A DNA stretch of 64,000 nucleotides from Antedon mediterranea (lineage: Eukaryota > Echinodermata > Crinoidea > Comatulida > Antedonidae), in NCBI RefSeq assembly GCF_964355755.1, contig NC_092678.1, forward strand, positions 19,440,922 to 19,504,921, in the 5' to 3' direction. Below, piece after piece: positions 1-64,000 of this stretch. A model generated the notes under the pieces. The model made no database searches and was not told where the DNA came from. It saw only the letters and a list, made by a program, of their open reading frames with translations. The translations under genes were made by a program, and so were the position numbers. Position 1 is the first letter of the stretch. Every line of letters begins with the position of its first letter.

Positions 1-85
1 CATCGCACAGTCGCCCCAACGCAAAGTCGCCCCATCGCAAAGTCGCCCCATCACAAATTCGCCCTATCTCAAAGTCGCCCCAAAA
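1..85. repeat. Minisatellite, left arm of a fold-back-like element
   Basis: About five copies of a 16-17 bp unit, consensus CGCAAAGTCGCCCCAT, are cut by the window edge. The same unit returns in inverted orientation at 1774-1933. The two arrays bracket about 1.7 kb without a recognisable gene, so they look like the tandem-repeat arms of a fold-back or TIR element. Confidence 0.75.
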
Positions 86-1773
86 CGTTAAAAAATAGTT
101 TACAAGTGCGTAAAATTTCGCAATGATGCACAAAATGACACGGAACGTGTAGTCTCAGGTCACACGATCGGCACACACCCCCATCATCAGAGAGGAAACA
201 CCGACTAATCACTCCGCGGTCGCACTAATGTGCTAGCTTACCAGAGGGAAACCCCCGTAATTACTCCGCCGTTGTCGCACTACAACGCACCATCTGAAGA
301 TGGGGAAACCCCGCCGGAGTTTTACGATGATATCAGTCACGTTCGAAATCGGTCGCGTTTAATTTTGGTCGTGATAAAATGATGTTATACGATCTAGATT
401 ATTTTTACTTTGGTCGATGAATAATTATTATTATTATTAGGCCTATATTAATAACTGATTTTTGTTTTTATTTTACAGGTCAGTATGATGAGAAAGATGT
501 GTGCCTTAAAAAATTACAATTTGTAAACATAGTTTAAGATTATAGTATTATCCAGGAGCATAATGTCATTTAACAGTACATAATTATTTAAATGTGAAAT
601 ATTTTATAGGAAACGTAGGCTGCGTCTGTGTCTTTTATTTTATATGCAACAAATTACGTAAAACAATTTATTTATAAACATTCAGTTTACTATTATATAC
701 ATAGTATTACAATGAACATTGATTGTAAGCCTGGAAAGGCAATCCCATCATTATATCCATTATACAATTGCATCATATCACCACTATATGTCGTAAATGA
801 TGACGTGCGTGTGTGTATTCGTCGTACGTCCGTGTTACGTATTATCCGTGCCTCTTCACTGTCTTGTTTAATTTAAAATTAAATAAACACCCGATATGAG
901 GATATTTATTAGGCATGATAATTAGAATGTTCTATAACCAAAAGAATTTCTTCAGTAAAATGATCATTGTGCTGTTGAATAAAAGGCGACTTGCCATCTG
1001 AAACATTCTCTGAAACCAATCGGAGCTGCGCCTTCTGCTATCTGTTTCCTCACAGCTGCTACGTCTTTCTGCTGACCGTCGGGGATTCCCCTTTTTAAAA
1101 AACACGCACACGATACTGTACAATGGTTTTTCCATGGTCAAAATGTAGCGTTTTAAATTTTACTAAAATACTTGCATGTAAAACAATCATATCGGCGATG
1201 AAATCCTTTTTTTTTTTTATTTCTTCATTTTGAGTTATTATAAAATTAAGAAACATAACTTGTCAATAAATGCAAAATGATCAATAAGTAGCCTATAATA
1301 CACTCATATTCTTACAACACTGTTATTGTTTTAACTACTGTAAATCTATACAAAGGCATACTACTGTACACATTTATACATTTATTATTATTATATATTA
1401 TCCTAAAAAATGAGCTGGTATCCACGCGTAGGTTGAAGAAAGATTCGTAATTGTGGCTCTGGTAACTAATTTTAAAATCATATTAAATTAACATTTTCGA
1501 AACTATAAATCAGGGATAATCTTTTTAGAACTTTGAAACAATAACAAAGGGACTATTTTTTAATGATTTTTAAAAAGCACATCACTCCATTAAAACCTGT
1601 AAAATAAAAATTAAAACACAAATTATGTATATAATAGGATAAACATTATAATGTAGGCCTATACGACATTTAGCGCGACCAAAGTAAACAACGCAATCGA
1701 TATCAAACGCAACCGATATGATTAAAACAGCATACTACTAGCGGCGGCGCTTCATAATCATACCGAAATAAAA
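86..1773. mobile_element. Interior of the putative fold-back element; no gene seen
   Basis: This stretch between the inverted minisatellite arms is AT-rich and holds only short open frames that do not look coding. Near 190-330 there are two related blocks of about 60 bp, each with GAGGGAAAC/GAGGAAAC, a run of ACTCCGC and GTCGCACTA. No transposase motif could be read. If the arms are real termini, this is a non-autonomous element of about 1.9 kb. Confidence 0.4.
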
Positions 1774-1933
1774 CCGTGGGCGACTTTGCGATGGGGCGAC
1801 TTTGCGTTGGGGCGACTTTGCGTTGGAGCGACTTTGTAATGGGGCAACTTTGCGATGGGGCGACTGCGATGGGGCGACTTTGTATTGGGCGACTTTGTAT
1901 GGGGCGACTTTGCGATGGGGCGACTTGACTGGA
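1774..1933. repeat. Minisatellite, right arm (inverted relative to 1-85)
   Basis: About nine to ten degenerate copies of GGGGCGACTTTGCGAT, with variants GCGTTG, GTAATG and GTATTG. This is the reverse complement of the unit at the window start. The open frame across it on the minus strand, rich in the peptide SRPIQ, is only the translated repeat. Confidence 0.85.
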
Positions 1934-2071
1934 TCCCGGTACCACTAGGCCTACTGCGTATTCGGCCTACTACTAGCCTGGCCCTAGACAGACTAGGCTA
2001 GGCTACGTCTAACTAAAACGGTTAATAATAACTAACTCTATTCTATATGACAAGATGACTGGGCCAGACCT

Positions 2072-2289
2072 AGGTCGGTTTAAGAGATAATCGCAAACTG
2101 TGCCGTGCGAAAGGGCAGGAAGGAGTCACGGATAATTTAGGCCGGTGTACACTGTCTCAATATTTGCACGCGAAGCGACAAGATTCTATTCAAAGCAAGT
2201 CACATGAACTTGAAAAGTTGCGCAAGCAAGGAGCAACTCAAGTGAATTCAAGCCCGAAGACTTCACAGGCCCCGAAATCTCTGCGCTGA
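2072..2289 (+). other. Exon-like open stretch, unassigned
   Basis: A CTAG acceptor-like site is followed by an uninterrupted frame of about 70 codons ending in TGA at 2287-2289. The translation is polar and helical, including QDSIQSKSHELEKLRKQGA, unlike the AT-rich noise around it. I do not recognise it. It lies directly before a LINE fragment, so it could be retroelement ORF debris, an orphan exon or chance. Confidence 0.25.
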
Positions 2290-2398
2290 AGTTAAAAATC
2301 GACTGAAGGCTATATCGTCAACTCCAATGCATTTGAATCGCAAAACGCGTCCATCTATGTCAATCAGACATGCAAATTTCGCTAGGCATACGATGTGT

Positions 2399-3538
2399 AT
2401 TCATAATGATATCCATAATGCCTCAAATATGTTTTCTTTTCTGTTGTATGCTGATGACACAACCCTTATTTACACTGATAAAAATATAGATTCCCTTTTT
2501 AAAATATCAACCGAAAATCTACCCAAAATTTTAACATACTTTTCTGCAAACAAACTTTCTGTTAATCTAAAGAAGTGCTGTTGTATGGTGTTCAAAAATT
2601 CACAAATACCACTAAATACTAGTACTTTTAAACTAAAAATTAAAGATCAATTAATACCTATTGTTGAGAAAACTAAATTTCTTGGTGTTTATCTGGACTG
2701 TAAGCTAAATTGGAAACATCAGATTACTCAAGTCGAAAACAAAATATCCAAAAGTTCTGGTATCATATATAGATTATCATCTTTCATCCCTCAAAACATA
2801 CTCCGGATTCTTTACTGTTCACTAATCCTCCCTTACCTCACTTACTGTAATATTATTTGGGGTAATACATACCCGTCCTACTTAAACAAACTGTTATTGA
2901 TCCAAAAGAAAACCGTAAGATACATAGCAAATGCTCCTCCTTTATCCCATTCCAATCCTTTATTTTCTTCATTTGGTCTTCTTAAAATTCAGGATATTAA
3001 CCATCTTCAACAAAGTGTTTTCCTCTATTCATGGCTAAACTCGATCCTGCCATCACACTTTGATGATTTATTTAGTTTCAATCTTAATTTTCATAACCAC
3101 AGTACTCGGAGCGCAAATCAAATACGTATTCCTTTTTTCAAAACTACTTCTTTTAAACATAGCATTAAGTTCACTGGTCCTAAACTTTGGGATAACGTAC
3201 CAGTTAATATAAAAAGTGCTTTGTCTAAGAAGAGTTTTTCTTTTAAATTGAAACGGCACCTCTTATCTAGTTATGTTTAATTATCCTTTCACTCATTGTA
3301 GTTTTAATATTTAGTCTTTTCGGTACCCTGAATCTAAAAGTCTTCATTACTGTTTTTGTCCTGTTTCCGGTTCCCGTGTTGTCCTGTTTTTTTTTTTCAT
3401 TTTCTATGGGCTGCCTTATTCAAGCTCTGCTTTTAGGAATGTTGCCCCTCTTATTTTAATAATTTTTACTGTTAATTTTTATTTTCTATGAAAGACAAGA
3501 GAAATAAATGTTTCTTTGATTGATTGATTGATTGATTC
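2399..3538 (+). mobile_element. 5'-truncated non-LTR retrotransposon: RT C-terminal half and 3' tail
   Basis: The open frame to the TAA at 3278-3280 encodes the C-terminal half of a LINE reverse transcriptase. It has the catalytic LLYADDTTLIY motif near 2440, then KTKFLGVYLDCKLNWK and the C-terminal GPKLWDNVPVNIKSALSKKS segment typical of Jockey/CR1-type elements. Homology appears to begin near the residues INDIHNAS just before YADD, so the 5' part is missing, as expected from incomplete target-primed reverse transcription. The 3' UTR ends in a (TTGA)n run at 3515-3537. The absence of stops or frameshifts suggests a fairly recent insertion. Family-level placement is an inference. Confidence 0.85.
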
Positions 3539-3539
3539 T

Positions 3540-4200
3540 TTCGGGCGCCAGGGAGCTAAGAGTCGAAAAAGCGTAATCACTGCTCTCGTGTATTCTCAAA
3601 CCATTCTCGCATACAAATTGTCATAATTTGTTTCTCTATAAAGTATTAATATTATTTCCATTGTCATTCCCGAAATAGCTACGGTATCTAACAAATATGT
3701 ATATATACATTTAAACTAAATATTTGTCTTGTTTTTTTTATTGTTTCTTCACAAAATAGCATGAATTAATAATAATCTGTTTAAAAATTGTCGATGAAGC
3801 CCAGAGGCCATCTTGTAGAAAACTTCTCCACATAAATATTCACATTCACTTCCACCACAGTACGCCCTCTAGCCTTTTGCTTAATATTATCTCTATGAGT
3901 TTACCGGAAGTACAACTGTTGAACATCATTATATTTAAATAATTACCAGAAGTATCAAAGTCTATTATAAATGACTTGGTACACTGTCTGGTTATACAGT
4001 AGGTAATTATATTATAAATAATGACCTTACAGTATGCTTCTGGTTGAGTAACCTTTATAACATATAGTTATACTTCCAGTGTTTTTATATTATTTATATA
4101 ATGACTACTGTACTTCTGGTATATAACCCCAGTGTCATGTAATATAACATAAAATATGTATTTATTATGTTCTAATTTTATTACTGTTTTTTTTTTTTTT
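3540..4200. other. Gene-free interval before the first recognised aminoacylase exon
   Basis: AT-rich sequence with poly-T tracts. I searched it by eye for the conserved N-terminal exon of aminoacylase-1 (about 30 residues) and did not find one. It is probably intron 1 or its upstream part. Confidence 0.4.
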
Positions 4201-4203
4201 TAG

Positions 4204-7200
4204 ATGGAGCAGTTAAATTTCTACAACGTATGGCTGGTGAACTTCAACTTCCATGCAAAGTAATTGAGGTACGGTATTCCAAGACTTCCAACAATTCGTG
4301 TCCTGAGAAAACTCTATTAATTAATATATGTATTAACTATTATATTACACACCTAAATTCTTGCCATTTGATTGGAAGTTTGTGGGTCACATGATATTCT
4401 TACATCATGAATAGTGCAATTTTTCAGTATACTGTATGCGCAATGCTATTATAATATGTGGTTCTTCTTTCTTGTTACACAGTGAGCAGCCAGAATGCGC
4501 GACATGATGAGGCTAGACTGTTGACTATGTGTTCAAAAATCAACCTGTAATATCATGCCGTCTATAATAGGCATTTATGTCCAAATTGGATTGCTGTTTT
4601 CTCGCATGGTTTAATTAAGCATTGGTCTAGCCTCGCCTTAAAAAAATATGTGTTGTATAAAACATATAATGAATGTTTTATATTCGTGCAATGGTACATT
4701 TTTTTGTAATTATATATGTTATGAAACTAATAACATTTGGTGAATGATGAAATTATTCTATTTTCACCTCATGAAATTATTTGTACCATTGCACTCATAA
4801 ATATTCTATTTATTTTTTTTACTAATTGTATATTTCATACATATTTTCTATGTTTACAGGTTCATCCAGGTAGAGAGGTCGTTGTTATAACATGGGAGGG
4901 CACAGATCCATCGCTTAAAAGTGTGGTTTTAAACTCGCATACAGATGTTGTCCCAGTGTATCCAGTAAGCGTAATTAAATTTGTTCATTAATCTCAGAAT
5001 TTTACTAATTAAAGTATACTTGCTTTGTTTTTGATTTAGCTGAAGTTATCGTCCTGAATGTTTGGGTAAGAACATGCCTATTGATTTTCAGCAAAATTGA
5101 TATATTGGTCATGTCTCAAATACTTATTAAAATTTGACTACCTGTATCTTCCATATGAGATATTAAATAGCACGCCCTCTGTTTTTATTTAACATGGACT
5201 GAAATATTAAGTAGTGAGCCCTCTCTCTCCAGATATAGTTTTCCCTGATATTATTTTGACAAGTACTCAGTTTCTGAGTGCTTTTATTTAATTTAGTGGT
5301 CAATGATATTATTTTATTTTGTATATAGGAAAGCTGGATGTGTGATGCATTTGAGGGTAAAAAGATGGACAATGGGGATATATATGGACGGGGTACTCAG
5401 GTATTGCATAAACAAATCTATCTCACATTAATTGATTTAGATTTATATGTATATTGTGCTTTATACAATTACATTTTATAATTACATCGATAATTGTCTC
5501 AAAGTGCTGTGGACTAGATATTCTGCATACAACCACTTTCACCTCTGGGGAGAACTAATCTACTGTACTATTCTGAAAGATGTACTAGCATTGTGACATG
5601 GCCCTCTAACAAATTCCCATGATGTCAGACACCTCACAAACGTTACCCTCTCAACACTGTCCAAGAGCACTTCAACACAAACCATAAACTCATTTATTTA
5701 TAGCATAACTTCCAACGTGCCCATACACAGTTGTTTAATAATTCACCAAAATGTCAATTTAGTAACATAAACTGTGTTTACACTACTACTGCTTATCATG
5801 TGTCTACTGTGTTGCATCGCACCCACCCTAGTAGTTCCGTTTACTCTGTCCACATGAGCCAGATGTGTACACTGGACCTCAAGTTATATTTATGTCCGTA
5901 CCTGTAAATACTCTTTAAACATTTGCTGATTTTATAGCCATGATTTTGAGATTCACCTCACAATGTGTTGCATTGCATACAATTGACAAGATTTTTATGT
6001 TTTTTTTTGCTTGTAGGATATGAAATCAGTTTTGATTCAGTAAGTATAGCTATTTAAATTATCGTTTATATTTGTATTTTTTTTGTGTACAATATACAGT
6101 AGTACAGTATATGTGACTCAGTAATAACATTTCAGCTGAGTTTTGTGCCTGCATTTGTGTGCTTATTATTTTGCTTATCCTGGTAACAGTTATAAGTCCT
6201 TGGTAGTACCTCCTAAAGTTCTGTCTACACTATTAAAAAAGTGTGACATGCCCAAATATGGTAGTGATATGCTTAAATATGGTAGTGATATGACATCATG
6301 CCCATATGGGCACATCACATTTTTTTGTCGCATAAATTAAAGTTTGATAGTGTAGACAGAGCTTTGGTCTTCACATTTTCAAAAGATCTTATTTATTTGT
6401 TTGACATTTTTCATGTTATATAGATATATAGAAGCTATTCGCAATCTAAAAAGTTCTGGGAAAAAATTTCGCAGGACAATCCATATGACCTTTGTGCCTG
6501 GTAAGCTATGACAAAATGTCAACTTTATTAGTGAATTTCTACGTTTTATGAAATAAGCAATTAACAAACGAATGTATTTTGCACTTTCAGATGAGGAAAT
6601 TGGCGGAGTCCATGGAATGGATGATTTTATGAAACTAGACGATTTCAAGGAACTCAATTTAGGATTTGCTTTGGATGAAGGTGAATATAGGAAATCCACA
6701 TCCCCCCCCCCACCCTTCTTGGGACATCCCTATTAAAGGGACACTTTATCACAAAACGAGTGTGCAATACACCCTAGTCAGAGGACGCCCCTATTAAAGA
6801 TGTGCAAAATAGTTGATTCAACCCCTATTAAGGGGACCATATTATTTTTCCATCACAAAAAATAATAGTAATTATATTCATTTATATCGTTTATAATAAT
6901 TTTAAAAAAATGGGTTATCATAATACTTATAATATATATATTATGTCATATGCTATGACAGCATTCTATATTTTCAATTTTCAATTTCTCGAGTCCAGAA
7001 CAATTACTGTTTATTTAGTTGTATTTGTTTGTTGTTTAGCAGTGACACCCTATTATGTGTATACTTTATGTGTCCCCTTAATTGAGGTTTTACTGTAGTT
7101 AATTGCTATTATTATTCAAATAATTTGTATATGTTTTTAGGACTTGCGAATCCCACTGATGCGTTTACTGTGTTCTACGGGGAGAGAAATCCATGGTGTA

Positions 7201-10200
7201 AGTTTGATTTGCTTAGTGGCTGCTTTAGTATTTATTAGTGGACATTTCGCAATCTTAACATGAATAATTAAAAAAAAACGTATGTCCTAAGCACCTTTAC
7301 TTGTGCTGTCTCTTGCTTTTGGAATGACCTACCCGCCTCTATTAGATCATGTTCTTCTACTATCGCCTTTAAATCTGCCTTGAATACTCATCTTTTTCTT
7401 TCAAATTGAAACTCTCTCTCGCGCCTTTGATCACTTACTGCTGGAATTAGCGCATTACAAATTTGTATTATTATTATTATTAATTTATATGCCTTCAACC
7501 TGTGTAGTAAAATATGCATATTAATTTAAATAGACACATGAGCTATGCAAGTAACATACTGTATGTGGTAGAACCCTTCCTTTTAGACAACTCTATTCAG
7601 GGGACATCTATAGAAACAAGAGAGGAAATATACATTATAAATCCAAACCACACTCAAGGTTCACCCCTTTTAAGGGACCACCTTTTTATACATCAAAGGG
7701 TCTATTTTACTTGGGGTGTCACCATAATAGTGGTAAGCTGTAGTTTTATGTGTTTAGTGTCCCAAATATGTTCCCTTAATAGAGGTTCTAATAAAATTGA
7801 TTACAAACATATACACATGTAAATTTGTTGTATTTTTTTACATTTCTTTCATTGTTTAGGGATAAATGTCATCTGTACTGGAAAGGTGGGTCATGGGTCA
7901 AGGTTCATAGAGAATACTGCTGCAGAAAAATTGGTTTGTATCAACTTTTTACATGTTTTTTTTTTAAATTTCTATATTTAAAAACAAATTATTGTATTGG
8001 GAGCGGCCATGCTAGAGAAGTTGCTTGTTAGCACAATGCATAGTATATAAATATGGAAGGTTTGAATCAAGATCAAATCTGATTTTTTTTTCGGTAATAA
8101 TTTTCCTTTTTTTTTATTGCAGCAAAAAGTCCTCAACTCTTTTCTTGGTTTTCGGGAGGAGGAGAAAGCAAGGTACTCTTTAGAGATAGTTTATTTTAAA
8201 GAACAACTTGACCGAGGACCATATTTTAAAAACGCATTAGGGATATACATATGATTTTAGAACAATCGCGAGATTAAGGATATTGCAGAACGCGTTCGCC
8301 GTACATCCGTCGCCGTAAATTGCTCTGACGTCACAGATGCATCGCAAAATCTAATTAATGAGTCCAGATAAGCAAAAGAAACAATAAAAAAAAATCAACA
8401 TTTATATTTTTTACGATTTATTTACAAAGTGTGTTTACTAGAAATGTTCGCGATTTGCCAGACTTTGCCAGAAAACTCATGACATAATTTTTGTAATGCA
8501 CATCATAGCAATTTACGCCGATCGTTGTACGTCAAACATGTGTGGCAATATCCTTAATGTCGTATGGTAGTTTCCCGATTAATCGTACGATCAAACGGTA
8601 CTGGGTATGATCAACTAGCGTTCGTGTTCCCACCTAATCATCCATTCATAGAAGTACTGATGAAGATATCAATCTGTGGCGACAATAGAATGGACCCGAG
8701 ACCTGGCTATCTTCGACTTTTAAATAATAGAAAGTTTAGAAAATTTTTTGTTAGACTAGAAATGTACGTTGTATGTATATAGAAAAATGGTTGTAGTTTT
8801 CAAAATTACGTTGTATAAGTTTTCAAAATTACGTTGTATAAGTTTTCAAAATTACGTTGTATAAGTTGCGATGTGAAAAACTGTTATTTGATCGTTAGTT
8901 GTCGTGTACATAAAGCAAAAACATAAATATAATAAAATAAAATAAAAATTGTTAGTATAACTTAAAAAAGATATAAGGAAGAAAAGCAAAGAGATCATGG
9001 AGCGGCTGTACCAGAATATACAACACTAAGTATTGTAAAGTTAAAACTAAAAAATTAGGCGATCTTGTCAAAGGTCAAGCGCCTTCAGCCTGCCACGTTT
9101 CGATATTCAATATTGAACTTGACCTGTGTGGCAATATCCTTAATCTCGAGATGATTCTGAAATCATATATACATTCCTAATACGATGTTAAAATATGGTC
9201 CTCGTTCAAGTTGTCTTTTAAGGCAAACCAATTTTGCTACATCACCAACATAATTCTTTCAACAGAGACTTACTTAACATTTAAAGAGATGTATACTGTA
9301 TAAGTTAAGTTATGAATATTATGAAATGAATATATTTTTAGTAATAACAAAAAACAAAAAAAAACAAAGACTTTGTATTGTTATTTTTAGACTTGAATCT
9401 GTTAAAACACCGAAGACATGTAAGACTTTAGGCGACGTTACCACAGTAAATTTAACTGTTCTTGAGGTAGGATTTTTGTCGGTGTCAAATTTAAGATAGC
9501 TCTTTATAGCACCAAATGCTGCGATCCAGCAGAACACATGCGTACAAACCACTTAGGCCTACCACCAATGATTGCGTTTTTTGTTTCTTTTTTTATCTAT
9601 ATTTGTACTGTGTGTTATTGAAATAAATAAAATATTTTATCTTTTTTTTTTAATTAGGGAGGCGAGGCTTGTAATGTTGTACCGCAGCAGTTTAAAGCAA
9701 CGTTTGATATTCGTATCCCACCGTCAGTTGATCTTGAGGTAGGTATTAAAACATAATAAAATAGTTGTACCCTGTACTCATTTGGTGTGAGGTTAACTCA
9801 TCTTATGTGAGGCTCACTCATGTAGTTTGAGACTCACTCATCCTGTTTGAGGCTTGCTCATCGAGCTTATGACCAACTCATCTAGAATGAGACTCGCCCA
9901 TATGTTATGAGATTCACCTATCTAGCATGACGAGGCTCACTCATCCAGCTTGGGACTCACTCATGTGTTGTGAGATTCACTCATCCTATTTGAGGCTTGC
10001 TCATCCAGCCTCAGGCCAACTCATCTAGCATGAAGCTCACTAATGCGTTGTAAGGTCAACTCATCTAGTGTGAGGTTCACTCATGTGGTATGAGGCTAAC
10101 TCATGTAGTATGAGGATTATTCATGTGATGTACTGAGATTCGCTCATGTGATGTAAGACTCACTCATGTGATGTGAGACTCACTCATGTGATGTGAGACT

Positions 10201-11758
10201 CACTCATGTGATGTGAGACTCACTCATGTGATGTGAGACTCACTCATGCGATGTGAGATGTGATGCTATTTCATGTGGCATGAGACTTGATCAATGTTCA
10301 CTCATGTAGGATGACTCTTCTGCTTTGAGGCTCACTCATGTCATATGATAATCACTTATCCTGTATGAGGCTCGCTCAACCAGCATGAGGCCAACTTGTT
10401 TAGGATAAGACTCACTCATGAAGCTTGCTCAAATTCATTTTTTTTTTTTAAATTATACTGCATATATATATATATTTTTAGGAATTTGAGAAGAAAATGA
10501 ACAAGTGGGTAGAGGACGCTGGTGAAGGTGTACGCATTGAATATATACAGGTGAGTAAATAGGATGAATATTTAATTTTGCTGTGAAACATGGTATCTGT
10601 ATTAAAATCTAATAAAATAAATGTTCCCAAAATGGGTAATCTGACAGAATTGGGAGCATTTTGTTTTTGGTAGAACTCTAATATTAAGTCAAACCGTCAA
10701 TTGGTCTTTTACCAAAATTGTCAATAATAATAATATTGTATAAAGAAAAGATACATATTCTATATTTTGATGAATATACAGAAACATACATGTCAAAATT
10801 TAACATCTGTAAATGAAGAGAGTCCATGGTGGAGGGCATTTAGCAAGGCTTGTGATAACATGTAAGTTTTAATTATTTGTCTATTTTGTGCCAAGCTTAC
10901 CTGGATAAACCAACATTGACCAATTCTCTCAAAAAATAGCGCTACAATTAAAATACATTAAAAAAAATCACCTATTAGACAATCGTACATTCCATAAGCC
11001 CAGCCCCCAAGTTGGAGCATTCCAATACACCACCACCATCATTCAGATATAGGATGTAAACGCAATGCAAGCGATTTGAACGATGACAATCGACAGTTTA
11101 GACATTCCTTTGCTTGTCATATTAATTGAATTGCACGTTTAAGTTTTTTAAGAAACACTTGTTTTTGTGGGAATTACATTATGAAACCTAAGGTTACATT
11201 GGATGTACTGTACATCTGAAACGCATCAGAGTTATAACAGAGTCAAAAGCACTGATGTATAGTAATATTAACCAATTACATAAGCATGTCGGTTGTATAG
11301 TGGAAATGAACACCATTCCATGACCCTCTACTGTGTGTGAACACGTTGCAGTGCAAAAAAAAAAAAATAATAAAGCCATTTTGTTCAAACAAGGCATAAT
11401 CTGTTTGTAATGTGTGACAATATGTGGCTTTAAATGGCAACATTTTTTGTCATTTTTAAAATCACTTTTACAGTGTATGTAGTATGGTTTTTATTACTTT
11501 GAGAGTATAAATGTTTAATATTTTTTAAGGAACATGAAGTTGGAAACGGAGATTTTTCCAGCTGCGACTGACAGCCGTTATCTACGAGCCGCTGGTTTTC
11601 CTTGTCTCGGGTTCTCGCCAATGAATAACACACCGATTCTTTTACACGATCACAACGAGTTCCTCAATGAGGAGATATTCCTTAAAGGGATTAAAATATA
11701 TGAAAACATCATTTCTGAGCTGGCAATGGTTTCGCCACTTGAGAATGAAAGAAACTAA
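4204..11758 (+). CDS. ACY1: Aminoacylase-1 (N-acyl-L-amino-acid amidohydrolase), first exon missing
   Basis: Zinc metallopeptidase of family M20 that hydrolyses N-acetylated amino acids in the cytosol. Fourteen phase-consistent exons are readable: 4204-4268, 4860-4964, 5329-5400, 6017-6039, 6424-6500, 6591-6680, 7141-7197, 7860-7933, 8123-8172, 9391-9466, 9658-9738, 10482-10550, 10782-10861 and 11530-11758. Together they give about 382 residues; vertebrate ACY1 has about 408, so roughly the first 30 are absent. Family residues are all present: [10 protein letters not shown] (zinc His and catalytic Asp), RGTQDMK (bridging Asp), [10 protein letters not shown] (general base and zinc Glu), GFALDEG (zinc Glu), GKVGHGSRF (dimer-interface His) and LLHDHNE (last zinc His). 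All introns are GT-AG. The introns have accumulated minisatellites, MITEs and LINE pieces, but the exons are clean, so the gene looks functional. Confidence 0.95.
4508..4638. mobile_element. Small MITE-like inverted-repeat element in ACY1 intron
   Basis: GAGGCTAGAC at 4509-4518 is repeated inverted as GTCTAGCCTC at 4625-4634, enclosing about 106 bp. The sequence just before it (4360-4400, with TGATTGGAAG and GTGGGTCACATG) resembles the reverse complement of 61960-62005. Both therefore belong to dispersed repeats. Confidence 0.4.
5800..5905 (-). mobile_element. Degraded SINE fragment
   Basis: GATGTGTACACTGGACCT and its flanks match the body of the tRNA-derived SINE seen at 23440-23735 and 58975-59225. 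The tRNA-like head is not recognisable here. Confidence 0.35.
6215..6365. mobile_element. MITE, CTCTGTCTACACTAT family, copy 1 (ACY1 intron)
   Basis: About 150 bp. The inverted ends AGTTCTGTCTACACTAT and ATAGTGTAGACAGAGCT enclose AT-rich sequence with repeated CAAATATGGTAGTGATATG and ATATGGGCACATCACAT. The same structure occurs at six other places in the window. Confidence 0.85.
6690..7080. repeat. Degenerate 'CCCCTATTAAAGGGACA' repeat
   Basis: A poly-C tract followed by several copies of CCCTATTAAAGGGACA-like words inside an ACY1 intron. The same words recur at 7590-7790, 18680-18900, 26110-26230, 47650-47680 and 52490-52720, so this is a dispersed repeat family. Confidence 0.5.
7285..7480 (+). 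mobile_element. LINE 3'-end fragment (CR1/L2-like) in ACY1 intron
   Basis: A short frame reads [12 protein letters not shown] followed by [13 protein letters not shown] and a stop at about 7408. This is the typical extreme C terminus of CR1/L2-type reverse transcriptases. It is followed by an (ATT)n tail at 7466-7482. It is a 5'-truncated insertion of about 200 bp. Confidence 0.75.
8198..9220. mobile_element. 1.0-kb non-autonomous DNA transposon with long TIRs and TTAA flanks (ACY1 intron)
   Basis: The left end (from 8198, GAACAACTTGACCGAGGACC) and the right end (to 9220, GGTCCTCGTTCAAGTTGTC) form imperfect terminal inverted repeats of about 90 bp. They are flanked by TTAA on both sides, the target preferred by piggyBac-type transposases. 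No transposase is encoded. Inside, 8794-8868 holds three copies of a 27-bp unit containing CAAAATTACGTTGTATAAG. A related internal fragment lies at 57530-57700 in an HDAC11 intron. The assignment to piggyBac is inferred from the target site only. Confidence 0.75.
9775..10435. repeat. 20-bp minisatellite in ACY1 intron
   Basis: About 30 degenerate copies of a 20-bp unit, best preserved at 10140-10250 as GATGTGAGACTCACTCATGT. The centre is nearly homogeneous and the flanks are diverged, the usual pattern of an array turning over by unequal exchange. Confidence 0.9.
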
Positions 11759-11817
11759 GATAGTGATAATATTTTAGTAACGTTTGGTTTGCGGTGCACC
11801 GTGTGTTTTCAAAATGA

Positions 11818-11823
11818 AATAAA
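11818..11823 (+). terminator. Poly(A) signal of ACY1
   Basis: AATAAA 60 bp after the ACY1 stop codon, followed by a T-rich stretch. Confidence 0.7.
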
Positions 11824-11859
11824 GTAATTGGTTATTATGCTACAACTTTTTTTTCTTCA

Positions 11860-11989
11860 GAACTTTATGTGACAAAAAAATGTGATGTGTCCATATATGG
11901 ACATGATGATGCCATATTAGGTCATATCACTAACATGTTGGTACGTCACACGTCTTTGTCAAACTAGTTTGATAGTGTAGTCAGAGCTT
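11860..11989. mobile_element. MITE, CTCTGTCTACACTAT family, copy 2 (left end truncated)
   Basis: Shares ACTTTATGTGACAAAAAAAT, CCATATATGGACATGATGAT and the right end TTTGATAGTGTAGTCAGAGCT with the other copies. The outer part of the left inverted repeat is missing. Confidence 0.75.
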
Positions 11990-12044
11990 CACAACGATTC
12001 TTTATTTCTTTTTCGAAACACATGGTGTCACCCGCAAGGTGTCA

Positions 12045-12300
12045 CCTGTAAGGGCGTGTGGTGCAGTGTGTTGGATGTTCGACTACTGATTGTGAGATTG
12101 AGGTCGGAATCCAACTCTCGCTGCATTGCTTGTATCCTTAGACAAGATACTTTACTTGCGTTTGACTCTCTCCACCCAGGTGTATAAATGGGAACCTGGT
12201 TAGATCAAGACACAACTTTGCGCTGATTACTAGCTGCATCATGGGAGTATGTTTCCGTATGTGTTTGATCAGGAAATATAATAATAAATATAAATCCAGG
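12045..12300 (+). mobile_element. tRNA-derived SINE
   Basis: GTGGTGCAGTGTGTTGGA resembles a degenerate polymerase III A box, and GAGGTCGGAATCC a B box about 50 bp later. These are followed by a conserved SINE body (AGACAAGATACTTTACTTGC, CAGGTGTATAAATGGGAACC) and an AATAATAAATA tail. Confidence 0.6.
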
Positions 12301-13950
12301 ATATTATTATATTATTATTAAACGTTCCTTTACTAGTGTTTATTTGCAAACGTGTAAACAATATAACATTTTAATTACAAATATAACTTTTATTTTAGTG
12401 GACACATAATTTTTTTTTTATATAAAGACACAGTAACTGTAGTGTATTCTGATTGTCTTCAGAGTTTAAAAAGTTGGCAAATTTATATATAAAGGATTTT
12501 CTGCATAATTTGTTGACCCGTGTGGAAACAGGGTTTAATAGACGTGTGGTGTAGCAAAAATCTTAGATTAATATTTCAACCAAAGATTCAAATATCTTTT
12601 TGCTTTTAACATGTTTCAATGCAACTTGTAAGTTAGAAAAATTGCTATAACCCACACATACCTTACCTATAATTTTCCTTATCATAGTGTACAATACAAT
12701 ACACAATAATATGATTACTTTCATTGGTAAATTAATTAAATATATTTGTTGGAAATGTAAATAATATTGAAAATTAACAAATACAATAACAGTGTATATA
12801 ATATTAAACAATATTTGTATAATAAACAAAAAAATAAAATATAATATGAAATCATAGAGATATTATTAAATCCATCCACAAAGCTATTGTATTTAATGTT
12901 GGTGGTGTATCCTCAATATTAAAGAAAAATTCGCACGAATAAATTTGCCATGTGGAAAACAGGCATTTATGAAATTAAAGTTAAATTAAATGCAATATAC
13001 ATTGACATATGTAAAGTGATGATGAAAGTTTAAAAAGCGATATTTTTTTTGTATAAAGAAAAATTTGAATAAATGAATAAATGAAAATATGAACGTTATT
13101 GATATTGATATCAATGTCTACTAAAGCTATTTAATAAACCATGGAGTATACGCCATGCATAAACAGGAGTTACTCAATATACATATTAGTATACAATATA
13201 GTTACTGCAGTAACTGTGCAGTAGAATAGTTTGGATAGGGTTCCCATTATACCTCCTTTTCTATTGGATTTTCTACATTGGCTGCACTATTAAAAACTCG
13301 ATTGTCGTCAAGTTGTAACGAAAGTAAATTCATTGTGTTGATTGGTCATTGGTACCGGCTGTTGTCATAGGTTTCTATATGTTTTATTAAAGAAAAGATG
13401 TTGTTTTGTTTACAAAAAAGTAAATTAATAAATTGAAATTAGACAAAAAATAAGAACCACATTTAATTAGTATCTTCTATGAGTTTTTATTTAAGCAAGA
13501 TTGTTTTTTTTTTTTACAAAAAAGTAAATTAATGAATGAACATTATGCAATGCAAATAGGAACCTAAATCTACCTGGAATTCACATCCGGGTTCGATGTA
13601 AGTATTCCTAATTTTTATAATACAGTAGGCCTACTTGACAAAATAATTTATATACGATTGATTAAGCAAGGGAAGGGATTAACCGATTCAGTGTTTATTT
13701 TGACAATTGTTCACCATGGTAACACAAAGCATTGAATTGGAACTACAGTACACTATGAGGTCTGCCTAGATCTGTTCGATTATTTTTTTAAATAAGAAAA
13801 ATGTTTTAACATTTAAGAAACGATTAGAAAGTATTGATTTTTTTTCCCAACAATTTGTCTACCGTATTTTCTCAATAATAAAAACAATAGGGCGTTTTGA
13901 AAGTACAAAGCTTTGAGCTGTTCGAGGTTAATTCTTTGTGGTTCCAGATT
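12300..13950. other. Intergenic, AT-rich; no gene seen
   Basis: Very AT-rich sequence between ACY1 and the first caveolin. It contains short open frames and homopolymer runs only. A CCATGGTAAC word at 13713-13722 resembles an RFX half-site but has no partner gene. Confidence 0.6.
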
Positions 13951-13952
13951 AA

Positions 13953-13970
13953 TGGAATATTCCATCGATT
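13953..13970 (+). promoter_or_regulatory. Conserved palindrome upstream of caveolin copy 1
   Basis: TGGAATATTCCATCGATT, 152 bp before the ATG of copy 1. Copies 2 and 3 carry the block as TGGAATGTTCCATCGATT at similar spacing. GGAATG is a TEAD core, and GAANNTTC is a minimal heat-shock-type dyad. Confidence 0.6.
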
Positions 13971-14121
13971 CTTTCATCGCAAACGTAGTTACAAAGAAAC
14001 ACATTTTTGTTTATGGCACAACTATATCAACGCTGAACATTGATACATCAACAAATCCCCCACAAACGAAGAGTGTTTACTTTAAGTTTTAATTTTTGTA
14101 ACGTGAAAAGAAAGTAACAAA

Positions 14122-15004
14122 ATGGATCCAGGTGAAATTGATATGGTCAACAGAGACCCGAGCAGTATCAACGCTCATGTCCAGGTAAGTTATATACAAT
14201 TCAGTTTACCGTTGCTATGGTAAACTATAAAATAAAATCTGCTTGGTAACCACCACCTGCCTTGTCATTTTTGCTTTTCAGCAATACGTTGTAGTTTAAT
14301 GTTTGGTTGCTATTTCTTCTGTTAATAATAATACTTATATATTAATTATAAACTATCTATGTAATTAGGCCTACATGTAATATACAGTGACATTTTATGT
14401 GAATGGCCAGAAAGGTTCCATCGAGAATTAAATTGTACCGCTATCTAAATTCATTACCAATACTGTTTCAGCAAGATTTAATAATGATTTTAAATTGGAA
14501 AAATGAAATATGAAAATGTTATGTAGTAACTGCCTTTAATGTCCGAGAACCCGAAAACGTGCATGATGCATATGGCTAACTGTTATTCTGACTAGTATAC
14601 AACGATGTATCTTGTAAACATAATTACCAATATCTTCAGTACTCAATTATTCTATAATTTGTTTTTATTAGGTTGGATTTGAAGACGTAATTGCTGAACC
14701 CGATGGTGTCCACAGTCCGCAGTGTGTATGGAAGCTAGCTAATAAGTGCTTTACATGCTCAAGAGACATCGCCTACACCTTATTGGCACTTTGTTACGGA
14801 GTTCCTTATGCCTTCTTCTGGGGATGTGAGTTTGCCTACCTCTCGTTTCTTCACATCTGGGTCATCACTCCGTGCATTAGTATGTATATGATCTGGTTGA
14901 AGTCTATCAAGATCATCTATGGAGCTTGTGTGAGGACATGTTGCGATCCGTGCTTCGAGGCGTGTGGGAGATGTTTCAGCGACATACGGGTCACGAACGC
15001 ATGA
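14122..15004 (+). CDS. Caveolin, cluster copy 1
   Basis: Two exons, 14122-14184 and 14672-15004 (GT-AG, phase 0), give 131 residues. Residues 24-31 read FEDVIAEP, the exact caveolin signature. Next come a degenerate scaffolding segment (DGVHSPQCVWKLANKCFTC), the hydrophobic membrane hairpin (LLALCYGVPYAFFWGCEF, AYLSFLHIWVITPCISMYMI) and the C-terminal module IYGACVRTCCDPCFEACG, which aligns with IYSLCIRTFCNPLFAALG of vertebrate CAV3. The product should insert into the inner leaflet and oligomerise as a caveolae-type scaffold. It is shorter than vertebrate caveolins (151-178 residues) because the N terminus is only about 20 residues. The start is fixed by agreement with the other three copies. 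It is unusually cysteine-rich, with five Cys in one 12-residue C-terminal stretch. Confidence 0.95.
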
Positions 15005-16839
15005 TGACAGTTTACCAGACATAACTGATTCAATATTCTCCGTTCCTACTGTAGCTAAGCCAACACTTGCCCGGTAATTCTCCAAACTCTAGCGCAAACC
15101 GTGGTTGTCTGTCGACCTTCCATCTGCAGAAAATGTTTCCGAAAAACAATGGATTGAACTACACTTAAGCTTAATGGCCTACATCGATACTGTAGTTAAG
15201 TTTATGTTTTTAAGTGACATTTCAGTGGATAAAAATCATGCAACATTACCAAGTAATTCATCTAGCTCGCTTATATGTCCATTAAAGTAAAGTGATTACG
15301 TAGATAACCTTTTGTTGAAAAATGAAAAAAATCATTAATTTTTTAATCACTATATGACACAAAATGTTATCTTCCGGTAATAAATCATAGCCATGCTTGC
15401 CAAACAATTTTCCAATACATATCTTCATTGCTAGTCTACTACCTCGAATCTCCACAGAGTTCAAATTTATGAATGTTATTCAAGTGAGAGATGTATTCTC
15501 TCCTATGCCTTCCTGATTCGATCTTTTCGATTAGCTTATACTATTTTACTGATGCGACCATTCGTTAAATGTCCAACCAGTGAATAGTTAAATTGATGAT
15601 TTTACTATTCACTGGTCAAACTATTATTTACACATTCTGTATGTAATGCTTTATTTTAGTTTTAATTTTATACCCGATTCACACGTACGCGCCATGTAAG
15701 CATTTCTTATATTTCATATGGTACATTTGCAAGATTTGTGGCACGTGTGAACACATGTTTATTAGAAGAGGAAAACAAATTAGTTTATATAATTTTCGAA
15801 TATTGATGCGGGTTTAATATAATTATTTTGTTTTGTAATGTTTAAACTTGATAAATAACTACCACGTTACTCATTGAAATATCGTGTTTTTTTACTTCTC
15901 ATTGCCAATATCGTTGTCTCCTTTAGTTGCCATAGTTACTGTACGATATTGAAAGTACATTGTTCTCATATTTATTTAAATGATTAAATTTATGTTCTAG
16001 AAACTCGTATTAAGTTATGTATTTTATAGGCATTATGTTTGTATATTTTCCTTAGCATAATATATTTCTTAACCTAATAGACATTTGATATTTTTGTTTT
16101 ATAGAATTGATATTAAAAAATAAATAAATAATTAATACATTAAATGTAAACAAGATGCATATGGTGTTTGTGTTTTGTGTTCTGTCTCTTGTGTATGTAT
16201 GCCTTGGCGAATTTATATTATATATACATTATCTACTACATATCTACCACATATCTACCACATATCTAAAATCATCAAGACTTTATGTGGACTCAAACGG
16301 AAAACAATAATTCGATGTCAATGAATTCTTCGATGTTAATCGAGTATATCGTTCAATTCTCTATAATGATTTTTAATTATTTAACATACGACGCCGTCTT
16401 CCATTACGTGAAACAGAAAGAGTGTAAAAGGTAGCTTTAATCGCCGAATTTCTGTTTCTGCGATTATCTGTAACTATAAAAAAAATCCATGTAAATGCGC
16501 TAATTTAATAATGGCTAATTTCAAGCAGCCCAATCGAATAAAAAGAAGGAGAAAAAAATCAACTGTGTTGAATATTCACTTATTGTTTTACCAAGTAAAT
16601 TAAAACTGCAGGCCTACTCTTTATATTTTGTTAAAGGTAAAGTTGATAATAATAACTAAACGACATTTTAAATGAAAATACTCGTTATCGTGTGTTAAGC
16701 CTAAATATTAAAGGCATATGCATGTCTACGCTCCTTAATTATGTCTTAATAAAGTCGTTCATTGAATTAATTGACTTATGTTTAACATTACACATTCGAT
16801 CAATATTATTATTTAAAAAGTTCACAGCATTTCTGGCAA

Positions 16840-17910
16840 GGTCAAGTGTTTTCAACACGTCGCAGCCTTTCACAATAATGTTTATGATTTTACACTTTCT
16901 TCACTGTGGTAACCCTCAAACACTATTATTGCGTTTTACACAGAATCACATAACGCGTTTTTAATAATTAAAACGCCTAGATGCGTTACAACTACTTTTT
17001 GTATTTTTAACACGTCATAGCCTTTCACAATGTTTCTCACTATGGTAATGGTAACCTTCAAACACTATTATTGCGTTTTCCACAGAATTGCATTACCCGT
17101 TTTTAATAAATAAAACGCCTAGTTGCGTTACAACTAGGCCTACTTTTTGTATTTTTAGCACGTCGCAGCCTTTCACAATAATGTTTACGATTTACAGTTT
17201 TCTCACTATGGTAACCATCAAACACTATTATTGCGTTTTACACAGAATTGCATAATGCGTTTTTAATAATTAAAACGCCTAGATGCGTTACAACTACTTT
17301 TTGTATTTTTAGCACGTCGCAGCCTTTCACAATAATGTTTACGATTTACAGTTTTCTCACTATGGTAACCCTCAAACACTATTATTGCGTTTTACACAGA
17401 ATTGCATAACGCGTTTTTAATAATTAAAACGCCTAGATGCGTTACAACTACTTTTTGTATTTTTAGCACGTCATAGCCTTTCACAATAATGTTTCTCACT
17501 ATGGTAATGGTAACCTTCAAATACTATTATTGCGTTTTCCACAGAATTGCATTACCCGTTTTTAATAAATAAAACGCCTAGTTGCGTTACAACTACTTTT
17601 TGTATTTTTAGCACGTCGCAGCCTTTCACAATAATGTTTACGATTTTACACTTTTCTCACTATGGTAACCCTCAAACACTATTATTGCGTTTTCCACAGA
17701 ATTATATAACCCGTTTTTAATAAGTAAAACGCCTATTTGCGTTACAACTGCTTATTGTATTTTCAGCACGTCGCAGCCTTTCACAATAATGTTTACGATT
17801 TACACTTTTCTCACTATGGTAACCCTCAAACACTATTATTGCGTTTTACACAGAATTGCATAACGCGTTTTTAATAAGTAAAACGCCTAGTTGCGTTACA
17901 ACTACTTTTT
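16840..17910. repeat. 150-bp satellite, seven tandem units, between caveolins 1 and 2
   Basis: Units start at CACGTCGCAGCC/CACGTCATAGCC: 16856, 17011, 17159, 17313, 17467, 17612 and 17767. Spacings are 145-155 bp. Each has CACTATGGTAACC, ACTATTATTGCGTTTT and the partial palindrome AACGCGTTTTTAATAATTAA followed by AACGCCTAGATGCGTT. Alternating 145/155-bp variants suggest a two-unit higher-order period in part of the array. Confidence 0.92.
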
Positions 17911-18339
17911 ATCTCACCTTACCCATTGTGATACTCGGAAATGGTCACAATAGAATGTTAAGACTGAATGGGCATATTATTGGCTACAGTGATAATAAGA
18001 TTTGCGTACTATAATATCGATTGAAAGTGGTAGTCGTGGAAACTGAATATCAACAAATGATTTTTTTCTACGTACAGATAGTAAGTATGTGTCCAAGTGT
18101 CTCAAAACATAAAGCGAAGCAGTATTAGCATAACTTGTAAGAATCGAAAAACCTTGACAAAATTCTCGGGTTCATCAAACACATAACATTTGATTACCGG
18201 TACATAATCAAATCATAGTTTACTATTAATACTAAAATGATTAATATTATTCGCCTCCACCCCCTCCTCCCATTTTGTTTTCTATTAGGATTATCTTTTT
18301 ATTTATTATTTTATAATGAAATCAAATAATATAGCTGAT

Positions 18340-18410
18340 GCTTTTTGCTTATTTTATTTTGTATCTCTATTGAGATCCAGCCACATCATTGTCATCTTTT
18401 CAGCTTAAAT
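18340..18410 (-). repeat. Dispersed repeat fragment (inverted copy of 49230-49310)
   Basis: TTTGTATCTCTATTGAGATC and CCAGCCACATCATTGTCATC match the reverse complement of the element starting near 49230. Confidence 0.55.
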
Positions 18411-18679
18411 TTACTTATTATAAATACATTATATTATTTTAATGTGTATTTTAATATCATTTAAGAGGGTCCTGAATATCAACATTTCTTCCATTGCTGT
18501 TGGGATGTTATTCTCTGTACATTTTTTTATTATCATGAGCGCGCGTGGTTACATTTATTTGAGATTGTTTTCCATCTACATTGCATCAAGACTTTAGCAA
18601 AACTTATTAATTCATTTAAATAAATATTTCTGTTATACATTACGCGATTAATTTGGATTTTTCATATTTATTTTCTTGT

Positions 18680-18900
18680 CTATTAAAGGGACACCCATAT
18701 TAAAGGGACACTTCTATTAAGGGACACTTCTAAAGGAAAGGAACATTCTTATTGAATGGAAACTTTTATTAAAGGGACACTCCTATTAAAGGGATACTCT
18801 GTTTAAAGGGACACTCCTATTAAATGGACACTCATATTAAAAGGACACTCTTATTAAAGGGACACTTCTATTTAATAAACACTTTCCATTAAGGGACCGA
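18680..18900. repeat. 18-bp tandem repeat, ATTAAAGGGACACTCCT
   Basis: About eleven degenerate units of ATTAAAGGGACACTCCT between caveolins 1 and 2. The unit word also appears dispersed elsewhere in the window. Confidence 0.85.
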
Positions 18901-19480
18901 AGGGAGATTTATACGGCGAGCCCCAACGGTGTCCACGTAATGGGGTTATTACCACACTGTGTTTTTAAACGTTCAAGTTTTTTGGCTGTTCTTTTCCTGT
19001 AGGTTAATAAAATTATCCTTTAATATATTTGTTTCATTCAATATTTTTTTGATTGAAAAAAAAAGTAACTAGGCCTATACATTGGTTCGTTATAATTGTT
19101 AGTTTGAATCAACATATTTTTTCTGTCTTTTTTTAACAACTTTATTGCGGTTATGCATTTACCATTGTCAGTAATTGCACACAGTGTACAAATGATATGA
19201 TAAGTTTCCACTGATTGAATACAATAAGTGGCCGGTAATTTGTAAGCATAATGGGTAACCATAACAACGTACAGTATTGTATCGCATCTAACGTGTTAAT
19301 CTAGTCTGTTCGATTAATTGTTTTTCAACATTGTTTCAAAGAAACGTTTAAAATAATAATTTTTCGTCGTTTTTTGGCTAGAATTTTAAAGACATTAACT
19401 CATATCAATGAAACATGTTTATCGTATTTAATTGTATGTACTACAAGAATAAGCTTCCACAGTTTTTAATTTTCAATTAA

Positions 19481-19498
19481 TGGAATGTTCCATCGATT
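19481..19498 (+). promoter_or_regulatory. Conserved palindrome upstream of caveolin copy 2
   Basis: TGGAATGTTCCATCGATT ends 141 bp before the ATG. It is followed by TCACCGCGAGCATAGTTACG, a second block partly shared with copies 1 and 3. Confidence 0.65.
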
Positions 19499-19638
19499 TG
19501 TCACCGCGAGCATAGTTACGACGCTGGTTGATTTAAGAACACACGCAAGACGATTTTGCAACCTCAACATCAGAATCGGCATAGCTCCCCGAACAATTAG
19601 ATAATTATATTTCACGTAGAAGTAGATATACCTTCAAA

Positions 19639-20778
19639 ATGGAACCAGGAGAGATTGACATGGTCAACAGAGACCCAAGCAGCATTAACTCTCATGTCCA
19701 GGTAAGTTCTAGATAATTTATCTTTATTATTTTAATGATGATAATTGTTTCCCCTTTGAAAACGTTGAAAATAGTTGAATCTATAAGGGCAACCTTTCTA
19801 AACTTAATACTGTATAAATAGATTGTGTTTTCTCTCAAATATATAATTCTCGTTTATAAACATAACAATAAATAAATAATAATCTTCAATTTTTTTTATT
19901 TGGTTTTTGTTAAAAACATTAAATCATCAGGAATATCATTCCACAACTTTTCAACAGAAAATCTTCCTTAAATTGTTTAAATGATTAACTTAGCAACATA
20001 TATATTTTCTTGCCTCTCTCGTGATGTCTATGCGTATTGTGATGACTTTCTTTTTTATTTCTGTTTTATAAGATTCACTCTCTTACATTAGGCTTATCTA
20101 TCATTGTTTTCACATCATTTCAATAATAACCTTACTTTGCAACCGGAATTGCTGTTTTTACTCTGTAAAAATATAAATTATTAAGTATTCCATTTATTCA
20201 AAAGATTTGATCATTATACAATTGTAAGAGATCAATCAATAAAATACCTATGCACATTGTAACGTTTAAATTAATTTAGAGAATAAATTCTTTGTACATC
20301 AGCAAAAATCTAAATTTTTATGACAACCAGTAGTTGAATGAAATTAAAAACATATTTTCTTTACATTTTGCATTTATACCAATGTTCTATTTTAAATATA
20401 AATCTGTTTTAAATTGAACCACCGATATTATCCTTTTTTCACTAGGTTGGATTTGAAGACGTAATTGCTGAACCCGATGGTGTCCACAGTCCGCAGTGTG
20501 TATGGAAGCTAGCTCACAAATGCTTTACCTGCTCAAGAGACATCGCCTACACCTTATTGGCACTTTGTTACGGCGTTCCTTATGCCTTCTTCTGGGGATG
20601 TGAGTTTGCCTACCTCTCGTTTCTTCACATCTGGGTCATCACTCCTTGCATCAGTATGTACATGGTCTGGTTGAAGTCTATCAAGATCATCTATGGAGCT
20701 TGTGTGAGGACATGTTGTGATCCGTGCTTCGAGGCATGTGGAAGATGTTTCAGTGATATACGTGTTACGAACGCTTGA
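19639..20778 (+). CDS. Caveolin, cluster copy 2
   Basis: Exons 19639-19701 and 20446-20778 encode 131 residues with the same exon lengths (63 and 333 nt) and phase as copy 1. The protein begins MEPGEIDMVNRDPSSINSHV and carries FEDVIAEP, the hydrophobic hairpin and the Cys-rich C terminus. Exon 2 differs from copy 1 by only a handful of mostly silent changes, while the 744-bp intron is unrelated in length and sequence to that of copy 1. Function is as for copy 1. Confidence 0.95.
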
Positions 20779-21426
20779 TAACGGCTCTATTATGCCTATC
20801 ATGGTGGAATGGGTCTATCTTGTTCAGTATTCCAGTTCCGGTTATCTCTCATAGTAAACACTAAAACATGCCCGCGAAAGTTTTTCAGTAGACAATGCAC
20901 ACATAAGGACTTGTATTAAAAGTTGAAAAACTGGTTAAACTTAACTTAAATAAATGCAACGAAATAACAACTGGTATAGAATGTTCAACTGGTACTTCCA
21001 TCACACCGTGATTTCTATGCAAATGCGCGATAACAATGCGTCGTGATTACTTATGCTTAATTAAAGTATAGTGTTATGATTTCTAATCAAAAAATATTAT
21101 GTTTTGTCATTACTTTTCTATTTTCTATAATTATTAAAAACAATATTTGATTAATTGAAAATCAAAGTATTCATTTTTATTTAAAACTTACCTCGCAAAT
21201 GTACTGTTATTGAAATTAATTAATAATTAGTTTGAACCACAATAATAGTAGTTTCAGGCAGTAGCTTTAAAAAATAAGATTCAGAAAAGTATATTTTTGT
21301 AGCTTACCGGTAATAGGTATTTTAGAATCAAAATGTAAACTTTGGTCCAACCAAGACATTCCATCAAGTTTGCCTTCTAATTGGCATTGTGTAATATTAT
21401 CTATAATATTTATAATTTAATCGACT

Positions 21427-21567
21427 AAAGCTCTGTCTACACTATCAAACTATTTGACAACAAAGTTGGATATGGTAGCGATATATGACCAGTTAAGGTA
21501 GTGATATACATCATCATGTCCATACATTTTTGTTGTCACATAAAGTTTGATATTGTAGACAGATATT
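21427..21567. mobile_element. MITE, CTCTGTCTACACTAT family, copy 3
   Basis: The left end AAAGCTCTGTCTACACTATC is intact. The right end (GATATTGTAGACAGATA) has decayed. Confidence 0.85.
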
Positions 21568-21569
21568 TC

Positions 21570-23435
21570 TTTTTACAAACGATGAATGTCTTCACAGAGT
21601 CATAAGTTTTGTATAATTATACACTTGTATCATTATTAAGCCCATGGGGTTGTTAGCAGAACTTGTATTTTGCAATATTGAAATAAATAAACATATGAAT
21701 TATTGCATTTATTTGAATACCAGTCGTGTATTATTTTCTGAGTGATTATTAATATCATCATCATGATCATCAATCCCCTTTTACTGTGCAACAATAGCGA
21801 AAGAAAAGGGAAAATACAATAATTAAAATACTTACTGGTTGTCAGCTGTTATATTTAAGCCTAAATAATAATATAAATGACAAAAACAAATTCAAGAAAA
21901 GTATTTATAAAGTTATAAAATACAGTTATAAAGGTTTTTTAATATATTATTTTTCTTCTTTCACATGACCGCAGTCCAGTGAGTTTACTTATCTATTATT
22001 AATTCTTTATTTTGAAAATAATTATTCTTGATTTAATAAGAAAATAATGTTATAATTGTTACAAATTCACTCTCTTTTCTATTTTTTCTCTTATGTCCGA
22101 AAGTTGATCACAAAATGGTTCTTAAAAAACATAGTTATTTGGAATCGATCTGTCTTTTGGCGTCGTAGAGTTCATGAAACCTTTTCTACGTCAGGATCAT
22201 CGTGTTAAGTGTAGTTTTCACCTGTTATTGTACAGCTTCATTCATCCATAATTGTTACTATTTCTGTGGTCGATTTCTTTTACTTTAGCAACGTATTCAC
22301 ACTGTTGATCGTATCTCTAGGAAAACAAAGGACTATATAGCAACGGTGTTGTAGCAACGGAACTGTTACAACTCGATTATGACAATAGGCTTAAGAAATG
22401 AATTGTCTCCCCTGTGTTCCTTTTCACAAAGCTAGCTTGCCAGGGTTCTCCCAATCAATTAACTGAAACAAATTGAGTAGTTGCCTCGACTACAATACAA
22501 TACAATACGACCTCCAAGTAGGGTGTAACGTAGGTTTGCTAGGCCTACTATATTTTTTGGCGGGGTTATTTGCTCTGATATTGCTATAAGGCAAAACTAA
22601 AAATTGGCATAATGGTGTTTGTATTATCTGTTAGACAAGTCATCTGTTTAAATTTTAATTTTTTTGTCGCGCACCTTGATCTTGAGGCATTTTAGGCTGC
22701 GCGCGCATGCGTGTCACTCGATTAGTAAACTATTATTAATGAATCGGAGAATACTTCATTTGGTGGTCAGTCCAGTTATTCAATCAACATATTCAATCAA
22801 CATGGGCCTATTACATTTTTTTCACAGAGTATACGAATTTCAGAATATTAGTAGGATTCAAAATAATAATGAAAACATCGTAGGCCTATCATCCATTTGT
22901 TTTACCCTATTTTTATGGAACATTTCGAAAAGCAAATTTCAATAATTTATATGAACTTGTTTCAAAATTAGGCCAGTATAACTTTAGCAATTCCGATATT
23001 TAGTTTTTTTTGAAGAAAAACAAATTATTAATATAGATTTTCTGTTTTGAAAACACTTTCTCAGCTTCCGGCAACGTGGAAGTGGATTCAGTATACCATT
23101 TTCGTCAAGAAAGTTTACCACACATTTTGGTAACACCAACAGAAATGATTCGATTTGTTGTTTATCCAGCCGTTCTGTCATTTGCATGCTGTGGTTCAAT
23201 TTAAAACTATACAGAGGACTAATTATCGCATTGTGTAGGCCTATATAGAATACATTCTCACATTCACGGCTTCTTTTTAGTGTTACACACACGAGAAAAA
23301 TAGAAAAATAAAACATAATTAGAACAGAATAATTTATTTTATACAAACATAACCCATAGAAATGAAGACAAATTATAATGCTAATACGTGCAACATAGAC
23401 ATATTATACTTTTTAAAAGAAAATAATGTAATAAT
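21570..23435. other. Intergenic between caveolins 2 and 3; no gene seen
   Basis: AT-rich, low-complexity sequence. The longest open frames (at 22664-22945 plus and 22984-23346 minus) show no family motif, no conserved neighbours and skewed composition, and are treated as chance. Confidence 0.5.
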
Positions 23436-23439
23436 GTAA

Positions 23440-23735
23440 AGTGAGTGAGTTAGTGGCCGAGCGGTTAAGACAGTGGAACCGTAATTACCTAGCCATAACA
23501 TCGGCAGGGGTTCGAGGCTCACTCACTTCATGGTTCTGGTGGTAAGGACGAGTCTTCTCGGATAAGGACTATAAACCGTAGGTCCACTGTACACATCTAG
23601 CTCGTGTGCACTTTAAAAGAACCTAGTACATCTTTCGAGACAAGTAGGGGGTTACCCTGGTGTATTAGTACATCACAGCCACTGATCACCAAGAGGTTAC
23701 CCAGTATAAATATATATTTCAATTCAATTCAATAA
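23440..23735 (+). mobile_element. tRNA-derived SINE (plus copy)
   Basis: The tRNA-like head has an A box in TAGTGGCCGAGCGGTTAAGA, as in class II tRNA-Leu/Ser, and a B box in GGGGTTCGAGGC. Then come a unique body (GGTCCACTGTACACATCTAG) and an AATTCAATTCAAT tail. A second copy lies inverted at 58975-59225. Confidence 0.85.
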
Positions 23736-24473
23736 TTGTTCGAAATACACAATTGATTTCTGGATATAGAGAAGTTTGCAATAAAAAACCAAAGCAGATA
23801 TAAAAAAAAAAAAAAAGTTAAGCTACTATATTACAAGCACATTTGCATTTTATTAACTTAACAAAACACTAAGTTTCTATTTTGGAGGTAGTTAATACTA
23901 GGAAATGCTTTAGAAATGAGACGCTGTCAGAAATGGAATACAATATATAGGCTAATGGTGTACTAATCGTCTGTTAGCTAATTTATTTGTAGGCCTATTC
24001 ACAACGCAATTTTATACAAGGATTTTCTTTTTCGTTTAGGCTGCTATTGAATATTGCCCATATCACATCAGCTTAATGAAGATTTGAAATCATGGTGCAG
24101 TGAATAGTAAGTTTACTTTATTTTATAATTAATTATTTTAAAAATATTGTTTATTTTTTACCTTTACAATGATTTATTTAGCAAGCTGTTTTGAGTAATT
24201 ATACATATTGTTTATTATATTGACTTATAATCATCAAACTCAAATAATACATTATTGTTGTAAAAAGGGCACTGCAGTAACTGCAGTAAAATAATTTTGA
24301 CATGGTCCATTGTATAATACGTTCTAGTTTATCAAAACAAGTTCATTTGTCTAAATATGTGTGTATAATTGTCTATTGGAAAACTTGACTGGGCAGGCAA
24401 GTATACAGCTTCGAATAATGTACAGAGAAATCTGGAAACGGTGAAAGACTGGGTGGAAGCGTATTTAGCGCTA

Positions 24474-25446
24474 TCAAGCTTTCGTAACCCGTATATCGCT
24501 GAAACATCTCCCGCACGCCTCGAAGCACGGATCGCAACATGTCCTCACACAAGCTCCATAGATGATCTTGATAGACTTCAACCAGACCATGTACATACTA
24601 ATGCATGGAGTGATGACCCAGATGTGAAGAAATGAGAGGTAGGCAAACTCACATCCCCAGAAGAAGGCATAAGGAACTCCGTAACAAAGTGCCAATAAGG
24701 TGTAGGAGATGTCTCTTGCGCATGTAAAACATGTGTGAGCTAACTTCCATACACACTGCGGACTATGGACACCATCGGGTTCAGCAATTACGTCTTCAAA
24801 TCCAACCTAGTAAGAAATAGATAATAGAATAACTGATACTGAAGAAGCTAATAATAACATAGCCATTTGTTTTTATTTACGAAAATCTCAATACCGTAAA
24901 TAATTACATTATTATCGAATATGATTAATTCAGTTGACATGATCAAATTCATATTAATGTTAAGGTAATTTGCCGACCACACACAGAATTGACCTAAATT
25001 ACGCCCTAAAATATATAAGCGTTGACTATAACATAACAACCTCTGTTAAGCCAGTTTTAATCTGTGCGTACATTCGCAATTGATATAAGCTTCAATACGT
25101 TTCATTACGTAATATTAATTTTTTTTCCGATAAATATTCATGACTTTATTTTCACTTTTTCTAACTAAAGTATTTTTGCACGAACACTGTCACTATACGA
25201 AACAGATTATTAACGAGGCAATAATATTCATTAAAACATAGCATCTATATAAACAATACAAAAGTACTGACAGTCAAAGACAACTTGTTGCTAGGCAGTT
25301 TTATGTTTATCTTATTTTTTAGACTAAATGCAACACCATAGCAACAAAAACTTTGTAATAAAACTACTAAAACTACAACTTACCTGGACATGAGCGTTTA
25401 TACTGCTTGGGTCTCTGTTTTGCATGTCAATCTCTCCTGGATCCAT
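24474..25446 (-). CDS. Caveolin, cluster copy 3 (inverted)
   Basis: Minus-strand exons 25446-25384 and 24806-24474 encode 131 residues with the same structure as its neighbours. The N terminus reads MDPGEIDMQNRDPSSINAHV, and exon 2 has FEDVIAEP, KLAHTCFTCARDISYT and a C terminus ending SDIRVTKA. The intron is 577 bp. The inversion shows the cluster did not arise by simple head-to-tail duplication alone. The antisense open frame at 24369-24635 is a shadow of this exon. Confidence 0.95.
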
Positions 25447-25603
25447 TGCGAATGTTTTATTTTATGTTATAAGATAAAATTAATTAAATAATTCGTCGGA
25501 GCTAAGTTGATTCTGCTTTCGATGTTACAATGTTCAGTGTCGCATGTGTTTCTATAATCACCTGGCGTCCCTCGTAACTAGACTACGTTGGCGGTGAAAT
25601 AAA

Positions 25604-25622
25604 AATCGATGGAACATTCCAT
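25604..25622 (-). promoter_or_regulatory. Conserved palindrome upstream of caveolin copy 3
   Basis: On the minus strand this reads TGGAATGTTCCATCGATTT and ends 158 bp before the ATG of copy 3. It is followed by CACCGCCAACGTAGT, as in copies 1 and 2. Confidence 0.65.
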
Positions 25623-26109
25623 TATTTTCAAGTAATTACAACTCAGAATTGAATTACTCTCGAACGCTGATTAGACTTAGTTCAAACAATGCGCTATTGT
25701 TTTTATTGATACTACAATTGGCTGCACTTCAAATTTTACTATTGACTTTTTACTATCAAAACTACTATGAAAATAGATCAATTTTTCCAAGCTCTGTTAA
25801 CATTTCAAAACAATAGTTTTAAAAATAATCGAACATACCCAAAAGGTAAAATATCTCACAAATCCATAGTTCCGTTATTTTGTTACCAAGGTGAACTCTA
25901 TTTATGTCAAAATAAACCAGTATTCAATCAGTTATATTATTTTGTTCATCTATCCAATCTTATTTAAATTATTAATGCATGAAATTGTCAAAAAAGAAAT
26001 GAATAATATTTAAATTTTAAGCGAATATGATTTGTAGACATTTGAAGATGTGTTTGTATAATAATATACATATAGCAAAAATTCTACCAAAAACGCAAAA
26101 AACACGCTT

Positions 26110-26240
26110 ATAAATGGGACACTTTCCTGTGAAACGAACTACAACAATTATTTATAGACCTGCACTACAGCCAACCCTATTTAGATACACCCTGTGCAGG
26201 GACACCCTATTACGAAAGCAAAAGCAAAAGGACACTTGTG
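26110..26240. repeat. Degenerate GGGACACTTT / GACACCCTATTA repeat
   Basis: Contains GGGACACTTTCC, GGGACACCCTATTA and AGGACACTTG words of the same dispersed family as 6690-7080. Confidence 0.4.
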
Positions 26241-26493
26241 TATATTAGGCCTAGAATGTTGTTCAGTTACTGGCGACTAGTTAGCTATAGTTACTAGCTA
26301 GTTACTAGTTAGTTACCGTACTAACTATAGTTCCAAAAGTAGTGTGCCATACCAAAGGAGTGCCATTAATAGGGCTTTACTAGACTGTATTAATTACATT
26401 TTACTACGAGAAGTTTATTTACTAGGTCTATATTAATAAGTTTTCTCCTGTTCAACAAGTCTGAAAAATAAAAATCCGATGAATACAGTTCTT

Positions 26494-26617
26494 AAGCTCT
26501 GTCTACACTATCAAACTAGTTTGTTACCCAAATGTGGCAGGGATATGACATCATCATGTCCATATATGGGCACATCACATTTTTGTCACATAAAGTTTGA
26601 TAGTGTGGACAGAGCTT
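26494..26617. mobile_element. MITE, CTCTGTCTACACTAT family, copy 4
   Basis: A near-complete copy of about 124 bp. AGCTCTGTCTACACTATCAA and TTTGATAGTGTGGACAGAGC form an inverted repeat, flanked on both sides by TTA. That suggests a 3-bp target duplication, as in PIF/Harbinger-type elements. Confidence 0.9.
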
Positions 26618-27184
26618 TAAAAGAGCATGGACTAATAGTATGTGAGTGTTTGACGGTTTTCGGATAAAAAAAAGGTTGATGATCATTAACGATTGTGTAT
26701 TTGCTGTTTTTTAAAATCCCCAGTATCTGTAGTATAATTCAGAACTGTTATTAGTTATTATCTGTTTAATTTCCATGACTACTATTTTCAATCGATGTTA
26801 CACTACGCTAATCCTATTATTAACGCTAACAATATACCCATTCATTCTTAATATCTATCGTTGTAACAAATTCTTATTGAATATCACAACTCCCCAATTT
26901 ACGGGTTATGTAAGCAAAATTGTAAAAGATTTGAGCACTGTTTTTAACATAAAAAACTATGTAAAAGAGTTATGATGTCATCTTTGTATCTAGGACACAG
27001 AGGTAATTAATCGACAGTTGCCATGGTGATAAATCGTTAAGTAAGGCAATGCTAAAAATATCTCACCTTGTGCAATCATTATTACACCTATACGTTTTTA
27101 ACTAAAACACGGTTTTATATTTAACACAAATACAAACAATTCTTTTGGAAAATAAAATATTCTTTCATTTTAAAATCAACTATG

Positions 27185-27330
27185 CCAAACTAGTAATACA
27201 TATAAAATGTGATGTGCCCATATATAGACATGATGATGTCATATCACTACCATATTTAAGCATAGCACTACCATATATGGGCACATCAAACTTTTTTGAC
27301 ACATAAAGTTTGATAGTGTAGACAAGGCTT
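27185..27330. mobile_element. MITE, CTCTGTCTACACTAT family, copy 5
   Basis: Contains ATGTGATGTGCCCATATATA, ACATGATGATGTCATATCAC and the right end GTTTGATAGTGTAGACAAGG. The left end is degraded to CCAAACTAGT. Confidence 0.8.
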
Positions 27331-28237
27331 AACACAATCGCTAGTGTTTTCTTTATGCTGGTGTCAACAAAAAGTAATGTCCACACTTATGAGTTCGCTT
27401 CTTAGGTCATGTTATTTGGGACAGAGGTGGATTTCAAAATTCTAAAAAATAATTCTAAATATAATACATGTTTAACCACGGAACCTAGAAAAATAGAAAT
27501 TTAATGTAGAAAATAGAAAAAAAAAATGAAAATAATTAAATATTTGTTAATTTTTTGAAATTTTACAATACACCACATTCTAAACCAAGCATAAGAAAAA
27601 TTAGAAATAAGGCCAATTTAAGAAATGTGCGTTAAGAAAATGTATGGTATATTTAGATTTACTAAGGTAACTAGTTAGGCCTAGTCTACTTAAAACAGTA
27701 GGACCTACTAGTAAGCCTAAGTATTAACTGCTATAACACTACGTATATGATGAGTACTTTTTTTCTGGTTCTAAAGAATTTGTTCACTACTTTACTAAAT
27801 TTTCGGTCTGCTAATCCTATTGTCATTTGTGGAACAAAATAAAACTGTTAAGTACGTAGTTATCGTGAGTCCTAGAGATAAGAGAAAACAGCATGCGCGT
27901 TGCTAAAACAAACACTACAAAAATATTTCGATCCAACATTTTATTTTTAGTTTTACACAATTATTAAATTAAAATTATAAGATTATTCATCATCAATCTA
28001 CACACATTTTTAGAATAATTTGATTATTATTAATACCATGTATATATATAATTTAAATTACGAGGACTATAATTCATATTAGTGGAATTCACAACTCACC
28101 TTCTACAAAATGGAATCGTCCGTTTTCAGCTTTTTTGCAAGTTCTACCTTCAAGAATGAAACAGTGTGAATCTGGCAATACTTGGTAAAAGCAGGCATTG
28201 ATTTTGAATTTATATTTTACACAAATAAATAGCTAAG

Positions 28238-29589
28238 ATGGATCCAGCCCCGCTTGATATGTGTAACAGAGATCCTAGTTCAATTAACGCCCATGTACAG
28301 GTATGTGTATCTTTATTATTATTATCATCATACCTATGTGAACTTTTATTTCTTATGAAAATGTTTCACCTCCATGGTTGGAACACCATCACATTAATTG
28401 ATAGATATAAGTCAATCTTTTTCTTGGTAATCTTCACCAACAACGAAGCCTAGGCTCATAGTATATAGCATGATTTCTGATATAATCTCGTATTGGAGAC
28501 TTTTTAAAAGATGATTGAAATTCGTCAACAAACAGTAATACAATAAAGAAAACGTATCTTTGTAAATAGGAATAGGCATGACTTATGGGCTAGATATACT
28601 ACTAGAAGCCTAGAGCTTAAGTAGACCCACAGTAGGCCTATCATTTATACGCTGGAATTGGCTTTTGTTGGTCTAATTAGTAATTAGCATTATCCAGTTG
28701 AGGATTGCATTAACAATCATATCTCCTGTTCAGTTTCTAAAGCTCTGTCTACACATGGAGAAATCCTAACTTATTTCTTCATGGTCTACACTATCAAACT
28801 TTATGTGACAACAAAATGTGATGTGCCCATACGGACATGATGATGTCATATCACTTACCATTAAGCATATCACTACCACACTTTTTTTGTTAACTAGTTC
28901 GATAGTGTAGACAGAGTTTAGACTATAGAATCTGCTCTAACACAAAATCTAGTACTGATAACCATGCTAAATTATCCACATAAATGCTATTATTTACTTA
29001 TTATTAAATTCACTATTGTAATTAATTATAACTTTAGAGGCGGGCCAATATGTAATTGTATTCTTATACATTGAAAGTTCGAAAAACGAAACTTATTTTG
29101 TTGTTTTTTTGTTGGTATAGAACTATACGAGTTATCTTCAGCCTCTCTGACTTCCGTCATTTTACAGGGATGTTGATGAAGAAATTCAAGTGAAATGTTT
29201 GTGAATATAAAAATAGTGTTTTAATCGTAAAATTATTATTGTTTTCTTGTTGTTAGGTTGGATTTGAAGACGTAATTGCTGAACCCGATGGTGTCCACAG
29301 TCCACAGTGTGTATGGAAGCTAGCTAATAAGTGCTTTACCTGCTCCAGAGACATCGCCTACACCTTATTCGCACTTTGTTACGGAGTTCCTTATGCCTTT
29401 TTCTGGGGATGCGAGTTTGCCTACCTCTCGTTTCTTCACATCTGGGTCATCACTCCTTGCATCAGTATGTACATGGTCTGGTTGAAGTCTATCAAGATCA
29501 TCTATGGAGCTTGTGTGAGGACATGTTGCGATCCGTGCTTCGAGGCGTGTGGGAGGATCTTAAGTGACATAAGGGTGACCAACGCCTAG
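28238..29589 (+). CDS. Caveolin, cluster copy 4
   Basis: Exons 28238-28300 and 29257-29589 encode 131 residues with the cluster's 63 + 333 nt layout and a 956-bp intron carrying a MITE. The N terminus (MDPAPLDMCNRDPSSINAHV) and the end (ACGRILSDIRVTNA) differ slightly from the other copies. FEDVIAEP and the membrane hairpin are unchanged. The TGGAATGTTCC promoter block of copies 1-3 is not present upstream (only TGGAATCGTCC at 28112), so this copy may be regulated differently. An AATAAA lies at 30082-30087. Confidence 0.95.
28740..28919. mobile_element. MITE, CTCTGTCTACACTAT family, copy 6 (intron of caveolin 4)
   Basis: The left end AAAGCTCTGTCTACAC is followed by about 37 extra bases and then CTACACTATCAAACTTTATG, so the terminal repeat is interrupted or partly duplicated. 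The right end is CGATAGTGTAGACAGAGTT. Confidence 0.85.
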
Positions 29590-30081
29590 CATACTTTACA
29601 GCAGCTGAAGAAAAACATGATTCTGCGCTGAAGAAACAAAACGACTGTTTCTGTAAACTAAGATCGTGTTTACACATCACAAATTGAAGTCTGAGTGACT
29701 TGCTGCAAACTTTACCAAATATATAATATTGTTTTCAAATATACACACTACAATTGCATTCATATTTGAACCTTTTACTAGAATGATTATTTTCTGAAGA
29801 CAAATACCTGTCAACGCAAACTCACAGACCAATCCATATAGAATTTTTAACGGAAAAAGACAAATAACTTTTTGCATGTCTTAGGTTTAATCTTCTTTAA
29901 TACTGGCAAAATATTGGGGTTTTAAAAATAAATATTTGTTGGTGTTTTTGTATGGTTCTAAAAGCTGGCCTAGTTTTATAATTAGTGTAATTAAATGATG
30001 TCACTGTTTTGAATCGACAAATGGCGTGCGTTTGCTATGTATTTATGTTGCTGTATCCTGAGAAGATCGTACCATTTTATG

Positions 30082-30087
30082 AATAAA
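30082..30087 (+). terminator. Candidate poly(A) signal of caveolin copy 4
   Basis: AATAAA about 490 bp after the stop codon, followed within 40 bp by T/G-rich sequence. Confidence 0.4.
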
Positions 30088-30959
30088 TTTTGCATAAAAT
30101 CTATTTCAATTTGACATTATTTTGTGGTTTTGTTTTACAACTTCATAAATTTCAAAATAATATGGAAAGTTTCATCTATAAAACAATGTGTAAACAATTA
30201 AATTACATTCAACTTTTAAACAATACCGATGATGTAATAGTACATACAGTACAACCATCGCCTCGCGTGTTATAGGCCTACTCGTGTTACATTCGAGGAT
30301 CAGCTAATTGTTACGTGCTGAATCATGGTTCTAGACCTCGGGTTTCACTAACAATGTTTGTCACCCTCTTACCACGTAGCACATCAGGATGAAATATAAT
30401 ATTTCAATAAAATATCTAAAAATATAAATACAAAATTTAAAATGTCTTCATAAAAAAATATAGTTCATCATTCATAACCTTCAATCTAAACTGCGCATGA
30501 CGCAACATTCCCGACAATGAGCGAACAGACTACACCGTGTGGTGGCGTTGTCTATATGACCAGAATCAAAGAATATGCCAGAATACAGAGCCTAAAGAGT
30601 CAGAATACCACTAGTTTTGACAAATAAAGATATTCTATATCACTATCGTTGTTATATCCTTTACAACAGAGGAAGAATACTAGGCCCTATATTGTTTTCC
30701 ATTTTAACTTTATTGATCAATCAATACTTATATTAATTCCTCTAATAACTAATATGAATTAAATAATGTACAGTATGGTTTATTTAAATAAAATTAATCT
30801 AGGCCTAGTCAATGGATAATTGTATCCCATCGTCATTAAACAATGTAGGCATGTATGGCAGTAAACATGTTGAAGTTTTATTCCATATTGAATAAATCGC
30901 CCTCTTCCTTTAACTCCACATCAGTTATGTTCACTCAGCCATGTCAAACCGCTTCGACT

Positions 30960-31100
30960 CGATCATGCCACCGTGCCATAGTTGCCATTTCTGGCATTAT
31001 TATGCTTTTTGGCATTATTTGGAGGCCCACGGCATCTGGCATAATGCCGCGGCATTATTTAGCCGTTTTTAGCATAATCTGGCATAATTTTGTGTTTTTT
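30960..31100. repeat. CTGGCATTATTT subterminal repeats, left side of a composite repeat region
   Basis: Four or five copies of CTGGCATTATT/CTGGCATAAT, next to CACCGTGCCATAGTTGCCA. The same word recurs at 34695-34770 beside CTGGCAACGCTGCACCGTG. The two sites may be the ends of a 3.8-kb composite element. Confidence 0.5.
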
Positions 31101-31249
31101 GAACAACCAAAAAAATAATATACCACATAACAAAAATAAAATATTTTGTTAATAGGCCTACATATCACCTTACACAATATCATATCATACAAAACAGATC
31201 TGTTCGGGTTTTCCGTACAATAGTTCTTCCATCCTTTTGTTTCGGACTT

Positions 31250-33415
31250 AAGGCTGGTTTCCTGTCGACGTAAGAAGTCGAATTTTGCAACGATTCTTGC
31301 GTTTCATACGTTTCTTACGTCTCTTACGAAAGTTGAGAAAAAATTGACGTCGTTGACGTTAGTCAAGATCGTGTCGGGCCGCAGAGAAACATCTGTAGTT
31401 ATGCTGCTCCCGAAAGTTGAAATTTTGGCTGTGAAACACACGTCGTATGCTTACGTCGATTTTAGTGTTGTTACGAAAGTTGAACTTTTTTTCTTACGTC
31501 GGTCGGATTTATGACGTATTTGAAACAACATCTCTGATTGGTGTTTCTTTTTAGAGCGGGTTTTATCATTTTTCGCGCAAAATGTTGAATGTTGTTATTG
31601 TAGCCTACCTGTCAGTGCAGCACACCAACATGTTATTTTCAGTAGATAAGCTAGGCCATACTTAATTAATACTGTACGGTACCGTACTAATAGGAATTGA
31701 TTTGACCAAATAATCAAACTAGCCTAGGCTAGTAGGTCTATGTATTATTTGTATGAATCAAAATATGAATTAATTATCCTGGCCCTCTAGGCCTAGCCTT
31801 AAATAGTTTTCAAAATTAAAAAAAGGCAAATCATTTCGAGATTCCTATTATTATTAGACCTACCTAGGCCCTAGACTAGGCATTGGCCTATTGGCCTATA
31901 AGCATATCTAATCGAGCATGAGATAGTACTACCGCAGTAAGATACCCATTATTTACAGGCCTATAATCTATATATAAATTTACGTAAGGGAAAAATTCGG
32001 TAAATCGCGCTTTACTTCTAGAATTTTTACTCGATGGTATATAAAGTTGGTTCGTACTTTCGGTACTGATTTTAACCACCTGATGTAACCCTGTTTACTA
32101 ATTAAATTAAGTTAGATAATTAGTTATAAAACGAATTTAGGTTCAACGATTTGCCCCAAATAGGGGTGTTTTCCGATCGTGGTATACACTGTCTAATAAT
32201 GGATGTCCATCTGGAAAAATACCCGCCACAAAAATGCGAGGAGGCTTCGCATTTTCCTATCTCCTCCTACGATAATTGTTTTTAATAGCTGAAAACCGGT
32301 TGAACAGCTAGAGTACAGCATCATAATGTTGAAGACAGGCCGATTTTCTTTAAAAAATACTATTTTGATTTAATATACGATTATACAAATGTATTGATTT
32401 GCGATGAATGGAACATCCCAATCTCTCAGTCTGCCAGAGTTTGGTTTAACACAAGTAGGTAAATTTATGAGCCCTTGGTTTAACACATAGGGCCTACGGT
32501 AGGTAAATATATGGGCCCTTTGAGAATAAACTTGAACAATACTGTAAATACCTATTATAATTACCTATTTTTGGTCCTCATTTGAATCGAACATTTCTTA
32601 CTGTGAATGTTCGTACTGTTAGATGTAATATAAAAATATATACAAATAAACTTATTACTGAGATTGTGGATAGGCTCTACTGTTAGATATATAAACACAT
32701 TATTATATACAAATAAACTATACTGACAGTTCCTTCTCAACGTTTGTATTAATTAATAATTACCAAAAATATAAACGTCGTAGTGGTGTATCGTGACTAT
32801 ATTTCAATCGATTATGACAGTGACAGTTTTAACAAAGTATTAAATCGCAAATGTTTTACTGTATATATTTAGAGGTATATTATTTATAGGCCTATAAAAC
32901 ATGAAAAAAATATTTCGTTACTGAGTGCATAAAGAATATATTTAAAAATTGTTCCTCTTTGCACCTATCCGCTTTCCCATCCCTCAACCCTAAAACTCCC
33001 TGATTAGAACATGATTAGGCTAAAATTATAGTAGTAAATACATACAAATGTTATTGTCCGGCTTTATTTCACTATAAGGACATACACATTACGTCATAAC
33101 TCTTGTCGCTCATTGGTTGCTTGTTACGATTGCGCTTACGTCTCTTGCGAAAGTTGACTTCAAGTCAACTTTCGTAAGAGACGTAAGAAACGTGACGCAA
33201 GGGCGTTCATTCAAGCGTAAGATAAAAAATCCCGGTTTCCTGTAAAATCGGAAGAAAACGTCGTAACGCAACAATTGTTAGGTCATCGGTTTCCTGTAAA
33301 ATCGTTTGTCGTTACCATTTTTCTTACGTTGCGTCGATTTTATAAATTTTCGATCGTAATCGGTTTCCTGTAAAATCCGCATTTCTTACGACAAATCGAC
33401 GTAGTCGCAACAAAA
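31250..33415. mobile_element. 2.1-kb non-autonomous DNA transposon rich in TTACGTC motifs
   Basis: The left segment 31296-31336 (CTTGCGTTTCATACGTTTCT, then TACGTCTCTTACGAAAGTTG) returns inverted at 33165-33201. GGTTTCCTGT occurs at 31257 and again before AAAATCG at 33233, 33290 and 33361. A nearly perfect 53-nt palindrome lies at 33135-33187. No transposase could be read between. The exact termini and target duplication could not be fixed. Confidence 0.6.
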
Positions 33416-33629
33416 GTGATATCGACTCTTCGGATAGGAAGGCTGCTCAAAAACTACCGTGTGTGCGATATAGGCAGCACAACAAATCCGAAGAGGCTAG
33501 CTATTGGCCAATTATGTTGCTCTATTTCAGAGACCATGCAGGTTATTGGATCCTCAGATATAGAGACAATTGAACGAAAACATTATGAAAGGGGTTTTGT
33601 TTTTTCAGTTCATTATAAGCGGCCACACC

Positions 33630-34470
33630 CCTACCCCAACCCTTAAAATGGCAATTTCCGGTAACTAGAAGCTCTAATTTTAAAAAGAATTTCTTCTAGA
33701 GAATTTGTTTTCCATATTTCAAATTATGTTCCATTTGCATCGTCGTAGCAACCCTATATTTCCAAATTTTCTTCACCTCTCAGTGACCATGATGGGGCGA
33801 GGTCCTAGGGACTCTTATACATTGTTATTTAAAATTAAGTGCGATTTCCGGCCATTTAGCAGCTCTATTTTTCCAATTTGTTTTACCTCAGCCCCAACCA
33901 TGGTGGGGCTGAGGTCCTGGAAACACTTAATATATATTTTTATTTCCTATTTTAAATTATAATTGGCACTTTCAAAACTATCATGGGCTAAAATCCTGGA
34001 GGTACTAATAAATATATTTTTATTTTATATTTGAAATTAAGTGCCATTTCCGGCCATTGAGCAGCTCTATATTTTTTCAAATTTTCTTACCTCAGCCCCA
34101 CCATGGTTGGGGCTGAGGTCCTGGAGACACAATTAATATATATTTTGATTTCCTATTTTAAATTATAATTGCCATTTTCGAACTATGGTGGGCTAATGGA
34201 GACACTAATAAATATATTTTTATTTCATATTTTAAATTAAGTGCCATTTCCGGCCATCGAGTAGCTGTATTTTTCCAAATTTTCTTATCAACCATGGTGG
34301 GGCTGAGGTCCTGGAGACACTCAAAATAATTTTTTTTATTTCCTATTTTAAATTATAATTGCCATTTTCTAATTATGGTGGGCTAAGATCCTTTCATATT
34401 TGAAATTAAGTGCAAAGATCCCGGCCATCGAGCAGCTCTCATATTTCAGCTCAAAAATTATAAATTTCCA
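33630..34470. repeat. 200-bp satellite with internal hairpin
   Basis: About four tandem units. The marker TTTCCGGCCATNGAGCAGCT occurs at about 33848, 34048 and 34246, with a diverged unit at 34420 and a degenerate one at 33655. Each full unit carries the palindrome CTCAGCCCCAACCATGG/TGGGGCTGAG (for example 33885-33913), able to form a 13-bp-stem hairpin around CCATGG. Confidence 0.85.
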
Positions 34471-34799
34471 TGGCTGTAACAGGTTTTTTTTGGGGGGGTG
34501 GGGGTGGGGGTTGGTGTTGGTGTCATTTGCAATTACCATTTTCGCACCCCAGATATTTAGAATTATTAGTTATTACTCACAAAACTAAAAATATAAATTT
34601 TGTATGACATGGGGATACAATTTTAGGCCCTATTTTGTGTCAGTTGGGGTTTTATTAGACATACAACCGTTGGTGGCGCTGTTTAGGGCCACATTTTGGG
34701 GATCTGGCATTATTTTTCCCAATCTGGCATTATTTGAGACAGGATACGGCATAATTTAAATTTTATCGCTGGCAACGCTGCACCGTGCGGCGGGTTATT

Positions 34800-36390
34800 A
34801 GAATCGTTTTTCACGCACGCATTTGGTTCTTCAATGTTTGGTGTCAATTCTTCTTTAATTCTCGATTAGAAAGAATTTATACCGAAATGAAAGTCAGACT
34901 GTAAGATGTTGAAAGCAAATTCCTCACACCAGTAAGTAAATGTACTATCAATTGTAGGCCCTAATCCAATAATTACAAACTAACAACGTGTAGGCTACAC
35001 GTAGGCCTAGGCCTACTACTACCTTCAATTCTTCTCACATACTTTACGTTTGGTTCCAGGACGATCCCTAGTAGTACTAGGCCTACCCAATAGTCTCTCT
35101 GTAAATAAAGTTTGGAAAAAAAGCTTATTTTATGCTTATAAAATGCATATCAAAGTCGATAAATTTAAGTGTGCCGAATCGTCTCAGGGCCGAATCGTTC
35201 AGGGCCGAATAGTCCTGGGCCAAATCTTCCCGGGCCGAATCGTCTCAGGGCCAAATCGTCCCGCTACCTTACGTTTAGTAGGCTAATTCAGGCCTTCGGG
35301 TAGACGCAAATGCACCACATGCAAGGCCTATTAAGTATTATTAAACCGTTGGTAGCCTATACTGCGAATGTGTAAGATATAGGATGAAATACGTGTTAGG
35401 ACATACATTTGGGAATTATAATTATCATTGTAATTAGTTTTTACTTAAATAGTGTTGTAGCATTCTTACTCATACATACTAAGAAAAAAATGTATACAGT
35501 ATAATACCAAACGAGTATATTACTGCTAATACTTAGTAATTTACGCACTCATACTATTTATCAGCTTCGTTATTTTGTTGCATGCTAAGTGCTCTATTTT
35601 GTATTTTCTTTAAAAATACCTGATCGGAGGGGATTATTTGATATGTAATATTAATTAAGTGATGATCATTAATCGTAATATGAATAGACATTTTTACATA
35701 ATATTTAAGCGTTTTATATCTTAGAATGTTTTTTTTACTCTCAGCTCACTGTGTCGGTCGGTAAACACTAACTTGAGCAGGCGACTACAGCCATGCATAT
35801 GGCCTTGTTATGTCTAAGGGTCCCCACCACTCGGTAGTGAATTAGTTCACATTGGAGGTGGGGGGTGGGGGCTGGTCTGTCTCATAATATTTATTATATT
35901 TGTGTATTTTATTGTTTTGAGACGAATAAATATAAATCAAATGAGTGAATCGGGAACATGTTTGTTCTGTATTACGTGCGCATGTGCGTATTATGGTATA
36001 ATTATTACTAACAGGCCTACTGGTAGTAGGACTATCATATGAAACACCTCACACAATACACGATGAAAAACCGTAACAGCTCAAAGCACATTGATTCAGT
36101 TTATAGTTAATGTTGCTTAGTATGATCAGGGAGTTATTAACAACTCCCTGGTATGATGGTCAACGCAGGTATACGGTCGGTGTTGTTTAATTAAAGGTTC
36201 AATTCAATCGAGCCAGTGAACTAATAACCAGCAAGTAAGCTTACAGTGTAAGCAAGACACCTTAAATAGCTAATGCCGAAGTAGGCCTATAAAGATGATC
36301 AATATGCCTACGATCGGTCTGTTTTCTGATGTTAGGCCTAGTTCAAGCGAACTAAAATATACAGTAAGTAAGCCTAGACAAGTCTACACC
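34800..36390. other. Gene-free interval between the repeat region and the MYND cluster
   Basis: Holds the minisatellite at 35163-35275, a possible LINE-like tail at 35880-35945 (GACGAATAAATATAAATCAA) and a small hairpin at 36126-36152 (CAGGGAGTT...AACTCCCTG). No coding sequence was recognised. Confidence 0.5.
35163..35275. repeat. 19-bp minisatellite, GGGCCGAATCGTCTCA
   Basis: Six units of about 18-19 bp with core GGGCCGAATCGTC. The open frame across it (repeated QGRIV peptide) is a by-product. It resembles the 1-1933 arms in style but not in sequence. Confidence 0.85.
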
Positions 36391-36396
36391 AATACT

Positions 36397-38585
36397 TTAC
36401 AGATACCATTCAAGATTCCTTAGATGATCCGACTGAATATTGCACATTCTGGCATTCACGCGATATCGAAATGGAATCACCTTGTTTAGACCCTTTGTGA
36501 AATCTCTCAGTTTAAATCCTTCTACACGACTTCCAGAAGAAGGAAAATTTTGAATATTTACTTTTTTACTCAACAAATCACTTTCCTCTGTGACCGCTGT
36601 AAATAATGCACGTAAATAACGTATAAACAACAAAGTGTTATCGAAGTATTCAAAGGGTTGTAATTGTTTTAAATCTTGGCGACCAGTGTCTGCTCTGGCG
36701 ACCTCTACAAGCTGATCTTCCCTCTCACGAGTAAGTTTACTGTGTATGTTTGCTTGCGGAATCAACTCTACCCAATGTACTGTTTGCATAATAAGGACTG
36801 CATGTTTATTAGTTTCACTTATAAGAGGACGCATTGATGAAAGAAGTTGCTTATCGCCAATGAAATCTGCAACATTCGATGCCATAATGCGGTCATGTTT
36901 TATCGCAACGTCTTTACATAGCGTAGTGCATTCCTTCACAAAACAGTTACAACTTATCTGATGCTTTTGGATAAAAGAGATCGCATTTCGAACAACACTA
37001 GTAATATAACTATGAAATAGATCGACAATGGAATCTTCATTTTTAAACATTTTACTTGCTCGGATGTAGTCCCATCCACGGAATGGAAAGTTATTAGGGG
37101 GAATGCAATATTCGAAGTTGCATGTCTCTGGTGTAAATTGCTGATTTACGTTGGCACCCCGGTTTTCTGGTAACGGAGGTCCCGTGAGTGTAGGATTATC
37201 AAATTGTAATTCACTACCGTCGCCGTCATGTTTCAAGAACAGACCGTCGATGAAATAATTAGCGGTCGACTCGCCATGTCTTTCTGGGACTGATTGGCAA
37301 TAAGAAGATGCACCTTGGGAGTTACTGGACCAAATGCCATTCCTAAACAAGTCTGTTCTCTGCCCAACCAAATCGATTGAATCAAATTTGCTGATATCGC
37401 ATTGTAGATCTAACCACTTCTTCCAAACTTCTTTTATTTTCGATAGATTCTCTTTATCAAGAAGCAATTCATCAGACGTTTTAGCCTTTAGAGAATCAGC
37501 ATCATGATCAACTAGCTCTTTCAGCATGGATATTAGAAAATGAAAATCGTTATCAGGTAGTTGAAGAGAGTACCAGATATTAGTAACGGTCTCTTCAATG
37601 GCATCTCTTGAACTTTGAGTTACCATCATGTAGATGAAGAGTACATTCCTTGCCATAACAAATGGACTGATGTCTGCCAATGTATACCTTACATTACCAG
37701 TGAAGTCTTTTGGGAGTGACGCTGTTGTGAGAAGTACATTTCGCAAGTCCCCAACATCAGCAAACAGCACACTGTAATCTTTTTCGAGTGATCTTCCTAA
37801 ATCTTCTGAGGAATTGGCCTCATTTACGTTCAACTTCAAAACATCAACTGCAATGGTACAGCCAAAGTATTCAGGGCAATATTCTATTGTAGGACCCGAC
37901 CAAAAACGGTACATATTAACAAGATCGAGGAACGCCTTTTGAACTTGTTTACACGATGGTTTGTGACGCTTCCAATCGGCCTTCTGGCATTTCTTACCGC
38001 AGTAGTCAATTTCACAACATGCAGCACACTATTAATAAAGATCAAAACAGTGATGGTTAGGGCAGTTTTCTCGGAAAGACGAGTGTCGATGTTAAATAAT
38101 ACGGCCTTACATTAGGCGACGACCCACCCCACTTACCACACATGTTCATACTCCCTAACATGCACCCCACGGTAAGCACTACACTATAGATATTCAGCTG
38201 TAGGCCTACTATATACTACTAATGCATGGTATTAAATTCAAATATAACAGGCCTGCACGACTTGTCTTACATACGTACTTTCCTTACATACGTACTTTCC
38301 TAATTAAGAGTGCAACGACTACCATTATGTCATCACTTTTTTAAAACAAATATAAAATAGAGTCTTATAATCCTATCATACCGATAAGCAGTTTGTCCTT
38401 TTCGAACATACGAAACACTGTCTGTTTCTATTCCACATATCACATTCAACCTGATGTCTCAGCTTATCTCGTTCCATACATTGTTGTCCACAATATTCAG
38501 CAATGTTGCATCTAGAGCACTTCGGAAAAGACTTTTCCGATATTTTGTCCTCACAACGCCAACATAATCCTTGTTCAACATCCAT
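36397..38585 (-). CDS. Double-MYND zinc-finger protein with DUF4470-like region, paralogue 1
   Basis: Exons 38585-38382 and 38028-36397 encode 611 residues. The first MYND finger (C8-x2-C11, C23-x2-C26, YC32-x3-C36, H44-x3-C48) lies in exon 1. The second (C57-x2-C60, C69-x2-C72, YC78-x3-C82, H90-x3-C94) is split by the 353-bp intron after residue 68. Residues about 120-185 (DVLKLNVNEA..., VLFADVGDLRNVLLT, VMARNVLFIYMM) resemble DUF4470, the N-terminal domain of the dynein-assembly factor DNAAF3, also found joined to MYND fingers. No SET motifs are seen, so this is not an SMYD methyltransferase. MYND fingers bind proline-rich peptides, so a protein-interaction role is likely, but no function can be assigned. 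This is the most diverged of the three paralogues. Confidence 0.88.
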
Positions 38586-38650
38586 GTTGATGTTATTCCC
38601 AAAACAGTAGGCCTACTGTATTATTTGAAGCTAGGCGTTTTAGTTGTAAA

Positions 38651-38716
38651 TTGGAAATTCCCAATTCTAATTGTAGACAAAAATATGACGACAGCAAGAA
38701 CGCCGCCTATCATTAC
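38651..38716 (-). promoter_or_regulatory. Promoter module of MYND paralogue 1: kappaB + CRE-like
   Basis: GGAAATTCCC at 38653-38662 (GGGAATTTCC on the gene strand) is a consensus NF-kappaB site, 68 bp before the ATG. TGACGACA at 38686 is a weakened CRE. CGCCGCCTATCATTA follows. The order and spacing match paralogues 2 and 3. Confidence 0.55.
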
Positions 38717-38759
38717 ACAAATAAGTAGGCTTGTACAACAGGCATTCCCACACAACAGA

Positions 38760-39340
38760 AAGTAGTTCTTTTTTTAAACGAAATATCGTTTTATTAACTT
38801 TTCTAACTTTTGTATTATTACATTGATTGGTTCTCATTGTGTCTGCTATTTTTAATGTATTGTATATTACATTTTTGGGAAAGAATTCCCAAATATCTGA
38901 TAATTTTCACTATTGGATCCTTTTTCAATAATTTTCTTCATTCGTCTGATTGTGTATTCAATCTGGTAATTCGTGTTTTTTTTAATTAAAGAATAAATAG
39001 TGAATGTAAATTAATATTTCGTTACTAACACCCTATTTTGAATAGCTCAAACAATATTTTATTTCTTCATACAGTATATGTATTTTCCACTAATAAATAA
39101 CAAATAATTTTTTTTTCTTAAATTAATTCGTCAAATTATAATATGGACAGTTATTTTATTGGACAATACGAATAAGAAATACTTTTTTCTTCATATATGT
39201 ATTTTCTACTAATAAATAAAATTTTTTTTTTCTTCAATTAATTCCTCAAATCGAACGCACACAGTTATATTATTATACAATACGAGCAAAATAAATAAAC
39301 TCGAAATTATAGGGCCTACATTGTTTAGTTTACTTTTTAA
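38760..39340. other. AT-rich spacer; no gene seen
   Basis: Low-complexity sequence with two related blocks around 39060-39120 and 39175-39235 (TATGTATTTTCCACTAATAA / TATGTATTTTCTACTAATAA), a short local duplication. Confidence 0.5.
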
Positions 39341-39356
39341 TGTTTATAATGTTTGA

Positions 39357-39752
39357 TTCCTCCTCGTCGATGATGTTGATGGTCACTCGGTTCTGTCCAA
39401 CCAGCTGTTTCGTTCAGCATCGGTGGGGTCGAGACTCCTCGTCGTCGATGATAATGTTGATGGTTACTCGGTTCTGTCCAACCAACTGCTTCGTTCAGCA
39501 TCGGTGGGGTTGAGACTCTCGTCGTTGATGATGTTGATGGTTACTCGGTTCTGTCCAACCAACTGCTTCGTTCAGCATCGGTAGGGTTGAGACTCCTCGT
39601 AGTCGATGATGTTGATGGTTACTCGGTTCTGTCCAACAAACTGCTCAGTCCAACATCGGTGGGATTGAGACTCGTCGTCGATGATGTTGATGGTTACTCG
39701 GTTCTGTCCAACCACCTGCTTAGTTCAACATCGGTGGGTTGAAACGCCTCAT
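39357..39752 (-). repeat. 79-bp tandem array downstream of MYND paralogue 2
   Basis: Five units of 77-80 bp containing GATGTTGATGGTTACTCGGT, TCTGTCCAACCAACTGCTTC and CATCGGTGGGGTTGAGACTC. A single unit-like copy lies at 44597-44645, also downstream of a MYND paralogue. There it is the 3' end of an open frame, so the array is probably an amplified piece of the 3' flank of the ancestral gene unit. Confidence 0.85.
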
Positions 39753-40457
39753 TGACAATTTACAACTCCACTCCCAAAGACTTGTAATAAGACTTTGTTA
39801 ATGTAGAGCATCGTGTGTATATGTTTGTCGGTCTCGTGAACGGATTGCCACCTTTAAGAAGGATAGTGAATGAATTCGCTTATGGTTATCCTTGGCAATT
39901 TGCCTAAATAAATAAAATAAAAAATAAAATAAATAAAATTGTCGATTGATTGATGTTGGCACATATTTGAAACTCCTTTCATCGATGGCCAATATGAAAT
40001 CTTGAATTGAGCATTTCTAATAGTTGAAGCTGGTTTTGCTGATAGGCCAAACCATACGAATATTATGTATATAAAGTGCATAATTGTAGCAGGATTGAGA
40101 ACAGCTATATCACACGTACCTGCAATGTGAATTGTATTATATCACAACTGCAACCGTAACCGTAACAGTGTTTATATCGAAAAACTATTTTCTAGTTGAT
40201 TCAATGGATGTATCTCATCATCTAAAATCTCCGTGCAAAATCGGGACATGAGTCTCTTGGAATTGTCGACGACGGTATGCCATCGGTACTGTAACCGACA
40301 GCAAAAGATATCAACGTACATCAATTATAATGTCCGTCTTAGTGTTTACATGGCAGAATTATATTAGAGTATTAATAGATTAGTGTCAGGATTATACTGT
40401 GATAAATGTACCTTTCATCACAACAGATTTCAACCTAAACCAATGGAGCCTCCAGGC

Positions 40458-42825
40458 CTAAAAATGCCATTCAAGATTTCTCGGATATGCAGGAAAGATG
40501 TTACATAATCTTGCGTTCTGTCGATATTGAAATGGAATCACCTTGTTCAACCCCTTTGTAAAGTCTCGCAATTTAAATCCTTCTAGTCGTTTGCCAGTAA
40601 ATGGAAACCTCGGGATAGGTTCAACAACACCATGGCCTAAGTTTGGATTTGTTGTACCTGAAAATACAGCTCGTAAAAAACGAATAAACAACGATGTGTT
40701 ATCGAAGTACTCACACTTAGGGTATAGTGGTAATTTCTTTAATTCTTGGCACCCAGTTTCAGACTTGACGACTTCTAAAACCTTATCTGCTCTCTCGCGA
40801 TTTACTGGATGGTTTACATCGGCTTCTGGAATAAACTGAATCCAACCATGAGTTTCCATCAAAAGAACTGCATGCTTATTGGTTGTACTCAGAAGAGGAC
40901 GCATTGACGAAAGAATTTGTTTAAACCCAGTTACGTCTACAGCTTGCGATGCTGTAATACGATCGTACGTTGGTTTAACATCCGATTGTTTGTATAATAA
41001 AGTGAAATCTCCAACACAACAGTTAAAGCTGATCCGATGTTTTTTAATAAAAGTGATGGCATTTCTAACAACATTGGTAATGTAACCATAGAATAACTTG
41101 ACAATTGAGTATTCGTTTTTAAACATCTTGCTTGCTTGAATGTAATCCCATCCACGAAAGGGATTATGGAGAGGAGGGATACAGTACTCGAAGTTACATG
41201 TTGCCATTGGTGAACGCTGGTGGTTTCTGCTCGACAGTAATGGAGGACCCGTAAGTGTTGGGTTTTCAAATCGTAAAGTACCTAAACAATCATCTTTTAA
41301 GAAAAGTCCGTCGTTATAATATTGGGAGACCGATTCCAGGTGCTTTTCCGGGACCTTTTGACAGTAATCGGAAGCATCCTGAGAGTTACTGCACCAAATA
41401 CCGTTACTAAACAAGGTTGTTCTCTGCCCAACCAAATCGATTGAATTGGATTTGCTGGTATCACATTCCAGTTCCAACCACTTCTTCCAGATTTCTTTTA
41501 TCTTTGATAGATCTTCTTGGTTAAGAAGCAATTCACCAGACGTTTTCACCTTCAAGGTATCAGCATCATGATCAACTAGCTCTTTCAGCATGGATACTAG
41601 AAAATCGAAATCTTCATCAGGTAGTTGAAGTGAGTACCAGATATTAGTAACTGTCTCTTCAATGTCATCTCTTGAATTCTGAGTTAACATCATGTAGATG
41701 AAGAGTACATTTCTTGCCATAACAAAAGGACTGATGGCTGCCAATGTATACATTACATTACCAGTGAAGTCTTTTGGAAGCGATGCTGTCGTAAGTAACA
41801 CGCTTCCTAAGTCACCTACATCGCCAAACAAAACGTTGTAATCTTTTGACAGTGGACTTGTGAAATATGTCGAAGCAATTACACTTGCTTCATTTATCTT
41901 TAGCTTCAGGACGTCAATTGCAATAGTGGGATTAAAGTACACATGAATATTTGTTAATCGGATCAATTTAGTCATCATCCGTTGACGATAATCAAAAACC
42001 ATCATTTGAAAATAGTCCTGTATTCGTTCGCATATTATTTTATGATGTTTCCAATCATCTCTTTGGCACTTCTGACTACAGTAAGACACTTCACGGCAAT
42101 GGGTACACTAAAACAAAAAATGAAAACATTCAGAAAAACATCCTCTGTTCTTGAAAAAAAACCTTCCACAAGTTCCTTCGAATCGCGGATGAAATGAATT
42201 GTCAGTTTAATACTTAAAATAATAGTATTAAAGATAGGAGTCAAAATAAAAGGAAAATATGCACATAAAAAAATACTGTATACACAAAGAGCTAGTTGAT
42301 CAGGATGCACACCCAAGTTTTATTTGTGTTGTCATGTTTTTCAGTAGGGAGATATTGATGATCCGATACCCATGGTAATTGTAGGCATACTCGTTATACT
42401 ACATCATTTATGGGAAACATTTTGTGACGTCGTAAACCTATACACGACCATCCAACCATGGCTAGAAAGGTCCAAGATATAGGCCTATGTCATTTTTACC
42501 TTCATCGAGAAATTACATGGGTCACGTGCTTAGGCCTATCACTACGGTACTACTGTACTATTGAAGTAGGCCTACTTTACATGGATGAGAGCTTTGTTTA
42601 ATATAAATTGGAACATGGGCCTACCCATTTGCAGTCAGTTTTTTTAACACAAGCAAAACACTGTCCGTTTCTATTCCACATATCACATTCAACCTGATGT
42701 CTCAGCTTATCTTGTTCCCTACATTGTTCTCCACAATATTCAGCAATGTTGCACCTAGAACACTTCTTTCCTTCTTCTGTCTTTTCATCCTCACAACGCC
42801 AACATAAGCCTTGTTCCACGTCCAT
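40458..42825 (-). CDS. Double-MYND zinc-finger protein with DUF4470-like region, paralogue 2
   Basis: Exons 42825-42625 and 42107-40458 encode 616 residues. Two complete MYND fingers are present, the second running from QCFACVKKTDCKW in exon 1 to CTHCREVSYCSQKC in exon 2. The DUF4470-like part reads DVLKLKINEA..., VLFGDVGDLGSVLLTTASLP, VMARNVLFIYMML. A long conserved C-terminal region contains PFRGWDYIQASKMF, SSMRPLLSTTNKHAVLLME, FDNTSLFIRFLRAVFS and GFKLRDFTKGLNKVIPF. It is much closer to paralogue 3 than to paralogue 1. The start at 42825 (MDVEQGLCWRCED) is chosen because all paralogues agree there; the frame is open further upstream. Confidence 0.88.
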
Positions 42826-42886
42826 TCTGTAACGCATTGAACGAAATTGTGTAATACAGGGTATGTGCTTTTTAAAAATAAAGTTT

Positions 42887-42950
42887 GGGAATTCCCAATT
42901 CAAGGCTATGACGTAAGCTTTGGTACGTTTACAACAGCGCCATCTATAAT
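42887..42950 (-). promoter_or_regulatory. Promoter module of MYND paralogue 2: kappaB + CRE-like + GCGCCATCTATAAT
   Basis: GGGAATTCCC (42887-42896, a palindromic kappaB site, 62 bp before the ATG), TGACGTAA (42909-42916) and GCGCCATCTATAAT (42937-42950) occur in the same order as in the other paralogues. Confidence 0.6.
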
Positions 42951-43029
42951 TAATTGAAATTGTAATAAGGCAATCTACAAAGACACGTTTTTTCAGGATT
43001 AATGACAACAAAATATAATTATGTTGTTA

Positions 43030-43067
43030 TCTTTACCACGACAGCATAGTTCTCGTCCGACATTCAT
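43030..43067 (-). pseudogene. Relic or alternative first exon of a fourth MYND gene
   Basis: On the minus strand ATG at 43067 opens MNVGRELCCRG, which lines up with MDVERGLCWRCE of the paralogues over about 11 codons. It then either continues to a stop after about 22 codons or meets a donor-like G|GTAAAG at 43037-43036. The CRE site of its promoter block lies 88 bp upstream, the same spacing as in paralogue 2 (84 bp). It is either a decayed duplicate or an alternative first exon for paralogue 2 that would skip the first finger. Confidence 0.5.
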
Positions 43068-43126
43068 GATATTGTAATTCTGTCCAAATCAGCATCGTTT
43101 TATGTTAGGCGTAATTGTAGTAAATA

Positions 43127-43192
43127 AGCAATTCCCAATTCTAATTTTAAACTATGACGTCAATAGAGGTTAACAATAGTGCCACCAATATC
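43127..43192 (-). promoter_or_regulatory. Fourth copy of the MYND promoter module
   Basis: GCAATTCCCAATTCTAATTT, then a perfect CRE TGACGTCA (43155-43162), TTAACAATAG and GTGCCACCAATATC. It is homologous to the modules before paralogues 1-3. The kappaB site is weakened (GCAATTCCC), and only the short relic exon follows. Confidence 0.55.
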
Positions 43193-43499
43193 AAGATACA
43201 CATTTGTAGGCTTAATACAACAGTCGTTCCGATACATCATAAGTTAGTTATTTGTTTCAAGTCTCTTGATAAATATAATTTACTAGTATAATAGGCTTTC
43301 CTATCCTTTTCTAATTCTAAAACAAAAAAAGTCGTACTTGCATTAGTATTTTTTCTCTCTTTTATTTCATTTTAACTTTAGTTTATAGTATAAAAGTAGT
43401 AGAAATATAAACTCCCTATACTTTGAAGTATAAAAAAATAAAATGATAATAATCTTTATTGTCTTTCTTTCTTGTTTGTTCTTTTTCACATACATAAAA

Positions 43500-44300
43500 T
43501 CAGAACTAAAGACAAAAGACCAAAAAAAAGCTTTCGCTTATCGAGTTTTGGCCTTTTAAAATAAATAAAACTTAAACTAGAACGTATATCAATTCTGAGA
43601 AAGAAAAATCTGAAGAAAATTAATTACATAAATGAAAATTAATAACTCACTGGCATTATCAATATGAATATGAAATAAGTAATAGAAGAGTATTATACAC
43701 ACTTTTTTTTTTTAAATAGAAAAAACTAAGCATAATATAAGGTTATTAAATGTTCTTTGTTGACTTTGATGGCAAATTGTGCTCTAAATGAAATTGACTT
43801 AATATTTACTGGGTGTTTATTCCAGAGTTTGGGAACTTGGTATGTTATATTGGTTTGAGATAGAGTCGTAAATTAATAACTCACTGGCATTATCAATATG
43901 AATATGAAATAAGTAATAGAAGAGTATTATACACATTTTTTTTTTTAAATAGAAAAAACTAAGCATCATATAAGGTTATTAAATGTTCTTTGTTGACTTT
44001 GATGGCAAATTGTGTTCTAAATGAAATTGACTTAATATTTACTGGGAGTTTATTCCAGAGTTTGGGAACTTGGTATGTTATATTGGTTTGAGATAGAGTC
44101 GTACGGCAAAAGGGGATCGAGAGATTAAACGGGTCATTAAATCGGGTGTTACATGGATGGTTTACATAGTTAAAGTATAGTATAATATGATGAGGTAATC
44201 TAGAATAAAATAAATCGGAAATAAATTTAAGCACATGCAACTCATACAATTTAAAAACATCTAAAATCAACAATTGCTTAAACAAATGTGCTTATGCCTA
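43500..44300 (-). mobile_element. LINE 3' fragment with internal 232-bp tandem duplication
   Basis: A minus-strand frame ending at 43959 contains NITYQVPKLWNKLPVNIKSI and further RT C-terminal sequence, the same domain end as the LINE at 2.4-3.3 kb but diverged. The segment 43638-43869 is repeated almost exactly at 43870-44102, so the terminal part of the ORF and 3' UTR occurs twice. Confidence 0.75.
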
Positions 44301-44588
44301 CATTTACATTTAAAAAATATAATTCATTATTTTTTTTTTTCACATTAGCTCATCTTTTATTTATATTAAAATCAAATTTATTTGTTATTAATATCTAAGC
44401 TCAAAATCGGACAACTTTCAAACCAATTATTTTTTCCCGAAGAATAATATTTGATGTATATTATATATACATTAAGTAAACAATGAAATATACATACATT
44501 AGCATTTTTGCTTTTTTTTCTAATCAAATGACAATATCTAGCTGATATACTTTAGTTAATTAACAGTTCATTGATAATTAGGCATACA

Positions 44589-44837
44589 CTACTGTTCTGT
44601 CGCATCAATGCTTAGTTCACCATCAGTTGGGGTTTGAGACACTCGGCAAAGATGTGTTCTGGCAGATGGCTTCGCTTCTCTAATGTAACCACAGTGCAAC
44701 TTATTCGCAAAACGAGATCGATTGCAATCATAATGACAGGCATAGCGCATCAACAGCGACCGCTGTCCGCCCGCAAGAAGACTTTCCTTATAATTATTGA
44801 ACCTCAGTGCAACCAATGTTATACGAGATCGACGCAT
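44589..44837 (-). other. Open frame downstream of MYND paralogue 3, unassigned
   Basis: Eighty-two codons, arginine- and cysteine-containing, including ACHYDCNRSRFANKLHCGYI and ending VSQTPTDGELSIDATEQ. The end corresponds to the unit of the 79-bp array downstream of paralogue 2 (SLNPTDAERSSWLDRTE in the same frame). No known domain was recognised. It could be an exon of an unrecognised gene, a decayed coding remnant carried along with the MYND duplication, or chance. Confidence 0.35.
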
Positions 44838-44973
44838 GATTCTCCTTCTTCTTGAACGACAGCAAAGTACACAATGTTAAGACTATTTTAATGAATATAA
44901 AGTTAAATACAAGCCTACTATATGTACTAAAATGTATGTGTCTAAACCCAAAAGGAGTCGTCGTGATTCCCTA

Positions 44974-47403
44974 CTACAAATGCCATTCGAGATTCCTCTG
45001 ATATCCATCGATTATGTTACATAATCTTGCGTTCTGGCGATATTTAAATGGAATCACTTTGTTCAGACCCTTTGTAAAGTCTCGCAATTTGAATCCTGCT
45101 AGACATCTGCTAGGAACTGGAACATTTGGGATTGGCTCACCAACACATAGTTGTACAATTGGATATGTTGTTGCTGAAAATACAGCTCGTAAAAAACGAA
45201 TAAACAACGAAGTGTTATCGAAGTAATCATCTTTGGAGTATAGTTGTAATTTATTTAATTCTTGACACCCAGTTTCAGACCTGACTACTTCTAAAATCTG
45301 ATATGCTCTCTCACGATTTACTGGATGGTATACATCGGCTTCTGGAATAAACTGAAACCAACCATGAGTTTCCATCAGAAGAACTGCATGCTTATTGGTT
45401 GTACTCAGAAGAGGACGCATTGACGAAAGAAGTTGTTTAAACCCAACTACGTCTACAGCTTGCGATGCTGCAATACGATCGTACTTTGGTTTAACATCCG
45501 ATTCTTTGTACAATAAAGTGAAATCTCCAACGCAACAGTTAAAGCTGATCTGATGTCTTTTAATAAAAGAGACGGCATTTCTAACGACACTGGTAATGTA
45601 ACCATGAAATAGTTTGACTATCGAATCTTCGTTTTTAAACATCTTGCTTGCTCGAATGTAATCCCATCCACGAAATGGAATATCGAGAGGAGGGATACAA
45701 TACTCGAGGTTACCTGCCCTTGTTGAAATTTGCTGACACTTGCATGAAAGTAATGGAGGTCCCGTAAGTGTTGGGTTATCAAATCGTAAACTAGTTTCAC
45801 AGTCACCTTTTAAGAAAAGTCCGTTGACAAAATATGTAGCGGTCGACTCGCCATGTCTTTCTGGAACCAATTGGCAGTAACCGGAAGCAAGCTCAGAGTT
45901 ACTGGACCAGATACCGTTCCTAAACAAGTTTGTTCTCTGCCCAACCAAATCGATGGAATTCCATTTGCCGGTGTCGCATTCTAATTCCAACCACTTACTC
46001 CAAACCTCTTTTATCTTTGATAGATTATCTTGGTTAAGAAGCAATTCACCAGACGTTTTAGACTTTAGAGTATCAACATCATAAACAGCTAGCTCTTTCA
46101 GCATGGATACAAGAAAATGGAAATCCTCGTCAGGAAGTTGAAGTGAGTACCAGATATTAGTAACTGTCTCTTCAATGGCATCTCTTGAACTCTGTGTCAC
46201 CATCATGTAGATGAAGAGTACATTTCTTGCCATAACAAAAGGACTGATGTCTGCCAATTTATACCTTACATTACCGGTGAAGTCTTTTGGAAGCGATGCT
46301 GTCGTAAGTAACATGCTTCCTAAGTCACCTACATCACCAAATAAAACGTTGTAATCTCTTCTTGCTAGTGGTCCTTCGGCATCTATCGAAGACACACGTT
46401 TGGCCTCATTTAAGTTTAGCTTCAAAACATAAACTGCAATAGTTTGACTAAAGTAGCTGTGGATTTTTGTTTGTCGGCGCCAACTTAACATTCGAAGACT
46501 GTAATTTGTAACTATGTTGTAAAAAGCTTTTCGAATTTCTAAACATGATGATTTATGACGTTTTCGATCAGCCCTTTGACAATCCACACCACAGTAAGCC
46601 ACTTCACGACAGGCAGAACACTGTATTGAAAAAAAAGGTTTAGGGTTAGGCTGATTTTACTTACTTATTGTCTATTAGTAAGGAATGTTGTTTTTTAGAT
46701 TTTTATTTTGGTAGTAGGCCTACTGTACGTTCTTAACTAGCGGCGCTTAATATACAGTCAGGGGAAAAATGGCAAAATTGTTCCTACAGTCTAGGGATTT
46801 TTATCAGATAATCTATATTGTTTTGACTACTCTTGTAACATGACCACAGTGCTGATTTTTACCATTTTCCTTTAACTGCAATTATAATGTATACGGCATT
46901 CTAGACCAGTAACCCACAACATAGTCCTATTCTATATTAATGATGTAGAAATAAGGAGGAAGTAATATTTTATTATATACATCCGTCGTAGTGATAATTC
47001 ACTAGACATTTGTGACGTCGTACAGAAAACCTGCCAAACATGTGATCCGCGAAGGAAGCTGCTTTGTCGATTCTTGATGTGGGAATTCTGGGATATCTTA
47101 TTTTATGCATCGTCTGCAACGCATATTTGTGGGGAGATTATCTAAAATAATGAGCTAGTTCTGCATAATAATTCAGTAATCAATTGAAACATAGCCTACC
47201 CATATGCATACAGTTTCATTACCACACGCAGAACACTGCTTTCTATTTCTATTCCACATATCACATTCAACCTGATGTCTCAGCTTATCTCGTTCCCTAC
47301 AATGTTCTCCACAATATTCAGCAATGTTACACCTAGAACACTTCTTTCCCTTGTCCGACTTTTTATCCTCACAACGCCAACATAAGCCTCGTTCCACGTC
47401 CAT
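44974..47403 (-). CDS. Double-MYND zinc-finger protein with DUF4470-like region, paralogue 3
   Basis: Exons 47403-47200 and 46620-44974 encode 616 residues. The layout is identical to paralogues 1 and 2. The first finger is in exon 1 (CWRCEDKKSDKGKKCSRC...YCGEHC). The second is split by a 579-bp phase-0 intron (QCSACGNETVCIW | CSACREVAYCGVDC). Then come the DUF4470-like segment (VLFGDVGDLGSMLLTTASLP) and the conserved C-terminal region ending NARLCNIIDGYQRNLEWHL. All zinc ligands are present in both fingers. There are no frameshifts, so the gene looks active. Its promoter faces that of RIBC2, with about 1.5 kb between the two ATGs. Confidence 0.88.
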
Positions 47404-47502
47404 TCTGTAACGGCATTGAACGAAATGGAGGAAAAGGAAGCAGCCTATAATAATAGTAATTACCCACACACGATAAGTTTCAAGTTTACCGTATGTAAAT
47501 GT

Positions 47503-47553
47503 GGGAATTTCCAATAGTTATGACGTTATGGTATTAACAGCGCCATCTATAAT
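47503..47553 (-). promoter_or_regulatory. Promoter module of MYND paralogue 3: kappaB + CRE-like + GCGCCATCTATAAT
   Basis: GGGAATTTCC (47503-47512, 100 bp before the ATG), TGACGTTA (47521-47528) and GCGCCATCTATAAT (47540-47553) form the most compact version of the shared module. Confidence 0.6.
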
Positions 47554-47744
47554 ATTAATAACTTTATAAAACACTTCAAGTTATTAGAATTAGACTTAAT
47601 AAGCAAGATTATGAATATTATTGTAAAACTTGTTTGGTAATACAGTAGAACCCCTTCTTTGGGACACCCCTAAACGAAGGCCAAGAATTATATTTAATAA
47701 CAATGCCTACCCCTTTTCCGGAGAAACTTTTGGTTTACCGTACG

Positions 47745-48135
47745 CGTAGGCCTATATTTCGATATTAAACGCCTCCCTCGAATAATAAACGCCCCCCTCG
47801 AATAAACGCCCAACCCTCATATAGAACATCATTTAGAATAAACGCCCCCCCCCCCACCCATACTCACCCCCCATAACATCATTTTGAAAACGTATTACAA
47901 CAGATTATTTATATTATTTGAATAATCATTGATTGACATGATCTACAAATGTAGGCCTACCAATATCGGAACCAATACTTTTTTTTTACATTTTACACTG
48001 TATTTTATCACTTTTGTTGTATTTTATATCTAGGGCCGGGGGTATTTATTTGATTACACATGTTACCATTATACCCAAAATTATTATAAAAAAAACGCCT
48101 CTCCCGAATAAACGCCTCCATCGAATAACTACCCT
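47745..48135. repeat. CGAATAAACGCC dispersed repeat, copy 1
   Basis: Repeated CGAATAAACGCCCCCCTCGA words with AGAACATCATTT and poly-C. Homologous to 53370-53830. Confidence 0.75.
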
Positions 48136-48184
48136 AAAATCCCCTTGAAAAGAGTAGGCCTATTTAAAAAAAAGTAAACAATAT

Positions 48185-48505
48185 TATGAAAGACCCCACT
48201 CATCCGTTACATTACTGTTATAACTTAAATAGATCAGGTATTAGGCTACGACCTCCAAGAACAAATCTTTGTAGAACTAGAAAATCCTTCGTTGTAAATA
48301 GCATTCATATTTTTAATTCTAATGTAAGACGATAATGCAATTTTTAAATAGTTTTACATTTTTAACTTTTTATCTTGTATTTTATCTGTTATAGTTCTGC
48401 ACGTTTTAAATTGTTGCAATATTGTGGTTTTAATCTACCAAGCAAAGTGAATTTCCATTTTTATGGACAAATAAAATTTCTTGAATCTTGAATCTTGAAT
48501 CTTGA
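48185..48505 (+). mobile_element. LINE 3' fragment with (CTTGAAT)n tail
   Basis: A short frame reads RSGIRLRPPRTNLCRTRKSF and then VVNSIHIFNSNVRR before a TAA, like an RT C terminus. The 3' UTR ends CAAATAAAATTTCTTGAATC with repeated CTTGAAT at 48479-48504. Confidence 0.6.
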
Positions 48506-48792
48506 ACAATACTTGAGTTTAGTTAAATTATTTTTCATTTTGGTACTACTGTATTTTATTTGTTTTGTTTAATTTTCCCGCGAAAACTCTAACCAAAAAC
48601 CGAAATGTTCTCCTTAAATTCAAGGGGAATATCTTTCAACGGACAACGGCTTGGGTCCCTAAGATGTAACTCCGTTTCAAGTACCATGGACCGGTAGTTT
48701 AACGGGTAAAAAGTACTAACACACCGCCACCAATATAATGAGGAATTTGAATTTATGTTGCTGCTGCCCTCTATTCGCCAATATACGTCATT

Positions 48793-48806
48793 GTAATCTT
48801 AGCAAC
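48793..48806 (+). promoter_or_regulatory. RFX X-box match upstream of RIBC2
   Basis: GTAATCTTAGCAAC fits the X-box pattern GTHNYY-WW-RRNAAC bound by RFX factors at ciliary genes. It lies 155 bp before the RIBC2 start codon. Confidence 0.5.
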
Positions 48807-48960
48807 GTGCCTAACAACAACAATAGTAATCAACACACAACAAAAAGCCGGAGTACGTCGTTTTCTCACCGCCGCACAGTCAACACAATCGGTAGGCCTA
48901 GCTTGGTTGGAGGCAGATAGTGTCTTTACTTTATTTACACTTTTATTACGAATATTAACA

Positions 48961-51561
48961 ATGTATAAACTAGATCTTCCAATAGATTTAAAAGAACAGG
49001 CAGCGACGGAGAGGCGTAGAAATCATGAACAACAAAGGCAGAGTAGAATTTTTAATTCTAAAGTCAGAACAATCGGAGTAAGTATTGCTTGTGTTTTTAA
49101 GTTTATGGCCTGGGCTAGGCCTAGGCCTATGTGGCGCTTTCTGTAGGCTAGGCCTAGACCTAGGCTGGGTGTGCGAGGTCTGGGCAGGCATATACATATA
49201 TATATATATAAATCCAAAGGCAAATTACTGAAAATAATGACAATGCTGTGGTGTGGGTATCATCATCAGTGGCTGGATCTCAATACAATGGAGATACAAA
49301 ATAAAAAAGCGAAAAGCTAAATCAAAACGAGAAGTAAAACAGCCAGAAAAGTTAGCAGAGCTTTCGGACAACACTAGGCCTAGCCTACTAGCCCTTCATC
49401 AGTGCAAGTGAAGGAATTTGGATAATATTATATATATATATGTGATACACTAAGACTAGGTATGCTAGCGGAGCTATTGTAGGTTAGGCCTATAGGTAGG
49501 CCTATTTATTAATTTTAATTATTGTATTAATTTTGCTTGTTCATTTTTTATTCAGTTTCATGTTCGCATTCACCCAATACAAATGGCATAGGACCGGTTG
49601 GGCCGCCGACAAGTTGAGCCGAGTAGGCCTAATCATTCACTGCCTTACCTTTTATCACTTTCTGTTTGTCTTATGAGGATGCATTTTTTTTCTTTCTAAG
49701 GTTGATGTTCAGTCTTTGAATGAACAAGTACATGACCATAAACTACGTATGCAAAGGGAAAATCAGCGTCATGAAGCATTTGGTAATTTAATTTATATTT
49801 CTTTATTTGATACGAAGAATAAATATATTAATTCAAAGTATTAATACCTTGTTGATCCCACAATAAATTATTAACTGTAATTTTGTTTTCTTAGCCTCTG
49901 ATATGAAAAGGAATGACATGATAGCTGAGCTACTACAAAAAAGACAGGAACAGGACATTCGTAATCTAAACTCGGCAATGGTCGAGTTCCGTTCACTTCA
50001 CCAGCAGCCAGATGCGGCAAGAGAATGGGATCTTAACGATCCAGACGGCAAGAAGAAAGACAAGCCAGCTAGAGTTCACGACGACGACCCACGATGCGGG
50101 ATATCTAGCCTGCAGAAGTTTGACGGAGAAGACTTAAACAGCAAAGCACGACAGAACCTGATGCAGGAACAAATGCGGGAATGGACCAAGAAACAGAAAG
50201 CTGAACGTGACCTTCAAAACAAACGCCAGACAGAAGCTGATCGACTTTACGATCTTCATCGACGTGAGATGGATCAGCGAGCCGTGGAGTTGACGCAAGC
50301 AGAGATGGATTGTCGTCGCAACATTAATCAGTCTGTGAAAGACTACAATAAAGCATTGGTAAGAGACCGTATTAAAATACATTGTTTTTTAGTACCAACC
50401 AGTGACGTATCCACGATTTTTATAGAAATGGCCGGCCTCTGAAAATCCAAAAGAGGGCATCCCATTTTAGGGAGCATTATTATGAACATGCATCATGTTT
50501 CATCTGCTCTGAATGAACTTTTTAATACGCTTTCCGTCGAGCCGTCTGTGTAGTCAAATGGATTAGACTATGGACATTGTACGTCGATGTATGGGGTTGG
50601 AATCTTGGCCATGACCAACTTCTTTTTACTTTATAGTGAGAGAGATTATTTAGAGGGTTAGATTTAGTTATATTTAGGAAGTAGTTCGGCTATCTTTCAC
50701 ACTGAGAATCGGTTACATTACCCATCTTTTGCATTGAAACTTTTCTATTTAAATAATAATAAGTTTTAAGGCCTGTTTATTACAAACAATAATGAACAAC
50801 GATAAGAATAAATACATTATTGTCATTAAGAAATGATAATTAAAAACCCATTATTAATTTCTAAGGTTATGTTATTAATTTTTATTCCAGGCTGATGAAA
50901 AGGCAGAAAAGGAACGCCTAAAAACACAGCAGGACCTCGACGACAACTTCACAGAAATTGTAAACAATGTAAATGGTGACATGCTAACAGAGAATCCCGA
51001 CGTAGCGCAGAGTGCGTTCGGTCCCCACCGCGTCATCACAGACAGATGGAAGGGAATGTCACCAGAGGAAATTGAAGAAGTCCGCCGTACGCAGGATCTT
51101 CAAAGGCAGGAGAACAAGAGGATCAAAGAGGAGGAAGAGGAACGTAATAAGGAATGGGATCAGCAGAGACTCACGGATGCCAGAGCTGGTATCCTTATGG
51201 ATAGAGAGCAGGATCGACTAAGGAAAGCTTTGGAGAAGGACCAAGCTGATGAAAATAGACGATTAAGTGCTGAACAGAGATCACAGTAAGTCTTGTCAAG
51301 TAAATGCTACTGTATATACCGTTATTTTCAAGAAAGGTTCATATTTTTTGGAGCCTGATCAGAGAAGGTGTGAAAGACCCTTTATATGAGTACTTAAAAC
51401 AAAAACATCTAGGTACAGTATACTGAGATTTTTCATGTTGTTACTTAATTATAATTATTTCTTTTTTTATTTATTACAGCAAAGATTACCTTGACAATGA
51501 GGTATACACAAACAAACCAACTGCTCAGTTTTTTCAACAGTGGAATACATCAAGTCGATAA
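48961..51561 (+). CDS. RIBC2: RIB43A-like with coiled-coils protein 2
   Basis: Structural protein of ciliary and flagellar doublet microtubules, lying inside the tubule lumen. Five exons, 48961-49077, 49701-49782, 49895-50358, 50891-51285 and 51480-51561 (all GT-AG, phases consistent), give 379 residues, close to vertebrate RIBC2. Family features: N-terminal LPIDLKEQAATERRRNHEQQ, RQSRIFNSKVRTIGVDVQSL, HEAFASDMKRND, a long charged coiled coil, SAFGPHRVITDRWKGMSPEE and the C-terminal NEVYTNKPTAQFF. The start is supported by the conserved N terminus and by the X-box upstream. The gene is intact and uninterrupted by repeats, apart from AT-rich intron sequence. Confidence 0.95.
49230..49420 (+). 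repeat. Dispersed repeat in RIBC2 intron 1
   Basis: Contains GGCTGGATCTCAATACAATG, GAGATACAAAATAAAAAAGC and GAGCTTTCGGACAACAC. The 5' half is found inverted at 18340-18410. AT dinucleotide runs flank it. Confidence 0.55.
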
Positions 51562-51637
51562 CGGAACATACCATTTTTCAAAGAAGGTTGACGAATAACA
51601 TCACATTGTGAAGATTTTGCATGACAATAGACAATAC

Positions 51638-51643
51638 AATAAA
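51638..51643 (+). terminator. Poly(A) signal of RIBC2
   Basis: AATAAA 77 bp after the stop codon, followed by T-rich sequence. Confidence 0.75.
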
Positions 51644-52260
51644 CTGAACTTGTTTTTTTTAATGTAATATTAAAAGTAGATAATATTATGTAAGAATTTT
51701 AGCATTTTTTTTTCTTTATAAAAATACATTTGAACCTTACTTTATTTGAAGGCTACAGATTGTACATGTTGTATATATTTTTATTTAATTGCGATTAGAA
51801 TAAATGATTGACTTAACCTGAAATATTGAAAGAATTTGTTTTATTTATTTGTTTTTTTAGTTATTTTTTTAGTTATGATACGATAGTATTTATTGTCATT
51901 TTTACAACAAGGTAATAAATAAAATTTGTTTGGTTGATTTACATTTGATATAAACACAATAACAACGAAATTACAGAGATCTAACAAACTAGCTATTAAA
52001 TACATGAATAGAATTATAATCAAATGATTGTCGGCAGCCTTTAGTGTTTTGATTCAGAGTGATCAGTCTACCAGTTTGGCTAAGCTTAAAGAATTTATTT
52101 AGAGAGTGATCTTGACGAATTTTATTGACAGTTTTTAGGATGTCCCTTTCATGAAGTAAAATAAGAGGTTCATAAGCATGTAACAGTAAGTAACTCGACA
52201 TTTACAAAATGGATAAACTATATATCCTGCTTAAAAACCAAGCCTTATTTAAGGTTTAGG

Positions 52261-52375
52261 GAGTAGAGTAGGGTGATACAACCCTGACACAGGTCAGGAT
52301 CGAATCCCGGTCAGGATTGACCTTGGTATTGGAAAAAAGCAAACTTGTTAACCACCCTCCACTGTTTTGTCTGAT
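52261..52375 (-). mobile_element. tRNA-derived SINE head
   Basis: On the minus strand GGGTGGTTAACAAG (A-box-like) and GGGATTCGATCCTGACC (B-box-like) lie about 45 bp apart, in tRNA geometry, without a good acceptor stem. Confidence 0.4.
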
Positions 52376-52489
52376 AGCGTTTATCCTAAACTGATAAGTT
52401 GATTTTAAAACTTCTAGATGTTTGTATTGAAACTGTCATACAGTGGAAAATTCTATATGGAGAACACCTTCAGGGCCCAACATTTGAAC

Positions 52490-52725
52490 GTAGCCCTCGT
52501 TATATTTATGAGACAGTGTCCCCTTAATAGGGGTGTCCCTTGATTAATGTTTAAATGCAGTGTTAGAAAATGTTTCCCCTCGTTCATAAGACAGTCTCAC
52601 CTTAATAGAAGTGTCTCTTGTTGTTTAATGTAGTGTTGAAACATATATTGCCCCTCATTCATTTCATGAGACAGTGTCCCTTAGAATAGGAGTGTCTCCT
52701 GATTAGGAAGTGTTGTCCGTAATTA
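52490..52725. repeat. About 80-bp tandem repeat, GACAGTGTCCCTTAATAGGGGTGTC
   Basis: Three degenerate units beginning CCCTCGTT/CCCTCATT and carrying GAGACAGTGTCCCCTTAATA and GGTGTCTCTTG. The inner GTGTCCC(N)GGGGTGTC is palindromic. Related to the dispersed AGGGGACA words elsewhere. Confidence 0.7.
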
Positions 52726-53369
52726 TTACAGACACTTTCATTTGTATAATTTAACATTTATTTACTCTACTCTCATAAATTTTATTCGCAAGCATTTACA
52801 AAAGTATCCTTCATTACAAAAATTGTTAACAGTCATCACATTTTCCGAATGCAATTTGCATGATTTTATATCTTTAGTACAATAACCCTGTATAGTTTTT
52901 TAAAATATAGTTAACAATTTGTACAAAATACATTGATGCATGTATGTTTAAAAAATTTACTGACAACCTTTGCTTTGATTAACTGTCTGTAGTTCAGCGG
53001 ATGTTTTGATTTTTGTTCCCAACTAGATTCCAGCTCTAGTATAGGTATGACACGACATGCATGGCAAAATGTTTTTTTTTCTTTTATCATTTTCTAACAA
53101 AATTATCTGTATGCTGATTTTATAAAGTTTATGAATTCTTAGAGAGCAAGAGTCTCAAAGCACTGTGTGAAAACAAGATATTGAAAAGGGAGAAATTGGA
53201 TGTTCACGCCGCACCAAAACGAAGAATAGAGATATCCCACGTCACCAACAAGGGCTGAAACTACAGTAGTATGAACAAAGACGCATACAATATATATTAT
53301 AATATATAATAATAAAAATGTATAAACCATACATAACATTATTACAAAAAAATTAATACCGTATTTATA

Positions 53370-53830
53370 CGAATAAACACCTTGCTTTGAATAAACGCAC
53401 CCCCCACCCATTCCTAGAACATCATTTGGAATAAATGGCCCCCTTCGAATAAACACCCTGCTTTAAATAAACGCACCCCCCACCCATTCCTAGAACATCA
53501 TTTGGAATAAATGGCCCCCTTCGAATAAACACCCTGGGGCACATACATATATATACAATTTACAACACATTTCTATTTGTAGCAGAATTCATTGATTGAC
53601 ATGATCTACAATTTACCAAGCATTTTGATACACTTTATCACTTCTTGATATTAATATTGTGTTGTATTTTTTCATTTATTTCATGTATCAGGGGGACAGT
53701 GATTAATTTACTATTACTGAAAACAAAAAAAAATATCTAAAAAAAATAGGCATATTACCATTATACCCCCAAAAAAAATAAACGCCTCCCTCGAACAAAC
53801 ACCTCTCTACAAACCCTCCTGAACAATAAA
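53370..53830. repeat. CGAATAAACGCC dispersed repeat, copy 2, with internal duplication
   Basis: A unit of about 78 bp (ATAAACGCACCCCCCACCCA, TTCCTAGAACATCATTTGGA, CCCCCTTCGAATAAACACCC) is duplicated in tandem at 53380-53537. A third related stretch with AAACGCCTCCCTCGAACAAA lies at 53775-53830. Confidence 0.8.
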
Positions 53831-53834
53831 TGCC

Positions 53835-54890
53835 CGGTATGTAAATATTATTACATTTTGAATATAACTTTAATTGGATTAGTTTAGTACTTTAACAACT
53901 TATATTTTGTAAAAACATTAAATAATCGAAAACTACAGTATAATAATATATTCATACTTACAAGAGATAATATTGCACTAAATATAACATTCTACATTAA
54001 TATTAATTAGTAAATATTAATTACTGCATTTATAATTATAACACCAAGGTTTAAAGCTTTTTAAAGTATTTCTTCTTAATTGAAAGCACCCTGTAAAGTA
54101 ATACCACCTCCACCCTACCCACATTTCAAGAAAAACATTAAACCTCAATACATTTTATTACTGTAATACTTATTTTATAACAATCAATTTTTCAATTACA
54201 TAATATCTAATTTTGTGTAGCTCTGGTGGTGATCATTTTGGAATAAGATTATTTTGATAGAAAAAGAATAAATGTCCTCGAATATAACAATACATTTAAA
54301 AAAAAAACAAACTTGATTAAAACAACAACAGATTTACAATATTACATCAATAATTTAAGTTGCATAAACAAATGTTTTAACTTTTTGAGATAATTATAAA
54401 TATGCTAACATTTAACAGTATTACATAATATAAATATAACATTTTTTTTAGATAATATAAGTATCAGCCTTAAGGCCCATTCACACTAGGACGATAACGA
54501 TAAGTATCAGCCTTAACTTGGGAAATACCATATTTTTTGTGTAAGCCAACTTGTTTTTATAGAAAGACCTTGTTATCATATATATTTTTTTCTTATAATA
54601 GAAGTTATTCTAATAGTCATCTATAGAATTTAAATTTAATGGTTAAAAAAAACAGTACTTTTGACAAAAAAGTGTGTAAGCCCAAATATGGTAGTTACTG
54701 TATATGCCCAAATATCAAATAGCTTAGGTGTAGATTTCAGCCCAGCAAGTACTGCCAAGTTGCAGATCAAGAAATTTATTAACTGTGGTTTTATTGAGAA
54801 AGAAAATGATGATATCTAATATCTCTGAAGAAGCACAGCGATGTACCGTAGTGACTTTACAAATTTTTCTCCTCAGTTATACTGATCAAC
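53835..54890. other. AT-rich 3' flank of HDAC11; no gene seen
   Basis: Contains a MITE-like fragment at 54661-54711 (CCCAAATATGGTAGT, as in the CTCTGTCTACACTAT family) and a fragment AAGGCCCATTCACACTAGGA at 54473 that resembles a dispersed element. Confidence 0.4.
54775..54780 (-). terminator. Candidate poly(A) signal of HDAC11
   Basis: AATAAA on the minus strand, about 110 bp beyond the HDAC11 stop codon. Confidence 0.5.
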
Positions 54891-54891
54891 T

Positions 54892-57800
54892 CTATGTATC
54901 TACTAATACATTCTGAGGGTCCTCTGGTGATGCAAGTTGTGATTCTTTTGCAAGGGATGAGTTTTGTTGTTTTGCATCACCAATTGATGCTCTTTGATTA
55001 TCTTCTGATGAATTCTGAGGCTCATCAGAAACTGTTAAGCTTTTTAGCTTCTTTAAAACCGCATCAGAGTTTTTATCAGAAGATGTTGCCACTAGTTCAT
55101 CAGCTTCTTCATTATGAATTAAGGTTTCTTGATTCCCACAAGCTGCTTTCTCTTCAGTGACATCATCTGGTATGTATTCTGGTGTTGCAGAGCAAGCTGC
55201 TTTCTCTTCAGTGACATCATCTGGTATGTATTCTGGTGATGCAGAGCAAGCTGCTTTCTCTTCAGTGACATCATCTGGTATGTATTCTGGTGTTGCAGAG
55301 GAACTTTGAGAAAACCGAGAACTACGAAAGAAGCGAGAGAACAGACCTCGTTTTGGTTCACTTTCCACTGGTTCGGGCTTCCTTGATGTTGCTGCCGCCC
55401 TGAGTAATTTTTCTGTAGCAAATAAAAAACTGAGAGTTAAATAAATTCCAAATGTGACATCATCTTGTCAATTCTTTCCTTGTTCAGTATTGTACTTTGC
55501 ATTTTTCAATGTTATGATAGTCCACTATATTTTTGTTGTTCAAGGGCCGATCCAACATTTAAAGTATAGGACATAAAGTATTCATTTTCAGGTAGACCAA
55601 GCTCGTAACCAGTAGTGTACTGTTACTGAAGGGTTATTTTTTTTTTAACAAAAAGGGGCAGTTAAGTACGTAGGATTGAAAAAAAATCTTCATGAGCTAG
55701 TCTAGTTACAATTAGTCAACTCTCCAAATACCGGACTAACTGAAAATTCTCCCAAAACCAGGATTTTCTTGAGGTTAAAAAATTTAGGTTCCCTAAATCC
55801 GTTTTTAAAACACATTCAGAATATCAGACTTTCCAGTGTGTTTGAAAAACCCAAAGGTGTCTGGTATGGTATTGGGAGAGTTGTTTGTACCTCCTGCTGG
55901 AATATACAGGAAAAAGGTGATAAAGAGACAGAACCACCTGTGCTGGCTACAGGCTTGTAGACAGTACATGCATCTATTTATGCCATATAAATTAACACCG
56001 ATTCACACCTTGGGTTTCTGTGGCACCATCACATCGAATAATATGTTTATTACGCAAGTTGAGAATTGACGTTGCGATTATTTCAGCATTATTTCTTTGG
56101 TATCCACCCGAAGTTACCATGACAATGGGAATACCACGGCTAATGGCCGCCTGGAAAACATACTCATCTCTTTCAACAATGCCCTGAGGATGATGAAACA
56201 AAAATTTGATAAAGTGGAAATTATCTATACCAACATTTCTCTAATTTTAAACTATTTTCAAAATAGTTTAAAATGCTAAACCAGAACCATTTCAAGTTGA
56301 GTGGTTGTGGAAGACTTTAATGAATTGGTTTACCTTCGGTGTTATTGAGAGCGCCCCCAAACTGTCGCCTTGTAGTATATCAGTTCCAGCATTGTACACA
56401 ATCACATCCGGTGTAAATTCTTTCAACGCTGCTTCCAAATTTCTAATTGGAAAAAGAAAAATGACTTAAAATGTTAAGTTCAGTTTGCTGGCCATTTTCT
56501 AATAATGAGAATTGTTTTAATTAATTTAATTCTTAGTTTCCACAGTCAATCAATTACAATTAAAGCAATTAAGATGTTATGACTGGTTTACACAAAGATG
56601 GTACCATTTTCTTAGAGGTTAATTTGTTTGTACTAGTGAACTGGCAGCAAATCCAGATGGATTGTAAATATTAGTAGAACATTACCTGCTAACTTGATCA
56701 AGATAGAACGGGTCTTCGAGAAACATCTCCAATTCCACCTTTCGATTAATTGCTCCTAAAAAATTAAATTTCCGTTAAATATATTGTACATTTTAATAAC
56801 ATCATGCAATCTGTATTTCAGTTTTATAGTGACTTTTTATTTAGTGTTCTACAGCCTCCATCTTTTTCTCTTGTGGTTTTATAGTGGTTTTCTTCTAGCA
56901 GTATTTTTATTTTTGCATTGTTTTATTTTTGTACTGTTTTAATTTTTGCATTGTTATTTCTTTTGCATTGTTTTATTTTTGTAGTGGTTTTATTTCGTTT
57001 TAATTTTTTGATTAATTTTTTGCAGTATTTTTTCTCTTGTTTTTATTTTTGCATTGTTTTATTTTTGTAGTTGTAGTTGTTTTATTTTTTAGCATTGTTT
57101 TATTTTTTCAGTGGTTTATCTCTGTTATTGTTTATTTTTGCAGTATTTTATATTTGTAGTCGTTTTCTTTTTGCTTAAGAAAATCTGTGTTGTTTTTATT
57201 TCACTATAACTATGTGCTTTAGATACTCTTGAAGTCAAGATTATTTAACAACACTTCTCTGTAAAATAACTTACTTTTAGCAAACCCATCATGGGGGTAA
57301 ATGTGTCTGTTGTATACATCCATGATATAAACCTGATCATCACCCATAAAATCTCGTTCATGGCCGTTACCTTGATGAGCGTCAAGATCTACGATCATTG
57401 CTTTCTTGACGCCTTCCATTCGCTGAAGTAAAAACTATAAAAGAAATAAATGCATAACAGCATGCTTTCTTGGAAAATGATGTATATAAAGGACCACTTT
57501 TCCTCGGCTACAAGAGATAATTTCTTGAATGATCGTAAACTAAAAATAGTACTGAGTATGATCAACTAACGTTCCTGCTCTCAACCAGTCATTTATCCAT
57601 ACACTGTAGTAGTAGTACCAAGTACTGGTGAAGAAGGCCTACAGTATCTGATTGCGACTATAGAATTGTCCCGAGACTTTTAATATACTTCGATTTTAGA
57701 TGACAAAAGATTGTATTGTATTTTTTTTGTTAGAATATCTATCACTTAATCTCTCCTTTTTTACCAACATACTGTGTTCTGTCATAGAGTTATAATACTA

Positions 57801-60800
57801 GCAATAGGCTAGTTAATTCTTTAATTATACCTTCCATACAATTATAAAGTCTCACTGTTGTTTTAAATTGAGTTAACAACTTGCTATCATTTATCTAACA
57901 AGACATTATTTTTTTCCCATAGTGAAGAGAATGAAAGAAAGATTTGTATCAAGAAAAGCAGAGAGAAAGAGACGAAGAAGGAGAAAGAGAAAGGAGGAGA
58001 AAGAAAGCAGTGCAAGGTCAAAGACATTTTAGTGAAGTTTCTGTCATGCTCGACGATCTTTATGGATCTGACTGGTGAGTACAGAAAACAAAAATAAAAT
58101 AGAAATAGTACTTTGTATTGGTTTTATTGTGATTAGCCATGCATGAAACAGTAGCTCACCAAAGTCTCTGATATCGCACATTGAAATAATCACAAATATA
58201 TGGCAATATAATAACAAACTCCTGGGGTTTGCTTGAAAATGATTCAATCTGGTCACCATCACGTCTTAATGTTCACCTAATTAGCTCACCATGGTTCAGG
58301 TAAATATAGGTTGACTCAAAACTGCTAATAAACAAATCTACATGCGAAGTATACCATAAGTGGATGATTTAACAAAACAATAATTTGTTCAGCTGGTCAT
58401 CATAGAGAGGAAACATTTATTACTCACACTAGATTAATATTTACCTTAATTGTGAGCGTTATATCTGCATAAGCACAAAATCCACCACCCCTATCTCCTG
58501 AACAATGATGAAAACCGCCCCCAACGTTGATTGACCAACCACGCTCCATGGCTAGTTTACCGGCCTATATCAGAAAAGTGCAGTATTACTTTTTTGGTTT
58601 TTACATAATATATCAAAGATAAAATTTGTAGAAGCAAAGATAAAATAATTCAGGGAATTTTGGAATTAGATAAAATGAATTGAAATACATACGTAATAAA
58701 AAAATAAAGCGCCACGCTTAATCCCTGTTTTCCTATACGTTCACATAAAAACAAACTCAAATGCAATCCAATCACCGAGCTTGGTGAACGATCAAACAGT
58801 CAGTGGGGCTAACATGTGCATCTAACATTCAGTACTTAAATGTGTGTATTGTTGTTTAACTAAATTCGCTTCAGCACAATGGCCCAAAGTGTGCCGGTCT
58901 TTATGACCTAGGCCTTCTCTATTTCAAAATCCTGGATCCACCTTTACTTTGACGATCATTACACCTTGCGCCCTCTTGATGAGTGACAGTGCCTGTGTGT
59001 ATACTAGTACACAGGGCTAACCCCCTACTCGTCTCAAAAGATGTACTAGATTCTTTAAGTGCACATGAGACAGATGTGTACACTGGACCTACGGTTTATA
59101 GTCTTTATCCGAGAAGACTCGTTCTTCCACCAGAACCATGGAGCGAGTGAGGCTCGAACCCTTGCCGATGTTAATATGGCAAGGTATTACAGTTCCACTA
59201 TCTTAACTGCTTGGCCACTCACCACTCAATCAATTAGCACCTACAGCTTCAAGATTGTGAAAATGTATCACTACCCTCAAAATAATTAAAAGAAGCAAAA
59301 CTTACCAAAATTGTACCACCGGCCTGTAAGCGGAAAGGGCGTAGCACCTTTCTTTGCACCAGAAAGTTGGGCAACATAGCCACAGGTGGGACTTCAGTTA
59401 TTGTGGCTACGTTAATACTCCACTAAAGGAAAAAAAAAAAACAACATAAAAATAATATATTATCTTGCTGAATAATCATTCATTTTAAAGACAGATATTA
59501 TATAACAAACATAAGCATGCTTTTGTCCCAGATTACATTTTAAAACAATTTTTTATTTGTTCATCAAGTTGATAATTAATTAAATAATAAATGTTTTCTT
59601 ATTATTATTTCATGGATGTTGATGTTTTCTAGAATTTTGATGTTGCGCAAAGTAGGCTATGTAGGTTTTGAAATGTCTAGCAAATTCTTTTTAACTTTTC
59701 TTTGACAAAAAAGGAAAACTTCACACCATCATGCTGTATATATTATCATAGGTTTGTAGCTTAGTGGTTAAGCTGCTTGGTTACCAATCCTAGGGTCATG
59801 GGTTCAAATCCAGTCGAAGCCTGATTTTTTTTATTGCAGCATAGGCCGCTCCCGCAATTTTTTTTTAATTAAGAGGTTGTTAAAATCTGTAGTTTTGTTT
59901 CTCTTAGTTGCCTGAATACCTAATGATGACCGAGCCTTTGCAGTTGCAGCTCCTAATGATGACCGAGCCTTTGCAGTTGCAGCTCCTAATGATGACCGAG
60001 CCTTTGCAGTTGCAGCTCCTCAAACTGTAGAACAATCTTTCTAATTCACTTCATAATGCACCTTTTATTGAAGTTTTCAAAAGCCTTTTAAAAAACCATC
60101 TTTTTTATTCTTTGTAATTTCAATCTGTTTAAAATTCTCCCATTTTTATTTTAAGCGCTTTGGGACAATCTGTTGATTGTTAAAAGCGCTATATAAATTT
60201 GACAAAATTAACATTGTTTGATGTCATTGTCATTAAAAAAAAAAGGATTGTCATCTAGAAATTTTAACAGTCAGAAAACGGTTGGTTTATTGCCATCGAT
60301 GGAAATTTGTTTAAATAAATTACAAACAAGAGATCTGGTTGACACACTGTTGTAGGATTAAAATCTTTGTAAATGTTAGGTTTTAAAATGTTTAATAAGT
60401 TCATTTGTCATTATTTTTGTTTGTAAAAAAAGAAACACTTGTCTTGATTAGTAAAATATTACAAGCATTTGTCATATATTCCATAATCATATTTGATTTG
60501 TCAAAATTCTTAGAAAAGTCAAAATCTAAAGCAATCTTTTTACCTACAGTAATGCATCAAATATTGCAATGTTTGAAGCACTGTAATTATTGTCCCTAAA
60601 TGACAAGGAGGATTTAAAAGTAAGTCCATCAGGATTAAGTTTAAAGATTAAGCAGAAAGAGATTAATTGTAACATTAGCAGATAATCTTTTTGACACTGT
60701 CAATGATCTATTAACAAATCACACAGATTTTAACTGATTAAAAGCCGGATTTTTAAAGATTAACTTAAAACTTAGGGTTGTTAAAAGTAAAGGTAACACT

Positions 60801-63500
60801 TACAATTATTTGTTCTGTTTGATGTAAAAGAAAATTGTCTAAGTTTTGAATAAATTGATTTATCAGTAGAATCTATACACTTTTTATTACTGGATGCATT
60901 AATTATTAATTAACAATTCCTCTTTCTATAAAAGAATAATATGTAATCTAACTAATAAATGACTGAACTTTTTCTTTTTGGAAAGTTTTTTATTAATTTT
61001 CGTTTAATTTTAATTTTTTCCTTTTACTCTGAGCAAACTTTCCAATTTTAATCAACTTCAACGTAGTAATAGTTAGCGCTTCCTTTATTGTAAGAGAGAC
61101 TTTTGGGCCTACAGTAGTTTTATATATTTTGTTTAGGCTAGTTACTAGACTAGCTACTTTACATGTATGTCTTTTCAATTTTCTTTTGAGCCAAAATTGA
61201 AGCAAATTCTGGATTGTTTTAAGTCAATACTTTATGAGATCGGACATTATAATCCATTGGTAGTAGAAAGGCTGGTTAGGTTCTTGCAGTGTATAATCTT
61301 TGTCTGTCTTTCAAAAAGAAAATGTCTGTCTGAAAATTGATCTGTTTTTTTTGGCTACTCTCTCATCATGTCACAACAGAGTGTTAGGGTTAGAATTTTA
61401 AGATCATAGATTTTATTTCAAAATGGTTTGGCCACTCTCAATGTCCGTGTTTCATGGCATGGTTCTTCTCGGTGTCGGTTTGACATTAAAATCTTGCGGA
61501 GAGTCTATTATTGATTCCATGTTTTTGTTGAGTCTAGGTTTTTCATTAATATGAGTGTGCCAAAAAAAAAAGTGCAGTGACATCAATTATTATTTTATAT
61601 GACTTATAAAAGTCTTCACCCAATATTGTGCAACCAACCATTAAATAATATATGGTTCCAACAATACATTAATCTTATCTGCCATCAAACATTATGGAAA
61701 TAGATGGAATTTGACACCACTTTCTTTACAATGGCAATCACTATGAGTGGGTACAATGTTTACATCTGGGTTATGTAAACACTACATGTTAGTAAAGTAC
61801 AGTTTACATAATTGCACAAAAAGTCCCCTTTTCTGCTATAGCAACTGATACAGTATTATGACATGCCAGCCAAATATTTTTCAAACACGAACAGATTTTT
61901 TTGTTCATACATGAAAAAAAGTAATTTTAAACGGTCGTTTAATAGTGTGTACTATTGCACGCCATGTGACCCACAATCGTCCAATCAAATGACTGGAAGT
62001 TATTTAGATGTTATATGATACAGTTTACATAATTGCACAAAAAGTCCCCTATTTTTTGCTATAGCAATTGATATAGTTTATGGCATGCCAAGCCATAATT
62101 ACAGTATATCACACATATGTTTCAGATCTACAGTAATACTACATTTAGCTAGCATGCAATTTTTTGTTTTATTCTAGGCAGAATGAAAATGTAATCTTGC
62201 ATAAATGTTAGGAGAGTGGGGGGGCGGAGTTTGATGAAGGGGGGGGGGGGCGGAGTTTGAGGAAGGGGTGTTCACAATGATGGTATATGTTTTTGAAAAG
62301 GAAACATAGTATTTTAAATTATGTATTTACTGTTCTTTACCCCTGAGTTTTTTATTTATTTTATTGTGTTCTTAGTACATATTTTAAGTAGCTATTTTTC
62401 TGACAATTTATTTATGCATTTTTCAATATTGGGCAGGATATTAATTTAATTTTGGTTATAGACACAATATTATAACTCCATCAGATTGACAATATCATGC
62501 TAAAAAGAAAATCTTTAAGACACACAATAAAATACAAATACTTTATACATTTTGTTATAATTTGATAAATAGTAAAACAAAATATCATAATCATAAACTG
62601 TTTAAGCTCTGTTTACACTATCAAACAAGTGCCCAAATATGGTAGTGATATGAATACCAAATATGGTAGTCATGTGATATATGTCATTGTGTCAATATAT
62701 GGGCACAACACATTTTGTTTGTCACATAAAGTTTCAGTGTAGACAGAGCTTTAAAGAATCTCCTTAATCTTCACTGAACAAAATGATAGCCATAACAAAT
62801 AAATGGGGATAGGGAAAAGAACATACATTAAATATGGAATAAGTAACGTTGAAAAAAAATATTAAAAATATTAGTAATTATAGTAATATCAAGATTTAAA
62901 TGTATTGATAATTACTGTAAAACCAAATACAGAAATAAGAATTAGTTTTATTTTTAAGTAAAATTCTGTTAAAAATAGGTAAAAACCAACTGAATTAAAA
63001 AAATTATTCAAATTAAAAAAACAATATTGAAAGACAATTTAGATAAATTTACTTTTTTTGTTTTGTTTTTAATAAAATCCAGATGAACATTTCCAATCTT
63101 GGAAAAACCTTCAGTAAGTCCAAGTGCAAAAATGGCCTTATGGGTAAAGTTTCCATAGATAGATTTACCATTTTTCAAGTCCAGTGCATACAAGGCATTT
63201 GACTAAATTCCTGGCAGTGAATATGATATAATCTTAGAAATATCATTGAGTAATCCATCCAAGTGCGAACAATGGTCAAAGTAAAAGTACTCATGGCCTT
63301 GTGGGTAAAGTTTCCAATTTTGTCAAGTGTGAACAAGGCTTTTAACTAATCATGGAACATAAGTAATAACATGGAAGCATGCAACATTGTACAACATGAA
63401 AACATCTAGAAAAGCATTAGTAGTAGAATGGAAGAATGATGGAAAATAGTTATGTTTTAAAGTAATCTAATACCTCAGGCAGGCCTTCCAATAGATTCTC
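54892..63500 (-). CDS. HDAC11: Histone deacetylase 11 (class IV), 5' exons incomplete
   Basis: Zinc-dependent lysine deacylase; vertebrate HDAC11 is an efficient defatty-acylase. Minus-strand exons with matching phases: 59422-59306, 58564-58445, 57434-57275, 56755-56686, 56442-56334, 56183-56009 and 55412-54892. A tentative upstream micro-exon is at 63500-63474 (ENLLEGLPE). Conserved core: VATITEVPPVAMLPNFLVQR, GGGFHHCSGDRGGGFCAYAD (catalytic His pair), DLDAHQGNGHERDF (zinc Asp and His), YNAGTDILQGD (zinc Asp) and TSGGYQ (catalytic Tyr). All active-site residues are present. One coding exon between the micro-exon and 59422 (the TRRYLNELK-type region), plus the N terminus, was not found. The last exon adds about 173 residues, far more than the short tail of the roughly 347-residue human protein. 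Confidence 0.93.
55141..55302 (-). repeat. Coding 54-bp repeat (three units) in the HDAC11 tail
   Basis: Three nearly identical units encode ATPEYIPDDVTEEKAACS, ASPEYIPDDVTEEKAACS and ATPEYIPDDVTEEKAAC. The frame is preserved because the unit is 54 bp (18 codons). The surrounding tail is acidic, Ser-rich and probably disordered. The near-identity of the units suggests recent or ongoing duplication. Confidence 0.93.
56860..57185. repeat. T-rich degenerate minisatellite in HDAC11 intron
   Basis: Many copies of TTTTATTTTTGCATTG/TTTTATTTTTGTAGTGG between exons 57434-57275 and 56755-56686. Confidence 0.75.
57530..57700. mobile_element. Fragment related to the TTAA transposon at 8.2-9.2 kb
   Basis: GAGTATGATCAACTAACGTT, CATTTATCCATACACTG and GTCCCGAGACTTTTAATA match the interior of the ACY1-intron element (8596-8730). 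Long terminal inverted repeats are not visible here. Confidence 0.55.
58975..59225 (-). mobile_element. tRNA-derived SINE (minus copy) in HDAC11 intron
   Basis: The reverse complement reads GAGTGGCCAAGCAGTTAAGA (A box) and AGGGTTCGAGCCTCACTCG (B box), then the body with AGGTCCAGTGTACACATCTG. It is homologous to 23440-23735, in opposite orientation to it and in the same orientation as the host gene. Confidence 0.85.
59750..59880 (+). mobile_element. tRNA-like SINE head or tRNA pseudogene
   Basis: GTAGCTTAGTGGTTAAGCTG (A box) and TGGGTTCAAATCCAGTCGAA (B box) have correct spacing. The acceptor stem (GGTTTGT with CGAAGCC) has mismatches, and a T-rich tail with GCAGCATAGGCCGCTCCCGC follows. More likely a SINE than a working tRNA. 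Confidence 0.55.
59915..60215 (+). mobile_element. LINE (CR1/L2-like) 3' fragment with triplicated 33-bp coding piece
   Basis: Three tandem 33-bp units (59920-60018) encode NDDRAFAVAAP, the RAFAVAAP motif that precedes LWN in CR1/L2 reverse transcriptase C termini. In another frame NNLSNSLHNAPFIEVFKSLL then LKNHLFYSL ends at a TAA near 60117. The 3' UTR has the hairpin AAGCGCTTTGGGACAATCTG ... AAAAGCGCTATATAAATTTG, typical of these elements. Confidence 0.8.
60220..62600. other. HDAC11 intron, AT-rich; repeats only
   Basis: Contains a direct repeat of about 75 bp (61810-61870 and 62022-62095: CAGTTTACATAATTGCACAA, AAAGTCCCC, TGCTATAGCAA) and a poly-G tract with duplicated GGGGGCGGAGTTTGA at 62216-62262. 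I searched it for the missing HDAC11 exon (an HTRRYLNELK-like peptide) and did not find it. Confidence 0.5.
62605..62750. mobile_element. MITE, CTCTGTCTACACTAT family, copy 7 (HDAC11 intron)
   Basis: AGCTCTGTTTACACTATCAA and CAGTGTAGACAGAGCT are inverted ends, flanked by TTA on both sides, as in copy 4. The interior has two CAAATATGGTAGT units and ATATATGGGCACAACACATT. Confidence 0.88.
63085..63345. repeat. Short degenerate direct repeat in HDAC11 intron
   Basis: CATGGCCTTGTGGGTAAAGT at 63293 resembles AATGGCCTTATGGGTAAAGT at 63129. Each is followed by TTTCCA and CAAGTCCAG/CAAGTGTGAAC words. The minus frame across it does not match HDAC11. Confidence 0.4.
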
Positions 63501-63514
63501 CTGCAGAAAGAAAA

Positions 63515-63945
63515 GAGTTGAAAGGTCATTGCGGAGAAACCCCCTCTACTATTTAAAGCACCTGGTACCTTATCATAGGAAAGGTATACAGTATGATACA
63601 GCAGCATATGTTTGTCACATATAACTGTACCTGTATGATAGGAAATATTGTCCATTTGTCTAATTTGAAAGGTCAAAGCAGAGAAGCCCCCTCTACTATT
63701 TAAAGCACCCAATACCTCATACTGTATGTTAGGAAAGGTATACAGTATGATACAGCAACATATGTTTGTCACATATTATCTGTATCATAGGAATTATTGT
63801 CCATTTGTCTAGATTTGAAAGGTCAAAGCAGACCCCTCTACTAGTTAAAGCACCAGATACCTCATATTGTATTTTAAGAAAGGTCTACAGTATGATACAG
63901 CATCATATGTTTGTCACATACTACCTGTATCATAGGAATATTTTT
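63515..63945. repeat. 148-bp tandem repeat, three units
   Basis: GAAAGGTCA marks units at 63520, 63668 and 63817. Each has CCTCTACTATTTAAAGCACC, GGTATACAGTATGATACAGC and CATATGTTTGTCACATA. It lies immediately upstream (in gene sense) of the tentative HDAC11 micro-exon. Confidence 0.9.
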
Positions 63946-64000
63946 TATTAGCCTAGATACACTATGTATAATGTTAATAGATACACTGCATCAACAATCT

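Follow-up and report, generated by a model that had tools for sequence, protein, structure and literature searches.

Three genes lie on the minus strand of the 64,000-nucleotide window of Antedon mediterranea DNA analysed here (C9:19440922-19504921), and short sequence words recur in front of all of them. Do these words form a promoter held in place by selection, and if so, what would read it? Each of the genes, A, B and C (C9A-C), has two coding exons: the first encodes a MYND finger at a protein start of the form MDVE..., and the long second exon encodes a second MYND finger together with DUF4470. Both domains, zf-MYND and DUF4470 (Pfam PF01753 and PF14737), match above their gathering cut-offs, with E-values of 3e-11 and 6e-13. 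Proteins that combine MYND and DUF4470 have no described function; our literature search gave no paper naming the two together, the literature on challenge studies that we searched made no mention of MYND/DUF4470 genes, and the AlphaFold model for exon 2 of the three window proteins was unusable (pLDDT 29). A sequence-only reading of the window had proposed a Rel/ATF-type enhancer under selection, built of a kappaB-type site, a CRE-like site and a third word. After scanning 354 Mb of the genome, we assign a probability of roughly 60% to the reading that the MYND/DUF4470 genes carry a constrained Rel plus ATF/bZIP proximal promoter and are probably immune-inducible. The coding features are as follows.

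36397-38028, minus strand: open reading frame of gene A exon 2, second MYND finger and DUF4470, 543 aa
38406-38585, minus strand: gene A exon 1, coding, MYND finger, ATG at 38585
40458-42107, minus strand: open reading frame of gene B exon 2, MYND and DUF4470, 549 aa
42649-42825, minus strand: gene B exon 1, coding, MYND finger, ATG at 42825
44974-46623, minus strand: gene C exon 2, MYND and DUF4470
47224-47403, minus strand: gene C exon 1, coding, MYND finger, ATG at 47403

A kappaB-type site does stand before each of the three ATGs, and the distance of 60-100 bp first given for it is roughly right, the sites starting at -77 (A), -71 (B) and -109 (C). All three words are of the form GGGRNNYYCC or are measured kappaB sites (GGGAATTTCC, GGGAATTCCC and GGAAATTCCC). 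A CRE-like site had also been reported for every gene; this holds for B and C, where the site is exact, and fails for gene A, whose word TGACGACA is not a TGACGT site, the exact CRE being gone from that gene. The third word, GCGCCATCTATAAT, is exact in two copies, as had been stated; its counterpart in gene A has diverged.

38653-38662, minus strand: kappaB site of gene A, GGAAATTCCC on the plus strand and GGGAATTTCC on the gene strand, -77 from the ATG
38686-38693: degenerate CRE-like word of gene A, TGACGACA, with the GTCA half kept on the gene strand
42887-42896: palindromic kappaB site of gene B, GGGAATTCCC, -71 from the ATG
42909-42916: CRE-like site of gene B, TGACGTAA, exact
42937-42950: third word of gene B, GCGCCATCTATAAT (TATAGATGGCGC on the gene strand), exact
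43129-43193, minus strand: a second, decayed copy of the module ahead of gene B; its homologue is the promoter of A
47503-47512, plus strand: kappaB site of gene C, GGGAATTTCC on the plus strand and GGAAATTCCC on the gene strand, -109 from the ATG
47521-47528: CRE-like site of gene C, TGACGTTA, exact
47540-47553: third word of gene C, GCGCCATCTATAAT, exact

The decayed module upstream of B, a fourth one that the sequence-only reading had missed, retains TGACGTCA at 43155-43162 and CAATTCCCAATTC around 43129, with its kappaB site degraded to GGGAATTGC.

Words common to three tandem copies could be a matter of inheritance, so an independent test has to come from outside the window. Genome-wide, the family comprises 11 MYND plus DUF4470 genes or relics in total, with one extra DUF4470 locus on C7, and the eight paralogues outside the window fall into exactly two clusters, four on C3 (C3:26.056-26.077 Mb) and four on C11 (C11:6.635-6.649 Mb). 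We examined conservation across the 11 paralogue promoters of this one genome, taking 200 bp upstream of each. In an unbiased count, the top 9-mer was GGAAATTCC, present in 7 of the 11 promoters (A, C and five outside the window) and in all three clusters, whereas dinucleotide shuffles placed any GC-containing 9-mer in at most three. It lies upstream of the ATG at -114 in C3c, -123 in C3d, -92 in C11a, -85 in C11b and -128 in C11d, the last of which has a second copy at -189. Across 119 kb of cluster DNA the word occurs eight times, each time inside the 11 x 200 bp of promoter. A comparison of the kappaB words with background had been suggested along with the original proposal; run on the paralogues, with a background of 1.5e-5 per bp (either strand, unselected DNA of the genome), it gives an expected count of 0.03 against the eight seen, so that conservation of the kappaB site in these homologous promoters goes beyond neutral expectation. 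The core TGGAAATTCC precedes C9C, C3c, C3d, C11a, C11b and C11d, and in the C3/C11 paralogues it takes the form TGGAAATTCC[CA].

Retention of the site also follows the state of the gene. Of the nine copies with a full-length second exon, eight have an intact kappaB site, among them C3c, which has a single stop; the exception is C3a, which is without a kappaB core. Both broken copies, C3b with its stops and the fragmented C11c, lack an intact site. Sequence comparison supports purifying selection on the kappaB-type site, and the original claim to that effect is backed by recurrence of the site in deeply diverged clusters on two other chromosomes.

The partner of the kappaB site is conserved in a looser form. 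In the 45 bp that precede the kappaB site on the gene strand, GTCA is the most frequent 4-mer, occurring in 7 of 8 promoters; among 2,000 shuffles, the maximum for any 4-mer was 6 in 14 and 7 in none. Exact ACGTCA is found in only three of the eight kappaB-bearing promoters (B, C and C11a), and the spacing between the two sites varies from about 5 to 30 bp. In these promoters a bZIP-type site stands near the kappaB site in an arrangement under constraint. The three-part module did not hold, its third word being confined to B and C: allowing up to three mismatches, GCGCCATCTATAAT is absent from A and from the C3/C11 paralogues, save for one three-mismatch word in C3d. Since it is absent from all eight paralogues beyond the window, GCGCCATCTATAAT lies outside the conserved module, and we rejected it as a member for want of conservation beyond B and C. 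Genome-wide, TATAGATGGCGCTGTT has seven occurrences, and the listed places of AGATGGCGCTGTT do not overlap CRE-kappaB pairs except at genes B and C. With the kappaB site conserved in the paralogues and GTCA present in 7 of 8, the constrained unit, as read from these promoters, is GTCA/CRE plus kappaB without a third element.

The same pair is enriched genome-wide. The pattern ACGTCA-N4-30-GGAAATTCC occurs 18 times versus 4 for its reversed control, and ACGTCA-N4-30-GGGAATTCCC 15 times versus 0; the sum for CRE then kappaB, 33 versus 4, is to be read with the facts that the reversed control pattern is without the CpG and that some pairs are tandem duplicates of one another, so that there are fewer independent events than counted. 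For the opposite polarity, ACGTCA...GGAATTTCC, we claim no enrichment, as about half of its 27 matches come from two repeat families and the reversed control, with 35, is repeat-laden too. No homotypic clusters of additional kappaB sites were seen near the CRE-kappaB pairs, and two palindromic-pair loci (C4:26.36 Mb and C4:6.149 Mb) have no recognisable gene within 2 kb.

Several genes near the pairs are of innate-immune type. In the enriched polarity, these loci include the sole MLKL_N match of the genome, with the module about 0.6 kb upstream; a Mab-21-type nucleotidyltransferase, within a cluster of such genes, whose nearest solved relative is MID51 and not cGAS; and a TRIM gene with RING and B-box. 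Also in this polarity is a methyltransferase-like tandem pair (C8:24.86 Mb), whose module stands some 130 bp ahead of the ATG, a position like that in the MYND genes. The non-enriched polarity (ACGTCA...GGAATTTCC) adds a gene with a DED and a RIG-I-like helicase and a STAND NTPase gene. Several of the pair modules lie 0.2-0.75 kb from the ATG rather than at about -100. Altogether, innate-immune-type genes are found at about 5-6 of 25 independent pair loci versus 0 of 19 controls, with labels assigned post hoc; the 19 control loci, most drawn from repeat copies and the others from TATAGATGGCGC matches, were scanned alike and had none of the immune-type domains. A BIR near locus L044 matched under the Pfam cut-off (E 0.037) and was left out of the count. 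Given post hoc labels and small numbers, an immune programme is supported, without proof. The GTCA/CRE association and the innate-immune neighbours elsewhere indirectly back both the Rel/ATF and the immune reading.

The constrained element could instead serve another reader, such as NFAT/NFAT5, Schnurri/HIVEP zinc fingers or a Dorsal-like developmental Rel, or have a constitutive or developmental use, which we regard as unlikely. The near-palindromic GGAAATTCC can be bound by other factors, the bZIP half-site GTCA is not factor-specific, and immune induction of a family without known function is our own inference; yet the sites equal well-measured p50/RelA sites, and the kappaB-CRE pair stands near MLKL, TRIM, Mab-21, RIG-I-like and STAND genes. 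Binding by human p50/RelA has been measured on sequences that include both GGGAAATTCC (from IFN-beta) and TGGAAATTCC (NFKBIA site 1; PMC9440430). Rel-homology (RHD) loci above the Pfam cut-off number four in this genome, NF-kappaB and NFAT types being counted together.

A second alternative is common descent without constraint, in which the promoter was copied by tandem duplication and its words are leftovers. B and C are a recent pair (dS 0.34), A is older (dS about 1), and the promoter of A (-193 to -39) still aligns with the distal copy upstream of B, not with B's proximal one, at 69.5% over 164 bp. Between the promoters of B and C, a 70-bp stretch aligns at 73%, so the earlier statement that the intervening sequence had diverged is only partly right. 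Inheritance is the best account of GCGCCATCTATAAT, whose presence in B and C probably reflects recent common descent. As an explanation of the kappaB site, however, it is very improbable. The C3/C11 paralogues share 41-47% amino-acid identity with the window genes, with dS from 1.7 to saturated (infinite), and despite this near synonymous saturation GGAAATTCC sits in the same place; in the one fully independent comparison, C9 versus the C3/C11 lineage, the chance of finding it in a 70-bp stretch is about 1e-3. It also counts against leftovers that the word is the top 9-mer, occurs nowhere in the rest of the 119 kb of cluster DNA and is lost in the two broken copies.

Spread of the module by a transposable element whose insertion put it beside the genes is the least credible account: repeats with kappaB and CRE words do exist here, and one of them contains ACGTCATGCC...GGTCACAAAATGGAATTTCC in at least 12 copies, but that repeat has the other polarity and a different spacer sequence, the paralogue promoters have only short words in common, and 321 bp of the B promoter, used as a DNA query, matched only itself, showing that this promoter is no dispersed repeat.

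Under the preferred reading of a Rel plus ATF/bZIP promoter, the kappaB and GTCA sites would already have been present in the ancestral gene when the family dispersed to three chromosomes, and most intact copies would have kept them under purifying selection. The proximal promoter, about 70-130 bp before the ATG, would consist of a Rel/NF-kappaB site (GGAAATTCC core, often TGGAAATTCC[CA]) and a CRE/ATF-type GTCA half-site about 5-40 bp upstream of it on the gene strand. Infection or stress signalling may release one of the genome's Rel-family proteins, most likely to act as a dimer on the kappaB site, while a bZIP factor of ATF2/Jun/CREB type binds the adjoining CRE-type site; the two would jointly switch on the MYND/DUF4470 genes, with inducible transcription from a start just downstream of the sites, as in E-selectin, and nucleic-acid sensors and cell-death genes with the same site pair would be co-activated. 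Because the switch is kept on three chromosomes and occurs near several innate-immune genes, infection or stress probably switches this family on, and its immune link is plausible. More tentatively, and at rather less than even odds, the CRE-kappaB pair may mark a genome-wide innate-immune set (RIG-I-like, Mab-21-type, TRIM, MLKL and STAND), in which the MYND/DUF4470 family and the methyltransferase-like family at C8:24.86 Mb would be unrecognised infection-induced effectors. The analysis gives a family without known function, from DNA alone, a testable role in the immune or stress response. It also yields a short rule, GTCA/CRE followed by GGAAATTCC at no more than about 40 bp, that may point to other innate-immune genes in the same species.

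The arrangement resembles known inducible promoters. In IFN-beta, the PRDII kappaB site is paired with an ATF2/Jun site, PRDIV, and an ATF-type pairing is also found in the MYND promoters. The PRDII core, GGGAAATTCC, is the same core as in the MYND-gene sites (PMC9440430); IFN-beta, however, also has IRF sites between, and none were noticed in a non-systematic inspection of the MYND promoters. The NFKBIA kappaB site 1, TGGAAATTCC, is identical to the core before C9C and the five C3/C11 paralogues listed above, but it is a single site of another gene, with no CRE neighbour claimed there. In the proximal promoter of human E-selectin (SELE), an ATF2/c-Jun site, TGACATCATTG, and kappaB sites lie no further than 150 bp from the start, and inflammatory induction reaches its full level only when the ATF2 site is present (PMC4973847). 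The MYND genes likewise combine both site types at short range in the proximal promoter; E-selectin differs in having three kappaB sites rather than one, in being a vertebrate endothelial adhesion gene, and in having had its promoter function shown experimentally. The kappaB-CRE promoter of this small gene family is a new case of a known design, the Rel-ATF design of E-selectin and IFN-beta, here retained through old duplications of an animal gene family.

A dispersed repeat in the A. mediterranea genome bears ACGTCATGCC...AAGGTCACAAAATGGAATTTCC, which combines a CRE and a kappaB word with a half-site like those of nuclear receptors, and several copies hold an additional kappaB word about 118 bp off. 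The repeat could spread enhancer-like sequence. Its copies include these genome-wide pattern matches:

L058-L060, L062-L065, L067, L069-L072

Another form of the CRE-kappaB pair, ACGTCATTCCAGAAAGGGGAATTCCC, occurs in seven nearly identical copies that fall into two groups on chromosome C4; in the one copy read, no recognisable gene was found within 2.4 kb of the pair. A CRE-kappaB pair lies near the ATG in two of three tandem genes on chromosome C8, encoding proteins of about 300 amino acids that carry a SIGGGPGTD motif and match Methyltransf_34 weakly, below the cut-off.

C4:26.359-26.413 Mb and C4:35.501-35.661 Mb, groups of the ACGTCATTCCAGAAAGGGGAATTCCC pair
C8:24.858-24.871 Mb, tandem genes (matches L035 and L036)

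Within the MYND/DUF4470 array, a further promoter copy upstream of gene B suggests that a gene copy has been lost or rearranged between genes B and C.

Window 43099-43200, 5' of gene B, decayed second promoter copy, homologous to the gene A promoter

Repeats were also read by eye here: tandem units of about 70 bp (TCGATGATGTTGATGGTTACTCGGTTCTGTCCAACCA...) between genes A and B (window 39360-39750), and, 5' of gene B, a direct repeat whose two copies of roughly 200 bp each (AATTAATAACTCACTGGCATTATCAATATGAAT...) are almost identical (window 43640-44105).

A separate word, AGATGGCGCTGTT, was counted 58 times genome-wide versus three times for its reverse, a ratio that is inflated because the reversed control holds one more CpG. 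In some places its copies cluster on a single strand.

C9:19946306-20020772, five copies in 75 kb, about 0.45 Mb from the window
C2:37737079-37737604, group of copies
C4:5619309-5619441, group of copies

AGATGGCGCTGTT resembles a CTCF core.
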